From assembly GCF_009795715.1 (NCBI RefSeq), contig NZ_WTCR01000002.1, forward strand, positions 124,001 through 188,000: a stretch of DNA of 64,000 nucleotides, read 5' to 3'. The notes under the pieces were generated by a model. It saw only the letters and a program-made list of their open reading frames with translations. It did no database searches and was not told the origin of the DNA. The translations under genes and the position numbers were made by a program. Positions within the stretch are counted from its first letter, which is position 1. The number at the start of each line of letters is the position of its first letter. Positions 1-64,000 of the stretch are shown here, piece after piece. This DNA comes from Labilibaculum euxinicum. GTDB taxonomy: Bacteria > Bacteroidota > Bacteroidia > Bacteroidales > Marinifilaceae.

Positions 1-2
1 AT

Positions 3-521
3 GAGAATGTTGGAAATCTACAATATGCAGGTGTTGATTTTAATATATCTACAAAATTTAACAAATGGTGGAGTGTTAATTCCTACTTGTCCGGAATCTA
101 TCAAAAGTATACACCCTCTGCTAAAGTGAGTTTTTCTACCAATGACGATTTTGGTTTTTTTGGAAAGCTAACTTCAACTATGCGAATACCTAAGTGGTTC
201 AATTTTCAAACAACTTTGCGTTATGACTCTGATATGCCTGTTGTTCAAGGAAATTACGATCAATCCTTTCAAGTAGATTTCGCTTTTGGTAAGAGAATAA
301 TGAAAGGCAAAGCAAGTATATCTTTATGGATTTACGATGTTTTAAATAGCAGTAAGTATAATGTAAATACTTCAGGAGATCGTTTTACTCAAAGAATGAA
401 GTACAATTTTGAAAATAGGGTGGCAAATTTGACCTTCCGATATAATTTTGGTAAAAAGTACAATGTGTTAAAAACTAAAAAAAGAGGAAGTGGAGTCCAG
501 CACTCAGAGAAAGATATCTAA
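3..521 (+). CDS. Outer-membrane beta-barrel protein, C-terminal part (5' end outside window)
   Basis: The reading frame is open from the window edge, so the N-terminus is missing and the visible 172 codons are the C-terminal part. The sequence alternates aromatic and polar residues in beta-strand fashion (for example FNKWWSVNSYLSGIY, WFNFQTTLRYDS, ANLTFRYNFG), as in the barrel of TonB-dependent receptor-like proteins of the 'outer membrane beta-barrel family' common in Bacteroidota. It ends with a short charged tail after the last predicted strand. A TTG within the frame at 87 could be mistaken for the start, but homologous-looking barrel sequence continues upstream of it. The substrate cannot be told because the plug domain is not in view. 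A hairpin terminator lies directly downstream. Confidence 0.7.
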   Translation, partial: ENVGNLQYAGVDFNISTKFNKWWSVNSYLSGIYQKYTPSAKVSFSTNDDFGFFGKLTSTMRIPKWFNFQTTLRYDSDMPVVQGNYDQSFQVDFAFGKRIMKGKASISLWIYDVLNSSKYNVNTSGDRFTQRMKYNFENRVANLTFRYNFGKKYNVLKTKKRGSGVQHSEKDI

Positions 522-542
522 CAATATTAGCAGGTAAAAAAA

Positions 543-570
543 AACCTCGTTCGTTGAACGAGGTTTTTTT
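543..570. terminator. Bidirectional Rho-independent terminator
   Basis: A perfect 10-bp stem (543-552 with 556-565) and 3-nt loop are flanked by a T-run on the right and an A-run on the left. It lies between two convergent genes, so it can stop transcription from both sides. Confidence 0.85.
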
Positions 571-588
571 TTGTATTCATTGTTTTCC

Positions 589-3168
589 TTAATTGATGAT
601 GATTTTTTTGCTCAGTAGATTATTGCTTGTTTGGATATTGAGTAAGTAAACACCTTTTGAAAATGAATGAACATCAATGATGTGCTTTGTGTCGCTTATT
701 TGTTTCTGGTAAATAATAGATCCTTTTAGATTGATTATTCGCAATTGAGTTGGTCGATTATTTGGCAAATCAATACGTAAAAATGTGCTTACGGGATTTG
801 GGTAAACAGCAAGTGCAAAATCTTCTTTTGTAAAATCATCAACAGCAGTAACAGGAGTGATATTAATAGTCACTTTTGTCTTAATTGAGTGGCCACTATC
901 GTCGAAAGCGCGGTATGTGAAAAAATCTTCACCACTGTAGCCAGTATCAGGAATGTATTCAAAGGATCCATCTTCCGAAAGGAAAACAAAGCCGTTTTCG
1001 CAGAATTCTGATAGTTCAGAATAGAATGTATTGCCGTCAAAATCAAAATCATTGGCCAAGAGTCCATTTTCAGCTTCAACGACAAGATTTTCGCCCTGAT
1101 TTGTGGAATAGCTATCAGTATATGCAATTGGTACATTATTAAATTCAATCAATCCATCTTTTACAACATAGTAAGATTGCTTTTTCACTTCTACATAGTT
1201 AGTTGGTACACCCCAGCTCCAAATGAATCTATTATTTCCTTCCAATAATACATCATTATGGAGAACGCTTAGGGCTATGCCATCAGAGATGGCTTCTTCT
1301 GTTTCAGGTGTGGCTCGGTCATCATTCATTACTTTTGCATTGGCAGGATCGGTAACCTGTAATAACGACCAGGGAAGATGAATGTCAATTGAATCATTTG
1401 AGATGATGACAGCATCCAAACTTGAAGGAGGTAATTCTGTTCTGCGGGTTTTTAAATTTCCAACGTATTGTATTTCATAGTTTTCGTCATTATTCTTCCA
1501 GCGAACCAGATTCCATGGAGCTCCATCTGTTGCAACAGAATGATAAAGCTGCTTGTCTTCTGAAACACCATGCCATAAACCAAATAAATCATAAGCCTGA
1601 GTTACAAATAATTCGGCAGAATAGTTGGTGATACGTAGGGCAAATTCCGCTTTGTTGGTAATCGTAGTTCCCGAAGGCAATATTGATTCGCCCAAGTTGG
1701 CATCATAGGTGTCAATTGCCATCCAAATGGTATCAATGTTCGAAAGCTCTTTTTCAAGCATCAAACGAATGTTGAAAAAATCATAGTCTGCAGAAGTAAG
1801 GATTTTTTTTATGGGTTTATTGGTGCCAAAATCTTCTAATTCGGTGTAGGTGGTTTCTGCCGGTCGAAATGCGATTAAACCAAAATTTTGTTCTGCAGCG
1901 GTAATATTGTGCCAAAGTATTCTTGCTTCAGGATTGAAATCAAAAGCATCGGTAATCCAGGTTCGTTTGAACCACTCATCTATCCATGAAAATTGTATTC
2001 CTCCTGCGCAACCTGCTTCCTCAATATTATCAAGAAGTCTTAGGAAATTGAGTCCTTGTTCAATTTCTGAACAACCACCATGATTCATTCCATTGGATGC
2101 ATAATGTGCAATTCCCCAACTTGAAGGGGTTCCAATTTCGGCAATAAGAACCGGGAAATTTTTATAATGATTCTTGAGATCGCTGATATAACCCAAATAA
2201 CTGTTCGGACCAAGGGGATCGGAGTATTGTTTATAGCCGTGATCTTCGCTAATAAAATCAGGATAATATGGGTATGCGTGAAAGCTGGCAAAATAACCGG
2301 CAGGTGCTCCCGATAAATCTAAGTTGGCTAAATCCAATGATTGCTTGTCTTCATCTGTTGTAGTTTCTGTTGGATGTGCTAAGGGATCCAAAGTAGGCCA
2401 GCTGGAAATACTAACAGGACGCTCCGTATTGTAATTGTTGCGTTCGTATCGTACAAGTTCATCCAGATGTGATACTGCCCAAACTTCGGATGGAGAGGCG
2501 CTTGCCAACTTAAAAGCAGTACCTGAAAATGAAGTTTGATCAGAATGTTTACTATTTGTTTCCTGAATTTCTGCCGGATGAATTTCTCTTCCAATAATAT
2601 AAGACATAAGCCAAGGCGATACATCAACAGTATATAATCCATAGGCCTTCCCAAACCGGTGATCTATACTGTTATTTCCATGAATACAGTTAACCACGTC
2701 TTTAATTTCCTGATTGAATGCATCATTTAGCTGATACAAATCATTGGTGTACCCACTTAGTTCTTCCTCTAGCCAAACACCATGCATTATATACATCGGA
2801 CTTGCCGGATTTGCATCGTTAAATTCTTTTAAAGCTTCGTAAAAACGAGGGTAATGAAGTGTGTAGACTCTAATACAGTTAAATCCAACATCATGAATAT
2901 CCTCTATCCAGCGAGCATATTGATCTTTGCTTGCGGCCAGTTCACCTGGGAATGTTCCGGGAATTGAAACGCCAAGGTTAATTCCTTTAATAAAAAAAGG
3001 CACATAGTTTTCCCCATTCCAAACGGTAAAATTTTGTGTGTCTGTTGAAAATGGAACTTGAGTCCTGTTTGGATCAGTCTCCTCAGCATGAGAGCACTGT
3101 GGCGATAATGTAAAAAGGATTGTAAAAATACCGATTAGTATGGAAAAGTATTTAATTGGATTCATCAT
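589..3168 (-). CDS. T9SS-secreted glycoside-hydrolase-like (clan A type) protein with cadherin-like domain
   Basis: An 859-residue secreted protein. Residues 1-28 form a signal peptide. Residues ~50-430 look like a TIM-barrel glycosidase of the GH5/GH2 kind: 'FFIKGINLG' near 58, 'FNCIRVYTLHYPRFYEAL' near 96-113, a Gly-Arg-Glu at 193-195 as possible acid/base, and Glu344 in 'VLIAEIGTPSSWG' as likely nucleophile. Residues ~690-772 resemble a bacterial cadherin/VCBS-type domain (LLANDFDFDGNTF, DGSFEYIPDTGYSGEDFFTY). Residues ~786-859 are a type A T9SS sorting domain (VYPNPVSTFLRIDLP ... GVYLLNIQT ... KKIIIN). It is therefore probably exported through the outer membrane and surface-attached or released. 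The substrate is unknown; the barrel assignment is from motifs only, and the acid/base lacks the usual preceding Asn. Confidence 0.65.
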   Translation of the reverse strand: MMNPIKYFSILIGIFTILFTLSPQCSHAEETDPNRTQVPFSTDTQNFTVWNGENYVPFFIKGINLGVSIPGTFPGELAASKDQYARWIEDIHDVGFNCIRVYTLHYPRFYEALKEFNDANPASPMYIMHGVWLEEELSGYTNDLYQLNDAFNQEIKDVVNCIHGNNSIDHRFGKAYGLYTVDVSPWLMSYIIGREIHPAEIQETNSKHSDQTSFSGTAFKLASASPSEVWAVSHLDELVRYERNNYNTERPVSISSWPTLDPLAHPTETTTDEDKQSLDLANLDLSGAPAGYFASFHAYPYYPDFISEDHGYKQYSDPLGPNSYLGYISDLKNHYKNFPVLIAEIGTPSSWGIAHYASNGMNHGGCSEIEQGLNFLRLLDNIEEAGCAGGIQFSWIDEWFKRTWITDAFDFNPEARILWHNITAAEQNFGLIAFRPAETTYTELEDFGTNKPIKKILTSADYDFFNIRLMLEKELSNIDTIWMAIDTYDANLGESILPSGTTITNKAEFALRITNYSAELFVTQAYDLFGLWHGVSEDKQLYHSVATDGAPWNLVRWKNNDENYEIQYVGNLKTRRTELPPSSLDAVIISNDSIDIHLPWSLLQVTDPANAKVMNDDRATPETEEAISDGIALSVLHNDVLLEGNNRFIWSWGVPTNYVEVKKQSYYVVKDGLIEFNNVPIAYTDSYSTNQGENLVVEAENGLLANDFDFDGNTFYSELSEFCENGFVFLSEDGSFEYIPDTGYSGEDFFTYRAFDDSGHSIKTKVTINITPVTAVDDFTKEDFALAVYPNPVSTFLRIDLPNNRPTQLRIINLKGSIIYQKQISDTKHIIDVHSFSKGVYLLNIQTSNNLLSKKIIIN

Positions 3169-3436
3169 CAGGTTTTAAAATATTTATTGAAGATGCAAAA
3201 TAAATTGATGAAATCCGATTTGTTGAATGAATGATCTGTGATTGACATGAATAAGTGTCTTAACTTATTCTGAATGTATGACTCTTTATTTTAAGGGATT
3301 AGCTATTGTTTGGTTTATCGTTTATTAGGAGGTGTAAGCCTGCTGTGATGTGCCAATTATTGAGTTGTTTGTTGTTGAAAGTAATAGGCTTTTATAGTTT
3401 GTTTTTTATATTGAATAGAGATTAATAAAGGGTTTT

Positions 3437-4441
3437 TTATTCTACCAAATAGTCAGAAGAGATAAGGTCCGAATTTAATTTATCCGTTTCAAGACTAACG
3501 TGAAACAGAGCATCTCCTTTATGCACCATAGGTGCAGTGTTTACACAAAACACATAACAATCAAACGGAGCAAGCACTTTTTTTTCATATCCTCCGTAAG
3601 GATCTGTTATTTCGCCCAAAATTTGTTTTTTAACGACCCAACTTCCATTAGCAACCCGTAATTGAAACATACCCGAATTGGAAGCTCTTAACCATTGAGC
3701 TTTAGGAATCACAACTGGTGTCTGCTTTAATTGCAAATCTCCATTCTGTAATCCTAAATATTTCATCACGTTCACTGCGCCTTCTACACCGCAGCTAATA
3801 ACATCTTCATCCAGATCATTCGATTTTCCACCTTCAAAGAGCAGAATTGTTTTTCCCAGATTGCGAATGGTGTCGCGAACAGATTTGGAAATGTAATCGG
3901 AATTCAAAATAAACGGAGCATTAAAAACCTGTGCAAGTTTCAATGTTTTTTTTTCCTTAATTACGCATCGAATTTGAGGGAAATTTGACCTGTCAGCACC
4001 GCCCGAATGAAAATCGATCACATAATCAACTTTGGGTGCAATTTCTTTCGTAAAACGATATGCAAATTGACTGGCAAGAGAACCATTTAAAAAACCAGGG
4101 AACATTCTGTTCAAATCTCTGCCGTCAGGAAATTCTCTGCGGAGATTTAAGAATCCAAATACATTAAAAACGGGAATGCAGATAATCATTCCCCTTTTTG
4201 GTTTGTTGTATTTTTTTCGAATGATATTTCGAACAATGGCAACTCCATTAACTTCATCACCGTGCACACCACCCATTAAAAGCAAGGTAGGACCATCTTT
4301 TTTCGCACGTTCCACAATTACGGGAACCTTAATGGTATTTCGGGTATGCAATTTTGCAACTTCCAATTCTAAGAAAGCACGCTCACCTTTCTGAATTTCT
4401 TTGCCTAGTATGGTATACTTATCAATCAACATTCCTTTCAA
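3437..4441 (-). CDS. Succinylglutamate desuccinylase/aspartoacylase family protein
   Basis: A 334-residue protein of the M14-like AstE/AspA zinc hydrolase family. The zinc site is visible: '[17 protein letters not shown]' (His and Glu of HxxE), a downstream 'VIDFHSGG' His, and 'LLFEGGKS' with a Glu. The C-terminal ~100 residues form a beta-rich domain with 'APFDCYVFC...GDALFHV' resembling a lipoyl/biotinyl-like fold. Its start overlaps the 3' end of rimK by 20 bp, so the two are translated together. Linkage to rimK and a RimB-like protease suggests that it trims or recycles a glutamyl or related amide in the same modification pathway; that role is inference from neighbourhood, and the true substrate is unknown. 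Confidence 0.8.
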
Positions 4442-5297
4442 TGAATCTAATTATTTGTTTTGCGATGTCCTTTTTGGTTGCTATCTCGATACCTTCCAAA
4501 CCTGGCGATGAATTTACCTCCAAAACCAAAGGTCCGCTTGCTGATTGCAGCATGTCCACACCAGCAATTCCTAATCCCATTGCCTTTGCTGCTTTTATTG
4601 CCGTGTTTTCCTCTTCATCAGTCAATTCAATAATTGTTGCAGAACCTCCCCTGTGAAGGTTAGATCGAAATTCACCTTTTAATGCTTGCCGTTTCATAGC
4701 TCCAACCACTCTTCCATCAACAACAAAAGCTCTAATATCAGCACCTTTCGATTCTTTAATAAACTCTTGAGCAATCACACGGGCTTTTAGTCCGTTAAAT
4801 GCCTCAATAACTGAAGTTGCAGCATTTGGAGTTTCGGCTAAAACAACACCTAATCCTTGAGTTCCTTCCAGAAGTTTAAGTACAAGTGGTGTGCCTCCAA
4901 CCGATTGAATTACATGATTAACATCTTTTGTGTAGTTGGTAAAAACGGTGCGGGGTAAGCCTACACCTGCGCGTGAAAGAACCTGTAAGCTTCTTAATTT
5001 ATCCCGCGATTTTATTAAAGCTTCAGAACCAACAGCTGTAAATGTTTTCATCATTTCAAATTGGCGGACTACTGTTGAACCGTAAAAAGTAACAGAGGCA
5101 CCAATTCTTGGAATTATTGCGTCAACATCCATCAAGTATGCGCCATCATAGAAGATCTTAGGTTTCTTTTTTTCAATTTCAATAATGCATTTTAAATGAT
5201 CCACAACAAGTACTTCATGGCCTCTTTTTTCTGCTGCTTCAACTAATCTTTTGGTAGAATATAATTTAGGATTTCTTGATAAAATAACAATTTTCAT
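4422..5297 (-). CDS. rimK: RimK family ATP-grasp alpha-L-glutamate ligase
   Basis: A 291-residue ATP-grasp enzyme matching RimK throughout. In Enterobacteria RimK adds glutamates to the C-terminus of ribosomal protein S6; related members make other glutamyl peptides. Visible features are the N-terminal '[21 protein letters not shown]' pre-ATP-grasp domain, the central '[22 protein letters not shown]' nucleotide-binding loop, '[21 protein letters not shown]', '[11 protein letters not shown]' and the metal-binding '[26 protein letters not shown]' end. It sits 39 bp downstream of the retropepsin-like gene and overlaps the aspartoacylase-like gene, forming a three-gene operon. The length is normal (about 300 aa). 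Confidence 0.92.
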
Positions 5298-5336
5298 AAT
5301 ATGTAATTAACATTTATTGGATGGACTTTAAATTTT

Positions 5337-5780
5337 CTATTGCTGATTTTTTTGTTTCAATTTGAAAGAAATATTGCGTTTTGAAGTATCAACAATAAAT
5401 TTTCCATTTAAAAGTTTTCTTCCGATTAGTATCGGATATCTCATTTCGCTGCGTTCGCTTAAAGAAAGCTCAATAAGGAACTCCTTATCAAATAATATAA
5501 TAATTGTTTCAATTACAAAACGGGTTTCTGATTTCCCAAAAGAATTTTTAACTCTTTTTTTCTTGTAATTTTTAACAGTGAATTCTTTTTCGTTATAATC
5601 GGGATGGGAGGGATCCAAAAGTTTGAATTTTAAATGTCTTTCATTTCCAACCTGACACTCTTCAATTTGATGACAATGAATAGAAGACGTATACGCTCCG
5701 GTATCAACTTTTAAATCAATATTTGATAAGTGCAGATCCGGAAAATCAGCCCTGTCAATTTTCCCAATGATTATTTTCAT
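5337..5780 (-). CDS. RimB/retropepsin-like aspartic protease (RimK-associated)
   Basis: A 147-residue protein of the COG4067 family, sometimes annotated as an ATP-dependent zinc protease. The hallmark 'KVDTGAYTSSIHC' near residues 25-37 is a retropepsin-type Asp-Thr-Gly-Ala active site, and 'RYPILIGRKLLNGKFIVDTSKRN' closes the domain. No signal peptide, so cytosolic. In Pseudomonas the related RimB is a protease partner of RimK that removes glutamate tails, which fits this gene's position as first gene of the rimK operon. The function is taken from family knowledge plus linkage. The start ATG at 5780 gives the usual N-terminus immediately before the conserved 'IGKIDRADFPDL' block. Confidence 0.82.
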   Translation of the reverse strand: MKIIIGKIDRADFPDLHLSNIDLKVDTGAYTSSIHCHQIEECQVGNERHLKFKLLDPSHPDYNEKEFTVKNYKKKRVKNSFGKSETRFVIETIIILFDKEFLIELSLSERSEMRYPILIGRKLLNGKFIVDTSKRNISFKLKQKNQQ

Positions 5781-6021
5781 GTAATTGTAATTTCTTTATT
5801 TTTCTCGTTGAGAAGCAATTTAAAATTTTCCAATGTAGGAAATTAATTTTAAACGCTTGTTTCCCCTTTTATATCTACTTTATGCCAACTTGTAATGGAA
5901 ATGATGCAATAGTACGATCATTTCCTGAAAGGAGAATCAATACAAACTTGTATTCATTTTTTCATTTATACTTTTAATTCAGGCAAAACCATGAAAACAG
6001 CAATATGAGAGCAATTTGCAA

Positions 6022-6858
6022 TTAGATTTCTTTTTTCAGATTCACATCTAATTGATTAAAAGGGATAGTTATATTGTTCTCAATAAATTTTTTATTAATA
6101 ATTAAACGGATATCACTTTTCACCTTGCCTATTCTAAAGATGTTTTTGCTGAAAAATAGCAATTCAAAATCCAATGAGGAGGCGCCAAAATTTACAAGCC
6201 GGGCTTCAATAGATTGTCTTTCGTAAATATCGGGATGTTCAAAAGCACTTTCTTCTAAGGTTTTTAATATTAAATCAACATCAGAGCCGTAGGCTACTCC
6301 CACAGGAATCCGGAAGCGGGTTTTTTTAGATTGATGACTCCAATTAATCACTTTGTTTGTAGTAATTAGCGAGTTGGGAATAATAATCGAAATTTCATCT
6401 CTGTCTAAACCTTTTGAGGTTCGCAATCCAATGCTCTGAATTTTAATTATATCTCCATCAATTTCCAATATATCATTAATTTTTATCGATCGCTCCGAGA
6501 GGAGGATGATTCCTGATATCATATCGTTAAAGGTTTGCTGTAAACCTAAACCTACACCAACCAGTAAGGCAGCCGAGCCGGCAATAAGCACAGTTACTTT
6601 TATATGTATGGCTTCAAGCATTAAACCAATCGACATGATCCAAACCACATATTTTATGATCTGGAACAGGGCATATGTATTGCCTTCGTCTGTTTTAACA
6701 AATTTGTGCTTACGAAAAAGGGTTTTTTTAATTAAATAAAGACATATTTTAGTTAGTATATAAATCAGTAAGATACTAAGCAAAGTAAATATTGTGATTT
6801 TATAATTGTCAATGCTAAAGAGTTGATACTTTAATATCTTATCAATTGATGCAAACAT
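6022..6858 (-). CDS. MscS-family mechanosensitive ion channel
   Basis: A 278-residue small-conductance mechanosensitive channel. Three hydrophobic segments occupy about residues 20-115; the last, 'LIAGSAALLVGVGLGLQQTFNDMISGIILL', is the glycine/alanine-rich pore helix of MscS. The cytosolic part follows with 'INDILEIDGDIIKIQSIGLRTSKGLDRDEISIIIPNS', the conserved MscS beta domain (gate-proximal loop and 'IPNS'). It acts in the inner membrane, releasing solutes on hypo-osmotic shock. It stands alone between the rimK operon and a divergent MATE gene. A second, dissimilar MscS protein lies near 26.2 kb. Confidence 0.9.
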   Translation of the reverse strand: MFASIDKILKYQLFSIDNYKITIFTLLSILLIYILTKICLYLIKKTLFRKHKFVKTDEGNTYALFQIIKYVVWIMSIGLMLEAIHIKVTVLIAGSAALLVGVGLGLQQTFNDMISGIILLSERSIKINDILEIDGDIIKIQSIGLRTSKGLDRDEISIIIPNSLITTNKVINWSHQSKKTRFRIPVGVAYGSDVDLILKTLEESAFEHPDIYERQSIEARLVNFGASSLDFELLFFSKNIFRIGKVKSDIRLIINKKFIENNITIPFNQLDVNLKKEI

Positions 6859-7171
6859 ATTTGGTTTTATCTTGAAGGTTATTTTATTGAAGAGTTTAAT
6901 TTCGGAAATAAATTTCGCAAAAGAACTATTATTTTTTTATAATCTGCAAAAGTTTCATGAATATTAATAATAAATAAATATTGTGCTTGTAACTGAGGCA
7001 AAAAGTCAAAAAGGATTCATCTGAGAATACGAAGAATACAAATTGTTAACATGTTTTTTTTGTTCGCTTTACCCTTCATTAGCTTGCGTTTACCGATTTT
7101 TAACCTTTTTTTATATATAAAATTGAGTGCAAGCGAGCATTATTGATACTTTTGCATCTCGAAATAAGTTT
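6859..7171. other. Divergent intergenic region between mscS-like and MATE genes
   Basis: About 310 bp of AT-rich DNA separating two divergent genes. Apart from the MATE promoter motif at its right end I see no gene, hairpin or repeat. Confidence 0.6.
7123..7154 (+). promoter_or_regulatory. Bacteroidota-type promoter for the MATE gene
   Basis: TACTTTTG at 7147-7154 matches the TAnnTTTG -7 consensus exactly, with a TTG at 7123-7125 about 21 nt upstream as a weak -33. It lies inside the open frame that could start from TTG at 7127, which argues that translation really starts at the ATG at 7172. Confidence 0.6.
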
Positions 7172-8548
7172 ATGGATAAGAATAGTAAGAATGTTCAGGA
7201 GTTGGAGAGTGCAAGTATCAAAAGCTTGCTTTGGAAGTATTTCTTACCAGCTTTTACCGGGGTGGTTATTAACTCATTGTACAATGTAGTCGACCGGATT
7301 TTTATTGGTCAAGGTGTTGGTGCAATTGCGTTATCAGGTCTGAGTGCAGTGTTTCCAATCATGTTAATCATGATGGCATTTGGCATGCTAATCGGGATTG
7401 GTGCAGGCGTTCGAATATCTATCAATCTGGGAAAGAAAGATTTGGGCAGAGCAGAATGGGTTTTGGGAAATTCATTTGTTCTCATGATTATCGTTTCAGT
7501 TATTATTACTGTAATCGGATTTTTAATAAAGGATCCATTACTCAGGATTTTTGGAGTTGGAGATGATACCATGTTCGTTGCCAACGAATATCTAAATATT
7601 ATTCTTTACGGGGCGGTTTTTAGTGTTGTAGGCTTTTCTTTAAACAATTTGATCCGTTCCGAAGGAAACGCCAAAATAGCGATGTACTCCATGCTGATTA
7701 GTGCCGGCACAAACATCATTCTCGATCCCATCTTTATTTTTGTTTTGGATATGGGCGTTGCAGGAGCTGCCTATGCTACGATTATTTCGCAATTGATCTT
7801 ATGCATCTGGGTAATCAGGCATTTCAGAAGCGAAAAATCAGTCATAAAACTTCGGTTCTCAAATTTTAAATTGAACCGGGAGATTGTTTTTTACATTTTA
7901 ACCATAGGTTTTGCTCCATTTTCGATGCAATTGGCCGGAAGTTTTGTTCAGGCATTATATAATGTGCAGTTGGTAGAGTACAGCAACGATATTGCTATAG
8001 CAGCAATGGGTGTAATTAACTCTGTTGCCATGCTGATTGTAATGACTGTGGTGGCTCTAAATATGGCGGCGCAACCTATTTTTGGCTTCAATTATGGGGC
8101 GCAAAATTACGCCAGAGTTAAAGAATGTCTGATATTGTGCATTAAAGCAGCAACAGGAATTGTGATTGTTGGTTTTCTTGGGGTTCAGTTATTCCCCGAA
8201 TTAATTGTTAAGGCTTTCAATAATTCCAGTGCAGAATTACTGGATATGGGGTCTTACGGTTTACGGATTATATTGATTGCGTTACCGGTGGTTGGTTTTC
8301 AGGTTGTTGTTGGGAATTATTTTCAGTCGATAGGAAAAGCCGGCATTTCGGCTGTACTTACATTAATGCGTCAGGTTATTTTATTAATCCCAATTCTCTT
8401 TATTCTTCCTACTTTTCTTGGTTTGGATGGTGTTTGGTTTGCCGGTCCCATATCCGATATTGGTGCAGCCATTGTGGCGGGAGCTTTCCTGATAAGAGAA
8501 TTACGAAAGTTAAATCGGGAAATTGACTTCAATAATAAATTGTACTAG
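7172..8548 (+). CDS. MATE family multidrug/metabolite exporter
   Basis: A 458-residue inner-membrane protein with about 12 hydrophobic segments and the two-fold MATE repeat: 'SLLWKYFLPAFTGVVINSLYNVVDRIFIGQGVGAIALSGLS' in the first half, with the related 'LTIGFAPFSMQLAGSFVQALYNVQLV' starting the second. 'NNLIRSEGNAKIAMYSMLISAGTNIILDPIFIFVLDMGVAGAAYATIISQ' is characteristic. It exports cations or small organic compounds in exchange for Na+ or H+. The start is placed at ATG 7172 rather than the upstream TTG 7127, because a promoter motif lies between them and the N-terminus then matches the normal family start. It is monocistronic. The substrate is unknown. Confidence 0.9.
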   Translation: MDKNSKNVQELESASIKSLLWKYFLPAFTGVVINSLYNVVDRIFIGQGVGAIALSGLSAVFPIMLIMMAFGMLIGIGAGVRISINLGKKDLGRAEWVLGNSFVLMIIVSVIITVIGFLIKDPLLRIFGVGDDTMFVANEYLNIILYGAVFSVVGFSLNNLIRSEGNAKIAMYSMLISAGTNIILDPIFIFVLDMGVAGAAYATIISQLILCIWVIRHFRSEKSVIKLRFSNFKLNREIVFYILTIGFAPFSMQLAGSFVQALYNVQLVEYSNDIAIAAMGVINSVAMLIVMTVVALNMAAQPIFGFNYGAQNYARVKECLILCIKAATGIVIVGFLGVQLFPELIVKAFNNSSAELLDMGSYGLRIILIALPVVGFQVVVGNYFQSIGKAGISAVLTLMRQVILLIPILFILPTFLGLDGVWFAGPISDIGAAIVAGAFLIRELRKLNREIDFNNKLY

Positions 8549-8681
8549 GCTAATTTTTAATACGTTTTAGTATACAAATGCAGAGTGTTGTGTATTCTAA
8601 ATAAGTCTCCGATGTATCTTTTTTAGATTTCGATTCCCCGATTTTTTGTAATTTGATGTTTGTATTAAACTGACGGGATCA

Positions 8682-11297
8682 ATGAGGGGCTTCAGGACAA
8701 TCATATTATTTCTATTTCTTATTCAATCTTCTTATCAGGTTTATTCGCAGGTAAATGCGAACAGGCCAAGAGTAGAATTGGGGAAGGAAAGATTCGATTG
8801 GCTAAAGTCGAATATTTCGGGTGGAGATAGCGGCAGTACCTACAATACATTTATAAATAGCTACAATAACAATTGGATTACAGATTCCGATCACTACTTA
8901 GCTGGTTCAAATTCAGCTCAGTGGACTTATAATTGGACGAATGGTGATTCCTATATGCTATCTAAAATGACTGCTTTTTTACTGCAGTTAGGGACTGATA
9001 ATTTGGCTCAGGCGAGGTGTGAATTTATTATTGAGAAATACATTACTTATATCGATGGAATTAATTTCGACAATTATTCAGGAGATACTCAAGAGAATTT
9101 GCTTCGCGAAAATTGTGAGTTTGGCGCTATTCTTCTCGATTGGACTTACGATTATATTCCTGTAACGCAGCGGCAAAATTTATCCGTTTCCTTCTATCGG
9201 GTTCTGGAGTATTTCATGAACAACTATATTTTAACAGGTTCAGGAAATAGTTATGTAACCAGTCACAACATAAACAATTGTATCATGACAATGCGTGCAG
9301 CTATTGCACTGCATGGAGCCGATGGCCTTTCTTCTTCGCAATTGTCTCAAGTAAATTCCTGGTATCAAACTTTGCTTGGAAAGTGGGAAAATGGCATTTT
9401 ACCGGCTTTTGCACACTTTCGTGATGATGATGGCGGATGGAATTGGGGTGCGGCCTACGGAATGATAAATTTACCGAATCAATACCAGTTCTTCGACGAT
9501 ATGAAGTACGGAACCGATCGGGACTATTATAAAACCCAGCCTTGGATTCGTGAGTCGGTCAATCAGTATTGGTATTTTTTTCGTCCGAATAATTATTGCA
9601 TTCATCTGGGTGACGCCATTGTAAAATTGGATCAGGCAAATCGTGCAATGTATCGTCATGCAGCAGAATATCAAGATGCCCGAAGTCAGTATCTGGTTCA
9701 GGTTTTTAATCAATCACAATATCTAAACAATTCAATATTGGTTTTTATTAAACTGATGTACAAGGATTTTACAGCTTCTTACGTACCGCATCCACAGCCG
9801 CCACTCAATTATTGGGCCGATAAAACCGGATTGTCGGTGAGCCGTACTTCCTGGAACGAAGATGCAGCAATGCTATGGTTTTACAATGCTCCTGCTAAAC
9901 GGGCTGATCATGAGCACCGGGATAACAACACATTTACCATTATAAAAGACAAACCTTTGATTTTGGATGCCGGGTTTTACGATTCGTTTGGCACTTCTCA
10001 TTATAATAATTACTACACGCGGACCATAGCGCACAATTCCATTTGTGTTTACGATGGAACAGAAAGTTATCGAAACCTTGGGCGAAGTGTTTCCAATGAC
10101 GGAGGGCAAATAGAATCGGATAGATTGGAAAATTTAGATGATGTTTTTTCTGTTCAGCACAGAAGAGGGAAATGGATTCGTTATGTTTCAGGTGCCGATT
10201 TTTCCTATCAGGTGGCTGATGCAGCAGATTCTTATCAGGCAAACAAATTGGATCGTTTTGAACGTCGGTTGTTGTTTCATAAGCCCGACCGTGTAATTGT
10301 TTTGGATCATGTTCATTTATTAAATACAAGTTCCAGAGTGCGAAAAGCCAAGTACATCAATCACTTTGTAAATAAACCGGATATCAGCGGAAGCGTTACG
10401 AATACAAAGGTTGCAAATCATATCATCACCTATAACGGGAAAGATTATAAAGCCGCAAATGGCAAGGGGAGTGTTGCGGTTCGAACCTTATTGCCGGCAG
10501 TTAGTGCAACAACTTTAATAGGTGGCAGCGGATATGAATATTGGGTGGATGGAACCAATTATCCGCCAAACCGAAATGTTAATTTGGATGATGAACACCC
10601 TGGATTCTGGCGAATTGAAGTGGAACCAATTGCAGTGAAGGAGAACACCGTTTTTTTGCATACGATTAAGATTGGGGACAATTTGAATCCGGCAGTTGCA
10701 GGAGGAACACTTTATTCTAACGAAAGCACTATTGGTGTTGATTGGGAGAATCATCTATACCTCTTAAATGCTCAGGGAGATACGGCATCTGTGTCTTATT
10801 CTGTTCAAGACATTGTTGGTGATCGGACAATTAAAATATTTGCGCTCGATTTAATAAGTAAAACATCTTTTGGAATATTTGTAGATGATGTTTTAGAGCG
10901 CTCAGGAGACACGAATTCGGATGGAATTCTTCAGGCTACAGTGGATTTGCCAGGTGGAAATCACACAATACTTGTGCGAGACACTCTTGCCACAGATCCC
11001 AATCCGGGTACCGATCCTGATCCCGACCCAACACCCGAAGAACCGGGAGAAGAAGATTTGGGCGCAGTGAAAGTTTTTCCCAATCCCAATAAGGGAGAAT
11101 TTACCATTGTGATTGAAGACGATACGGTTACAGAGTTTCAAGTGGAAATTTTCGATTCGGAGGGGCGGAAGCTTTCTCAGCACCAAAAGACGAGCAACCG
11201 AACAGATATGGATTTGAGTGGTTTATCGGCAGGGATCTTTTTTTTAGTCATTCATTTTTTGGATAGAACGGTGAAGAAGAAGATTGTAGTGATTTAA
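8682..11297 (+). CDS. T9SS-secreted heparinase II/III-family polysaccharide lyase-like protein
   Basis: An 871-residue protein with signal peptide (1-22), an alpha/alpha-toroid N-terminal half (~30-370), and a beta-sheet heparinase II/III-like domain (~375-640) carrying the signature 'ADHEHRDNNTFTIIKDKPLILDAG' with His410/His412 and a later 'TIAHNSICVYDG' near 448-459. 'TSHNINNC' near 193-200 and 'WNWGAAYG' near 253 match catalytic-region motifs of such lyases. A Pro/Asp-rich linker (~770-790) leads to a T9SS type A sorting domain (VFPNPNKGEFTIVIED ... GIFFLVIHF ... KKIVVI). It should cleave acidic polysaccharides (alginate- or glycosaminoglycan-like) outside the cell; the exact substrate cannot be read from the sequence. 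No SusC/SusD pair is next to it. Confidence 0.78.
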   Translation: MRGFRTIILFLFLIQSSYQVYSQVNANRPRVELGKERFDWLKSNISGGDSGSTYNTFINSYNNNWITDSDHYLAGSNSAQWTYNWTNGDSYMLSKMTAFLLQLGTDNLAQARCEFIIEKYITYIDGINFDNYSGDTQENLLRENCEFGAILLDWTYDYIPVTQRQNLSVSFYRVLEYFMNNYILTGSGNSYVTSHNINNCIMTMRAAIALHGADGLSSSQLSQVNSWYQTLLGKWENGILPAFAHFRDDDGGWNWGAAYGMINLPNQYQFFDDMKYGTDRDYYKTQPWIRESVNQYWYFFRPNNYCIHLGDAIVKLDQANRAMYRHAAEYQDARSQYLVQVFNQSQYLNNSILVFIKLMYKDFTASYVPHPQPPLNYWADKTGLSVSRTSWNEDAAMLWFYNAPAKRADHEHRDNNTFTIIKDKPLILDAGFYDSFGTSHYNNYYTRTIAHNSICVYDGTESYRNLGRSVSNDGGQIESDRLENLDDVFSVQHRRGKWIRYVSGADFSYQVADAADSYQANKLDRFERRLLFHKPDRVIVLDHVHLLNTSSRVRKAKYINHFVNKPDISGSVTNTKVANHIITYNGKDYKAANGKGSVAVRTLLPAVSATTLIGGSGYEYWVDGTNYPPNRNVNLDDEHPGFWRIEVEPIAVKENTVFLHTIKIGDNLNPAVAGGTLYSNESTIGVDWENHLYLLNAQGDTASVSYSVQDIVGDRTIKIFALDLISKTSFGIFVDDVLERSGDTNSDGILQATVDLPGGNHTILVRDTLATDPNPGTDPDPDPTPEEPGEEDLGAVKVFPNPNKGEFTIVIEDDTVTEFQVEIFDSEGRKLSQHQKTSNRTDMDLSGLSAGIFFLVIHFLDRTVKKKIVVI

Positions 11298-11305
11298 AAT
11301 ATTTA

Positions 11306-11324
11306 GAACCCTTTAAATGGGTTC
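11306..11324 (+). terminator. Weak hairpin after the lyase gene
   Basis: GAACCC at 11306-11311 pairs with GGGTTC at 11319-11324 across a 7-nt loop, nine bases after the stop codon. There is no good U-run, so termination is only possible. Confidence 0.35.
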
Positions 11325-11412
11325 AACAAAAAATTCAAATGTTTCTTTATTGCATCCGTCTTTCTAATCATGATATTTCCTTATCTTTAGACTTCTAAAA
11401 AAAACCACATTC

Positions 11413-12540
11413 ATGATCAAACGAAACATTGTACTAATTGCTTCAATTTTGATGATTGCAGCATGTCAAAACTCTAAACCCAAAACTTCTGTGAAGCAAA
11501 ATACATACTCCTTCTTTCTGGGAACCTACACCGATGGTGATTCCAAAGGAATTTACAAGTTGAAAATGGAAGCAGATGGTCATTTAAAAATGATTGGTTT
11601 GGTTGCTGAAACAGCCAATCCTTCGTTTTTGGCTTTTGCGAATAATCAAAAAACACTTTTGTCTATCAACGAATTGGTGAAAGATAATAACATGGGAAGT
11701 GTTGAATCTTACCAGACAGGTGATTCGTTAAAATTGATTAGTTGTAAGCCGAGCGGAGGAGCGCATCCTTGCTTTGTTACTGCAAATGATGCTGGTGTAG
11801 TACTAACTGCCAACTACACAGGAGGTAATGTTGGATACTTACAAGTTGATGAGAATGGAGAATTGTCTGATCTTTTGGATGTGCAGCAACACACCGGTTC
11901 AGGAACGGTTGCAAATCGTCAGGATCAGCCACATGCCCATAGTGTTTGGTTTCAGCCCAATTCAAATCATATTATTGCAGTCGATTTGGGAACCAACGAG
12001 TTGTGGATTTCAAGCATCGATACTGTCAGCAATCAATTTGTGCCGGCAAATCAGGCAAAAGTTTCTTTGGTTGACGGGGCAGGACCAAGGCATTTGGCTT
12101 TTCACCCCAATGGAAAAATATTTTATGTGATTAATGAGCTTGACAATACCATTACTGGTTTTTCAATTTCAGATAATGAAGAAGTTAGTATGATTGGGAA
12201 TGTAAGTACTTTGCCAGCCGATTTCGATGGAGTAAGCAATACTGCCGATATACATATTTCAAAGGACGGTAAATTTTTATACGGATCGAACCGTGGGCAC
12301 AACAGCATTGTTATTTTCGAAGTACAGGAAAACGGAGCTTTAAAATTGGTTGGACATGAATCCACACGTGGCGATCATCCCCGTAATTTCAGCTTATCGC
12401 CCGACGATAAATTTCTGCTGGTTGCCAACAAAAATACCAACAATATTGTGAGTTTTAAAAGAGATTCTGTAACCGGAAAGCTAACTTTCGTTGATGAAAT
12501 AAAAGCGCCCAGTCCGGTTTGTATTCTATTTCAGCAATAG
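11413..12540 (+). CDS. Lactonase family beta-propeller lipoprotein (6-phosphogluconolactonase-like)
   Basis: A 375-residue protein with a lipoprotein signal peptide (MIKRNIVLIASILMIAACQN, Cys19 as lipid attachment). The mature part is a seven-bladed propeller of the cycloisomerase/lactonase (Pgl-type, PF10282) family: 'FFLGTYTDGDSKGIYKLKM', 'SGGAHPCFVTANDAGVVLTANYTGGNVGYL', 'QPHAHSVWFQPNSN', 'DGAGPRHLAFHPNGK', 'GDHPRNFSLSPDDKFLLVANKNTNNI'. The conserved Arg/His/Asp positions of the lactonase pocket (PHAHSV, GPRHLAFHP) are present. Since it is exported and membrane-anchored, it probably acts on sugar lactones in the periplasm rather than in the pentose phosphate pathway; this is inference. Confidence 0.85.
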   Translation: MIKRNIVLIASILMIAACQNSKPKTSVKQNTYSFFLGTYTDGDSKGIYKLKMEADGHLKMIGLVAETANPSFLAFANNQKTLLSINELVKDNNMGSVESYQTGDSLKLISCKPSGGAHPCFVTANDAGVVLTANYTGGNVGYLQVDENGELSDLLDVQQHTGSGTVANRQDQPHAHSVWFQPNSNHIIAVDLGTNELWISSIDTVSNQFVPANQAKVSLVDGAGPRHLAFHPNGKIFYVINELDNTITGFSISDNEEVSMIGNVSTLPADFDGVSNTADIHISKDGKFLYGSNRGHNSIVIFEVQENGALKLVGHESTRGDHPRNFSLSPDDKFLLVANKNTNNIVSFKRDSVTGKLTFVDEIKAPSPVCILFQQ

Positions 12541-12642
12541 CTCCGGCAAAAAATAAGTTAAAACTTGAACTTTTTTGGGGCGAAATAGTAGGCTGTTTAG
12601 AATATTAGCTTGTATTCAGGAATGCCTTTACTATTTTGTCGT

Positions 12643-12835
12643 GATTGCCCGCCCGATTTGCTGAGAGTCATTCCGAAGTGGGGGATTGCCCGCCCGATTT
12701 GCTGAGAGTCATTCCGAAATGGGGGATTGCCCGCCCGATTTGCTGAGAGTTATTCCGAAGTGGGGGACTGCCCGCCCGATTTGCAGAGAATTATTCCCAG
12801 GTGGTGTATTGCCCGCCCAAAATGGGGAAGCTTCG
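12643..12835. repeat. 41-bp tandem repeat, 4 full copies plus a degenerate fifth
   Basis: Units begin at about 12643, 12684, 12725, 12766 and 12807, exactly 41 bp apart. Each carries the core GATTGCCCGCCCGATTTGC. The first three are nearly identical; the fourth and fifth diverge. The region is clearly more GC-rich than its surroundings, and 41 is not a multiple of three, so it is not coding. It follows the lactonase gene. Confidence 0.9.
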
Positions 12836-12918
12836 CCCGTCAATAAATATGGCTAATTCTAAGAAACCTCACCCAAAAAAGTTGAGACATGAAGTTTTTT
12901 AAAACTGAATTTCCAGCT

Positions 12919-13230
12919 TTAAATAACAACACGTTTAAACTCAACTAACATCAGCAAATCCGATTTTTGCAGATCGGGATAGAAAGTCAGCAAAGCGTAC
13001 CATAGTTCATCTTTCGATTTGAAGCCGTCTTTGTGTGCCTCTTCCAAACTCATTTCATCAAAGCTTTTGTACGAAACAGAGGTGATTTCAATGGGAATTG
13101 ATTTTCCATGATCAAAAATTGCCGTTCCAGTACCTAATTCGGGACATGCTTCATCGATTCGGGCTGTTTGTGTTTTACTTCCTTTAAGAACAGGAATGTA
13201 AAAATCTTCGTGAAAGTGAATTTGAGACAT
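12919..13230 (-). CDS. ASCH domain protein
   Basis: A 103-residue cytosolic protein resembling single-domain ASCH (YqfB-like) proteins: 'FYIPVLKGSKTQTARIDEACPELGTGTAIF' has the conserved GxKxxTxR loop near residues 16-24, and the C-terminal 'LWYALLTFYPDLQKSDLLMLVEFKRV' fits the closing helix and strand. ASCH domains have a PUA-like RNA-binding fold, and some members hydrolyse N4-acetylcytidine. It lies 43 bp downstream of a Nudix gene on the same strand and may be co-transcribed, suggesting a small nucleotide/RNA housekeeping operon. Specific activity is not determinable. Confidence 0.75.
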   Translation of the reverse strand: MSQIHFHEDFYIPVLKGSKTQTARIDEACPELGTGTAIFDHGKSIPIEITSVSYKSFDEMSLEEAHKDGFKSKDELWYALLTFYPDLQKSDLLMLVEFKRVVI

Positions 13231-13273
13231 GGATTTAATTGTTGTCGTTTTTGTAAATCAAATAATTCTGAAA

Positions 13274-13714
13274 TTAAAGTGTCTGGATCTTATTCAAAAA
13301 CTCTTTTACTCTCTCAAAAATCAAATTCTGAATATCCGGATAGGTCAATTCTCTGGGTAGATTTTTGAAAAGCTTGACTTCTGCAATTTCCAATTCGGGT
13401 AATTTACCCAATTGCTGAATGTTGGCAAAGAAGATTCTACCTGATTTTATTTCTCCCTGCCAATCGCAGGAATAATCGCATACCGCACGCAAACTAAAAT
13501 GAGTAGCACCTGTTTCTTCATACAATTCTCTTTTTGCCGCAGCTAAGGCCGATTCATCTTTTTCAATATGTCCGGCAGGCATTTCCCAGGTTTCCCTCAA
13601 GCGATGGCGCACAAATACCCATTTGTTCTGATATTGAGAACAGACAATAGAATACTTCAATTTTTCCGATGCAATGCTAAAAGGGGGGTGAAACTCTACA
13701 ATTGGTTTATTCAT
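13274..13714 (-). CDS. Nudix hydrolase
   Basis: A 146-residue protein with a complete Nudix box: 'GHIEKDESALAAAKRELYEE' (GX5EX7REUXEEXGU ends in TGA) at about residues 48-70. Upstream 'WVFVRHRLRETWEMPAG' gives the usual substrate-side strand. It hydrolyses nucleoside-diphosphate-linked compounds, probably for nucleotide-pool cleaning; the substrate is unknown. It is followed by the ASCH gene and preceded by a VOC-family gene, all on the minus strand. Confidence 0.9.
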   Translation of the reverse strand: MNKPIVEFHPPFSIASEKLKYSIVCSQYQNKWVFVRHRLRETWEMPAGHIEKDESALAAAKRELYEETGATHFSLRAVCDYSCDWQGEIKSGRIFFANIQQLGKLPELEIAEVKLFKNLPRELTYPDIQNLIFERVKEFLNKIQTL

Positions 13715-13800
13715 GTGTGTTTAAACTGAAAGTGTATTGTTTAATTTAAAAGTCCAAACAAAGTAAGTAATGTTTTTAATCTTTTATTAATAAGTTAAAA

Positions 13801-14226
13801 TTATTCTGAAGTAGATTTTCCTTTGTACATTTCGCTGAATGGTCCTTCAATAGGCTCCCACAGTTCTACTTTATTGCCTTCCGGGTCGAGTATCCATCCA
13901 AATTTACCGTATTCAAATTCCTGAATCTCACCAACAATTTCAACGCCTTCTTCTTTCAAAACCTTAAGCAGTTCAACCAGATTTTCAACACGGTAATTGA
14001 ACATGAAATCTTTTTTCGAAGGCTCAAAATATTCTGTTTTTTCTTCGAAAGGACTCCAGATTGTATAAGCGGTTTCTTCTGGCTTGCTGGTTTTTCGCCA
14101 TTCGAACATGCCGCCGTATTCGTCAGGACACTGAATGCCCAGGTGTTTGTTGTACCATTCTCTGCTTGCCTTTGGGTCTTTCGATTTGAAAAAGATTCCC
14201 CCGATTCCTGTTACTCGTTTTTTCAT
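13801..14226 (-). CDS. VOC (glyoxalase/dioxygenase) superfamily protein
   Basis: A 141-residue protein with paired beta-alpha-beta-beta-beta modules of the vicinal oxygen chelate fold: 'GIGGIFFKSKDPKASREWYNKHLGI' begins module one and 'FNYRVENLVELLKVLKEEGVEIVGEIQEFEYGKFGWILDPEGNKVELWEP' is module two, with the conserved 'DPEGNKVELWEP' end and its metal-ligand Glu. The first module lacks a His at the usual early position (Gly-Gly-Ile-Phe), so enzyme activity is uncertain; many such proteins bind antibiotics or small aromatics. Function unknown. Confidence 0.85.
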   Translation of the reverse strand: MKKRVTGIGGIFFKSKDPKASREWYNKHLGIQCPDEYGGMFEWRKTSKPEETAYTIWSPFEEKTEYFEPSKKDFMFNYRVENLVELLKVLKEEGVEIVGEIQEFEYGKFGWILDPEGNKVELWEPIEGPFSEMYKGKSTSE

Positions 14227-14480
14227 AGAGTGATATATAATTGATTTAAAATTGTACGAGTATTAAATATAGTAAAAATCTCTGGACAAAGATGTTGTTA
14301 AATTGGCATTGGAAAAACCTTCTTCTTGAAATAGTTTCTTACTTAATTTATTTCATTCCGAGTAAAATATCATATTTATATTATACTCCGAAAAGTTGTT
14401 TTTGTAAACAATTTAGGACATTATTTATCTCTTTTGTTACTTTTACATAACCCTAATGTTTAATAATAGAATTATAATAT

Positions 14481-15560
14481 ATGAATCGACTAATCATTGT
14501 AGGTAATGGCTTCGACCTTGCACATGGAATGAAGACCAGTTTTAACCACTTCATCACAGATTATTATAATAATGCTATTGAAGAATTTTGTAGGGATAGG
14601 ACTTATTCAGATAAGCTTTTAAATATAAAGCATAAGCAAGATTATGGTAATGATTTGAATTATTTTAGCACGAGTGGATTTAGCGAATTACCGAAAGTGC
14701 TTGAAGATTTTAAAAATCACATGAGCGTTGATATTTCTATAAATTCAGATATATTAAGAAAGATAAATGAATCGATAGAAACAAAAAACTGGGTTGATAT
14801 TGAGAAAGAGTATTTTAATTTACTAGGAAAATCGGCTGATTCAAATCAAATTGATGTGGGTGAGTTAAATGAGGAATTTGATTTTCTCAAAAATAAATTA
14901 ATGACATATCTAAAGAAACAACAGGATGATTTTTCAAATGATTTTGATTTATCTCCACTTGTTAATTGTTTCACCCAACTTATTGACTATAGTGAATTTT
15001 CAAGGGTAAGAGCCAAGACAATAGTTAAACCAGAATCATTATACTTTTTAAATTTTAACTATACCAATACGTGCGAGCCTTACTTAGTCGAATGTAAAAA
15101 GAAAATGACTGCTTCAATTAACTACATTCACGGAAATTTAGATGGAACGAAAGGTGCTCCAATTTTTGGGTTTGGTGATGAGTTTGATAAAAAGTTTCTA
15201 GAGTTTGAAGATAAAGACGGTAACGAATATTTTAAGCATATAAAATCGTTCGATTACTCAAAAAATCAGAATTATTCTTCCTTGTTATCGTTTATTGAAT
15301 CTGATAATTTTCAAGTCCATATTTATGGTCACTCATGTGGGATTTCCGATAGAACTATGCTTCGAAGTATATTTGAGTCGGAATACTGTAAGTCTATAAA
15401 AATATTTTATCACGGAAGTGAAGAGGATAATGATTTCGTAGAAAGGACTTATGAAATATATAGACACTTTAGTAACAAGGGTGTAATGAGAAGAAAGGTT
15501 GTATCACTGGAATTATGTGAACCGATGCCACAACCAAAGCTTGAATCAGCAAAAATATAA
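14481..15560 (+). CDS. AbiH family abortive-infection protein
   Basis: A 359-residue protein whose N-terminus 'MNRLIIVGNGFDLAHGMKTS' is the signature of AbiH (PF14253). Further family motifs are 'LYFLNFNYTNT' near 190, 'NYIHGNLDG' near 213, 'PIFGFGDE' near 225 and 'VHIYGHSCGISDRTML' near 277-293. AbiH proteins block phage propagation in lactococci by an unknown mechanism; many bacterial homologues are uncharacterised. The gene stands alone between metabolic genes on the opposite strand and is visibly AT-rich, consistent with horizontal acquisition. No partner gene is seen, so it may work as a single-gene system. Length is normal for the family. Confidence 0.85.
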   Translation: MNRLIIVGNGFDLAHGMKTSFNHFITDYYNNAIEEFCRDRTYSDKLLNIKHKQDYGNDLNYFSTSGFSELPKVLEDFKNHMSVDISINSDILRKINESIETKNWVDIEKEYFNLLGKSADSNQIDVGELNEEFDFLKNKLMTYLKKQQDDFSNDFDLSPLVNCFTQLIDYSEFSRVRAKTIVKPESLYFLNFNYTNTCEPYLVECKKKMTASINYIHGNLDGTKGAPIFGFGDEFDKKFLEFEDKDGNEYFKHIKSFDYSKNQNYSSLLSFIESDNFQVHIYGHSCGISDRTMLRSIFESEYCKSIKIFYHGSEEDNDFVERTYEIYRHFSNKGVMRRKVVSLELCEPMPQPKLESAKI

Positions 15561-15626
15561 TAGAAAAAAGCGGCTAATTATTCTCTTTTTTTAATCCAAA
15601 TCTTCATATCTATGATACTAGTCTAA

Positions 15627-17072
15627 TTATTTCTTCCGATAATTTATAATCCCCTTTACCATTCCTCTGAAAATAAAAAGATGAAATGGATAACTCAAGG
15701 CCCAGTACAATCTTCCCATGATTCCTTTGGGGCGAAAAGTGGCTTTCTGGGAGATGAAATTTTCATTATTCTTTCTGTTTATTGTGAATTCGAGCCAGGC
15801 TTCACCGGGTAAAACCATTTCGGCATACAACAATAGTCTTCCGCCTTCTTTATCGGCAAGCAGAACACGCCAAAAGTCAAGAGAATCACCCATTTCAATT
15901 TCAGTAGGATGTCTTCGTCCTCTGTTCAAACCAACACCACCAAAAAGTTTATCGAGCAAGCCACGCAAATGCCAAAGCCAATTGCCGTAATACCAACCTC
16001 TGTCGCCGCCTAAAGCCCAAACATTCTCAATTACCTGTTCCAGATTGTTCGTGAATTTATAACGTTTATTATCAGTATAACATCCAAAATCAGGAGGTTC
16101 AACATACTTCATTTTTTCATTGGGCAGAATACCGCTGCTCAAAGCATCTGTCCACGAAGAGATCACCATTTGCTGTTTAATTTTTCCGGTTGCCCGCTCT
16201 ATGGCTTCTTTGTAGGGCATTAAAGTAATTTGCAGTTTTGATGCCAGATTGTTCGGACGGCAAATCACTTCAATTTTCATACTGTCGACAAGGTTTAAGG
16301 CCAGATTATAGGAGGTTGAAGTGATGAAATACAACCAATAGGAAGAAAGGCGGGGAGTCATTACCGGAAGGGTGGTGATGATTCTTGGCAGCTTTCTAAC
16401 TTCGGCGTATTGCTGCAGCATTTCTTTATAACTCAACACCTCAGGGCCACCAATATCAAAAGTTTGGTTCAGGCATTCATCGTGATCAATAACCTTGGTT
16501 AAAAAATCAATAACGTTGCGGATTGCAATGGGTTGACATTTTGTGAGTAGCCATCTGGGCGCTGTCATAATGGCTAATTTTTCAACCAAATCTCTAATAA
16601 TTTCAAATGAAGCACTTCCCGAGCCAACAATAATTCCAGCTCGTAAAATGGTGTGGTAACTTTTGCCTTTTTTTAGAATGTCTTCCACCAGTTTTCTTGA
16701 TTCAAGATGTTTCGAAAGTACTTCTACATTGGCAATACCACTTAAATAGATTATTTGCCGGTTTTGTGTTTTATCGATAAATTCTACAAAGTTTTGTGCG
16801 CAGGTTTTCTCCAATTTTTCAAATCCATCGGTATCATGAAGCATGGAATGAATCAAATAGTAACTCACCTCAATATCCACTGGTAGTTTGCGTAAAGATT
16901 GTAAATCCAATAAATCGGCTTCGAAGATTTCCAAATTGGGATGATCAATTTCTTGTGGTGAGAAACGTTCCTTATTACGAACACAGCAGACAACAGTATG
17001 CCCTTGCTCCAGCAGGACGGGTAGTAATCGTTTCCCTATATAACCATTGGCTCCTGTAAGTAGTATTTTCAT
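15627..17072 (-). CDS. NAD(P)-binding SDR-like protein with C-terminal DUF2867
   Basis: A 481-residue protein. Residues 1-~290 are an atypical short-chain dehydrogenase/NmrA-type Rossmann domain ('MKILLTGANGYIGKRLLPVLLEQGHTV', 'FEADLLD', 'YLIHSM', 'IIYLSGIAN', 'RAGIIVGSGSASFEIIR', 'FDIGGPEVLSYKEML'). Residues ~320-475 match DUF2867 ('NVWALGGDRGWYYGNWLWHLRGLLDKLFGGVGLNRGRR', 'AEMVLPGEAWLEFTI'). This two-domain architecture is widespread and lacks an assigned reaction. It is cytosolic or peripheral to the membrane. The gene stands alone, convergent with the AbiH gene. Confidence 0.85.
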   Translation of the reverse strand: MKILLTGANGYIGKRLLPVLLEQGHTVVCCVRNKERFSPQEIDHPNLEIFEADLLDLQSLRKLPVDIEVSYYLIHSMLHDTDGFEKLEKTCAQNFVEFIDKTQNRQIIYLSGIANVEVLSKHLESRKLVEDILKKGKSYHTILRAGIIVGSGSASFEIIRDLVEKLAIMTAPRWLLTKCQPIAIRNVIDFLTKVIDHDECLNQTFDIGGPEVLSYKEMLQQYAEVRKLPRIITTLPVMTPRLSSYWLYFITSTSYNLALNLVDSMKIEVICRPNNLASKLQITLMPYKEAIERATGKIKQQMVISSWTDALSSGILPNEKMKYVEPPDFGCYTDNKRYKFTNNLEQVIENVWALGGDRGWYYGNWLWHLRGLLDKLFGGVGLNRGRRHPTEIEMGDSLDFWRVLLADKEGGRLLLYAEMVLPGEAWLEFTINRKNNENFISQKATFRPKGIMGRLYWALSYPFHLFIFRGMVKGIINYRKK

Positions 17073-17151
17073 CTAAAAATGAATTTGTAGGATAAGAAGT
17101 ATCAATTTACTAAATAATAAGCTCAGTTTTTACCGATTAAAAATTTATTTA

Positions 17152-17159
17152 TACATTTG
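17152..17159 (+). promoter_or_regulatory. -7 promoter motif of the GntR regulator gene
   Basis: TACATTTG fits TAnnTTTG exactly, 38 nt upstream of the regulator ATG. The AACAGAACAG motif follows six bases later. Confidence 0.55.
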
Positions 17160-17165
17160 AGCCAT

Positions 17166-17180
17166 AACAGAACAGAATAC
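17166..17180 (+). promoter_or_regulatory. Candidate GntR operator (AACAGAACAG repeat) upstream of the regulator
   Basis: AACAGAACAGAATAC lies around the expected transcription start of the regulator gene. The same ACAGAACAG core occurs at the matching place upstream of xylB (18241-18263), so it is a good candidate binding site for the regulator encoded between them. This is inferred from the shared sequence and position. Confidence 0.45.
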
Positions 17181-17197
17181 TTGAATCGATAATACGC

Positions 17198-18193
17198 ATG
17201 AAAGCATTTCAATTTACTCCGGACAGCAACTCTCCAATCCCAAAATTTCAACAATTAATTCAAGCATTTCAGGATGCGATCAGCCAAAAAATATTCCAGC
17301 CAGGCGATGTATTGCCCTCGGTAAATGAGATGTGCCGGGAGTGTTCTCTATCCAGAGACACTGTATTTAAGGCATATGCTGAATTGAAGAAAAGGAACGT
17401 GATTGAATCTGTTCCGAATAAAGGATATTTTGTTTCGGGTGAAATAACCAGAGTGTTTTTGTTTTTGGATACTTTTAAAGCGTACAAAGAGGTTTTGTAC
17501 GATAGTTTCAGGAAAAGATTAGCAGATAATGTAATTGTGGATCTGCATTTTCATCATTACAATATCGATGTATTTAAATCTCAGATTCGAGAGAGTGTTG
17601 GCAAGTACAGCAAATACATTATCATGAATTTTGATCATCCCAAAGTGGCCGCCTGTTTGAAGCAGTTGGATCCAAAGAATGTAATGATTATTGATTGGAA
17701 CATTAAGGCTGATGATCAGCATTCTCAAATCTTTCAGGACTTTGGAGAGTCTGTTCTTACTTCTCTGCAGTCTGGTTTGGGGGAGATAAAGAAATACAAA
17801 GAGTTTAGTATGATTTACCCGGATTATACTTATCATCCATACGAGACCGTTGAGTTTTTTCTGCGCTTTTGCAAACAAAACAAGATAAAACATTCCATTT
17901 ATACTGATATTGATTCCATCGATGTGAAAAAGGGTGCGGCTTATTTTTCGGTTAGTGATCGGGCAATGGCTAAGATTCTGGATAAAGCAAGAGAGAAAAA
18001 CCTGGAATTTGGCGTAGATATAGGACTTGTTTCTTACAATGAGACACCAATGAAAAAATATATCGACAAAGGAATTACTGTAATATCAACAGATTTTGAT
18101 CTAATGGGCAAAAAGGTTGCAGAGTTTGTAACTACATCTGAACGGGTTTATTATTGTGTACCAACTCAACTTGTAATGAGAAAATCTTTATAG
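17198..18193 (+). CDS. GntR-family transcriptional regulator with sugar-binding-like C-terminus (xylose regulator candidate)
   Basis: A 331-residue regulator. Residues ~10-80 form a GntR winged helix ('PKFQQLIQAFQDAISQKIFQPGDVLPSVNEMCRECSLSRDTVFKAYAELKKRNVIESVPNKGYFV'). Residues ~90-331 resemble a LacI/PurR-type periplasmic-binding fold rather than the common FadR or UTRA domains ('KYIIMNFDHP', 'GVDIGLVSYNETPMKKYIDKGITVISTDFDLMGKKVAEFV'). It lies directly upstream of xylB-xylA-symporter in the same orientation, so it very likely controls xylose use, with a sugar effector. A shared repeat near its own promoter and the xylB promoter suggests autoregulation. Confidence 0.82.
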   Translation: MKAFQFTPDSNSPIPKFQQLIQAFQDAISQKIFQPGDVLPSVNEMCRECSLSRDTVFKAYAELKKRNVIESVPNKGYFVSGEITRVFLFLDTFKAYKEVLYDSFRKRLADNVIVDLHFHHYNIDVFKSQIRESVGKYSKYIIMNFDHPKVAACLKQLDPKNVMIIDWNIKADDQHSQIFQDFGESVLTSLQSGLGEIKKYKEFSMIYPDYTYHPYETVEFFLRFCKQNKIKHSIYTDIDSIDVKKGAAYFSVSDRAMAKILDKAREKNLEFGVDIGLVSYNETPMKKYIDKGITVISTDFDLMGKKVAEFVTTSERVYYCVPTQLVMRKSL

Positions 18194-18196
18194 TTT

Positions 18197-18233
18197 TTTA
18201 AAAATGTTTTTTTATTAAAAAAACATTTTTAAA
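18197..18233. promoter_or_regulatory. Perfect AT-rich inverted repeat between regulator and xylB
   Basis: A perfect 17-bp inverted repeat (18197-18213 with 18217-18233, 3-nt loop) beginning four bases after the regulator stop codon and overlapping the xylB -7 motif (18230-18237). It could terminate the regulator transcript, act as an operator, or do both. Confidence 0.6.
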
Positions 18234-18237
18234 TTTG
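18230..18237 (+). promoter_or_regulatory. -7 promoter motif of the xylBA operon
   Basis: TAAATTTG matches TAnnTTTG exactly, 42 nt upstream of the xylB ATG. Confidence 0.55.
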
Positions 18238-18240
18238 CAT

Positions 18241-18263
18241 CAGAACAGAACAGGGCAGAACGG
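18241..18263 (+). promoter_or_regulatory. Candidate operator: triple CAGAAC repeat upstream of xylB
   Basis: CAGAACAGAACAG is followed by GGCAGAACGG, three CAGAAC units just after the -7 motif. The core is shared with 17166-17180. A repressor bound here would block initiation. Inference from repetition and location. Confidence 0.5.
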
Positions 18264-18279
18264 TAAAAAAGAATAGAAA

Positions 18280-19761
18280 ATGTATTTATTAGGATTAGAT
18301 ATAGGAAGTTCCTCAGTTAAAGCATCATTATTGGATGCTGAGAGCAGCAAATGTTTGGCTGCTGATTTTTTTCCCAAAAAGGAAATGGAAATTACGGCAC
18401 ACGAAATTGGTTGGGCCGAGCAAGATCCTGAAATGTGGTGGAGTAATCTAAAGCAGGCAATCAAAAGTGTAATGCAAACAGCAAATATAGATGGGGAGAT
18501 GGTTAAAGCCATTGGTATTTCTTATCAGATGCATGGTTTGGTTTGTGTTGATAAAGATTTGAAGCCGGTTCGTTCTTCAATTATTTGGTGCGACAGCAGA
18601 GCCGTTGAAATCGGCGATAAAGCTTTTGCAAGTATTGGAAAAGACAAATGTTTGTCGCATTTGCTAAATTCTCCAGGAAATTTTACTGCCAGCAAATTGG
18701 CTTGGGTGAAAGAGAATGAACCTGAAATATTTGCGAAAATTTATAAAATAATGTTGCCCGGAGATTTTATTGCGATGCAATTAACCGGAGAAACCTGTAC
18801 TACTGTTTCAGGTTTGTCGGAAGGAATTTTTTGGGATTTTAAAAATAATTCAGTTTCGGAAGATGTACTGAATGCATATGGTTTGTCGGCTGATGTATTG
18901 CCTAAAATTGTTGATACTTTCTCGAATCAGGGACAGGTGCTTCCTGAAATTGCTAAAGAATTAGGCTTTTCGAGCAGTGCGGTAGTTTCTTATCGTGCAG
19001 GAGATCAGCCAAACAATGCATTGTCTTTAAATGTGTTGAAACCAGGCGAAGTTGCAACTACAGCAGGTACTTCGGGTGTGGTATATGGTGTTAGCGATGA
19101 GGTGAAATTTGATCCTTATTCAAGAGTAAATTCATTTGCTCATGTGAACCATACGGAAGAGAATAATCGTCTTGGAATTTTGTTGTGCATTAATGGAACC
19201 GGAATTATGAATTCATGGTTGAATCATAATGTGGCGAAAGGACTGTCATATGCAGAAATGAACGAAAAGGCAATGGAAATTCCTGTTGGATCGGATGGCA
19301 TAACAATTCTGCCATTTGGAAACGGAGCTGAGCGTGTTTTGAACAATCGTGAAATAGGTGCTCAAATTTCGAATTTGAACTTGAACCGACATACCGATGC
19401 TCACATTTACAGAGCAGCACAAGAGGGAATCGCATTTTCATTTTATTATGGAATGGAAGTAATGAAGGAAATCGGCGTACAGCCAAATGTAATTCGTGCC
19501 GGACATGCAAACATGTTTTTGAGTCCCTTGTTTCGGGAAACCTTAGCAACCGTATCAGGAGCAACCATTGAATTGTATGATACTGATGGATCGTTGGGAG
19601 CCGCAAGAGGGGCAGGATTTGGTGCAGGCATTTATTCTTCTCTGGAAGAAGCTTTCGCAGGATTGGAGAAAATCAGTACAATCAAGCCTGACGAAAGTCT
19701 TCGTGAAGAAATGTTGAAGGCATATGATCGCTGGAACAAAGAATTGCAAAAAAATATATAG
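18280..19761 (+). CDS. xylB: Xylulokinase
   Basis: A 493-residue FGGY-family kinase that phosphorylates D-xylulose to xylulose 5-phosphate, the second step of isomerase-type xylose use. The N-terminal phosphate loop 'YLLGLDIGSSSVKASLLDAE', the substrate region 'ISYQMHGLVCVDKDLKPVRSSIIWCDSRA' (MHG and the D/R pair are diagnostic), the catalytic Asp in 'YRAGDQPNNALSL', 'TTAGTSGVV' and the C-terminal 'GSLGAARGAGFGAGIY' ATP-binding segment are all present. Full length. It is followed 45 bp later by xylA, and both probably start from the promoter at 18230. Confidence 0.95.
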   Translation: MYLLGLDIGSSSVKASLLDAESSKCLAADFFPKKEMEITAHEIGWAEQDPEMWWSNLKQAIKSVMQTANIDGEMVKAIGISYQMHGLVCVDKDLKPVRSSIIWCDSRAVEIGDKAFASIGKDKCLSHLLNSPGNFTASKLAWVKENEPEIFAKIYKIMLPGDFIAMQLTGETCTTVSGLSEGIFWDFKNNSVSEDVLNAYGLSADVLPKIVDTFSNQGQVLPEIAKELGFSSSAVVSYRAGDQPNNALSLNVLKPGEVATTAGTSGVVYGVSDEVKFDPYSRVNSFAHVNHTEENNRLGILLCINGTGIMNSWLNHNVAKGLSYAEMNEKAMEIPVGSDGITILPFGNGAERVLNNREIGAQISNLNLNRHTDAHIYRAAQEGIAFSFYYGMEVMKEIGVQPNVIRAGHANMFLSPLFRETLATVSGATIELYDTDGSLGAARGAGFGAGIYSSLEEAFAGLEKISTIKPDESLREEMLKAYDRWNKELQKNI

Positions 19762-19806
19762 TAGATAGCTAATAAACAGATTGATAATTTAATAAGAAAG
19801 AACATC

Positions 19807-21132
19807 ATGACTATTCTAAAAGGAGACAAAGAGTATTTTCCTGGAATTGGTAAGATTGCTTACGAAGGACCGGAATCAAAAAATCCTATGGCATATAAGT
19901 GGTACGATGAGAACCGCGTTGTTGCAGGTAAAACTATGAAAGATCATTTGCGTTTTGCAGTGGCTTACTGGCATACTTTCTGTGGCGATGGCGGAGATCC
20001 ATTCGGACCTGGAACTCAAAAATTTCCTTGGGGAAATGAAGCTGATGCAATTAGTGCTGCTAAATCGAAAATGGATGCTGCATTTGAATTTATTACAAAA
20101 TTAGGTGTGCCTTTCTACTGTTTTCACGATACCGATGTTGCTGGTGATGGTACAGTTTTCGAGATTGAGAAGAGAATGGCTACTATGGTTGACTATGCAA
20201 AACAAAAGCAAGCTGACTCAGGAGTTAAATTGTTGTGGGGAACAGCGAATGTATTTTCGAATGCCCGTTACATGAATGGTGCTTCTACCAATCCTGATTT
20301 TAATGTAATCGCTAATGCGGGTACTCAGGTTAAAAATGCATTGGATGCTACTATTGCTTTAGGTGGTACAGGTTACGTATTCTGGGGAGGTCGTGAAGGT
20401 TATATGTCTCTTTTCAATACCGATATGAAACAGGAATTGGATCATATGGCAAGATTCCTGACTATGGCCCGTGATTACGGTCGTAAGAATGGTTTCGAGG
20501 GAACTTTCCTTATTGAGCCTAAGCCAATGGAGCCAATGAAACATCAGTACGATTTTGATTCGGCTACTGTAATGGGATTCTTGAATAAGTATGGTTTGGC
20601 TGACGATTTCAAAATTAATATTGAAGTAAATCATGCTACACTTGCAAGTCACACTTTTGAGCACGAATTACAAACTGCTGTTGACAACAACATGTTGGGA
20701 AGTATTGATGCGAATAAAGGTGATTACCAAAATGGATGGGATACTGATGAATTCCCAACAAGCATTTATGAAAGTGTTGCGGCCATGTTACCAATTCTTG
20801 AGAATGGTGGATTTACTCACGGAGGTATCAATTTTGATGCAAAAACCAGACGTAATTCAACTGATTTAGAAGATATTTTCATTGCTCACATTGGTGGAAT
20901 GGATGTTTTTGCACGTGCATTGGTTATTGCTGATAAAATCAGAACCGAATCTCCATATTTACAAATGAAAAAAGACCGTTACTCTTCATTCGAATCAGGA
21001 AATGGAAAAGCATTTGCTAACGGAGACCTTTCTTTAGAAGATCTTAGAAAGATTGCAAAAGAAGTTGGGGAACCAAAACAACTAAGTGGAAAACAAGAAA
21101 TGTTAGAGCAGTTAATTAACTGGTATATTTAA
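19807..21132 (+). CDS. xylA: Xylose isomerase
   Basis: A 441-residue class II xylose isomerase converting D-xylose to D-xylulose in the cytosol. Active-site and metal motifs are visible: '[13 protein letters not shown]' (catalytic His, near residue 103), '[13 protein letters not shown]', '[22 protein letters not shown]' (metal Glu), '[19 protein letters not shown]' (metal Glu/His), '[20 protein letters not shown]' (metal Asp) and '[11 protein letters not shown]'. The length is typical of the class II form known from Bacteroides and the anaerobic fungi. It is followed by a stem-loop and then the symporter gene 60 bp later. Confidence 0.97.
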
Positions 21133-21142
21133 ATAAATCTTA

Positions 21143-21174
21143 TAAACTCCCGCAATCGAACCTGCGGGAGTTTA
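21143..21174 (+). terminator. Stable stem-loop between xylA and the symporter gene
   Basis: A perfect 12-bp stem (21143-21154 with 21163-21174, 8-nt loop) begins 11 nt after xylA. It has no clean U-run behind it. It may partially terminate, or protect the xylBA mRNA, lowering symporter expression relative to the enzymes. Confidence 0.65.
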
Positions 21175-21192
21175 ATTCTAATTTTCAAATCC

Positions 21193-22800
21193 ATGTCTCA
21201 AGCCCAAACCCAGGGGAGTAATTCGTTTATCTTAACCATCACCTTAGTGGCAACGCTTGGGGGATTGTTGTTTGGTTACGATACTGCCGTAATTAATGGT
21301 GCTATTGAAGCACTAAAAGTATTTTTTGTTACTCCATTAGAGTCTGATCATGCTCTCGCATTGCAGGTTATTGGAGAATATAAGATTATCATTTCTTTGT
21401 GTTTTGTAGTTGTTTCCTTGTTGGTTTCCAGCTTCATGTTTCGCATGTATGGAAAGAAGAAGGGAATGATATACAGTGGAATTGTAATTGTTGCAGGAAT
21501 CATAGTTTGGTACACTCAGTTTTGGGTATCTGTAAACGAAATTTCTGAAAATACCTTAAATTCGATTAATGGTTTTACGATTTCGAGTGCCATTATAGGT
21601 TGTATTATTGGAGGTTCTATTGGCGGATATGTTAGTCAGAATATTGGTAGAAAAAGAGGTTTAGTTCTTGCTGCAGTTCTGTTTATTATTTCTGCAATTG
21701 GTTCGGCTATGCCTGAAATTATGAATATTTTCGGAGCCGGAACCATCACTTCATTTATTTTTTACCGTATTATTGGTGGTATGGGTGTAGGAATAGCATC
21801 AATGCTTTCTCCTATGTATATTGCTGAAATTGCACCAGCAAACATTCGTGGTAAATTGGTTTCATGGAATCAGTTTGCAATCATCTTTGGTATGTTGGTG
21901 GTTTATTTTGTGAATTACATTATTGCTTCAAGTGGTGATGATGGTTGGTTAAATGAAATAGGATGGAGATACATGTTTGCATCTGAAACCATTCCTGCAA
22001 CTATCTTTTTGGTATTGCTGTATTTCGTTCCTGAAACTCCACGGTTTCTAATTATGAAATCGAGAGAAGAGGAAGCAAAAACTCTTTTAAATAAGATTGT
22101 TGGTTCGGAAAAAGCTCCGGGTCTGTTAGTCGATATTAAAGAGTCGTTAAAAGAAAATAACGCTCCATGGTTAACTTTTGGAGGATTAATTATAGTTATC
22201 GGAATATTATTATCTGTATTCCAGCAATTTGTAGGTATCAACGTGGTGTTGTATTATGCATCCGAGATTTTCAGAAATATGGGCAGCGATACCGATACAT
22301 CTTTACTTCAAACCATTTTGGTTGGGGCAATTAATTTGATCTTTACCGTATTGGCAATTTATACTGTTGATAGGTTTGGACGTAAGCCGTTAATGATGAT
22401 TGGTGGCATTGGTATGGGAATCTGTATGTTCGCATTGGGTTTTGCTTTCTATTTTAATCAGTTGGGTTTGGTTGCTTTGTTTGCCATGTTAGGATATGTT
22501 GCCTTTTTTGCCATGTCATGGGGACCGGTTACCTGGGTGTTGTTATCAGAGATTTTCCCGAACTCAATTCGTAGTGCCATGTCGATGGCAGTTGCTGCTC
22601 AGTGGATTGCAAATATGATTGTTTCCTGGACTTTCCCAATGATGAATGACAACTCATGGTTAACCAACCAGTTTAATCACGGATTTACCTATTGGATTTA
22701 TGGCGGAATGGGTTTATTGTCAGCATTATTCGTATGGAAAGTAGTTCCTGAAACCAAAGGAAAAACTTTGGAGGAAATGGGACGCTTGTGGAAAAAATAA
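21193..22800 (+). CDS. xylE: MFS sugar porter, probable xylose:H+ symporter
   Basis: A 535-residue inner-membrane transporter of the sugar porter family with 12 transmembrane segments and the family motifs 'GGLLFGYDTAVINGA' (TM1), 'GGYVSQNIGRKRGL' (loop 2-3), 'YIAEIAPANIRGKLVSWNQ', 'VPETPRFLIMK', 'SVFQQFVGINVVLYYA' (TM7 QQ and N of the sugar site), 'YTVDRFGRKPLMM' and 'VPETKGKTLEEMGRLW' at the C-terminus. An unusually long loop occurs between TM1 and TM2. Position directly after xylA makes xylose the likely substrate. The symbol is given by context and family similarity. Confidence 0.88.
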   Translation: MSQAQTQGSNSFILTITLVATLGGLLFGYDTAVINGAIEALKVFFVTPLESDHALALQVIGEYKIIISLCFVVVSLLVSSFMFRMYGKKKGMIYSGIVIVAGIIVWYTQFWVSVNEISENTLNSINGFTISSAIIGCIIGGSIGGYVSQNIGRKRGLVLAAVLFIISAIGSAMPEIMNIFGAGTITSFIFYRIIGGMGVGIASMLSPMYIAEIAPANIRGKLVSWNQFAIIFGMLVVYFVNYIIASSGDDGWLNEIGWRYMFASETIPATIFLVLLYFVPETPRFLIMKSREEEAKTLLNKIVGSEKAPGLLVDIKESLKENNAPWLTFGGLIIVIGILLSVFQQFVGINVVLYYASEIFRNMGSDTDTSLLQTILVGAINLIFTVLAIYTVDRFGRKPLMMIGGIGMGICMFALGFAFYFNQLGLVALFAMLGYVAFFAMSWGPVTWVLLSEIFPNSIRSAMSMAVAAQWIANMIVSWTFPMMNDNSWLTNQFNHGFTYWIYGGMGLLSALFVWKVVPETKGKTLEEMGRLWKK

Positions 22801-22900
22801 TTTTAAAATAGTTAGTTAGTAGTTGTACATGTTATATCCATTATCGCTAATTAATAGATAAGTTGGTGGGTTTTATTGGTTTAAGATAATGGATAATCTA

Positions 22901-22929
22901 AAGGATCGGCTGTGGCCGATCCTTTTTTT
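22901..22929 (+). terminator. Rho-independent terminator of the xyl operon
   Basis: A 10-bp stem (22901-22910 with 22915-22924), 4-nt loop and a run of seven T, 100 bp after the symporter gene. Confidence 0.9.
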
Positions 22930-22972
22930 GTTCTTGTTTATTCAAACCATTAGAGGATGTTGTTCTTTTCCG

Positions 22973-22980
22973 TATATTTG
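22973..22980 (+). promoter_or_regulatory. -7 promoter motif of the GH92-EEP operon
   Basis: TATATTTG matches TAnnTTTG, 80 nt upstream of the GH92 start; no clear -33 element. Confidence 0.45.
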
Positions 22981-23060
22981 ACGGCATAATCTCCAAAAGC
23001 CAAATTTTCCATATTGTTTCTGATCTTGTGAAAAATCAGAAATTCAAACTATTATAGAAT

Positions 23061-25241
23061 ATGAGATTATTCGCCACCTGTTGGGCAATGATTTGTCTTT
23101 TTGCCTGTAGTGAAAAGAATGTTGAAAGCAAGAACAAGCTTACTGCTTATGTAAATACTTTTGTCGGGACTGATGGGCCTGGCAATACTTATCCTGGGGC
23201 AGTTGCTCCTTTTGGAATGGTTCAGTTGAGTCCTGATAATGGTTTGCCTGGATGGGATCGCATAGCAGGTTACTTTTGGCCCGATTCTACCATTGCAGGT
23301 TTTAGCCACACACATTTATCGGGCACCGGAGCGGGAGATCTATACGATTTGTTGTTCATGCCAATGAACAGTCGTTTTACTGAAAGTTTAACTCCTGAAG
23401 GCGATTATCGTCCCTATTCTAAATTTTCTCACGACAGAGAAGAGGCATCACCAGGATATTATAAAGTTGATTTGCTAAGTTCTGATATTGTTGCCGAATT
23501 AACAACGACCAAACGGGTAGGATTTCACCGTTATACTTTTCCCGAAGATGAAAAATCACAAATTATTCTGGATTTAGGATTCAGAATGAATTGGGACAGT
23601 CCGTATGCCACACAAATTACCATCGAAAATGATTCAACCATTTCCGGATATCGAAAATCGAACGGATGGGCGAAAGATCAGCATGTGTATTTCGCAGCGA
23701 AGTTCTCGAAAGCTTTTAAAAGTGCCGATTTGTTCGAGGCGGAGACAAAATCAGAAGAGAGTGAAGTGAATGGAGCAAAAACCAAAATTGTTGCCCATTT
23801 TCCCACTACGGAAAAGGAACAAATATTGGTAAAGGTGGCTTTGTCATCGGCTTCGGTGGAAGGCGCAAAGAAAAACCTGAAGGCTGAATTGCCGGCATGG
23901 GATTTTGATGCTGCAGTTAAGAGCGCTGATCAGGAATGGGAGAAAGTACTTTCACAGATTGAAATTACCGGATCGGAAGTTCAGAAGGAGATATTTTACA
24001 CCAATTTCTACCATTTGTATTTGACACCATCCTTGCTTTCGGATGTTGATGGAATGCACAAAGGAGCAGATGGAAAGAATCACAAAGCCGAAGGATTTGA
24101 TCGTTACGACACCTTTTCTTTATGGGATACCTACCGAACAGCTCATCCTTTGTATACTATTTTGTGTCCTGATAAAGTTGTTGATTTTATCAAATCATTT
24201 TTGGCTCACTACGATGAAACAGGTTTACTGCCGGTTTGGTCGCTGGCAGGAAACGAAACGAATATGATGATTGGTTACCATGCTGTGCCGGTAATTGTTG
24301 ATGCGTATTTCAAAGGAATTGAAATGGATGCTGAGAAAGCTTATACTGCTTGTAAAGAATCAGCCATGGAAAAAGGCAGACAGATTGATGAGTATATGAA
24401 ATTGGGGTACGTCCCTGCCGATGCCGAAGGAGAGAACTGGTCAGTTTCCAAGACACTGGAATATGCTTATGATGACTGGTGCATTGCTCAGTTTGCAAAA
24501 GCGTTGAACAAGGAAGATGATTACCAATATTTTTTGAAGAGAGGAGAGAACTGGAAAAACTTATACGATCCAAAATCTACATTTTTCCGTCCGAAAGATG
24601 AGCATGGCAATTTCATCCCCGATTTTGCAGCGAAAGATTATACCAATTACTATTGTGAGAGCAATGCATGGCAGTACTTCTGGTATGTGCCGCAAGATAT
24701 TCCTGAATTTATCGCCACAGTAGGGAAGGATAAATTCACTGCCAAGTTGGATTCTATGTTCACCTACTATCCGGCAACGACCGACGATTTGCCTATTTTT
24801 AGTACGGGAATGATCGGTCAGTATGCACATGGCAATGAACCAAGTCATCATGTGGCCTATCTTTTCAATCATATCGGTCAGCCGGAAAAAACACAGGAAA
24901 TGGTTCGCCGAATAATTACTACTCAATACACAAACAAACCAGATGGATATTGTGGGAATGAGGATTGCGGGCAAATGTCAGCTTGGTTGGTGATGTCTTC
25001 GCTAGGGATTTATCCAACCAATCCGGCCAACGGAATTTATGATTTAACTTCGCCTTCGGTAAGTAAGGGAGTGATTCATCTGCCAAACGGAAAAATCTTT
25101 ACTATTTCTGCGGAAAATCAGGGAGAACAAAATCATTACATTCAGGCTGTTTATTTAAACGGTGAAGAATATAAGGAGTTGATAATTACTCATCAACAGC
25201 TGATGCAGGGTGGAGAATTGAAGTTTGTTTTGGGTGCTTAA
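23061..25241 (+). CDS. GH92 family alpha-1,2-mannosidase-like lipoprotein
   Basis: A 726-residue glycoside hydrolase of family 92. The signal peptide (MRLFATCWAMICLFACSEKN) ends in a lipobox with Cys16, so the enzyme is membrane-anchored. The typical N-terminal beta-sandwich begins 'YVNTFVGTDGPGNTYPGAVAPFGMVQLSPDN' and contains 'IAGFSHTHLSGTGAGDLYDLLFMP'. The (alpha/alpha)6 domain carries 'FSLWDTYRTAHPLYTIL', 'WSLAGNETNMMIGYHAVPVIVDAY', 'HGNEPSHHVAYLFNHIGQP' (acid Glu) and 'GYCGNEDCGQMSAWLVMSSLGIYP' (base Asp). GH92 enzymes are Ca2+-dependent inverting exo-mannosidases that trim N-glycans or mannans. The following EEP gene is probably in the same operon. Confidence 0.94.
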   Translation: MRLFATCWAMICLFACSEKNVESKNKLTAYVNTFVGTDGPGNTYPGAVAPFGMVQLSPDNGLPGWDRIAGYFWPDSTIAGFSHTHLSGTGAGDLYDLLFMPMNSRFTESLTPEGDYRPYSKFSHDREEASPGYYKVDLLSSDIVAELTTTKRVGFHRYTFPEDEKSQIILDLGFRMNWDSPYATQITIENDSTISGYRKSNGWAKDQHVYFAAKFSKAFKSADLFEAETKSEESEVNGAKTKIVAHFPTTEKEQILVKVALSSASVEGAKKNLKAELPAWDFDAAVKSADQEWEKVLSQIEITGSEVQKEIFYTNFYHLYLTPSLLSDVDGMHKGADGKNHKAEGFDRYDTFSLWDTYRTAHPLYTILCPDKVVDFIKSFLAHYDETGLLPVWSLAGNETNMMIGYHAVPVIVDAYFKGIEMDAEKAYTACKESAMEKGRQIDEYMKLGYVPADAEGENWSVSKTLEYAYDDWCIAQFAKALNKEDDYQYFLKRGENWKNLYDPKSTFFRPKDEHGNFIPDFAAKDYTNYYCESNAWQYFWYVPQDIPEFIATVGKDKFTAKLDSMFTYYPATTDDLPIFSTGMIGQYAHGNEPSHHVAYLFNHIGQPEKTQEMVRRIITTQYTNKPDGYCGNEDCGQMSAWLVMSSLGIYPTNPANGIYDLTSPSVSKGVIHLPNGKIFTISAENQGEQNHYIQAVYLNGEEYKELIITHQQLMQGGELKFVLGA

Positions 25242-25289
25242 TAGTAAAACCAGTAAATTGGAATTGCAACACAATTAATAAAAACGATA

Positions 25290-26126
25290 ATGAAAAATTA
25301 TTTCTTCTTATTGCTTGTTCTATTTGCATTTGGATGCACAGAACAAGAACAGTCTCAAACATTCATGACTTACAATTTGCGCTATAACAATCCCGGTGAT
25401 GGAGTGAATTGTTGGGACGCAAGAAAAGCCAATGTTGTTGGTTTGATTACTAAATATCAACCTGATGTTTTTGGAACACAGGAAGGTTTGAACGATCAGA
25501 TTACTTATTTGGACAGTGCGCTGACGGATTATTCTTACGTGGGTGTCGGGCGCGATGACGGAAAACAAAAAGGCGAGTATTGTGCTGTTTTTTACAAGCC
25601 GGCCAAATATGAAGTAGTTAAGCAGGCAACTTTTTGGCTGTCGGAAACTCCGGAAGAAGTATCGGTAGGTTGGGATGCTGCTTTGGAACGTATTTGTACC
25701 TATTTGCTTTTGGAAAACAAACAAAGCGGGGAGCGGTTTTATGTTTTCAATACTCATTTTGATCATATAGGTGAGTTGGCCCGACTGAACAGTTCTAAAT
25801 TGATTTACAGTAAAATTACCGAGCACAATCCAGAGAAATATCCTTGTGTTTTAATGGGCGATTTGAATCTGACTCCCGAAACTCCGCCAATTCAATATTT
25901 GAGTGAGGTATTGGATGAAACAAAAAGTTTGGCTGGCGAAAATTGCTCCGGTCCGCAAGGGACTTTTAACGCATTTAAGCATACCGATCCGGTTACCGAT
26001 CGCATCGATTACATATTTGTCAGCAAAGGCGATGGGGTTGTGAATCAGTTTAAAATTATTGATGATCAGATAGAGGAGAGGTATCCTTCCGATCATTTGC
26101 CTGTTTTTGTTGAAGTAGTGTTGTAA
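25290..26126 (+). CDS. Endonuclease/exonuclease/phosphatase family lipoprotein
   Basis: A 278-residue protein with a short signal peptide and lipobox (FAFGCTEQ, Cys16). The EEP fold is marked by 'MTYNLRYNNPGDGVNCWDARK' (Asn metal site), 'DVFGTQEGLNDQITYL' (Glu metal ligand), 'NTHFDHIGELAR', 'VLMGDLNLTPETPPI' (catalytic Asp/Asn) and 'RYPSDHLPVFVEV' (Asp-His). Secreted Bacteroidota members next to GH92 and other glycan genes are believed to be phosphodiesterases or phosphatases acting on extracellular substrates. Function by family only. It lies 48 bp after the GH92 gene and ends at a strong terminator. Confidence 0.88.
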   Translation: MKNYFFLLLVLFAFGCTEQEQSQTFMTYNLRYNNPGDGVNCWDARKANVVGLITKYQPDVFGTQEGLNDQITYLDSALTDYSYVGVGRDDGKQKGEYCAVFYKPAKYEVVKQATFWLSETPEEVSVGWDAALERICTYLLLENKQSGERFYVFNTHFDHIGELARLNSSKLIYSKITEHNPEKYPCVLMGDLNLTPETPPIQYLSEVLDETKSLAGENCSGPQGTFNAFKHTDPVTDRIDYIFVSKGDGVVNQFKIIDDQIEERYPSDHLPVFVEVVL

Positions 26127-26142
26127 ATTACTGTAGATAAAG

Positions 26143-26174
26143 AACCCCTCAGACTTTCAGCTCTGAGGGGTTTT
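26143..26174. terminator. Rho-independent terminator between convergent genes
   Basis: An 11-bp stem (26143-26153 with 26162-26172), 8-nt loop and a short T-run, between the EEP gene and the convergent MscS gene. Confidence 0.85.
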
Positions 26175-26201
26175 GTATTTTTATTCTGCAATATTGACAA
26201 G

Positions 26202-26993
26202 CTAATAAAGCCCGTTTTTAGTAAGATCCTCAATTGTTTTTATGAGAATCTGCGACTTAATCTGCAGATGATAAGCTTTGGATTTTGATTTAAAAGTATT
26301 TATCCAATACAAGATTTTCAGGTTCACAGTATTTGCTGCAAGTTCATCAATAACGATCATGGGTTTTTTATCACCGCTCAGAACCTCAGGAATTTCTGCT
26401 AAAATACTATTGATAATGTCTGAAACCTTTTTAAAGTCGACCTTGTAATCCAGTTTTATAGTTATTTCATAGCGTAAATAACCATCAATTGTATAATTGA
26501 ATAACGGAGATTTTATAATTTGAGAATTCGGGATGAATACATCCTTTCCATCCAGTGTTTTAAGAATACTTTCCCGAAGATTAAGCTCACTCACGTAACC
26601 AATTGTTCCTCCTGTCTCAATTAGATCGCCTACTTTAAACGGACTTTTAAATGCCATTAATATTCCGGAAAGAAAGTTTTCACCAATATCTTTAAAGGCA
26701 AAACCAATTATAAATGTAGTGATTCCGGCACCAGCCATAATGTTTTTAGCGATTCCTCCCAGTCCTATGATATGAAGAAAAAAAACAAATCCGGTTATGC
26801 TGATCATAAAAGCAACAACTTTACCTAAAAAATCAGCGAGTAAGGGATTTTTTGTTTTAGGCTTAATTCTTTTAGTTACTATTTTCTTTATTAGCCACGA
26901 AAACATTATAAACAAGAATAATATGATTCCTCCCAATCCAATTTTGGGAAGTAGTTCTATTGTTTTGTTTGATATTTCCTGTAATTCGATCAT
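26202..26993 (-). CDS. MscS-family mechanosensitive ion channel (second copy)
   Basis: A 263-residue channel protein with three hydrophobic segments in residues ~18-115. The pore helix 'IAKNIMAGAGITTFIIGFAFKDIGENFLSGILMAF' and the following 'SPFKVGDLIETGGTIGYVSELNLRESILKTLDGKDVFIPNSQI' are diagnostic of MscS. It differs much from the copy at 6.0 kb, so it is not a recent duplicate. It is 49 bp upstream-separated from the APC permease gene, which lies behind it on the same strand, so these two may share a transcript. Confidence 0.92.
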   Translation of the reverse strand: MIELQEISNKTIELLPKIGLGGIILFLFIMFSWLIKKIVTKRIKPKTKNPLLADFLGKVVAFMISITGFVFFLHIIGLGGIAKNIMAGAGITTFIIGFAFKDIGENFLSGILMAFKSPFKVGDLIETGGTIGYVSELNLRESILKTLDGKDVFIPNSQIIKSPLFNYTIDGYLRYEITIKLDYKVDFKKVSDIINSILAEIPEVLSGDKKPMIVIDELAANTVNLKILYWINTFKSKSKAYHLQIKSQILIKTIEDLTKNGLY

Positions 26994-27042
26994 GTTTGCT
27001 GTGATTTAAATTAAAAAGTAAAATAAGATCTTTAAAAAGAAT

Positions 27043-28809
27043 TTAAATGATTAGTCTCACGCCACCTAAATCTTCCACTTTATAAAGAAAATGATCTCCC
27101 GGTGATGCAATGAACATGAAGTTGATTGGAACATTCCATTTGTTTGAAAGTTCTTTAATTAGTTCCGGACCAAATTTTCCTTCAATAATTGAAGCCTCTA
27201 CATCAATTTCCGGATATTCTTCATCAATAATTTCAACGACCTTTTTAAAGCTTGCTATGAATTCAGACTCATCTTCATTTGCAGGATCAATTACGTGAAC
27301 AATTTTCAGGTTTTTAGTGTGTTCGTTGTTTTTAATATATAACATTACCTTATTTAATACGGCTATATTATCGCGTTTTGCAAAGTAGACGAATTGCTGG
27401 GCATTAATTGAATTAATAACATTATTCAGGTGAGAACTGATTTGCAGAAACCAGTTTTTAATGTAATTGAAAATGTAAATGGAGACACCTAATAAGGCTC
27501 TTAATATAGCAACCCGATTCAACATTACAGAAATAAAAATAATAGCAGGAATAAAGTAGCTTAAAAACACATTCACATTCGAAGGTGCATTTTCATTCTG
27601 AGGTTCCATCAGTATATTTCCAACAAGAGCAACTATTACTGCAATAATGGCAACGAAAACACTCAGCCATTTTGCTGTTTCCGGACGCGGAAGTTTGGCT
27701 CTGCGAACTTTTAGCAGGATATTACCAAATCCGAAAAGAAACATAACCGATAGAAATGAAATGGTGTAAACTCCGGCTAAAACCCCAACATTACCATTGG
27801 TAATCAGCAGAACGGAAACAGAAAGGATAAAGAACATGATAATGATTCGGTATGAACTGCCTTTTTTGTTTTTTCGCAAGAAAAATTGGGGAAGAATTCG
27901 ATCCAAAGTCATTCGTTCAAGCAATCCTGAAACACCAATGTAAGAAGTTAAGACAGCTCCGCTCAACACCAAAACAGCATCAAGAGAAACGAGTGTTGAC
28001 AGCCATTCTCCGGCCGATAAACTACCCATGTGCGACAATAGTGTTGTTGAGTATTCTGATCTTATTTCGGGAATAGGAACTAAACTTAGTGCAAGGAATG
28101 CCATTAATGGGTTGATGATACTTACCACAACCCACATGTTTAAAAGTGTTTTCCGGAAAACTCCCGGTTGCTGTTCTTCAACAAAATTCGCAGAACTTTC
28201 GAATCCGGATATGCCCAGCATAGAGGCAGAGAAACCCAAAAATATCGCCATGGTAATACTCCCTCCTATAGGCAGGTTCCAGTTTTCCAAGAATTGGGAA
28301 AATCCATTTTGAAACAAATAGATGAATATAAATAAAGCCAATATGGACAATGAAAAAAGATGGAAAATAAAGATGCCGGCAGCTACTTTCGCTGATTCTG
28401 TAATTCCGGAAATGGTGAGGACTGCAAAAACCAATAGGAGACCAACTGTAGCCATCATAATGGGTAACTGGGTAAAAACGTGATGAAAGTAATGCATTGC
28501 TTCGTTTGCAGATATCACCGCAGTGGCCATGTACGAAAGTATGGTTAGAGTTGCAGCCAATGAAGCTGTCGATTTGCTTGTGGTATTCAGCAATGCATTG
28601 TATGCGCCTCCGTTTAAAGGAAGAGCACCAACTACCTCTCCGTAAATTTTCCGGAAAAGAAATAAAACCACAGCCACTATAAGCAGGGTGATCCATGCAT
28701 ACTGGCCTGCAAAGCCAATAGATAAAGCAGATACATATAGTACGGAAGAGCTAATGTCATTTCCACAAATAGCGGTTGAAGCTAAAACACCAAGTTTTTT
28801 CTTTGTCAT
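27043..28809 (-). CDS. APC-superfamily permease with cytosolic C-terminal domain
   Basis: A 588-residue inner-membrane transporter. About 12 hydrophobic segments fill residues 1-450, with the APC signature start 'LGVLASTAICGNDISSSVLYVSALSIGFAGQYAW' (unwound TM1), 'GEVVGALPLNGGAYNALLNTTSK' and 'GFSASMLGISGFESSANFVEEQQPG'. The last ~120 residues form a soluble alpha/beta tail ('NEHTKNLKIVHVIDPANEDESEFIASFKKVVEIIDEEYPEIDVEASIIEGKFG') resembling the universal-stress-like tails of some APC members. It probably imports an amino acid or related solute; the substrate is unknown. Confidence 0.85.
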   Translation of the reverse strand: MTKKKLGVLASTAICGNDISSSVLYVSALSIGFAGQYAWITLLIVAVVLFLFRKIYGEVVGALPLNGGAYNALLNTTSKSTASLAATLTILSYMATAVISANEAMHYFHHVFTQLPIMMATVGLLLVFAVLTISGITESAKVAAGIFIFHLFSLSILALFIFIYLFQNGFSQFLENWNLPIGGSITMAIFLGFSASMLGISGFESSANFVEEQQPGVFRKTLLNMWVVVSIINPLMAFLALSLVPIPEIRSEYSTTLLSHMGSLSAGEWLSTLVSLDAVLVLSGAVLTSYIGVSGLLERMTLDRILPQFFLRKNKKGSSYRIIIMFFILSVSVLLITNGNVGVLAGVYTISFLSVMFLFGFGNILLKVRRAKLPRPETAKWLSVFVAIIAVIVALVGNILMEPQNENAPSNVNVFLSYFIPAIIFISVMLNRVAILRALLGVSIYIFNYIKNWFLQISSHLNNVINSINAQQFVYFAKRDNIAVLNKVMLYIKNNEHTKNLKIVHVIDPANEDESEFIASFKKVVEIIDEEYPEIDVEASIIEGKFGPELIKELSNKWNVPINFMFIASPGDHFLYKVEDLGGVRLII

Positions 28810-29405
28810 TTTTAATGTTGTTTATCTAATCGAGTTCTTATAATTAACAGGATAGTTGTCTGTTTTTGTTATTGTAATATTTAGTAGTTTGCTTTTTATG
28901 AACACTAATGTAATTCATTTATTTAATTTTTTCATTGTATTTAGGAAGGACTTCATCATCAGCTGGCCTATTTATGCTGGGCTTTTGTGGATTAGACATT
29001 TAAAGAAATTATTTTAAAAGCGTCCTTGATATATTTTTTTCATTTTTTGGATAAAGCAAAAACTATGAAGTCAGGTTTGGGTGGATAGCACAATACAAAA
29101 AATAGGACAATATTGGTGTTTAATGTTCATTTCAATACAAATTGTTGCTCATGAAAAAGGACAGATCCAATTGTTGCGGTACCATGCAATCAATTGAATT
29201 TGATCAGGATATTAAGAATATGGAAAAGATTTGATTGAACTTCGTAAAAATTCAGGCATGATTTTATCTGATGAGCTTATTTTGCGCGAGGAGTTGAATG
29301 AGCTTAAAACTGAATTTAAGTAATTGAAGTTGATTATTTTCTGGATCTGTTCGTAAGATGAACCAAAAATGGAGTTCGACAAGATGGGAGGAACTTTGTA
29401 ACAAA
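28810..29405. other. ~600-bp gap with a possible decayed small gene
   Basis: No intact gene of normal size. AT-rich sequence lies on the left; a short coding-like segment is noted separately at 29151-29324. Confidence 0.5.
29151..29324 (+). pseudogene. Possible frameshifted small gene
   Basis: An ATG at 29151 opens 27 codons (start MKKDRSNCCGTMQSIEF) and stops at a TGA. Shifting frame just before that stop continues with 30 further codons that look protein-like and amphipathic ('DLIELRKNSGMILSDELILR...') to a TAA. The two pieces together would give a ~58-residue helical protein. I do not recognise it. It may be a frameshifted gene, a sequencing indel, or chance. Confidence 0.3.
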
Positions 29406-29435
29406 AAAGAGACGCAGCACCAGCTACGTCTCTTT
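29403..29435 (-). terminator. Rho-independent terminator of the betaine transport operon
   Basis: A 9-bp stem (29406-29414 with 29427-29435) which on the minus strand is followed by a T-run (A-run at 29403-29408). It lies 37 bp after the substrate-binding protein gene. Confidence 0.85.
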
Positions 29436-29471
29436 CCCTTTATATGTGAATCTAAAGTTTCAACTTTCAGA

Positions 29472-30344
29472 TTATTTTATCCATGAATCAACCAATACTT
29501 TATTGGTTTTATACCATTCCGCAGCTCCGGCTTCTTCACCTTTGTCTTTAATGGCTGTCATTAATTCGTACAACTGCTCTTCTTTAAGGTTAAAGTTTTT
29601 GAAAAAAGCAGCCGCCTTGGGTTGGTCTTTCTCAAATCCTCTTCGCGAAATAATTGTGCAGGCATCCTTTGGGTAAACTCCTTTAGGATCTTCTAAATAT
29701 TTCAAGTCGTTTTGGGTCCAGGCGAAATGTGGTTTCCAGCCGGTTATTGCAATCCACTCTTTATCCCTGATTGCTTTCTCAAGACTGGCCACCATTGCAG
29801 GTCCGCTTGATGTAATTTGTTCGAAATCGAGTTTATATGCGTCTATAGCTTTAAGCGTGTTGGCATGAATACCGGCACCAGCACCAATACCAATAATTTC
29901 ACTATTAAATTTATCTTTATTGGCGTTCAACTCTTCTATAGAATTAATCGTAACATACGTAGGAACTACCAAACCAGTTGTACCCTCGCTAAACGATTCG
30001 CCTAATATTACCAACTTATCACCATAGTTGTCCCAGTAATCTTTGTGTGTATTCGGAAGCCATGCATCAAGAAATACATCACCTTTTGAGTTTTCTTTTG
30101 ACAATTCACCATAGATCATGCCTGGAGCCAAATTGGTTAATTCTACATTATAACCATTTGCTTCGAGTGCTGTTTTGGCTAAATAAGTGAACGCAACTCC
30201 TTCGGCCCAATTGGGATAAAAGATGCTGATTTCTTTTTTATCTTCACTTTTTCCTTTTTTCTTGCCATTGTTGTTGCATGAACTAACTGAAACAGTTAAT
30301 AGTACAGCAACAAGCAAGATTCCTAAGTTTCTTAATTTAAACAT
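29472..30344 (-). CDS. proX: Glycine betaine ABC transporter substrate-binding lipoprotein
   Basis: A 290-residue OpuAC/ProX-type binding protein. The signal peptide ends in a lipobox (LTVSVSSCNN, Cys23). The mature protein contains 'ISIFYPNWAEGVAFTYLAKTALEANGYNVELTNL', 'GDVFLDAWLPNTHKDYWDNYGDKL', 'GTTGLVVPTYV' and 'ITGWKPHFAWTQNDLKYLEDPKGVYP', including the Trp residues that cage the quaternary ammonium group in this family. It delivers glycine betaine or a relative to the ProV-ProW transporter encoded upstream. It is the last gene of the operon. Confidence 0.93.
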   Translation of the reverse strand: MFKLRNLGILLVAVLLTVSVSSCNNNGKKKGKSEDKKEISIFYPNWAEGVAFTYLAKTALEANGYNVELTNLAPGMIYGELSKENSKGDVFLDAWLPNTHKDYWDNYGDKLVILGESFSEGTTGLVVPTYVTINSIEELNANKDKFNSEIIGIGAGAGIHANTLKAIDAYKLDFEQITSSGPAMVASLEKAIRDKEWIAITGWKPHFAWTQNDLKYLEDPKGVYPKDACTIISRRGFEKDQPKAAAFFKNFNLKEEQLYELMTAIKDKGEEAGAAEWYKTNKVLVDSWIK

Positions 30345-30368
30345 AATTCTATTTATAGATTATTATAA

Positions 30369-31229
30369 TTATTTTTTTGCGATAGCTTGTGTGATTCTGT
30401 CTAAAATTATGGCCAATATCACAATGCCCAATCCCGACTCAAAACCTTTTGCTATGTCGTTTTGCTGAATTCCCTGGTAAACAATACTTCCCAGTCCTTT
30501 AGCACCTACCATTGAAGCGATAACCACCATTGATAAGGCCAGTAGTATTACTTGGTTAATTCCGGCCAAAATAGTTGGTTTTGCCAAAGGCAACTGGATT
30601 TTAAATAAAATTTGTTTTTCGGTTGCACCAAAAGCACGTCCTGCCTCGATCACATCCGATGGAACATTTTGAATGCCCAGACAAGTTAAACGTACGGCTG
30701 GTGGAAGCGAGAAAATCACTGTAGCTACAACTCCGGGAGTATTTCCTACACTAAAAAAGAAAATAGCCGGAATCAGATAAACAAAGGCTGGCATGGTTTG
30801 CATCAAATCGAGTATGGGCCGAATAATCACATCAGCAGTTTTGCTTCGGGCAGCCAAAATTCCAAGAGGAATACTAAAAATCAGGGCAATCAGGGTTGAT
30901 ACAATAACCAAAGTAGTTGTTTGTATGGATTCTTCCCAGTACCCCATCGCGAATACTAAAAACAATCCCAAAATGACAAATAGTGTCAGTCCGCCTCCTT
31001 TTTTTAATCCTTCAATTTTAAAGGCATTTTTCCCGGCATTGGCGTAGTAAGCCCCCAAGGCTACAAATGCAATAATGATATAAAAAGGAATGCCCAGCAA
31101 TACATCGTTCATACTATGAACCGTCCACGAGATAATGTCATCAACAGCTCCCCACAATCCCGAAAAGTTTTCTTCCAGCTTGTTAATTCCGGATTCTATA
31201 ATGGTACCAAGATCAATTAATTTTTCCAT
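30369..31229 (-). CDS. proW: Glycine betaine ABC transporter permease
   Basis: A 286-residue inner-membrane protein with about six transmembrane segments and the conserved inner-membrane-component loop 'AGRAFGATEKQILFKIQLPLAKPTILAGINQ' that contacts the ATPase. 'DLMQTMPAFVYLIPAIFFFSVGNTPGVVATVIFSLPPAVRLTCLGIQNVP' is typical of ProW/OpuAB. The start is set at ATG 31229, one base after the proV stop codon; a GTG at 31247 would give an 18-bp extension overlapping proV and is less likely. Translation is probably coupled to proV. Confidence 0.93.
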   Translation of the reverse strand: MEKLIDLGTIIESGINKLEENFSGLWGAVDDIISWTVHSMNDVLLGIPFYIIIAFVALGAYYANAGKNAFKIEGLKKGGGLTLFVILGLFLVFAMGYWEESIQTTTLVIVSTLIALIFSIPLGILAARSKTADVIIRPILDLMQTMPAFVYLIPAIFFFSVGNTPGVVATVIFSLPPAVRLTCLGIQNVPSDVIEAGRAFGATEKQILFKIQLPLAKPTILAGINQVILLALSMVVIASMVGAKGLGSIVYQGIQQNDIAKGFESGLGIVILAIILDRITQAIAKK

Positions 31230-31230
31230 A

Positions 31231-32475
31231 TTACATTTCGTTTGCACGTTCTTTTAGTTCACTTATTTCCTTTTTTCCAAATCGCGTAGCTTCAATAATT
31301 AACGAAGTTTGAGAGATCAGACCCAATAACTTTCCAGTTTCTTCTTCGATAACAGCCAGAGGGTATTTAGTCCCTGTAATTAGGGGTAACATATCTTCTA
31401 CGGAATAGGATTTATATACACTTGGAACATTTGTCTTCAGTGCTTTCTTAATAGACGTTTCTTTTTCTGTTTCCAATTCCAGAAGGTCTTGCAACCACAC
31501 ATAACCAAGAAATACTTTATTTTCATCCTCCACAGGAAGAACATCAACTCCAATAGTACGCATTTTACGGATGGATCCTTTGGGACCATCTTTAGGCATT
31601 TGAACCAGCGTATTCTTTTTAAACATGAGAGTTTCAGCCGTAATAATAGTTTTTCGATCCACTTTATTCACAAAAGCTTCAACATATTCAGTTGCCGGGT
31701 TTGTTAGAATCTCTTCTGCTGTTCCAATTTGGTCCACAACACCATCTTTCATGATGGCAATACGGTCACCAATTTTCATGGCTTCGTCCAAATCGTGAGT
31801 AATAAATACGATCGTTTTTTGCAGCTTGCTTTGTATGGTCAGTAACTCATCCTGCATATCCGATTTAATGAGCGGATCGAGTGCAGAAAATGCTTCGTCC
31901 ATAAGCAAAACTTCCGGATCGTTTGCCAGGGCACGTGCCAAACCTACCCGCTGTTGCATACCTCCCGACATTGCTGATGGAAATTGGTGCTCATAGCCTT
32001 TTAAGCCCACGGTTTCGAGTGCTTGTTGGGCTTTTTCTTCCCGCGCCAGCTTTTCTTCCCCTCTAATCTCTAATCCAAAAGCAGCATTTTCAAGAATTGT
32101 TCTGTGTGGCAGGAGACCAAACTTCTGAAATACCATACTCATTTCTGTACGTCGGGTTTCCAATAGTTCTTTATTCGTCTCACGGGTAATATCATGCTCA
32201 TCAAAAAAAACTTTACCGGCGGTAGGTTCATTAAGTCGGTTCAAACAGCGGATTAAAGTAGATTTTCCACTGCCCGATAAACCCATAATAACAAAAATTT
32301 CTCCCTCCTTAATTTCAAAGTTAACCTTGTTGACCCCAACAGTACATTTTGTTTTCTTCAGAATTTCTTCTTTTGAAATCCCTTTATCAAGTAATGCGAG
32401 TGCCTCCTGTTTTCGTTTTCCGAAAATCAGGGTTAAGTCCTCAACTTTTATTTTTATTTTTCTTTGATCCGTCAT
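31231..32475 (-). CDS. proV: Glycine betaine ABC transporter ATP-binding protein with CBS domains
   Basis: A 414-residue ATPase. Residues ~30-270 are the ABC domain: Walker A 'MGLSGSGKSTLIRCLNRL', Q-loop 'MVFQKFGLLPHRT', signature 'SGGMQQRVGLARAL', Walker B 'VLLMDEAFSALDPL', H-loop 'VFITHDLDEA'. Residues ~280-405 hold a CBS-like pair ('IRKMRTIGVDVLPVEDENKVFLGYV', 'SVYKSYSVEDMLPLITGTKYPLAVIEEETGKLLGLIS'), which in OpuA senses ionic strength or cyclic di-AMP. This suggests osmotic gating of the transporter. It lies 18 bp after the porin gene. Confidence 0.94.
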   Translation of the reverse strand: MTDQRKIKIKVEDLTLIFGKRKQEALALLDKGISKEEILKKTKCTVGVNKVNFEIKEGEIFVIMGLSGSGKSTLIRCLNRLNEPTAGKVFFDEHDITRETNKELLETRRTEMSMVFQKFGLLPHRTILENAAFGLEIRGEEKLAREEKAQQALETVGLKGYEHQFPSAMSGGMQQRVGLARALANDPEVLLMDEAFSALDPLIKSDMQDELLTIQSKLQKTIVFITHDLDEAMKIGDRIAIMKDGVVDQIGTAEEILTNPATEYVEAFVNKVDRKTIITAETLMFKKNTLVQMPKDGPKGSIRKMRTIGVDVLPVEDENKVFLGYVWLQDLLELETEKETSIKKALKTNVPSVYKSYSVEDMLPLITGTKYPLAVIEEETGKLLGLISQTSLIIEATRFGKKEISELKERANEM

Positions 32476-32493
32476 AACATCTCATTTTTCTAA

Positions 32494-33654
32494 TTAAAAG
32501 TAGTAACCAACATTGATATTGAAACGCATTTCCCAATCAGCATCCGGAGTCCCGGCAGCCAAAGCATTGGTCCATTCAGATCCTAACCAAGGTTGATTTT
32601 TACCCGCAGCCAAATCGAAATAGGTATAAATATTACCTGCGGTAAACATTGCACCCGTTACATTCATCATTGAACTTTCGAAACTGCTTTCAGCCTTATC
32701 CATGTATCCAAAATCGTTGTAGATAACCACATTCGATACAGGTCCCCATTCCAGAGGAATAGAGTAACTTAATCCAAGCGTATAGATACTTGCTTCGGCA
32801 GCAACCAAATAAGGAGCACCATAGGCAGTCATAGCAACAACATCATCACGTTCACCATCTGGATTCTCAGGACTGTATTTGTAATTGGCTATTTGAGCTT
32901 TTACACCAAATTTACCTGCTTTCAATTCGTAATATGCAGCAAGTGCATAATGGTTTCCAATTTCCTCAGTATCTATATTATAGAGGCCTCCGTATTGTGC
33001 AGATACACCCAAACGATGCTTTGCATTTGTATTGTTGATTTTATAGGACAAATCTCCATTCAGTTGATTTACCTCTTTATTTCTGAGAATCAAATTGCCG
33101 TCACTATTACTAATTGAGGCAACATCATAAGAATAACGGCTGTTGGAAACATCTGAATTATTTCCAAATTGAAGCTCTTCTGCATTTTTGAAGAATGCCA
33201 GACTGTAGTCCCATTTTTCACCCTGATGAGTATACTTCAAGCCCATATCGTGATCGTCTTCTAAACCAACATAGTAGTTTAAGCTAAAGAACCAGGAGTT
33301 TGAATTGTATGTTGTGATACCAAAAGGAACTTGGGTTAAACCGAATTGCAGTTCGTCGTTTTCATTAAAATCGTAGGCAATCCACCCTTGTTTCAACATG
33401 GCTCCACCAAAACTTTCGGAATAGAACCGATATTCTGCGTTTAGTTTTAAGCCCTTGTATTCTGCTTTGGCATTTAATCGGAATACATCGAAACCCAAAT
33501 CGCCGCCACGTTTTTGTTGGGCATCTTTCCAGGTAGAATTATTGTAATTGAAGCGTAGTGCACCACCAATGTCAACAGTCGCTTTTTCCTGTGCATATAC
33601 GGAAGTAGTGGACATAAGGAAACAAATCCCCAGCCACGTTTTTGAATAAAACAT
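32494..33654 (-). CDS. Outer-membrane porin-like beta-barrel of the betaine operon
   Basis: A 386-residue protein with a signal peptide (cleavage after VYAQ) and alternating beta-strand sequence throughout ('VDIGGALRFNYNNSTW', 'LKLNAEYRFYSESF', 'LQFGLTQVPFGITTYNSNSWFF', 'MGLKYTHQGEKWDYSLAFFKN') ending in an aromatic residue ('MRFNINVGYYF'), the outer-membrane insertion signal. It resembles the phosphate-selective porin O/P type. It is the first gene of a four-gene unit with proV, proW and proX, so it probably forms the outer-membrane route for betaine; the role is inferred from linkage. Confidence 0.82.
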   Translation of the reverse strand: MFYSKTWLGICFLMSTTSVYAQEKATVDIGGALRFNYNNSTWKDAQQKRGGDLGFDVFRLNAKAEYKGLKLNAEYRFYSESFGGAMLKQGWIAYDFNENDELQFGLTQVPFGITTYNSNSWFFSLNYYVGLEDDHDMGLKYTHQGEKWDYSLAFFKNAEELQFGNNSDVSNSRYSYDVASISNSDGNLILRNKEVNQLNGDLSYKINNTNAKHRLGVSAQYGGLYNIDTEEIGNHYALAAYYELKAGKFGVKAQIANYKYSPENPDGERDDVVAMTAYGAPYLVAAEASIYTLGLSYSIPLEWGPVSNVVIYNDFGYMDKAESSFESSMMNVTGAMFTAGNIYTYFDLAAGKNQPWLGSEWTNALAAGTPDADWEMRFNINVGYYF

Positions 33655-33859
33655 AAATGTAAATTAGATGAATATGACATGCAGAATATTGCATGCATGC
33701 AATTGAGTATCCATTTTCAAAACGGATATATAAGTATGTTTAATTGTAGGATGGAGGAAGGAATTTATCGGACAGAATTCTGAAAATAAGAAACTGAAAG
33801 CTATAGATTCTGGTATTCCTTTTATCGTGAAGTTCACTTGGTTTTAATCCCATAGCGTG

Positions 33860-33867
33860 CAAATATA
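33860..33867 (-). promoter_or_regulatory. -7 promoter motif of the porin-proVWX operon
   Basis: On the minus strand TATATTTG fits TAnnTTTG, leaving a ~200-nt leader before the porin start. No clear -33 element is seen. Confidence 0.45.
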
Positions 33868-34020
33868 GGCATTAATTATTTGCTAGTATAATAATTCGAG
33901 GGGTTTATAAATCAATTTCATTTTTAGATGGATCAACGACTGGCTTTTTACGGTTAAATTAAACCAGTATTATTGTTGGATTGAAAAAGGATAGAGCAGG
34001 TTCATATTTTCTTTGTATTC

Positions 34021-34222
34021 CTTCGTGCTTTGCACTCATCCCCACACTTCGTACTTTCGTGCTTTGCACTCATCCCTGCATTTCATACGTGGTTATTGAG
34101 CTTGAACCACTTCGTGGTTCGGATTGTGCGTAATCCCGAAGGGATTGAACCTGAATAAGCGCAGGTGCAAGCTACGGCTATGAGAGTAAAGAAGAGAAAG
34201 AAGCCCGAAAGGTGTTCAACAT
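34021..34222. repeat. Left hairpin-rich direct repeat flanking the REP transposase (decayed copy)
   Basis: About 200 bp closely similar, in the same orientation, to 34711-34922. It contains a 34-bp doublet (TTCGTGCTTTGCACTCATCC at 34022 and 34056), and hairpins at 34104-34120 (GAACCAC-TTC-GTGGTTC) and 34132-34146 (AATCCC-GAA-GGGATT). The two hairpins nearest the transposase are damaged compared with the right copy. Confidence 0.85.
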
Positions 34223-34669
34223 CTAAAACAAATACTTTTCCTCAAATTCAACATCATGCTCTTCCAGTAGCTGTATATACTCTTCACGATAGCTGAGTTT
34301 GGAGTGATGCTCTTTTTGATTCTTCACGTATGCAATCAGATTGTCTTTTGCTGATACATCATAGGTGAAAGCACCATAGCCTTCTTGCCATCCCGAAAAA
34401 TCGGGTAGGATATGGTTTGATTTGATGAAATCGCAGGTGCCAAGTTTTATGTCCTTCACTAAATTAGAAAGTGCAATTGCCGGGTGAAGATGCGTTACAA
34501 TATGGATATGATCTTCGACACCACCGATGCGATACAGGTGGCAATTCTTATTTACCAGTATTCCTCCGATGAAATGAAAAAGTCTTTCTCGATCGCTTTC
34601 TCTTAGTGTTTTATCTCTGTACTTGGTCGAGAATACAATTTGATAAAGGATTTGTGTATAGGTGCTCAT
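34223..34669 (-). CDS. IS200-like REP-associated tyrosine transposase (Y1 HUH)
   Basis: A 148-residue single-domain Y1 transposase. The HUH metal site is His54-Ile-His56 in 'VEDHIHIVTHLHP', and the catalytic tyrosine is Tyr114 in 'NLIAYVKNQKEHH'. 'QIVFSTKYRDKTL' and 'FSGWQEGYGAFTYDVS' are typical of the Bacteroidota group annotated as IS200/IS605 transposase. There is no TnpB. It is flanked on both sides by near-identical hairpin-rich repeats, which is the arrangement of RAYT (REP-associated tyrosine transposase) genes: these are thought to spread small palindromic elements rather than move themselves. The reading frame is intact. Confidence 0.9.
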   Translation of the reverse strand: MSTYTQILYQIVFSTKYRDKTLRESDRERLFHFIGGILVNKNCHLYRIGGVEDHIHIVTHLHPAIALSNLVKDIKLGTCDFIKSNHILPDFSGWQEGYGAFTYDVSAKDNLIAYVKNQKEHHSKLSYREEYIQLLEEHDVEFEEKYLF

Positions 34670-34710
34670 ATTTTATTGTTTTATTTTTGCTTCATACTAT
34701 CCCCGCTATC

Positions 34711-34922
34711 TTCGTGCTTTGCACTCATCCCCGCATTTCATACTTTCGTGCTTTGCATTCATCCCCGCATTTCATACGGGGTTATTGAGCTTGAACCACT
34801 TCGTGGTTCTGATTGAGTGCCGTGGTATAATCCCGAAGGGATTGAACCTGAATAACCGTAGGTGCAACCTACGGTTATGAATGTGTGAGAAGGAAAGGAA
34901 GCCCGAAGGGCTTCAACTTCGA
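34711..34922. repeat. Right hairpin-rich direct repeat flanking the REP transposase (intact copy)
   Basis: It has the same 34-bp doublet (34711 and 34745) and four perfect hairpins: 34793-34809 (loop TTC), 34829-34843 (loop GAA), 34852-34878 (12-bp stem, loop GCA) and 34899-34913 (AAGCCC-GAA-GGGCTT). The last ends about 18 bp from the stop codon of the neighbouring coiled-coil gene. Confidence 0.88.
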
Positions 34923-34930
34923 TAGTACGC

Positions 34931-35482
34931 CTATCGTGTAACCAGCACCCCAAGTAAAATTCCCACACCCACGCCAGCAATTCCGGTCAATACTTTCTGT
35001 CGGGTGGCATTCCATTTTTCTTTGCGGATCAGCTCATTGGCTCGATCGAGGTTTTGCATCGAAGTATTGAGAGATTGTTGTGTGTACTGCAATGTTTTTT
35101 GCGTGCTTTCCAACGATTTTTGGGTGTATTCGATAAAATTGAGAGTGGTTTTTTCGCTTTTTCTGCAGTTGGCCAATAGTTTGTTGTACGATAATTCGTG
35201 TTCCTCCAAACGGGTTTCGTAAGCCTTAAGCAGATTTTTGCATTCTATATTATCGTCTTCCAATGTGGCTTTGTGGATGCTCTTGTAAAACTGGTATCTG
35301 GTTTTATTAATCAGATACATGGTATCGCACATTACAACCAATGTATCTCCAACTACAAGCTGCAAGGGCGATTGGTTCGAGGTGCAATACTGAAGTGGAG
35401 CCTTTTTTAGACCCACGTGCTCCTGAGCGCCGGCAGTACAGCTAAATGCTAAAATAATCAGCAATAGTAGAGTGTTCTTCAT
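34931..35482 (-). CDS. Unrecognised exported coiled-coil protein with C-terminal membrane segment
   Basis: A 183-residue protein I do not recognise. It has a signal peptide (MKNTLLLLIILAFSCTAGA, possible lipobox Cys), a middle region rich in heptad-like repeats ('YTQKSLESTQKTLQYTQQSLNTSMQNLDRANELIRK', residues ~118-155) and a C-terminal hydrophobic Gly-rich helix ('VLTGIAGVGVGILLGVLV') before two charged residues. Thus it is probably periplasmic and anchored at its C-terminus. Its ATG overlaps the stop of the preceding coiled-coil gene by 4 bp, so the two are translationally coupled and probably form a complex. Confidence 0.7.
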   Translation of the reverse strand: MKNTLLLLIILAFSCTAGAQEHVGLKKAPLQYCTSNQSPLQLVVGDTLVVMCDTMYLINKTRYQFYKSIHKATLEDDNIECKNLLKAYETRLEEHELSYNKLLANCRKSEKTTLNFIEYTQKSLESTQKTLQYTQQSLNTSMQNLDRANELIRKEKWNATRQKVLTGIAGVGVGILLGVLVTR

Positions 35483-35850
35483 AATTCGAATGTGTTGGCG
35501 TATTTCTGCAGTTCTTTTTTCATTTTTTCTTTTTCCAGAATCTGCTCTTTTAAAACTTTCAGTTCTTCCTTATTTCGGGTTCTTCTTTGCAGTTCTTCCA
35601 ACTCGAGAATATCGCGTTCGTTTTTCAGAATTTTCAGCTCGTTTTCGGTAAACTCCAATTTGTTAAGCACAAGTGTTAAGGATTGCTGTGTTTTGCCGAT
35701 GCTGTCTTTTAAAACAGACAGTTCTTTGTTTACCTGATTGATGGCATTCTGCGTTTCTTTTAGTTTACTGTTGCCCGATACCACAAAGTAGAGCACCACT
35801 ACCACTAAAATAGTGAGCACAAGAGTAAGGGCATTTTTAAATTTTTCCAT
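35479..35850 (-). CDS. Unrecognised membrane-anchored coiled-coil protein
   Basis: A 123-residue protein with one N-terminal transmembrane helix ('ALTLVLTILVVVVLYFVVSG', residues ~8-27) followed by a nearly continuous coiled coil ('LKETQNAINQVNKELSVLKDSIGKTQQSLTLVLNKLEFTENELKILKNERDI...'). Topology and size resemble FtsL/FtsB-like or other bitopic coiled-coil proteins, but no family motif is seen. It overlaps the next gene by 4 bp (ATGA). Its partner also has a coiled coil and membrane segment, so hetero-oligomerisation is likely. Confidence 0.7.
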   Translation of the reverse strand: MEKFKNALTLVLTILVVVVLYFVVSGNSKLKETQNAINQVNKELSVLKDSIGKTQQSLTLVLNKLEFTENELKILKNERDILELEELQRRTRNKEELKVLKEQILEKEKMKKELQKYANTFEL

Positions 35851-35916
35851 AAAGAGTGGGGGATTGGTTGATGCTGTTTCCTGAAATATGTATTGTTTGA
35901 TGTGCGAAGTCAGTTG

Positions 35917-37302
35917 TTAGTTATTGATGGTGTTTTTTAAGAGAAAAATAATTTCTGACAGTTCAGCATTTTGCGCTGCCAGAATAAAATCCGGCAATAC
36001 ACCTTCAGTAAGTTTTCTGTTTCCGTATTGAACAAACTCTTTGGCCGAAACAACGAATTTTAGACCTGAACAGGGGAGTGTGAATGTTAAAAAATCGCCG
36101 TAATATTTTATTGTTCCTCCGGTAGGTTCACCAATAATTTGTCCGAGGTGATACCTTTTAACAGCTCCGGCAAAAGTGGCTGCAGCACTATTGCTTCTGC
36201 CATTTACTAAAACAAAAACCTTACCTGTAAATGGAGAATTGGTTTTGCGGGGTATCTGTATCAACAAACTGTCAGTTATGCGATAAAGCGAATCGACAGG
36301 AATATCGGCAATCAGTTTGTAAAAGTCTGGTTTACTCTTCTTGTATTTGCTTTTTAGTTCGAGGCTGGGGCGAACCGAAATGGATGAATACTGAGAGTAA
36401 GGTTTGCTTGTTAAATAATTTAGTAAACTATCAACACTGGAGCTTCTGCCACCAGGATTATCACTTACATCAATAATCAGTTTCCCGCACTTGTTTTCCT
36501 GTATGCTATCGAAAGCATGACTGAGAAAAGAAGCTAATTTTTCAGTATCGTAAAAGGAGGCAATTTTTAAACAGGCAAATTCATTGTTCTCAGAAAACTG
36601 CAGACCGAAAGACTTTTCCTCCTTAGGCGGATAGAACTTATTCTTTAGCTGAAAATACTTATCGTTAGTTACCGCTTTGCAAAGTACTGCAGAATTGAAG
36701 CCTGCTATTTTAAGTTCGTATTGCTTGGTTTCGCCGTATAACATCCAGTAACACATTGCAAAAAGCCGCTCAACCGATTTATCGCCGCTGGTTCCGTTTT
36801 TATTGCCTGCTAAAACCCTTACATCATGCAGTAGTTGTTTCGAATCAATCGAGTTGATGGACAGAAGTTCAGCACCTGCAATTCCATTTACGGCTTGTTC
36901 GGCAAAATATTCGTTTATATACAGCTTGTTGTTCCTTACCCGAATGCTAAACGGCATGCTAAGGCCTCCATTCTTCATGTAATTAATTCTTGTCGAATAA
37001 GGGAAATAAAGAGCAGTATGATCATCGTCCACCTCCGATAATAATTTCGATAGAGCTACAAAGCTTTCCACTTTACTGATACTATCGGACAGATGTCCGA
37101 ATAACAAATCGTATTTTGTCTGCCACTCTTTGGCGAAATCCTTATTCAAAAACTTAGGATGAACATTTGCCAGTTTCTGATGTAAAAACACAAGATCTTG
37201 CTCCATTTCCTGTTTTGCGAAATATTGGGGTACATACTGCTGGGCCGTAACAAACTGTTGCAGGCAAATGCACATTAATACAAGACTAAGTGTTCGTTTC
37301 AT
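35917..37302 (-). CDS. S41-family (C-terminal processing-like) serine peptidase, exported
   Basis: A 461-residue protein counted from ATG 37302, where a classic signal peptide begins (MKRTLSLVLMCICLQQFVTAQQ). A GTG at 37335 overlapping the stop of the previous gene is an alternative that would put 11 polar residues before the signal sequence. The S41 core contains 'GKLIIDVSDNPGGRSSSVDSLLNYL' and 'GKVFVLVNGRSNSAAATFAGAVKRYHLGQIIGEPTGG', with the nucleophile Ser in 'NGRSNSAAATF' and 'GEPTGG' as in tail-specific proteases; a 'VDDDHTALYFP' segment matches the N-terminal domain. Probably a periplasmic peptidase; the target is unknown. Confidence 0.82.
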   Translation of the reverse strand: MKRTLSLVLMCICLQQFVTAQQYVPQYFAKQEMEQDLVFLHQKLANVHPKFLNKDFAKEWQTKYDLLFGHLSDSISKVESFVALSKLLSEVDDDHTALYFPYSTRINYMKNGGLSMPFSIRVRNNKLYINEYFAEQAVNGIAGAELLSINSIDSKQLLHDVRVLAGNKNGTSGDKSVERLFAMCYWMLYGETKQYELKIAGFNSAVLCKAVTNDKYFQLKNKFYPPKEEKSFGLQFSENNEFACLKIASFYDTEKLASFLSHAFDSIQENKCGKLIIDVSDNPGGRSSSVDSLLNYLTSKPYSQYSSISVRPSLELKSKYKKSKPDFYKLIADIPVDSLYRITDSLLIQIPRKTNSPFTGKVFVLVNGRSNSAAATFAGAVKRYHLGQIIGEPTGGTIKYYGDFLTFTLPCSGLKFVVSAKEFVQYGNRKLTEGVLPDFILAAQNAELSEIIFLLKNTINN

Positions 37303-37331
37303 GATTTTCTGAATTCGTGACTGACTTATTT

Positions 37332-37844
37332 TCACTTTTTCAATTGTTTAAGCCATTCATCCCGATCGTTCAGCACCAAATCGTATTTCGTATTGTCTTT
37401 TGTTACTACCCGCAAGCCATTGTCCACAATTCGGCTTGTTTTTCTTTTACTGATTTCTGTAATCTCACTTAAGTAGATAGATGTTTCACCCTTTTGGAAA
37501 TTGTATTTGTGAGGGCTGAAAATCAATCGTTTATTGGTTAAAAACAACTTGCCGCCAACAGCTACCCAAGTGCCGCTAAACAAATTGGCACCATCTTCAT
37601 AAATAATAATTTCATCATCCTCCATTTCCGGAGTTTTAAGCTTAGAAAGCATTTTTGGCACGAGTTTTTCCATTACAAAAGGAAAGCCTATCCCAAACAG
37701 AATTGTGAAAAGCAGGGTCTGATATAAAACACTCTTGATGGTATAAAGGTCAAAGAAGTAATTCAGAAGCATCAGTACAATTCCATAGGGGATGCCAGAT
37801 AACAAGACAAATATGATTCTTTGTTTAAAATTTAATTTTTTCAT
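37332..37844 (-). CDS. Membrane protein with GRAM/bacterial PH-like domain
   Basis: A 170-residue protein with two N-terminal transmembrane helices ('IIFVLLSGIPYGIVLMLLNYFF', 'VLYQTLLFTILFGIGFPFV') and a cytosolic C-terminal domain with the GRAM-like pattern 'ANLFSGTWVAVGGKLFLTNKRLIFSPHKYNFQKGETSIYLSEITEI' ('LTNKRLIF' is the most diagnostic stretch). Such domains bind lipids or mediate protein contacts. It precedes the S41 peptidase gene with almost no gap. Function unknown. Confidence 0.7.
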   Translation of the reverse strand: MKKLNFKQRIIFVLLSGIPYGIVLMLLNYFFDLYTIKSVLYQTLLFTILFGIGFPFVMEKLVPKMLSKLKTPEMEDDEIIIYEDGANLFSGTWVAVGGKLFLTNKRLIFSPHKYNFQKGETSIYLSEITEISKRKTSRIVDNGLRVVTKDNTKYDLVLNDRDEWLKQLKK

Positions 37845-37968
37845 TTAGTTTTGTTGATTGTTAATGGATGGTGTTTGGTTCTGTTTCCAACACTTGGACT
37901 TGACTGTTGAGCAATATCTATTATTTAAACTTGCTAATAGGTTTAGTTGAAGAGTCTAATTAGGATTT

Positions 37969-38880
37969 TTATATATTTCTTGTAAATTCATTTTCTGATA
38001 AAATCTCAATATCTGATCCTTGTTCAATATATTTAATTGCTTTCTCTTGTTTATTGCTCATACCATCTTCGCCTACAACTCTATAATCTTGTTGTCCAAC
38101 AATTAAATAGTCTGTTGATTTGGTAATACTGTTTCCATTTATTCCACCAATATCGGCAATCAATTGTTGTGCATCTTTTCGGATCATTGAAGATAATGTT
38201 CCTGTAAAAACAATGGTACGGCCATAAAAAATGCTTTCTTTATTATGTTTTTGTGGGTCACCAATTATTTTTTTTAAATCTATTGTTTTTGACGATTTCT
38301 TTGTATCTGATGGCTTATAGCCACCTGAAAACAATTTGCCAATATTTGTTCTTAATTTATCAGGAAAGTCTTCCTTTGATTGGACTCCAGCCTTTTTTAA
38401 TGCTTTAATAGTAAGCTCCGCTGTTGCCCGACTATCTGACTCCGCTCTGTGATGTTTGAATTTAATATTGTTATGATTGCATAAGGTTTTTAAATCATAG
38501 CCGGGGAGTCCAAGCCAAACTTTTTTAGAAAAGATATAACTACAAGAATACTCTAATTCAGGAAATGGAATATTATATGTTTCAAGTGTTTTTCTTAAAA
38601 CGCTAAAATCAAAACTTGCATTATGGGCAATCAAAAACTGGTTTTCTATTAATGGTTTTATTTCGTGCCATACTTCATCAAATTCTGGCTTTTTTGCAAC
38701 GTCTTCTGGATTTATACCGTGAATTGAAATATTGAAATAATCAAATTCATTATTAATTGGCTTGATTAGCCATGATTTACTTTCTACAATTTCAAAATTT
38801 TTCACGAAGGTTAATCCTATTTCACAAGGACTATTTCTTTGTGATGTGGCTGTTTCAAAGTCAATAGTTATAAAATCCAT
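37969..38880 (-). CDS. DEDDh 3'-5' exonuclease (DnaQ-like) fused to a BRCT domain
   Basis: A 303-residue protein. Residues 1-165 are a DnaQ-type exonuclease: Asp7 and Glu9 in 'FITIDFETATSQRNSPCEIG', Asp91 in 'LIAHNASFDFSVLRKTL', His144 and Asp149 in 'HHRAESDSRATAELT' give a full DEDDh set. Residues ~216-298 are a BRCT domain ('GRTIVFTGTLSSMIRKDAQQLIADIGG', 'ITKSTDYLIVG', 'NKQEKAIKYIEQGSDIEILSENEF') of the DNA-ligase/RFC1 type that binds DNA ends or nicks. It follows a DUF6119/TIGR04141-like gene by 34 bp on the same strand. The pairing suggests a DNA-targeting accessory or defence cassette. The exonuclease-BRCT fusion itself is known as a general repair-type protein. Confidence 0.88.
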   Translation of the reverse strand: MDFITIDFETATSQRNSPCEIGLTFVKNFEIVESKSWLIKPINNEFDYFNISIHGINPEDVAKKPEFDEVWHEIKPLIENQFLIAHNASFDFSVLRKTLETYNIPFPELEYSCSYIFSKKVWLGLPGYDLKTLCNHNNIKFKHHRAESDSRATAELTIKALKKAGVQSKEDFPDKLRTNIGKLFSGGYKPSDTKKSSKTIDLKKIIGDPQKHNKESIFYGRTIVFTGTLSSMIRKDAQQLIADIGGINGNSITKSTDYLIVGQQDYRVVGEDGMSNKQEKAIKYIEQGSDIEILSENEFTRNI

Positions 38881-38914
38881 ATATGTTTATATTTTTTACT
38901 GAAATATGACTATG

Positions 38915-40696
38915 TTATTTGGAAATTTCGGTAATTCTAAAATCAATTGCTAAGCTTCTCATGTTTTTAACAAGCTCATGAAGAGAAAATTTAGCAATGT
39001 TAGAATCATATTTTTTAATGTTTTTAAAATCTCTTTTAGTTGTGGCAGTATCTAATACAGCTAAAACAAAAATTAGTTTTCTTTTTTTGAAAAGATGGAT
39101 AAATTCTTTTTCTGTTATTTTATTTAATTGATTTTTAGCATTCAACATATATGTTGACTTTCCCTTAGTATTTTTAAGGCTATTATACATTTTAGTTAAA
39201 AAAGAATAGCCGTCTTTTGAATCTTCTTTGATTCTTCTTGCCGCAATATGTATTTGATGACTTAAGTCCCTCATAGAATTATCAAAACCTGCTTTTACAT
39301 GAATTAAATAGATATTTGAACTATCCCAATGTAATATATCACACGCTTCTATATTTTCAGGAGTGATTTTGTCAAATACTAAAAAATTTTGTTTTCCAAT
39401 GTGTTTTGCATTGAAATCATTCTCTTTTTCTAAGGAGTAATTCCATTTTTCCAGTGCTTTATTAAATCTATTATCATTAATAAATGACTGACATTGTTCA
39501 TTTAGTTTTTTCGTAAAACTGTCTTTAATCTCATACCATTCTTTATCTGCTAAAAAGTAACTTTTGTTTTGATGATAAATTTCTGTATAAAAATGATTGC
39601 TTAACAAGTCGGATGTAAGTAAATCTCCATCATTTGTTTTACATTCTATATGTGCTCTTGAAATAAGAGTGTTCAATCTGTCTTTTGATAAATTTGAATC
39701 ATGAGATTTAATATCATCGAGTATTGTTTGGATGTTTTGTAAAGGTTTTTCAAACTCCTTTCCTAGTTCTTTATTATTGAGTTTGTACTTTAAAAAGCAA
39801 GTATCTGCATGAAGGTATTTATCAAAGTCTTTATGACATAACTCAATACTTATTTCACTTTGTTTGTTTTGGTACTTTTCTAAGATGGACTTACTTATCT
39901 TTTTTTCGAGTTTTGAAATTAATACTTTTTCAGTTTTGTTCAGTTTTTTAACAGCATTGATTTCCACAATCGGATCCACTGTATCTATAAGGTTTTCACA
40001 CCTTTCAATGATTGATATCAATTGATTGAAGGAAATCGATTTCTTAATACTGAAAGAATTTTTTGCAACACAAAGGCATTCAGAGTCAATCTCTTGCTGA
40101 CTAAAACCAAAAATTTTAATTAAAAGTTTTCGATTTAAAGAAGAATGTAGTTCTTGGTAAAAGTTTCCGAAACTTTCATTTTCATTTAAATTATATTCAT
40201 TTCTGAAAAATTTAACTTCTCCAAGTATACCTCCTGTTAAATTTTTTTCTTTAGTGGAACGCAAAGTTTTATCTTCTGCTTTAACTATTCTTGATAGAAT
40301 TTCTATTCCAAAATCACTTTCCGCAACACTTTGAAGAGCTGTATGCCCAAAGCCACCTGTTGTTGCATATACAATATCGCTTTTTATATTGCGGAGAAGG
40401 AGAATGTAGTTTTCATTATTAGTGCCTTTATGTTTTAAGATATCTTGATTTGAATCAGCAATTTTACTTATAAAATCTTTCCATCTAATTTTTGAGGGTG
40501 TTCTTTTAAAAAATAAATGAATTTCAAAAATGTCAGATAGGTTTGGTTGAACTATTTGCGATTTGTATTTTTTCTCACGGAATAGTTTAGTCAAATAAGT
40601 GATATCAACCGTCTGTTTTTTAGGTAGATTTTTTTTATCTATTTCAACTATTTCATTTTTGAGGCGATAAATGCCTACTTGTAAGTTTTCTGACAT
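38915..40696 (-). CDS. DUF6119 / TIGR04141-like sporadically distributed protein
   Basis: A 593-residue protein resembling the 'sporadically distributed' TIGR04141 (DUF6119) family: N-terminal 'VGIYRLKNEIVEIDKKNL', 'SKIRWKDFISKI', 'NENYILLLRNIKSDIVYATTGGFGHTAL' and 'DFGIEILSRIVKAEDKTLRSTKEKNLTG'. The C-terminal region holds 'ACDILHWDSSNIYLIHVKAG' (451-470), where Asp453 and Lys468 could be part of a PD-(D/E)xK-like nuclease core; that is inference. Family members are patchily spread and often lie in accessory or defence regions. The gene is markedly AT-rich and lies upstream of a DnaQ-BRCT gene with a 34-bp gap. The product is cytosolic; biochemical function unknown. Confidence 0.7.
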   Translation of the reverse strand: MSENLQVGIYRLKNEIVEIDKKNLPKKQTVDITYLTKLFREKKYKSQIVQPNLSDIFEIHLFFKRTPSKIRWKDFISKIADSNQDILKHKGTNNENYILLLRNIKSDIVYATTGGFGHTALQSVAESDFGIEILSRIVKAEDKTLRSTKEKNLTGGILGEVKFFRNEYNLNENESFGNFYQELHSSLNRKLLIKIFGFSQQEIDSECLCVAKNSFSIKKSISFNQLISIIERCENLIDTVDPIVEINAVKKLNKTEKVLISKLEKKISKSILEKYQNKQSEISIELCHKDFDKYLHADTCFLKYKLNNKELGKEFEKPLQNIQTILDDIKSHDSNLSKDRLNTLISRAHIECKTNDGDLLTSDLLSNHFYTEIYHQNKSYFLADKEWYEIKDSFTKKLNEQCQSFINDNRFNKALEKWNYSLEKENDFNAKHIGKQNFLVFDKITPENIEACDILHWDSSNIYLIHVKAGFDNSMRDLSHQIHIAARRIKEDSKDGYSFLTKMYNSLKNTKGKSTYMLNAKNQLNKITEKEFIHLFKKRKLIFVLAVLDTATTKRDFKNIKKYDSNIAKFSLHELVKNMRSLAIDFRITEISK

Positions 40697-41356
40697 ATTT
40701 ATTTGATTTAATTAAAGGATTATAAAATCAATACGTTTTTATTCTCTATCGTTAATCAACTTTCAAAATGAAATAATGGATTATATAATTCCAACGCTTT
40801 TCCTTATGCGATCCCCAAGGTAAGCATAAAAATAAAAGTACAAGTGTTTTTGTTTATTAGAATCAGTCCTAATAATTGTTTTCAGGTTAAGTGGCCGCTT
40901 GCACTTGCACAAAGTGTTTGTCGCTATTTCTGATGAAGGGGCAATTATTTTGTTTTGAAAGAATGGTGTTGTTAGTCAGTAATTTTGTGCTGTTTGTTTT
41001 ATTGGTTCGATTTTAAGTCTTATTTGTTGGTTCGGCATCTGTTTAACTGTAAAAACAAAACAAATGTATTTTTTTTTCATCCTGCCCGAGAGCGCATGTT
41101 TACTTGGTTTTTTGCAAAAATATGACATAATAATTGGGGTGTGCAATAAAAAAACATGTATTAAAATTAATATTGTTCAATTATTATTTTCTAACTTAGA
41201 AACCGTTTTGTTAAGGAGAATGACTCGGCCGAGGCATTTAGTTTCATAAAAAGGAAGTGTAGAAGAAGTTGGGGGAGGATGAAACCAGCAAGCATCATCA
41301 GTGAAGGGTATATTATTGTGCTTAAATTGAGGAATGCCCATGTTTAAAGGGTTTTC
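40697..41356. other. ~660-bp AT-rich gene-free region
   Basis: Upstream of the DUF6119-like gene and before the 42-bp repeat array. It contains short open frames on both strands but none with codon use or motifs of a real protein. No strong promoter or hairpin was identified. Confidence 0.5.
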
Positions 41357-41359
41357 GCG

Positions 41360-41700
41360 ATGGTAATAGTGTCCTCGCTTTGGAGCGAAGGTGTTTTGAG
41401 CATAATAATAGTGTCATTTGCAGACTGCGAAGGCGTTTTTTTTATTGTAAAAGTATTATCGCTTTGGAGCGGAGGTATTATTGGCATAAAAAAGGTGGTT
41501 TTTACTGGTGCGAATGCCTTTTTTCTAATCCAAAAGCTGTTTCGCAGCAATGCGAAGGGGGTTTCGAAATGAAAATGGAGTCATCTGCTTGGTGCGAAGA
41601 TACTTCCGACATACTGATACCTGCTTCGCTTTGGAGCGAGAGCATTATCGTCCTAAAAATGGGGCAATGGAACAAATGCGAAGTGAGTATTGTGTATTGA
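41360..41700. repeat. Degenerate 42-bp tandem repeat, eight units
   Basis: A recurring GCGAAG/GCGGAG anchor occurs at 41385, 41427, 41469, 41510, 41552, 41594, 41636 and 41678, that is 42 bp apart (one step of 41). Three units carry the short palindrome CGCTTTGGAGCG. The period equals 14 codons, so long open frames run through it (14-residue repeats such as SSLWSEGVLSIIIV), but the single-base step breaks the frame. It ends 58 bp before the next gene. Confidence 0.85.
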
Positions 41701-41757
41701 TTTACTGTCTTCGCTAATTAAATTGAAGGTTTTTATCGAATTTTAAAGTATAAGAAA

Positions 41758-42495
41758 ATGAAAATTGAGGGTTTTAGTATAAGTAGATTCAGAAATGCTG
41801 AATTTGTATCGTTGGGAAGTGATGTAGTTGCAATTACCAAATCGTACGATTGGGTAGGGCTTGGTATTCCTGGTTTTTATACCCGGGTTGAAACCAGTTT
41901 GAATAATTTGGTGGTTCAGTTGAATAAACTGAATACGACAACAGAAACTGCCGGAGCGGGTCTTGCCGACAAGCAGTTTAACAATGCATGGAGGGCTTTA
42001 AAGTACATTTGTTTGTGTTACGAGCTGCATCCGAATGAGGATAAGCGCAAAGCCGCTGCTGTTTTAATCAATTTGAGTAAAACGCATGGCTACAATTTGC
42101 ATCAGGAGAGTTTGCAGGAACAAAATGCAAAAGCAAAAATGTTTTTAGCCGATTGCGAAAATGTAGAGGAAGCAAAATTGGCAATACAGCAATTGGGAAT
42201 TAAAGATATTGTTGATAATGTGCAAATTGCCTTGGATGCGCTTGTTTTGATTCTTGATGAACGAAACAGTAAAAATGCGGATCAGAAACGTGAGAACGAC
42301 ACCAAATTATTTCGTAAGGAACTTACTGAAAGTTTAGATGGGATGTTTAAATATATGGAATCTATGTCGGGTTTGGTTTCGGGTGGCGAACTGGATACTA
42401 TGATTAAAAAAGTTAATGAGAGCATTCTGAAATTGGAAATGTCGCAAAATATGAGAGGCCGCCGCAAATCGGAAGAACTTGCTGAAACAGAATAG
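41758..42495 (+). CDS. Conserved-type hypothetical helical protein (possibly DUF6261)
   Basis: A 245-residue cytosolic protein with no signal peptide or membrane segment. The start 'MKIEGFSISRFRNAEFVSLGSDVVAI' and the largely alpha-helical body resemble the Bacteroidota DUF6261 family of unknown function; I am not certain of the assignment. The C-terminus is highly charged ('NMRGRRKSEELAETE'). The gene is enclosed by two repeat arrays, a 42-bp minisatellite upstream and four ~235-bp hairpin repeats downstream, and GC content is higher than in the preceding accessory genes. No function is proposed. Confidence 0.7.
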   Translation: MKIEGFSISRFRNAEFVSLGSDVVAITKSYDWVGLGIPGFYTRVETSLNNLVVQLNKLNTTTETAGAGLADKQFNNAWRALKYICLCYELHPNEDKRKAAAVLINLSKTHGYNLHQESLQEQNAKAKMFLADCENVEEAKLAIQQLGIKDIVDNVQIALDALVLILDERNSKNADQKRENDTKLFRKELTESLDGMFKYMESMSGLVSGGELDTMIKKVNESILKLEMSQNMRGRRKSEELAETE

Positions 42496-42556
42496 ATTTT
42501 TTAACATTGCAATGTTCCCCCTTACAGATGGTTAGCTGTAAGGGGGATTTTTTTTA

Positions 42557-43510
42557 AATCACCTCAACCCCGGCTTTTTTTCCTCAAGGAGAAGGGAGTA
42601 TTCTACATTCAAATTTCATACATAAGGAAGCTGCGTTCTCCTCTCCAGAAGGAGTGAGGTTCTTTGTATTGCGTTCGCACTTCGTTTGGAATTATTGGGA
42701 TTGGAATCCCTTCGCCTGTCGGCTCCGTGAAAGCTTTCGGGATCTCCTCAAGAAGGGAGGATTTTGTTTGTGTGGGGTTCTTTTTTGAAATCACCTCAAC
42801 TCCGGCTTTTTCCTCAAGGAGAAGGGAGTATTCTACATTCAAATTTCATACATAAGGAAGCTGTGTTCTCCTCTCCAGAAGGAGTGAGGTTCTTTGTATT
42901 GCGTTTGCACTTCGTTTGGAGTTATTGGGATTGGAATCCCTTCGGCTGTCGGCTCCGCGAAAGCTTTCGGGATCTCTTCATGATGAGAAGACTTTGTTTG
43001 TGTGGGTTTCTTTTTTTTTTGAAATCACCTCAACCCCGGCCCTTCTCCTCAAGGAGAAGGGAGTATTGCACATTCAAATTTCCTGCATTGGGAAGCTGTA
43101 TTCTCCTCTCCAGATGGAGTGAGGTACTTTGTATTGCGTTCGCACTTCGTTTGGAATTATTGGGATTGGAATCCTTTCGCCTGTCGGCTCCGCGAAAGCT
43201 TTCGGGATCTCTTCATGATGGGAAGACTTTGTTTGTGTGAGTTTCTTCTTTTTTTTTTTGAAATCACCTCAACTCCGGCTTTTTTTCCTCAAGGAGAAGG
43301 GAGTATTCCACATTCAAATTTCATACATAAGGAAGCTGTGTTCTCCTCTCCAGAAGGAGAGGGATAGGGTGAGGTCCTTTGTATTGCGTTCGCACTTCGT
43401 TTGGAATTATTGGGATTGGAATCTCTTCGGCTGTTGGTTCCGCGAAAGCTTTCGGAATCCCCTCAAGAAGGGAAAACTTTGTTTGTGCGGGTTTCTTCTT
43501 TTTTTAAGGG
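42557..43510. repeat. Four tandem copies of a ~235-bp hairpin-rich repeat
   Basis: Copies are anchored by CACCTCAA at 42561, 42792, 43026 and 43265 (spacings 231, 234 and 239 bp). Each contains CTCC-TCAAGGAG hairpins (best at 43040-43061, 9-bp arms), 'CTCCTCTCCAGAAGGAG', a block TTGCGTTCGCACTTCGTTTG, 'TTCGCCTGTCGGCTCCG' and the palindrome GAAAGCTTTC. Poly-T tracts separate the units. Long open frames through it repeat the same peptides in different frames and are not genes. Confidence 0.9.
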
Positions 43511-43536
43511 GAGATGTTCGAAGAACAAAGGAGCCA

Positions 43537-43782
43537 CTATCTTTTGTGATGTATCTCATAAGTTTTTTTCTCCACTTCACTATTCGATACCCCAATTTTG
43601 AAAACTATTGCAAAGCCTATTAAAAATATGAGTAAAGTGATCGCGAAATTTCGCCATGTTTTAGAGCTGCTATCGTAGGGGCCAGCCATTTCATCTGATA
43701 GTTTTCCTTTACAACCTTTAAAAAGCCAAACAACAAAGGCTCCAATAAATTGGACTAAAAAATCAAAAAACAGATCGCGCAT
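43537..43782 (-). CDS. Small hypothetical membrane protein
   Basis: An 81-residue protein with two likely transmembrane helices ('FLVQFIGAFVVWLFKG' and 'NFAITLLIFLIGFAIVFKIGV') joined by a polar loop, with a charged C-terminus. I do not recognise a family. It lies 23 bp downstream of another small membrane protein gene on the same strand, so they may form an operon. The ATG at 43782 is the only sensible start. Confidence 0.55.
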   Translation of the reverse strand: MRDLFFDFLVQFIGAFVVWLFKGCKGKLSDEMAGPYDSSSKTWRNFAITLLIFLIGFAIVFKIGVSNSEVEKKTYEIHHKR

Positions 43783-43805
43783 TGGGGTGTTTATATTTAT
43801 TGAGA

Positions 43806-44342
43806 CTAATTGATTTCCATGTTAGATATACTTTCTTCTATTGCAGCATTTTGTACTTTGTCCGATGTAATTTCCAAATACAAATCGTTGAATAGATACA
43901 AAAGGAATACAGTCAGCAGGTTTAAATAGATGTAATACTCTTTATCCGAAACATTCAACATGATTGTAAATGTTGATGTTATTCCAAGATCGAAATTGAA
44001 AAGAAAACCTTCTGTAAAATTAAAGCCAACATTAAATTTTGCTCCCGATACAAAGAAATACTTGTAGCCACCAAAAGCTATACTTACTAGTTGTAATATC
44101 TGCGATACCATAGAAACGATTATTCCTGACCTGTACTCTTTTTTTAATAGTAAAGTTCCTGCTTTTAGTGAAAGTAAGTACAGTCCTATTGCAATAAATA
44201 AGATAAGGAGTAAGGGGCCGTTAATAGTTCCAGTTCGGAATAGTAAGACGGCAATTATATAGAATCCCATGATTGCACCAATAATTTGGTAAATGCCGAG
44301 GATTAAAAGAGTTATTTCTGCAGATTTAATTCTGATTTTCAT
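43806..44342 (-). CDS. Hypothetical membrane protein
   Basis: A 178-residue protein with four to five hydrophobic segments ('ITLLILGIYQIIGAIMGFYIIAVLLF', 'GPLLLILFIAIGLYLLSL', 'GIIVSMVSQILQLVSIAFGGY', 'IYLNLLTVFLLYLFNDLYL') and a short acidic tail. No family recognised. Located upstream of the 81-aa membrane protein and downstream of a GNAT gene, all on the minus strand. Confidence 0.7.
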   Translation of the reverse strand: MKIRIKSAEITLLILGIYQIIGAIMGFYIIAVLLFRTGTINGPLLLILFIAIGLYLLSLKAGTLLLKKEYRSGIIVSMVSQILQLVSIAFGGYKYFFVSGAKFNVGFNFTEGFLFNFDLGITSTFTIMLNVSDKEYYIYLNLLTVFLLYLFNDLYLEITSDKVQNAAIEESISNMEIN

Positions 44343-44415
44343 AGGTTAATTTGTTGGGTGTTAAGAGTTGTATTTTATTCCTGTCTCAAAGCATTTTTTT
44401 TTGATTTTAGCTGAC

Positions 44416-45270
44416 TTACAATTCCATTATCATTTCAAACTGTTTCCCGCTAACTAAAATTGAGTTTGATTTAAGAAACTCCGTAATCGACCCGCACTCT
44501 ATTTCCGCATTGATGCATTTTATGGAGTTGTGTTGATTCAATTTCACCATTTCTTTAAGAAGCAGGCTGCCAATGCCTTTTCGTCTGTGTATTGGTTCAA
44601 CAGCAATTTGGGTAATGTCGCCCGATTTAGCTTCAAAAATACCATAAGCCAATAGTTGCTCTTCCTTAAATACTCCCAGTAGAGTAAAATTATCCGGTTT
44701 TCTTGATATGGCTTCGAAACTATTTTGCCAGGATGGTATGAAGTCGCAGAATGAACTCTGTTTTTCGGCTTGCGATAAATCGATTGGCTTAAAAGCATAG
44801 GCAGGATTTAATTTCATGGAATCAACTTTTATGTCCTCATTTTTCTGAACGAAATAGTTGAACTCACGGCTCACGCAAAAGCCCAGCTTTTTATATACTG
44901 ATATTGCTTTTGTATTGTGCTGCAATACCTCCAGCAAGTACTGAAAAATACCCGCCTCTTTTAAAAATGGAATGGAGTAGTTGAATATTTTGCCGGCCAA
45001 TCCTTGTCCCCGATATTCTTTGACAGTTCCGGTTCCGGTATCGTAGGCCATTTTAGTTCCGTTAAAAGAACCGATTCCATTGCAGGTAAAAGCTACCAAT
45101 TTATTGTCATCAAATGCGCCAAAAGATAGTTCGGGAAGGAATCCTCTGCGGTGCAGCATGGTTTTTAATTCCTCACTGTCTAATTGTATTTCATAATCGT
45201 TAAATGCCTGGCTAAAAGCTTCGAAAAGCTCAGGAAAACGAATTCCTGCCAAAGATTTTATTGTAATCAT
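44416..45270 (-). CDS. Tandem GNAT-family N-acetyltransferase
   Basis: A 284-residue protein made of two GNAT domains. Domain 1 (~1-140) has the acetyl-CoA motif A 'AYDTGTGTVKEYRGQGLAGKIFNYSIPFLKEAG' and 'AISVYKKLGFCV'. Domain 2 (~150-284) has 'ITQIAVEPIHRRKGIGSLLLKEMVKLN'. The family acetylates amino groups of small molecules or proteins using acetyl-CoA. The second domain ends early and lacks a clear motif B, so only one of the two may be active. The substrate is unknown. Confidence 0.87.
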   Translation of the reverse strand: MITIKSLAGIRFPELFEAFSQAFNDYEIQLDSEELKTMLHRRGFLPELSFGAFDDNKLVAFTCNGIGSFNGTKMAYDTGTGTVKEYRGQGLAGKIFNYSIPFLKEAGIFQYLLEVLQHNTKAISVYKKLGFCVSREFNYFVQKNEDIKVDSMKLNPAYAFKPIDLSQAEKQSSFCDFIPSWQNSFEAISRKPDNFTLLGVFKEEQLLAYGIFEAKSGDITQIAVEPIHRRKGIGSLLLKEMVKLNQHNSIKCINAEIECGSITEFLKSNSILVSGKQFEMIMEL

Positions 45271-45485
45271 GATCAGCTAACTTGTTTTAAATGAAGTGTG
45301 ATTTCGAATTTATCAAAAGCTCTCTGATAAACAAAACGTGCAGTATAATTAATTGGTAAAATGGCTTGGTTGTTTCTAATTTGGATTTGTTATGAATATC
45401 TATTTAAAGGATTGGATGTTATTTTCTATTGTACAAAGTGATAAAAAGCTGTAACTTAAGTTTTATTCACCTAAAACTGGTTGTT

Positions 45486-46268
45486 ATGAAAAAAATACTA
45501 CTATTTGTTATTATGGTATTGTTTTGCGGTGCAGGTATTGCACAGCAAGAGCGGTTTCTGGTTTTTGAATTCATGAAAGTTCCCAACGATCAGGAAACGA
45601 ATTATTGGGAGACAGAAACTTTTTGGGAAAAAATACATGCTGAACGCCTTAAAAGCGGAGAAATTAAAGGTTGGGATTTATGGTCATTAAAACCTGGTGG
45701 AACAGAGCAGGGCTATCAGTATGTAACGGTGACTATTTATGACGATCCGGTAAAAGCTTTATCGGATGGAGATGTGTGGAGTGCAGCAAAAAAAGCTTAT
45801 CCTGCCATGTCGGATGAGGAATTAAGGAAAGCATTGCAGAATGGTGAGAAATCAAGAGAACTTAGTAAAAGAATGTTTTTAAAAGTAATTAAGACCACGG
45901 ACGATAATTTTAAAATGGATTTAGGAACTGTTATGCGAATGAATTTTATGGAGGCTGCCAAAGGTAAAACAGATGAGTATGAGAAGGCTGAGATAAATCT
46001 TTTTCTTCCAATGCATCAGGAAAGAGTAGAAGCCGGAAGTATGAGCCATTGGGCTTTGGCAAGAGTACTGATGCCTTCGGGCAGTAAAGTTCCGACTACT
46101 CATATGACTTTTGATATGTTTAAAGATTATCTTCATTATTTTGATGCCTATGGCCGTAATGAAGTATTTAATGTTGATGCCGAAACTCAAATGAAAATAG
46201 ATGAAGCAGTAAAAACAAGAGATTTGAATTGGACTTATTTGGGAACCTTGAAGAAAACTGTAAAATAG
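45486..46268 (+). CDS. Exported protein with two similar alpha/beta-barrel-like repeats
   Basis: A 260-residue protein from ATG 45486, which opens with a signal peptide (MKKILLFVIMVLFCGAGIAQQ). A TTG at 45429 would add 19 residues in front and is less likely. The mature part is an internal duplication: 'FEFMKVPNDQETNYWETETFWEKIHAERLKSGEIKGWDLWSLKPGG' and 'VMRMNFMEAAKGKTDEYEKAEINLFLPMHQERVEAGSMSHWALARVLMPSG' align along their length (M/FM-V/EA, Y-E, W/FLP, ER-K/EAG, W). This suggests a dimeric alpha-beta-barrel (ferredoxin-like) pair. The location is periplasmic; function unknown. Confidence 0.75.
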   Translation: MKKILLFVIMVLFCGAGIAQQERFLVFEFMKVPNDQETNYWETETFWEKIHAERLKSGEIKGWDLWSLKPGGTEQGYQYVTVTIYDDPVKALSDGDVWSAAKKAYPAMSDEELRKALQNGEKSRELSKRMFLKVIKTTDDNFKMDLGTVMRMNFMEAAKGKTDEYEKAEINLFLPMHQERVEAGSMSHWALARVLMPSGSKVPTTHMTFDMFKDYLHYFDAYGRNEVFNVDAETQMKIDEAVKTRDLNWTYLGTLKKTVK

Positions 46269-46285
46269 ACGATTGTGCCATTAAT

Positions 46286-46319
46286 AAAAGAGGATAAGAT
46301 TGCTTTCTTATCCTCTTTT
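46286..46319. terminator. Rho-independent terminator between convergent genes
   Basis: A 14-bp stem (46286-46299 with 46306-46319) with a 6-nt loop and A/T flanks usable in both directions. Confidence 0.88.
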
Positions 46320-46360
46320 GTGTGATCAAAATTACTCGTGAACTAAAATTGTTTTCATCT

Positions 46361-46936
46361 TTAATTTGTATTCATTATTACATACCAGTCCCATTCGTTT
46401 GGATCTCCAGCACCAACACTGGGAGTGTAACGAAAAACACCGATTTTTTTACCACTTTTAAGATATCTTGATACAATTGATAAATGATTAACTGCATTCC
46501 AAATGGAATCAAGTGGATACTCAAGTCCCTCTTCCGGAAAAATGATTTGAAATTCATCATCATCAGGTTTTTCAACCGGAGTATTCAAAGTGGCAAACTG
46601 TGAAGGATAATAGAACCATTTTGGGAATTTTAAATGTCCGGTTCCATCCCAAACTATCGAACCATTAAAAATTACCTCATGGCCTGGTTCATAAAATAAA
46701 CTGATATTTCCAAAATCTCCCGGAGGATCGTAATCTACACCAATAGGAATAGTATCAGCATCTGAATATTCAGCATGCAGAAAGAGCTCCGTACCTTGCT
46801 CAAATTCGTAACTGGTGTAGTCAACCTGCAGCAGCAATATGCTCTGCTTGTGTTCGCGAATGTAAACATAGTCCGAATCGTCTAAACAGCCCGTCATCAA
46901 ACCAAGTAATACAAAAAACATCCATCTCTTCATCAT
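46361..46936 (-). CDS. Hypothetical lipoprotein
   Basis: A 191-residue protein from ATG 46936, where a lipoprotein signal peptide begins ('MMKRWMFFVLLGLMTGCLDD', lipobox LMTGC). A GTG at 46969 would add 11 residues before it. The mature part is acidic and mostly beta, with 'DSIWNAVNHLSIVSRYLKSGKKIGVFRYTPS' near the end. No family recognised. Probably an outer- or inner-membrane-anchored periplasmic protein. Confidence 0.7.
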   Translation of the reverse strand: MMKRWMFFVLLGLMTGCLDDSDYVYIREHKQSILLLQVDYTSYEFEQGTELFLHAEYSDADTIPIGVDYDPPGDFGNISLFYEPGHEVIFNGSIVWDGTGHLKFPKWFYYPSQFATLNTPVEKPDDDEFQIIFPEEGLEYPLDSIWNAVNHLSIVSRYLKSGKKIGVFRYTPSVGAGDPNEWDWYVIMNTN

Positions 46937-47061
46937 TACAAATTTTAAAATTATCAGTCTAATTGCCACAAAAATAATGCCTTAGTGTATTCATGTGTAC
47001 TGCAATTTAGGCTCATTTTTTTTAATGATGAAGAGATTTGGACTTTCTTGCTTTCAGTATA

Positions 47062-47487
47062 TTAATATTTTACGCTCAGCTCAAGCACACTTCTTGTTTT
47101 AAGACCAAACAATGGTCTTAGAAAACCAATTCTCTTAATAAGCAATTCGTACAGAGAAAAAGATCCTACCGTTGTAAAGGCGATAACCATAACGAATTTT
47201 GCGAAAACCGGCATCTCAAGAGGCAAAATAAGAACTGCAGCCAGAAACATAAATGCCATGTGTAAAATATAGATAGGATAGGCTGCCTGACTTAGGTAGC
47301 TAAGTGCTTTACTTGGTTTGTTCAGGTATTTACAGGCAAAACCGAATACCGCAAAAATCCAGATGTTCGATTCAATGGATAGTAAGTAATTGGGTGTTTT
47401 AAGATCAAATGCCAACAGACGAACAAGATACAGGCCAAATGCAATGCTTACAAGTAACCGTCTCCATTTTAGTATGGTATTGTCTAT
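47062..47487 (-). pseudogene. Acyltransferase (Acyl_transf_3-like), C-terminal remnant
   Basis: The minus-strand frame from 47487 to 47062 encodes ~140 residues matching the last four helices of membrane-bound acyltransferase-3 family proteins ('ESNIWIFAVFGFACKYLNKPSKALSYLSQAAYPIYILHM', 'LYELLIKRIGFLRPLFGLK'). The N-terminal ~two thirds, with the catalytic His, is absent: a TAG at 47488-47490 closes the frame. A TTG at 47415 could be taken as a start, but homologous-looking sequence continues upstream of it. The gene is broken exactly where a second gene remnant begins. Confidence 0.75.
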
Positions 47488-47491
47488 CTAG

Positions 47492-47788
47492 CAAAATGCA
47501 AGTTTAGCCGTTTATTATGCACAAAAAGGCGATACAAAAAAAGCGATTGAACATTTGGAATTGTTTTCGAAAGGGAATAACTACCAATATTGGTTTCTTC
47601 TTTTCTTCGAAATAGACCCATTGGTTGATAATATTAAAGACCTTCCCGAATTTAAAAAAAGTATGAAGAGACTTAAATCTACCTTCTGGAAAGACCATAA
47701 GAAAATTAAGCTTTCTCTTGAAAAGAAGGAGTTGCTTTTAATACCAGTTTTTATTAGTTGTTTTACTCCTTTAAACAACAATGCTTAA
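47492..47788 (+). pseudogene. C-terminal remnant of a TPR-type protein
   Basis: The plus-strand frame after a TAG at 47489 encodes ~98 residues: 'LAVYYAQKGDTKKAIEHLELFSKGNNYQYWFLLFFEIDPL' looks like the end of a tetratricopeptide/helix-rich regulatory protein as found in Bacteroidota (TPR followed by 'DPLVDNIKDLPEFKK'). No signal or start precedes it, since the 5' part is missing. It abuts the acyltransferase remnant within a few bases, and a 13-bp hairpin (47778-47815) overlaps its end. Confidence 0.65.
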
Positions 47789-47815
47789 ACCGATTAAAAT
47801 CAGTTTAAGCATTGT
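47778..47815. terminator. Hairpin between TPR remnant and GH2 gene
   Basis: A 13-bp perfect stem (47778-47790 with 47803-47815). No strong U-run on either side, but it separates convergent units and is probably a terminator. Confidence 0.6.
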
Positions 47816-47839
47816 GTGTTATTGGTAATCCGGTGTTGA

Positions 47840-50983
<3,144 letters not shown>

Positions 50984-51013
50984 TCAACTAAATAGGAATA
51001 TGATAGCTTCCAA

Positions 51014-51049
51014 TACTTACCTGTGGTGGCTGGTAAGTACGCAAAAGTA
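51014..51049 (-). promoter_or_regulatory. Promoter and inverted repeat of the GH2 gene
   Basis: On the minus strand TACTTTTG (51042-51049) matches TAnnTTTG. Just downstream, 51014-51021 and 51032-51039 form an 8-bp perfect inverted repeat (TACTTACC / GGTAAGTA) around the expected start, a possible operator. Confidence 0.45.
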
Positions 51050-51157
51050 AGCCGTTCCGAATTTATTAAAAACGTCAGGATAAACAAAATAATAAAGACG
51101 CTAAAACACCAGAGACTGATTATTAAATACCATTTGTATTTAGTTTTGTATCTGCTT

Positions 51158-52468
51158 TTACTGCAATTGAGGATTTCTCGCTTTAATTGAGAAAATCAGT
51201 AAAATAATAGCATAGGTGACTCCAGCGTATCCTGCTATGCTATAGCTTCCGGTTAATGTGAATATTCTACTGAAGAAAAGGGGTGCCATTGCACTTGAAA
51301 ATACAACTAAGGACATTGATAATCCGCTAATCGCACCCAAATGTTTTCGCCCGTAAAAGCGAGGCCAGGTAATTGCTACTAAAACTGAATACAGGCCGCC
51401 CATAATACCATTTCCCAGTATTAATACATAGTAGCCAATTTCAGATCCTAAAATTGCAATCCCTAAACTTGATAACAAACATCCAAGTAGAAAAATAATC
51501 AGAAGCTTTTGCATTTTTATGTAATCACTTAGAAGATTACCTAAAATTGCAGAAACAATAGAAATGATGGAAGCAGGAACAAATACACTTAAAGCTTTTT
51601 GTTCCGAATATCCACATGATTCGAAGATAGATATGACATTAAAGGTAAAACCGGTAATGAAAAATGCATTAAAACTTAAGCCAAAAGTAAACAGCCAAAA
51701 TACCCATGTGTTTCGTGCTTCTTTTAGAGTATATTGTTTTTTAGTTTGAAATGTAGGATTGCTTTTGTGTTTTGGCTCAATAATTTTTCCATCAGGAATT
51801 AAACCACATTCTTCAGGATTATCCCGGTAAAAGATAAATGCGAAAATAACAAACAGAAAAGTAAGTACTGCCAAAATCTGGTAGGTAATACTCCAGTTAA
51901 AGCGGGTAATAAGCAGTGCTATAAAAAGTGGAGATACGGCAAATCCAAAAGATTGAATCGCACTGGAAAGACTATTTGCCAATCCTCTTCGCTGGTCGAA
52001 CCATTTCATGATCAGGTTTCGTGAGGCCAAGGTTAGTACTCCTTGTCCCGAGAAGCGTAAGAAGAAAAACAATAGAGAGATCAGAATAAATGAAGCTGTT
52101 GAGAACTCGATGCTGACAAAGTTTGATAACGACCCTGATAAAAGATCAGAATAGGAAAATAGTATTAATGTTACGGCTAATCCTAAGGCAGCGATCATTG
52201 CTGTGAAGCGGGCACCAAATTTATCGTAAATTTTACCTGCATATGTTAAGAAAAGAGAACTTGCCACAGTACCTATCAAATAGGCTGAACTCAATGCATC
52301 ACGACTTAATTTCAACGAATCGATTAAGTAATTGGTAAATACCGAAACGCCCATTGTTTGCCCGGGAATACTACTGATTATACCAATGGTACCTGCAATC
52401 ATACAAATCCATCCGTAAAAAAACGGGATTTTTGCCGGAGCAAACGGGAAGTTCGGATTTCTTTTCAA
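51158..52468 (-). CDS. MFS transporter (MCT/OFA-like)
   Basis: A 436-residue inner-membrane protein with 12 transmembrane segments. The N-terminal 'IPFFYGWICMIAGTIGIISSIPGQTMGVSVFTNYLID' and 'GKIYDKFGARFTAMIAALG' (loop 2-3 motif A) resemble the monocarboxylate/oxalate-formate antiporter branch of the MFS, and 'MKWFDQRRGLANSLSSAIQSFGFAVSPLF' is typical there. It probably carries an organic anion. It lies upstream of the GH2 gene on the same strand with a ~200-bp gap; a link is possible but unproven. Confidence 0.82.
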   Translation of the reverse strand: MKRNPNFPFAPAKIPFFYGWICMIAGTIGIISSIPGQTMGVSVFTNYLIDSLKLSRDALSSAYLIGTVASSLFLTYAGKIYDKFGARFTAMIAALGLAVTLILFSYSDLLSGSLSNFVSIEFSTASFILISLLFFFLRFSGQGVLTLASRNLIMKWFDQRRGLANSLSSAIQSFGFAVSPLFIALLITRFNWSITYQILAVLTFLFVIFAFIFYRDNPEECGLIPDGKIIEPKHKSNPTFQTKKQYTLKEARNTWVFWLFTFGLSFNAFFITGFTFNVISIFESCGYSEQKALSVFVPASIISIVSAILGNLLSDYIKMQKLLIIFLLGCLLSSLGIAILGSEIGYYVLILGNGIMGGLYSVLVAITWPRFYGRKHLGAISGLSMSLVVFSSAMAPLFFSRIFTLTGSYSIAGYAGVTYAIILLIFSIKARNPQLQ

Positions 52469-52626
52469 ACCAATAAATTTAAATAGATATAGTATGTATT
52501 CTTTCTGATAGTAGAGAATACTTTTATGAGGCTGTAAAAATAAGCATTTTGAATTTATATCTTATGTGATCTAATTTAAAATAATATTAAATGTTTCAGT
52601 GATATATGTAAATACCTTTTAATCTT

Positions 52627-54543
52627 TTATTTGTTGTTTGATGTTACCCATTCCAGAACATCACCAAATCGATAATTTTCCAAATAAGCAAAGTGTTTTT
52701 CCTGTTTCAATTTTAAACGGGTGAAAATGGGCGTGTTTATGCCGCATAAAAATTTTGCGAGCAATTCATCAGTTAACAGATCACCAAACTTATTGATGGC
52801 AGTTTCGCACAATTCCATATAATTATACTCAGGCAGACTTTTTAGCTGGTGTGATTTTGCAATTTTCACAGAACCGGAATTGCATACCGAGCAGTGCCCG
52901 CATTTTTCCCATTCGGGATATTCTCCAAAATAGTTGGCCATATTTTTACTGATGCAGGTTTCCGATTCGAACAGACTTAGCATTTCCCGAATTCTGTTGA
53001 CTTCAACTGCTTCTTTCTTTTTAAAACTGTCGTAAAGTTCTTGCGCCACAGTATCGATATCAAAATCCGGATTTGTTACGGCAAAAACATCTACCATTAG
53101 TTTTGCTTCCAAATTGATTAATTCCTTCGAATCAAAATATTCCAAAGCAGAAACAATTCTATTTCTATCTGTCGAATAATTTTGGCAGATGGTGTCGAAG
53201 TTTACTGTGATCCATTTTCTGGCTTTTTCAGAATGATCGAAAATTGCCTGAATAAATTTCTTTCGTTCTCCTTGGAACTTTTCCACGATACTTTTTTCAT
53301 CATTGTTTAGGCTAAACCGATAGTCTGCAAAGTAACTGTACTGAGGTTTTATAATTCCTCGTATCTCCATGTAAACCAGTAGGGTTTTGATTGGAAGAAT
53401 ACGTATGTTACTATGTGCAGGAAGTGTATTTAACTTGACTTCCCAGCTTGTTTTAGCCTTTTTTATACGGCTGAGAATTTCTTTTATGCCTGATAGGGCA
53501 GGAGTATCTCCAAATATGAAATTCTCAAGCACATTCACATTGTCATGATTTGCCAAAACAATACAATCTGATTTTTTACCATCGCGGCCTGCCCGTCCAA
53601 TTTCCTGAGAATAATTTTCTGTCGATTTTGGAAGATCGTAATGAATTACATAACGAATGTTCGATTTATCGATTCCCATTCCAAAAGCAATTGTTGCAAC
53701 CACACAATTTACTTGATCTGCCATAAATTGATTTTGGATTTCTTCACGGTCTTCACTTTTCAATCCTGCATGATATGCTTTGACCGTTATTCCTTTAGAG
53801 GATAATATACCTGCAACCACCTCTGCTGTTTTTTGCTGTGTTACATACACAATTCCACATTCATTTTTTCGGGGAAGCAGTAATGAAAGTAATTTATTGT
53901 TTTTTTCAGATTGAATAACCGGAACAACGTTTACATCTAAGTTTGATCGGTAAAATCCTGTAACTGTTACGTTCTCTTTGGCAATGGCAAACTTTTTAGT
54001 CATGTCTTCAATAACCTTGGGAGTTGCAGTTGCGGTAAGCAAAAGCACTTGTTTGGCACGAAAAGCATCACGATAATCTGGCAGTTTTAAATAATCCGGT
54101 CTGAAATTGTGACCCCATTCTGAGATACAATGAGCTTCATCAATTACCAGTAAGGAGATTGAAATGTCTTTCAGAAATCTGCGAAAGCGTTCATTTTTAA
54201 AACGCTCGACTGATATCATTAAAATTTTGTGTTGTTTGGCACGGATGCCATTCATGATATCCTGTTCTTCCTCTTTCAAGAGAGATGAATCGATTCGGAC
54301 TGCAGATATATTTTTCGATTGCAGAAAATCTATTTGATCTTTTATTAAAGCCAATAAAGGGGAAACCACCACTGTAAGTTCCGGAAGTTGGAGAGCGGGA
54401 AGTTGGTAACAAAGAGATTTCCCCGATCCGGTTGGGAAAATAGCTATTGCTGATTTTCCTTCCAGTATGGTAGAAATAACCTCTTTTTGTCCTGGTTTAA
54501 AATCAGAAAATCCAAAATTGTCTTGTAAAAGATTGTGTAACAT
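52627..54543 (-). CDS. recQ: RecQ-family ATP-dependent DNA helicase
   Basis: A 638-residue superfamily 2 helicase from ATG 54543 (an ATG 54 bp upstream adds an unrelated hydrophobic stretch). The motifs are motif 0 'FGFSDFKPGQKEVI', motif I 'IFPTGSGKSLCYQLPAL', motif II 'LLVIDEAHCISEWGHNFRPDYLKL', motif III 'LLTATATPKV', motif IV-V 'KAYHAGLKSEDREEIQNQFM', 'VVATIAFGMGIDKSNIRYVIHYDLP', and motif VI 'EIGRAGRDGKKSDCIVL'. A zinc-type cluster follows in 'CISKNMANYFGEYPEWEKCGHC'. The C-terminus is a short non-HRDC extension. It unwinds branched DNA in recombination and repair. It may be one of several RecQ paralogues. Confidence 0.9.
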   Translation of the reverse strand: MLHNLLQDNFGFSDFKPGQKEVISTILEGKSAIAIFPTGSGKSLCYQLPALQLPELTVVVSPLLALIKDQIDFLQSKNISAVRIDSSLLKEEEQDIMNGIRAKQHKILMISVERFKNERFRRFLKDISISLLVIDEAHCISEWGHNFRPDYLKLPDYRDAFRAKQVLLLTATATPKVIEDMTKKFAIAKENVTVTGFYRSNLDVNVVPVIQSEKNNKLLSLLLPRKNECGIVYVTQQKTAEVVAGILSSKGITVKAYHAGLKSEDREEIQNQFMADQVNCVVATIAFGMGIDKSNIRYVIHYDLPKSTENYSQEIGRAGRDGKKSDCIVLANHDNVNVLENFIFGDTPALSGIKEILSRIKKAKTSWEVKLNTLPAHSNIRILPIKTLLVYMEIRGIIKPQYSYFADYRFSLNNDEKSIVEKFQGERKKFIQAIFDHSEKARKWITVNFDTICQNYSTDRNRIVSALEYFDSKELINLEAKLMVDVFAVTNPDFDIDTVAQELYDSFKKKEAVEVNRIREMLSLFESETCISKNMANYFGEYPEWEKCGHCSVCNSGSVKIAKSHQLKSLPEYNYMELCETAINKFGDLLTDELLAKFLCGINTPIFTRLKLKQEKHFAYLENYRFGDVLEWVTSNNK

Positions 54544-54619
54544 ATTCTGCAATTGTATATTGAAAAAAAAGTACATGAATACACACAAATTGTGCATTTA
54601 TATCATGGATAAAAGCTCA

Positions 54620-54627
54620 TAGATTTG
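54620..54627 (+). promoter_or_regulatory. -7 promoter motif of the DoxX gene
   Basis: TAGATTTG fits TAnnTTTG, 38 nt upstream of the ATG at 54665. Confidence 0.5.
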
Positions 54628-54664
54628 TAATGAATATCGAAATTAATCAAATAAAAATACATTT

Positions 54665-55063
54665 ATGGAAAATTTAGGAAAACTAATTTTACGACTATCA
54701 GTTGGTGGTTTGATGTTGTTTCATGGAGTGCAGAAATTATTGGATGGTATTGGCGGAGTGAAATTCTTGATTGTTAAAACAGGTTTGCCCGAAATGCTTT
54801 CATACGGAGTTTATCTGGGAGAGTTAATTGCACCACTTCTTTTATTATTAGGCACATACACAAGAGTTTCAGGTTTGATAATTGCCCTGACGATGTTGGT
54901 ATCTATACCAGCAGCTTACCCCGATGGTATTTTTCATTTGAATGAATACGGAGGCTTGGCAATTGAATTAAATGCAATGTATTTATTTGGAGGGCTTGCT
55001 GTAATGTTTTTAGGATCAGGCAAATATAAACTAATTAAGCAAAATGGATTTTGGAAAGAATAA
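54665..55063 (+). CDS. DoxX family membrane protein
   Basis: A 132-residue inner-membrane protein with four hydrophobic helices and the DoxX pattern 'LGKLILRLSVGGLMLFHGVQKLLDGIGGVKFL', 'YLGELIAPLLLLLGTYTRVSGLIIALTMLV', 'EYGGLAIELNAMYLFGGLAVMFLGSGKY'. The family is linked to thiol/oxidative stress and respiratory electron transfer, but has no firm biochemical role. It lies next to an OhrR-like regulator gene, separated by a strong hairpin terminator, consistent with a redox-stress setting. Confidence 0.9.
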   Translation: MENLGKLILRLSVGGLMLFHGVQKLLDGIGGVKFLIVKTGLPEMLSYGVYLGELIAPLLLLLGTYTRVSGLIIALTMLVSIPAAYPDGIFHLNEYGGLAIELNAMYLFGGLAVMFLGSGKYKLIKQNGFWKE

Positions 55064-55080
55064 ACTAAATTGGTGAATCA

Positions 55081-55124
55081 AAAAATATAAGCTTGTATAT
55101 TCAGACATACAAGCTTATATTTTT
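55081..55124. terminator. Terminator hairpin after the DoxX gene
   Basis: An 18-bp perfect stem (55081-55098 with 55107-55124) with A and T flanks, between DoxX and the OhrR-like gene. Confidence 0.85.
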
Positions 55125-55179
55125 TGATCTTAACAGACAATTTCGTTAATTTGCATCGCAAGCGACATAAATAAGAAAT

Positions 55180-55629
55180 ATGGACAATTTAGCTAACAAA
55201 GAGTTCAATCCTCTCAAACTTGAGAATCAATTATGCTTTACTATATATGCGGCCTCGCGGCTCATGACAAGACAATATCAGCCTTATCTTGATCAGCTTG
55301 GGATTACCTATCCTCAGTATTTGGTTTTTTTGGTTTTATGGGAGAAAGACGGGATTGGTGTTAACGAAATTGGATGCAAATTGTATTTGAATACCAATAC
55401 ATTAACGCCGCTTTTGAAACGAATGGAACAGCTTTCTTTTATTAAAAGAACAAAGTGTTGCCAAGATGAAAGAAAGGTTCGCATTTATCTTTCAGAAAAA
55501 GGAAAAAACCTAAAAGAAGAAGCTAAAAATATTCCCTTGGAAATGGCAAAATCACTTAACTGCAGTGTTGAGAAAGCAATGTGTTTGAAAAATGAATTGG
55601 AAATATTAATTAATCAAATGCTTAAATAG
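55180..55629 (+). CDS. MarR/OhrR-type redox-sensing regulator
   Basis: A 149-residue MarR-family winged-helix protein. 'LENQLCFTIYAASRLMTRQYQPYLDQLGITYPQYLVFLVLWEKDG' contains the OhrR hallmark: a reactive Cys (Cys20) in 'LCFTIYAASR', with the tyrosine of 'TYPQY' that hydrogen-bonds it. The DNA-binding part is 'VNEIGCKLYLNTNTLTPLLKRMEQLSFIKRTK'. Extra cysteines in 'RTKCCQDERKVRI' and near the C-terminus are unusual and could be part of a two-Cys OhrR mechanism. It probably represses a peroxide- or electrophile-response gene; the nearest candidates are the DoxX gene behind it and the MATE-glutathione pair ahead. Confidence 0.85.
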   Translation: MDNLANKEFNPLKLENQLCFTIYAASRLMTRQYQPYLDQLGITYPQYLVFLVLWEKDGIGVNEIGCKLYLNTNTLTPLLKRMEQLSFIKRTKCCQDERKVRIYLSEKGKNLKEEAKNIPLEMAKSLNCSVEKAMCLKNELEILINQMLK

Positions 55630-55704
55630 AGCATGTGTTATCTTGCTAAAATCACATCCGTTTTTGATTCATATCCGTTTGCACTCACACATGAAGTTTA
55701 GTAG

Positions 55705-57057
55705 ATGTTAAAATTCATCACCAGTTTACTTAGAAGAGAACAAAAATATTCCGAAGTTGGGAAAAAGCTGCTAAAGCTTGCTTTTCCGATTATCGGCTCG
55801 TTTCTTTTGCACATGACCTATAATCTTACCGATATGATTTGGGTGGGATATTTGGGAAGTGGAGCTGTGGCAGCAGTTGGTTCTGCAGGTTTCTTTCTAC
55901 AGCTGGGTTGGGCAATGGCTTCGATTGTAACAGTAGGTGCAAATATAAAAATCGCACATTCGGTGGGTGCCGAAAATATGAATGTGGCAGGAAGATATTC
56001 AACCGCTGGATTATGGGGAATTGGTGGTATTGCCATTCTATTTACTTCTGTATTTTTAGCCATTCCGGAACAATTCATTGTTTTTTTTCAAATGAAAGAT
56101 GTTCATGTTAATGAAATGGCCGTTTCATATTTGGTGATAAGTTCCTTTGGAATTATTATCAGTTTTGTGAACCTTTTGTTTATCAGTATTTTTAATGCTC
56201 ATGGTAAAACAAAAATCTCCTTTAAGGCCAGTGTTATTGGAACTTTGGTGAATATTGTACTTGATCCATTATTGATTTTTGTATTTAATCTGGGAGTTGA
56301 AGGAGCAGCAATAGCGACAATAATTGGTAGAACATGCAGCCTGATGTATTTCAATTTTGTCTATCAAAAATTTGACACCATTTATTTCAAAGGCTTGTTG
56401 CCTTATGCAACTAAATTAAAAAGTTTATTTGAGGTTGGAATGCCTGCTGCGGTGCAGCGAATTTCTTTTTCGGTGATATACATTTTTCTTGCCAGAATTA
56501 TTGCAGATTGGGGACCAAATGCGATAGCTGTTCAGAAAATTGGTGTTCAAATTGAGTCGATTACATTTATGATTGTTGGAGGAATTATGCAAGCTGTAAC
56601 TATTATGGTTGGGCATAGTTACGGGGCAAAAAATATTACCGAGGTTCCTAATATTCATAAAGCGGGTTTGCGATTATCCCTGGCCGTAGGAGCTGTAACT
56701 ACAATGATTTTCTTGATTTTCCCTAAAACATTATTTTCCATTTTTGTGCCTGAGGCAGAAAGTATAGCAATGGGTAAGGACTATTTAATGATATTGGCAG
56801 CATCGCAGTTATTTATGTGTTTGGAAATGATTAGTGCCGGTGTTTTTAATGGTCTTGGAAAAACTAAAATATCAGCTGCTGTAAGTGTAATATTTACTTC
56901 ATTACGACTGCCTGGGGCTTATTTTCTTGGTTTTTATACGGTCTTAAGTTTAAATGGAGTTTGGTGGAGCATCACTGGAAGCAGCATATTAAAAGGCATT
57001 GTTCTTTACTTTTTATTACGAACATATTTTAAAAATAATACATTTGGTAAATTCTGA
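55705..57057 (+). CDS. MATE family exporter (operon with glutathione synthetase)
   Basis: A 450-residue inner-membrane transporter with ~12 helices and the MATE repeats: 'KLLKLAFPIIGSFLLHMTYNLTDMIWVGYLGSGAVAAVGSAGF' and 'FEVGMPAAVQRISFSVIYIFLARIIADWGPNAIAVQKIGVQIES'. 'LLFISIFNAHGKTKISFKASVIGTLVNIVLDPLLIFVFNLGVEGAAIATII' fits the family. It is clearly different from the MATE at 7.2 kb. The next gene (glutathione synthesis) starts 3 bp after its stop, so the two are co-translated. The substrate is unknown; export of a thiol conjugate is an inference. Confidence 0.9.
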   Translation: MLKFITSLLRREQKYSEVGKKLLKLAFPIIGSFLLHMTYNLTDMIWVGYLGSGAVAAVGSAGFFLQLGWAMASIVTVGANIKIAHSVGAENMNVAGRYSTAGLWGIGGIAILFTSVFLAIPEQFIVFFQMKDVHVNEMAVSYLVISSFGIIISFVNLLFISIFNAHGKTKISFKASVIGTLVNIVLDPLLIFVFNLGVEGAAIATIIGRTCSLMYFNFVYQKFDTIYFKGLLPYATKLKSLFEVGMPAAVQRISFSVIYIFLARIIADWGPNAIAVQKIGVQIESITFMIVGGIMQAVTIMVGHSYGAKNITEVPNIHKAGLRLSLAVGAVTTMIFLIFPKTLFSIFVPEAESIAMGKDYLMILAASQLFMCLEMISAGVFNGLGKTKISAAVSVIFTSLRLPGAYFLGFYTVLSLNGVWWSITGSSILKGIVLYFLLRTYFKNNTFGKF

Positions 57058-57060
57058 TAT

Positions 57061-59373
57061 ATGGATCATCTTATTAATAATATCAACGAAGCGCTTCGGT
57101 TAGAAGGGATTCGTGAGAGCTTGAAGAACGGTAAATTTGGCATTGAAAAGGAAAATGTGAGAGTCGATTACACGGGTAAGATGGCTACGACACCACATCC
57201 GGGAATTTTGGGTGATAAATTTCAGAATCCTTTTATTACAACTGATTTTTCGGAAAGTCAGGTGGAGATGATAACACCTCCTTTGCATAGTATTGCTGAA
57301 GTTCATGGTTTTTTAGAGACTTTGCAGGATGTAATTTCTGAAAATTTAACCGATGAATTACTTTGGCCGCAAAGCTTACCTCCTTTATTGCCTCAGGAAG
57401 AAGAGATACCAATTGCTAAATTCGGAGAGAAAGGAATTCATAAAGAGAAATACAGAGAGGAATTGGCCAACCGATATGGGAAGGAAAGACAGATGCTTTC
57501 CGGGATTCACTTTAATTTTTCTTTATCAGACAGGTTAGAGCGAAAGTTGAAAAAGGCGAATCATTGCAACAGCGATTTGGAAAGCTTTCGTGAGTCTGTT
57601 TACTTAAAAATGGTTCGGAATTTTATGCGGTACCGATGGATGCTGATCTGGTTATTTGGCGAAAGCCCGATTTCTGATCCTTCTTTTAAAATGAAATCGT
57701 TAAAAACAGGAAAAAAGAGTTTCATGAGCTGTGGAAATGCGATTTCGATTCGAAACAGTTCCATGGGATATAGAAATATAGAAGAGTTTTATGTCGATTT
57801 TAACAGCCTGGAGGATTATAAAAAGTCTGTGTCTAACTTGATTCAAACTGGTAAAATATTGGCAGGAGAGGAGCTTTATCTTCCTATTCGGTTAAAATTC
57901 GATGAAAAGAGCAAAAAAATATCACATCTGGAAGTACGTATTCTGGATTTAGATCCCTTTGAAAAATCGGGAGTATCTAAAAATAGATTGTATTTCACAC
58001 ATTTATTTCTGTTGTATTGCTTATTCACCGCCGAAAATGATAAGTACAATGAAGCCGTCCAAAAGGTGGCTGCCAATAATCAGGATTTGGTTGCATGTCA
58101 TGGTTTGAATTCCGAGCTAATGCTTATGAATTTTGATGGACAGGAAACTTGTGCAAAAAAGATGTTGAACGAATTATTTTCTGACATTACTGATTTTGCA
58201 AGAACAGCCGATTTAATTAATGATTCTGATTATCAGGGATCTCTTGCCGAGATTTCAAATTTTATTGAAAATCCTGATCAGCGAACTTCATTTAAAGTAA
58301 AACAACGAATTGTAGAGGAGGGCTTTATTAATTTCCATTTGAACAAAGCTAAGCAGTACAAGGAAGAAAGTGAGATGAGTAGTTTTCGCTTTCATGGATT
58401 CGAAGATCTGGAATTGTCTTCTCAATTACTTATGAAGGCCGCTTTACGAAGAGGAGTGGAGTTTACTATATTGGACCGATGCGAAAATTTCATCAGTTTA
58501 AGCCAGGGAGATAAAACGGAATATGTAATGCAGGCTACCCGAACATCATTAGATAACTATTCAAGCGTTTTAATGATGGAGAATAAGCTGGTAACGAAGA
58601 AAATTCTTGAAAAAGGTGGAATTAGGGTTCCTGCCGGATTAGATTATCAGGATGCCAGACAAGCACGTTCTGATTTTGATTTGTTTGAAGGAAAAGGGAT
58701 TGTAGTAAAACCTAAATCGACAAATTTTGGCTTAGGAATTACCATTTTAAAAGAAAATAAAGACGAGGAGGTTTACAAAAGAGCTGTTGATATTGCTTTT
58801 GAACACGATGGAAGTATCCTTATTGAAGAGTTTATTTCGGGTAGGGAATTCCGATTCTTTGTAATAAACGGTAAGGTGTGTGGTATTTTGCACAGAGTTC
58901 CGGCCAACGTAAAAGGAGATGGTGAAAAAAACATTCGCGAGTTGGTCGAAATCAAAAATCAGGATCCTTTGCGAGGAAAAGGATATCGGACACCGCTTGA
59001 AAAAATTCGGTTGGAAGAGGCTGAAGAAATGTTCTTAAAAGAACAGGGTTTATGTTTCAAGAGTGTTCCTAAAAAAGATCAGGTAGTTTACCTGCGGGAG
59101 AATTCAAACATAAGTACCGGTGGCGATAGTATTGATTATACGGACGATATTCATCAGTCATACAAAGATATAGCAATAGAGTCGTCAAAAGCTCTTGGTG
59201 TTCAGATTACAGGTTTGGATATGATGATTGAGGATGTGAATCAGCCGGCAGCAAAAGACAATTATGCCATAATTGAAATGAATTTTAATCCGGCAATCCA
59301 CATTCACTGTTATCCTTACATAGGTAAAAACAGACAGCTGAATGAGAAAATTTTGGATTCATTGGGATTTTGA
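57061..59373 (+). CDS. gshAB: Bifunctional glutamate-cysteine ligase/glutathione synthetase
   Basis: A 770-residue fusion enzyme making glutathione from Glu, Cys and Gly. Residues ~1-430 are a GshA-type glutamate-cysteine ligase ('GKFGIEKENVRVDYTG', 'ITTDFSESQVEMITPPL', 'RQMLSGIHFNFS', 'HLEVRILDLDPF'). Residues ~480-770 are an ATP-grasp glutathione-synthetase module ('DNYSSVLMMENKLVTKKILEKGGIRVPAG', 'KGIVVKPKSTNFGLGITI', 'ILIEEFISGREFRFFVINGKV', 'GLDMMIEDVNQPAAKDNYAIIEMNFNPAIHIHCYP'). The architecture is that of GshAB/GshF. It lies 3 bp after the MATE gene and downstream of an OhrR-like regulator, suggesting a thiol-stress locus. Confidence 0.94.
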   Translation: MDHLINNINEALRLEGIRESLKNGKFGIEKENVRVDYTGKMATTPHPGILGDKFQNPFITTDFSESQVEMITPPLHSIAEVHGFLETLQDVISENLTDELLWPQSLPPLLPQEEEIPIAKFGEKGIHKEKYREELANRYGKERQMLSGIHFNFSLSDRLERKLKKANHCNSDLESFRESVYLKMVRNFMRYRWMLIWLFGESPISDPSFKMKSLKTGKKSFMSCGNAISIRNSSMGYRNIEEFYVDFNSLEDYKKSVSNLIQTGKILAGEELYLPIRLKFDEKSKKISHLEVRILDLDPFEKSGVSKNRLYFTHLFLLYCLFTAENDKYNEAVQKVAANNQDLVACHGLNSELMLMNFDGQETCAKKMLNELFSDITDFARTADLINDSDYQGSLAEISNFIENPDQRTSFKVKQRIVEEGFINFHLNKAKQYKEESEMSSFRFHGFEDLELSSQLLMKAALRRGVEFTILDRCENFISLSQGDKTEYVMQATRTSLDNYSSVLMMENKLVTKKILEKGGIRVPAGLDYQDARQARSDFDLFEGKGIVVKPKSTNFGLGITILKENKDEEVYKRAVDIAFEHDGSILIEEFISGREFRFFVINGKVCGILHRVPANVKGDGEKNIRELVEIKNQDPLRGKGYRTPLEKIRLEEAEEMFLKEQGLCFKSVPKKDQVVYLRENSNISTGGDSIDYTDDIHQSYKDIAIESSKALGVQITGLDMMIEDVNQPAAKDNYAIIEMNFNPAIHIHCYPYIGKNRQLNEKILDSLGF

Positions 59374-59465
59374 TGCCATCTGAAAGAATTGAAATTATTG
59401 AGTTTATGTTGCAGGACAATGTTATAGAATAGCTAATTTCCAGAGCCTCAAACTGCAATTTATCT

Positions 59466-59473
59466 TATATTTG
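59466..59473 (+). promoter_or_regulatory. -7 promoter motif of the fumarase gene
   Basis: TATATTTG fits TAnnTTTG, ~84 nt upstream of the fumarase ATG. No clear -33. Confidence 0.5.
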
Positions 59474-59556
59474 TCTATGACTTTAATTAAGGCGAAAATA
59501 TTCATTTTTGATTATTGTCGTTTGACTTGTAAATACAAAATTTAAAATATTATATC

Positions 59557-61161
59557 ATGTCCGATTTTCATTATCAGAAACCATTTCCGATAACAAAGGA
59601 TACTACCAAGTATCGTTTGCTAACAACAGATTACGTTTCAACTGTTGAAGTTGATGGAAGAAAAATTTTAAAAGTAGATCCGAAAGGACTTGAAATTCTT
59701 TCGAAAGAAGCATTTTCAGATGTATCTTTTTACCTGCGTCCTGCTCATTTAAATAAATTGAAGACAATTCTTCAGGATAATGAAGCATCAGATAATGATC
59801 GTTTTGTTGCTCACACGATGTTGTTGAATCAGGTGGTTGCTGCTGAAGGAGAATTGCCTACTTGTCAGGATACAGGTACTGCAATTGTTGTAGCAAAAAA
59901 AGGGGAAGATGTTTATACCGGAGCAGATGATGCTGAGCACCTTTCTAAAGGAGTTTACGATACTTATCAGGAAAGAAATCTGAGATACTCTCAGGTTGTT
60001 CCTTTCTCGATGTTTGAAGAAAAAAATTCTGGAAACAACCTTCCTGCTCAAATTGATATTTACGCAAACAAAGGGAATACTTACGAATTTTTATTTGTAA
60101 CCAAAGGCGGCGGATCAGGAAACAAAACTTTTCTTTATCAGGAAACCAAAGCTCTTTTAAACGAAAAGAACTTAACCACTTTTATAACAAATAAACTTCG
60201 TGATTTAGGAACTTCAGCTTGTCCTCCGTATCATCTGGCATTGGTAATTGGCGGCACTTCGGCCGAAGCAACTTTGGCTACGGTGAAGAAGGCTTCTGCC
60301 GGATATTACGATCATTTGCCAACCGAAGGTAACGAAGGTGGTCAGGCATTCCGCGATTTGGAATGGGAGAAAAAAATAGAAGAGATTTGCCAAAAGAGTG
60401 AAATTGGAGCTCAGTTCGGGGGTAAATATTTTGTTCACGATGTAAAAGTAATTCGTTTGCCTCGTCACGCAGCTTCTTGTCCGGTTGGTTTGGGTGTAAG
60501 TTGCAGTGCCGATCGTAATGTGAAAGCTAAAATTACCGAGGAAGGAATCTATTTGGAAGAATTGGAAAGAAATCCATTTCAGTATTTGCCAAAAGAAGCT
60601 CCGCATTTGAAAGAGGCTGTTGAAATCAATTTGGATCAGCCAATGGCAGATATATTGAAAGAATTGACCAAATATCCAATTAAAACAAGATTAAGTTTAA
60701 CAGGAACTTTGATTGTTGCCCGTGACATAGCTCATGCGCAAATCAAACAAATGTTGGAGGAAGGAAAAGAAATGCCGGAGTATTTCAAGAATCATCCTGT
60801 ATATTACGCCGGACCCGCAAAAACTCCAAAAGGAATGCCTTCAGGAAGTTTTGGTCCGACAACTGCAGGACGTATGGATTCTTATGTTGATCTTTTTCAG
60901 AAGGTTGGTGGTTCTATGGTAATGGTGGCCAAAGGGAACCGTTACAAATCTGTAACTGATGCCTGCAAAGCAAACGGAGGATTCTACTTAGGATCAATTG
61001 GTGGCCCTGCAGCAGTATTGGCGAAGAACAGTATTAAATCTATCGAGGTGATCGATTTTCCAGAATTAGGAATGGAAGCAGTTCGTAAAATCCGTGTGGA
61101 AAATTTCCCAGCATTTATTATTGTTGATGATAAAGGAAACGACTTCTTTGCAAACATGTAA
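59557..61161 (+). CDS. Class I fumarate hydratase (iron-sulfur)
   Basis: A 534-residue oxygen-sensitive [4Fe-4S] fumarase of the single-chain type, interconverting fumarate and malate. The cluster cysteines are in '[18 protein letters not shown]', '[31 protein letters not shown]' and '[26 protein letters not shown]'. The C-terminal beta subunit-like part ('[46 protein letters not shown]', '[23 protein letters not shown]') carries the substrate-binding motifs. Cytosolic. It stands alone with its own promoter and terminator. Confidence 0.95.
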
Positions 61162-61185
61162 ATTGAAGTTCTCAAACAAAAATAT

Positions 61186-61214
61186 AGGGTGATCCATTGG
61201 ATCACCCTTTTTTA
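61186..61214. terminator. Rho-independent terminator between fumarase and arfB
   Basis: A 10-bp stem (61186-61195 with 61199-61208), 3-nt loop and a T-run; serves both convergent genes. Confidence 0.88.
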
Positions 61215-61220
61215 ATATCT

Positions 61221-61637
61221 CTATAATTCAGGCTTTTTTCTGCTTTCTTTTTTTTGTGCAAGAGCCTGTTTCTCTTCTAATCTTTTCTCTTTCGAAGCTC
61301 TTGTTGGTCTGGTTTTTTTTCTAGGTTTTACAGGAGTTAAAGCAATTTCAATCCATTGATAAAACTTTTGGATTGCTATTTCTTTATTTTGAACCTGAGA
61401 ACGTTCTGTTTGAGCAGTTACCGATAGTATACCCAGATTATTGATATGATGATATAATTTTAGAAAGATGATTTCCTTTTCTTTTTTCGTCAGTATTTCT
61501 GACTCGAAAACAGAAAACCGAAGTTCAACTTTAGAATTAACTTTGTTCACATTTTGCCCGCCCGGACCACTACTCCTCGAAGTAATGAATTCCATTTCTT
61601 TCGTTAAATCTTTCGTGAATTTAAATTTAGTTTCCAT
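61221..61637 (-). CDS. arfB: Alternative ribosome-rescue factor ArfB (peptidyl-tRNA hydrolase)
   Basis: A 138-residue class I release-factor-like protein with the catalytic GGQ motif in 'FITSRSSGPGGQNVNKVNSKVELRF' and a basic C-terminal tail ('PVKPRKKTRPTRASKEKRLEEKQALAQKKESRKKPEL') that inserts in the mRNA channel of stalled ribosomes. The start is placed at ATG 61637; a frame open to 61676 would include the promoter motif. Length equals that of ArfB (~140 aa). It releases nascent chains from non-stop ribosomes. Confidence 0.92.
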   Translation of the reverse strand: METKFKFTKDLTKEMEFITSRSSGPGGQNVNKVNSKVELRFSVFESEILTKKEKEIIFLKLYHHINNLGILSVTAQTERSQVQNKEIAIQKFYQWIEIALTPVKPRKKTRPTRASKEKRLEEKQALAQKKESRKKPEL

Positions 61638-61644
61638 AGTATGG

Positions 61645-61652
61645 CAAATATA
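61645..61652 (-). promoter_or_regulatory. -7 promoter motif of arfB; suggests a near-leaderless mRNA
   Basis: TATATTTG on the minus strand, whose expected start of transcription falls almost on the ATG at 61637. This decides the start and excludes the upstream extension. Confidence 0.55.
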
Positions 61653-61791
61653 AGTCAAAAAAATAAATCTGAACAAACTAAATTCTAATGTTCTCAGTTA
61701 ATTAATTTACTAAAAGCAATTATGAGGGATAAAAAAATGCCACTTCGAAAAGTGACATTTGATTTTATGGTACAAATTTATTTATGGTAAT

Positions 61792-62994
61792 TTATTCGGG
61801 CAATCCGTAAGTATCAACAATAAAGTCGATATCCTTATCACCTCTGCCACTTAGGTTTACCAAAATAGATTGTTTCGGATTTGCTTTTGCCAGTTTCAAT
61901 GCATACGCCACAGCATGTGCACTTTCCAGTGCAGGAATTATTCCTTCCTCTCTACTCAATTCATAAAAAGCATCAATACATTCTTTGTCTGTAATAGAAT
62001 GATATTCAGCTTTGTTCAGATCTTTAAGCATAGAATGTTCAGGTCCGACACCAGGATAATCCAATCCGCTGGCAACAGAATATACAGGATCAGGCTCGCC
62101 ATTTTCATCCTGAAGAAGATAACATTTGAATCCGTGTATTACTCCTGGCTTGCCAAAAGTTAGAGTTGCTGCATGTTCTCCTTTATCAAAAGAACGTCCG
62201 GCAGGCTCTACGCCATGCAATTTACACTCATCATCTTCTAAAAAGGCCGAGAAAATTCCCATTGCATTACTTCCTCCACCAACACAAGCAACAATATTAT
62301 CCGGCAGTTCTCCGGTCATTTCTTGAAATTGATCTCTTGCTTCAATTCCAACTACGCGTTGAAATTCGCGAACCATCATAGGAAATGGATGCGGTCCTAC
62401 GACAGATCCAATGCAATAAATTGTATTAACCGGATCTTTAAGGTAAGCCATAAAAGCAGAATCAACTGCTTCTTTTAATGTCTTTAGTCCATGAGTTACC
62501 GGTACAACTGTTGCTCCAAGAATTTTCATTCTCACTACATTTGGATGTTCCTTGGCAATATCGACTTCCCCCATGTGAATTTCACATTCCAATCCAAAAT
62601 AGGCGGCAGCAGTGGCTAATGCAACTCCATGTTGGCCGGCACCGGTTTCAGCAATCAGCTTTTTTTTGCCCATGTATTTGGCTAAAAGAGCTTCACCCAT
62701 GCAATGGTTTAATTTATGCGCTCCTGTATGATTTAGATCTTCGCGTTTCAGATAAATTCGTCCACCATATTTATTGGATAGGCGGTTACAGAAATAAACA
62801 GGAGTGGGACGACCCTGGAAGTGCTTACGTATGCTTCTTAGTTCTGAGATAAATTCGTGAGATTTACTAATTGAATAGTAAGCCTCGTTAATTTTCTTCA
62901 TCTCTTCTTCTAAAACTTCAGGAATATAGCTTCCTCCGTATTGGCCGAAATTTCCTTTTTCGTCAGGATAGGCTTTGAAATAATTCGTTGACAT
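61792..62994 (-). CDS. trpB: Tryptophan synthase beta chain (stand-alone)
   Basis: A 400-residue PLP enzyme joining indole and serine. The PLP lysine is Lys94 in '[39 protein letters not shown]' (normally HKINN or HKLNN; here HKLNHC), with the catalytic Glu116 in '[10 protein letters not shown]'. '[17 protein letters not shown]', '[16 protein letters not shown]', '[13 protein letters not shown]', '[16 protein letters not shown]' and 'NLSGRGDKD' match the canonical enzyme. There is no trpA beside it, so it may salvage indole or be a second TrpB. Upstream lies a leader with a terminator-like hairpin. Confidence 0.93.
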
Positions 62995-63050
62995 ATTGGT
63001 AAATATTTTGGTTAATGATAGTTCTATTTATTTTTAATTGCGTGTGGTTT

Positions 63051-63122
63051 TCAGTTTAAAATAAAATAACCGGATCCATAAAGATGTATCTCCAGAGTCC
63101 GGTTATTATTTGTGTCGTTCAA
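63051..63122 (-). promoter_or_regulatory. Terminator-like leader hairpin (attenuator candidate) upstream of trpB
   Basis: On the minus strand a 10-bp stem (63065-63074 with 63098-63107), 23-nt loop, is followed by a T-rich run (TTATTTTATTTTAA), about 70 nt before trpB. The same DNA reads as a short open frame from TTG 63122 with a peptide ending NNNRTLEIHLYGSGYF plus three residues. A 4-codon ATG frame (MKRN) at 63119-63133 abuts it one frame off. This looks like a leader peptide/attenuator, possibly frameshifted. Confidence 0.5.
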
Positions 63123-63213
63123 TTTCTTTTCATCTCCAGCCGGGAATACTATTGGAAAAGATTATAGATTACTCGCACCCCGATAAGAAATTGCCAAAAT
63201 TAAAAGACAAAAA

Positions 63214-63221
63214 CAAAGATA
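63214..63221 (-). promoter_or_regulatory. -7 promoter motif of trpB
   Basis: TATCTTTG on the minus strand fits TAnnTTTG and implies a ~210-nt leader before trpB. Confidence 0.45.
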
Positions 63222-63380
63222 GAAAAATTAGTCCATTTGATTCGTACGGGATATGTTCAAAATGATCCTATTGTATCTAAATAGTGTTTGGATAGATAAT
63301 TTGCATTGCTATTGGGGTGGGATATTTGTAAATTGAGTAGAATCAATTCAAAATAAGTTAAATCAAAAATGGAGGTTGTG

Positions 63381-64000
63381 ATGAATGAAATCAAAGTGTC
63401 CCCTAAAGATAGGGTAGCTTTTGTAAGTGGAGCTAACAGAGGAATTGGGAGAGCAATAACCATTGAGCTACTCGAAAAGGGGGCAAAAAAAGTGTATGCG
63501 GGAGTACGGAATTTAAAATCTATGGATGATCTTAAACCAGAGTATGGGAATCGTTTGGTTCCGATACTTTTAGACTTAAGGGATGATCGATCAATTATTA
63601 GGGCTGCAAAATTAGCGAAGGATGTTGAAATCTTAATTAATAATGCTGGTGTTTATGAATCCGGAGGATTCTGTTCGGATGAAACATTAGACAGTATGGC
63701 TGTAAATTTTGAAGTAAATGTTTGGGGTTTGGTAAAGTTGACTGTTTCTTTAATAGACTATTTAAAACAGAGGGAAATAGCTGCCATTGTAAATACTTCT
63801 TCGCTGTTGGGCTTGGCTAGTATGCCAATTGCAGGAGTATATTCTGCCTCGAAGGCTGCCGTTCATAGTATTACACAAGGCTTGCGCGGAGAATTGTTTT
63901 TGACTAATATTCTTGTTATGGGAGTATATCCTGGACCTGTCAATACTGATATGACAAGAGATCTGGAAATGGAAAAAGATTCTCCTGTAAATGTTGCCAG
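63381..64000 (+). CDS. Short-chain dehydrogenase/reductase (3' end outside window)
   Basis: The first 206 codons of an SDR with the complete classical signature: NAD(P)-binding 'VAFVSGANRGIGRAI' (TGxxxGxG variant), 'LDLRDD', 'INNAGVY', the catalytic Ser in 'IVNTSSLLG', 'AGVYSASKAAVHSI' (YxxxK) and 'YPGPVNTDM'. The start is set at ATG 63381: a GGAGG at 63371-63375 stands at ideal Shine-Dalgarno spacing for it, while an in-frame ATG at 63369 would lie just before that site. Function: NAD(P)-dependent oxidation or reduction, substrate unknown. It continues past the window. Confidence 0.9.
   Translation, partial: MNEIKVSPKDRVAFVSGANRGIGRAITIELLEKGAKKVYAGVRNLKSMDDLKPEYGNRLVPILLDLRDDRSIIRAAKLAKDVEILINNAGVYESGGFCSDETLDSMAVNFEVNVWGLVKLTVSLIDYLKQREIAAIVNTSSLLGLASMPIAGVYSASKAAVHSITQGLRGELFLTNILVMGVYPGPVNTDMTRDLEMEKDSPVNVA

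Follow-up and report, generated by a model that had tools for sequence, protein, structure and literature searches.

The window analysed here is a stretch of 64,000 nucleotides from Labilibaculum euxinicum (contig NZ_WTCR01000002.1, positions 124,001 to 188,000). It contains two adjoining genes on the minus strand, one for a protein of the DUF6119/TIGR04141 family and one for a DEDDh exonuclease fused to a BRCT domain, which are separated by an intergenic gap of 34 bp (38881-38914) and lie between a GRAM-domain gene and a DUF6261 gene (Table 1). Over the gene pair the GC content is 26.5-30.5% (1-kb windows) as compared to 36.6% in the whole window, and the GC3 values of the DUF6119 gene (0.207) and the exonuclease-BRCT gene (0.204) lie below those of eight neighbouring genes (0.31-0.40). 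Thus, coordinates, gap and base composition all agree with the AT-rich island of two same-strand genes that a preliminary description of this DNA had delineated. As the gap is short, the strand is shared and the GC3 values are equal, the two genes may have arrived together and may share a transcript. Promoter-like sites show no excess between 37300 and 41800 (20 as compared to 20.7 in shuffled sequences), and an Rfam scan of 33500-46000 yielded no family at its threshold.

Table 1. Features of the locus; positions are those of the window.
Feature	Position	Strand	Evidence
DUF6119/TIGR04141 gene, 593 aa	38915..40696	-	PF19614 105.4 bits, TIGR04141 85.4 bits; AlphaFold mean pLDDT 89.9 (whole protein); candidate stand-alone defence nuclease
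DUF6119 N-terminal half, residues 1-243	39968..40696	-	VIA Z 5.5 (RnlA) and 5.2 (RdgC), weak; no Pfam family
DUF6119 C-terminal PD-(D/E)xK-like domain, residues 392-593	38918..39523	-	AlphaFold mean pLDDT 96.6; best VIA rows are nucleases
Codons of E450, D453, H466, K468 and Q481, putative active-site set	39254..39349	-	Invariant in 10 divergent members
Exonuclease-BRCT gene, 303 aa	37969..38880	-	PF00929 and PF00533; relatives on plasmids and phages with other neighbours
DEDDh exonuclease domain, residues 5-156	38413..38868	-	RNase_T 80.4 bits; D7, E9, D91, H144 and D149 invariant
BRCT domain, residues 214-283	38032..38241	-	PF00533 37 bits
Variable cargo slot	37847..40808	.	Same-genus homology breaks; right boundary good to about 15 bases
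GRAM-domain gene, conserved flank directly downstream of the slot	37332..37844	-	PF02893; 99% identical in G007
DUF6261 gene, conserved flank on the other side of the slot	41758..42495	+	PF19775; flank homology

A cargo slot beside a conserved GRAM-domain gene

The gene pair occupies a cargo slot for horizontally acquired genes just upstream of the conserved GRAM gene. At the left edge homology with two genomes of the same genus, G007 and G005, stops at 37846, i.e. two bases before the GRAM start codon, and at the right edge homology with four same-genus genomes restarts between 40796 and 40811. Among the eight other genomes of the genus the slot is uninterrupted in four and broken by a contig end in G008 and G001, and G003 and G006 have no GRAM match. 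The cargo is swapped from genome to genome: G004 contains an 851-aa AAA_13 protein that matches the PADLOC candidate PDC-S06 at 1334 bits, G002 a 154-aa remnant of a PDC-S06-type ATPase gene, G005 a 193-aa protein with a DUF5041 match, and G007 a 607-aa DUF6119 protein that is 23-26% identical to that of the window, depending on the alignment used. In all five slots, that of the window included, the main cargo is oriented toward the GRAM gene. Next to the slot G007 and the window share a GRAM protein with 99% and a GNAT protein with 100% identity, with only 77% identity in the DNA just right of the slot. The DUF6119 protein of G007 comes without an exonuclease relative, and in a tree built by a quick method, with long branches flagged, it and the window protein belong to different supported clades, which would fit separate arrivals.

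Three further observations concern the surroundings of the slot. At 34223-34669 the window has a gene for an IS200-like Y1 transposase, where the G007 locus has no match and the adjoining DNA matches at 95%. Near the slot (42548-43505) a 230-bp unit is repeated four times in tandem, pieces of which match several places in same-genus loci, and just upstream of the DUF6261 gene (41346-41662) there are short diverged repeats with a TCGCTTTGGAGCG core.

Family, fold and putative active site of the DUF6119 protein

The family was named correctly in the preliminary description, as in a Pfam/NCBIfam-type search the protein exceeds the curated cut-offs of both PF19614 (27 bits) and TIGR04141 (35 bits). 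Its patchy distribution is likewise borne out: the family is present in 4 of 59 genomes among the relatives. Of 395 genomes from the whole phylum, a protein search found it in 7 and the Pfam model in 11 (10 of these 11 over the family cut-off); the window's own genome is counted each time. A housekeeping role in repair that is conserved across relatives, named earlier as an argument against a defence function, was not seen. A tblastn search of plasmids with the window protein gave no match, the 24 plasmid records with DUF6119 having been found with the protein of G012 as query, and blastn of E. coli genomes with DUF6119 DNA from Vibrio gave no match either. In the tree the window protein lies in a supported clade of 12 rows, among which are a Zixibacterial, a Parcubacterial and an alphaproteobacterial one, and its branch is separate from that of the plasmid members. 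A possible fusion was noticed in a 1177-aa Chlamydiae ORF (L168:1062-4592), which contains a stretch like DUF6119 residues 422-555 and matches no Pfam family at E<=0.001. In the literature searched, no description of a function for DUF6119, TIGR04141 or PF19614 was found, and at E<=0.1 no PADLOC family matches the protein.

The AlphaFold model is confident, above all in the C-terminal domain (Table 1). Foldseek found no PDB match at E<=0.001 for the whole model or for the C-terminal domain, and nothing at this threshold in the viral library. VIA-align 2, a re-ranking look at Foldseek's list that covers the families in the VIA lists, ranks six structures highest for the C-terminal domain, i.e. 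Nt.BspD6I (Z 6.7), EndoMS (6.5), two contact-dependent-inhibition toxin domains (5.6 and 5.3), Card1 (5.1) and SfsA (5.1), all of which we take to be PD-(D/E)xK nucleases. Close behind follow an unrelated protease domain (5.0), CD38 (4.8) and then McrC (4.5). The reading as a nuclease-like fold is based on the agreement of the six best rows, the best Z of 6.7 being within the range of models without a known relative, where such values can arise by chance. The C-terminal model thus ranks PD-(D/E)xK nucleases best, at modest scores, and the structure search did not show the absence of a nuclease fold, which had been named as a counterargument. The likeness to CD38 (VIA Z up to 4.9) was taken as chance. 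The N-terminal half has weak similarity to RnlA (residues 10-126) and RdgC (residues 3-243).

Searches for a solved nuclease at the level of sequences and profiles gave little. phmmer with the window protein returned weak rows only, most of them thermonuclease and the best at E 0.088. A profile of the C-terminal domain returned two unrelated rows and a profile of divergent members none. Pfam searches with seven C-terminal and three N-terminal pieces (E<=10) found only DUF6119 itself and weak rows that we took as chance, and a comparison by hhalign with SfsA (six proteins) and HamA (four proteins), in small alignments, revealed no link to DUF6119.

An alignment of 10 divergent members that had not been chosen by motif, the others being 16-26% identical to the window protein, has 16 invariant positions, among them W72, E372, W387, D442, E450, D453, H466, K468, L478 and Q481. 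In another alignment the invariance of Y463, H466, K468 and F471 is partly built in, as its loci were chosen by the pattern [IL]Y[LFI][IVY]H[VI]Kx[GS]F. The patch between D453 and K468, to which the preliminary description had drawn attention as possibly PD-(D/E)xK-like, was located correctly, and neither residue varies among the 10 members. The arrangement is D453-x12-H466-x-K468, i.e. a His, itself invariant in these members, stands in place of the D/E of the literal D...(D/E)xK motif, and we therefore call the domain PD-(D/E)xK-like and not a member. D453-x12-H466-x-K468 may be a variant of this motif, with Q481 on the next helix.

The His where an acid is usual may also be read in another way, namely that the protein is a nucleic-acid-binding accessory of mobile elements, e.g. 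a factor for recombination or maintenance like RdgC, with a degenerate nuclease-like fold and no nuclease activity. The likenesses of the N-terminal half to RdgC (Z 5.2) and RnlA (Z 5.5) are in line with such a role, as are the many plasmid-borne DUF6119 genes and the one that adjoins a phage integrase. Nevertheless, E450, D453, H466, K468 and Q481 are kept without exception over a large divergence, as would not be required of a dead site, and the neighbours of the gene are rich in defence functions (see below), so that we regard this reading as unlikely.

Neighbours of the two genes in other genomes

Of the PADLOC models, 150 are matched at E<=1e-20 by the nearest genes to the sides of DUF6119 in the collected loci (146 scanned) and 19 by distant genes, more than 6.5 kb away (117 of 117 scanned), these counts being of models and not of proteins, as one protein can match several. 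The nearest-gene set comprises 146 of 149 genes (both genes of L155 and one of L150 were dropped), with loci L168 and L169 left out. Among the models listed, 25 of the 150 together with the table for the first member, are Drt4, PtuA, AbiEii, AbiTii, AriA, type IIG enzymes and PD-T4-6; some of the nearest genes are housekeeping genes, e.g. for KdpA, thiolase and urocanase. The results support a DUF6119 gene that is foreign, patchy and set in defence-rich surroundings. It has no fixed partner: by ORF clustering of 80 DUF6119 loci, 79 from a scan of genome contigs and one from a viral scan, no other family adjoins it in more than three. A gene of 375-405 aa lies directly beside DUF6119 in L128, L132 and L167, and a copy in the genome of L128 (L058:8021-9148) matches putAbiC.

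Among the 24 plasmid records, which hold divergent members, 12 annotated loci were viewed, a thirteenth being without annotation. In four of these 12, all alphaproteobacterial (L225, L226, L173 and L175), DUF6119 has hsdS on one side and hsdR on the other, with a gene for a SprT metalloprotease coming next, an arrangement that is possibly a type I restriction variant. Type I genes adjoin DUF6119 in two others and a NACHT gene in one, and the remaining five lack any such neighbour. The DUF6119 gene of G012, which is of the window's own family, is also inside a type I restriction operon, and in one Pseudomonas phage DUF6119 adjoins an integrase. The operons of the four plasmids and of G012 would be expected if DUF6119 functioned solely within type I restriction, as its subunit or modulator, stand-alone copies serving distant type I systems or being relics. 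Against this, none of the ten genes scanned in the window (34223-45270) is hsdM, hsdS or hsdR, the window branch is separate from the plasmid branch, any one other family adjoins the gene in 3 of 80 loci at most, and the stand-alone copies keep all invariant residues, which renders a role confined to type I systems very unlikely.

The second gene encodes the full DEDDh catalytic set and a BRCT domain, just as had been proposed from its sequence, and D7, E9, D91, H144 and D149 are invariant in 10 exonuclease-BRCT proteins. It meets three PADLOC models, all via the exonuclease domain. Exonuclease relatives are common, being present in 38 of 59 genomes of relatives, and most of the matches span the exonuclease part only; these apparently represent a shorter, ordinary protein that the window's genome encodes as well. 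Among the 59 genomes, matches running through the BRCT part are found in the window's genome and three others. The exonuclease-BRCT gene occurs in 24 plasmid records and in 47 phage records, 39 of the latter from Staphylococcus or Streptococcus phages. Its neighbours on the 6 of 24 plasmids viewed include DEAD-box helicases, ABC-three-component genes, a WYL regulator, toxin-antitoxin genes and, together with an integrase, a restriction gene of the DpnII family. In L089:5371-9961, from a Staphylococcus aureus plasmid that carries phage-type genes, the exonuclease-BRCT gene is flanked by the gene of an XRE-type regulator on one side and by a DpnII-family restriction gene, with an integrase behind it, on the other. 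The exonuclease-BRCT gene thus looks like a roaming, independent mobile accessory gene, i.e. separate mobile cargo. A literature search found no work that joins exonuclease, BRCT, anti-phage and DEDDh.

The preliminary description had taken the two genes as a candidate two-gene system, against which, by its own standard, the lack of a recurrent neighbourhood would speak, and this lack is what the searches show. In the ORFs of the DUF6119 loci an exonuclease relative is found in 0 of 80 cases (E<=0.001; likewise with profiles), and DUF6119 is found in 0 of 42 loci that carry an exonuclease relative (36 viral, three of which, L214, L221 and L222, match in the exonuclease part only, and 6 from plasmids); a distant partner might be missed in these counts, as the loci span up to 10 kb (DUF6119) or 8 kb (exonuclease) on each side and many are cut by contig ends. 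Likewise, 14 further DUF6119 neighbourhoods from genomes contain no exonuclease relative, although six of them apparently coincide with loci of the first set and G339 does not reach the family cut-off, and the 24 plasmid records of the exonuclease and the 24 of DUF6119 have no accession in common. A single defence or DNA-processing system, in which DUF6119 would cut or recruit and the exonuclease-BRCT protein would degrade from the end, has the 34-bp gap, the common strand and the equal GC3 in its favour, but the mutual absence of the families from each other's collected loci, the disjoint plasmid lists and the presence of DUF6119 alone in the G007 slot have led us to reject it as highly improbable. 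The two genes probably do not form a system by themselves. This negative result matters: the adjacency of two nuclease-like genes in one genome did not make a system.

Candidate function and comparison with known systems

What stands of the earlier defence reading is the part that concerns the first gene, for which the foreign, patchy occurrence, the defence-rich setting, the conserved patch and the PD-(D/E)xK-like model with its modest scores speak, and what falls is the union of the two genes. We therefore propose, with a probability of roughly 0.58, that the DUF6119 protein is a stand-alone nuclease-type effector against phages or plasmids that resides in a cargo slot, and that the exonuclease-BRCT gene is a separate mobile gene. 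The N-terminal half would sense or bind invading nucleic acid or a cue of infection, and the C-terminal PD-(D/E)xK-like domain, with E450, D453, H466, K468 and Q481, would then cut DNA or RNA. No methyltransferase was found among the ten genes scanned around the window DUF6119 gene, and we thus infer that self-protection would be achieved via a phage-specific trigger. This putative trigger may be modified DNA or a phage protein, as in type IV restriction or abortive infection. The exonuclease-BRCT gene would share the slot and perhaps the transcript with this candidate nuclease without being a required partner.

The family name DUF6119 is already public, and we regard the family as a candidate for defence nucleases. 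We can also imagine, as a tentative and so far doubtful extension, that DUF6119 constitutes a hitherto undescribed family of defence nucleases acting as single proteins and exchanged widely, with a variant site composed of D...HxK, E450 and Q481 and with its own N-terminal half for sensing nucleic acid or phage, which would travel alone between defence islands and would also be built into type I operons as an extra effector. If true, this would add a stand-alone nuclease family to bacterial immunity and possibly an extra effector to type I restriction. A family known only as "sporadically distributed" gains a testable role: residues are named, a fold class is likely, the setting is rich in defence genes, and cargo swaps can be compared in a slot within one genus.

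As to known systems, the second gene matches the PRK06195-type exonuclease-BRCT proteins (NF004844) over the whole length at 312.4 bits, below the curated cut-off of 373. PDC-S06 fills the slot of the window pair in G004 and is left as a remnant there in G002, but it is an unrelated AAA-type protein and has only the site in common with the window cargo. Compared with its own family, the window copy of DUF6119 likewise has the invariant residues of the divergent members, whereas it sits on a branch separate from that of the plasmid members, some of which are found in type I restriction operons. With PD-(D/E)xK nucleases such as EndoMS, Nt.BspD6I, Card1, SfsA and McrC the protein shares the top VIA ranks (Z 4.5-6.7) and the D and K of the motif, both invariant in DUF6119, but it differs from them in the His that replaces the acid before K and in having no significant Foldseek or profile match. 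The remaining classes for comparison are type IV restriction and stand-alone abortive-infection nucleases. Although PADLOC recognizes no member of either class in DUF6119, the gene resembles them in its general scheme, i.e. it is a single gene of patchy distribution in a defence-rich setting, with no methyltransferase among the ten genes scanned around the window copy.
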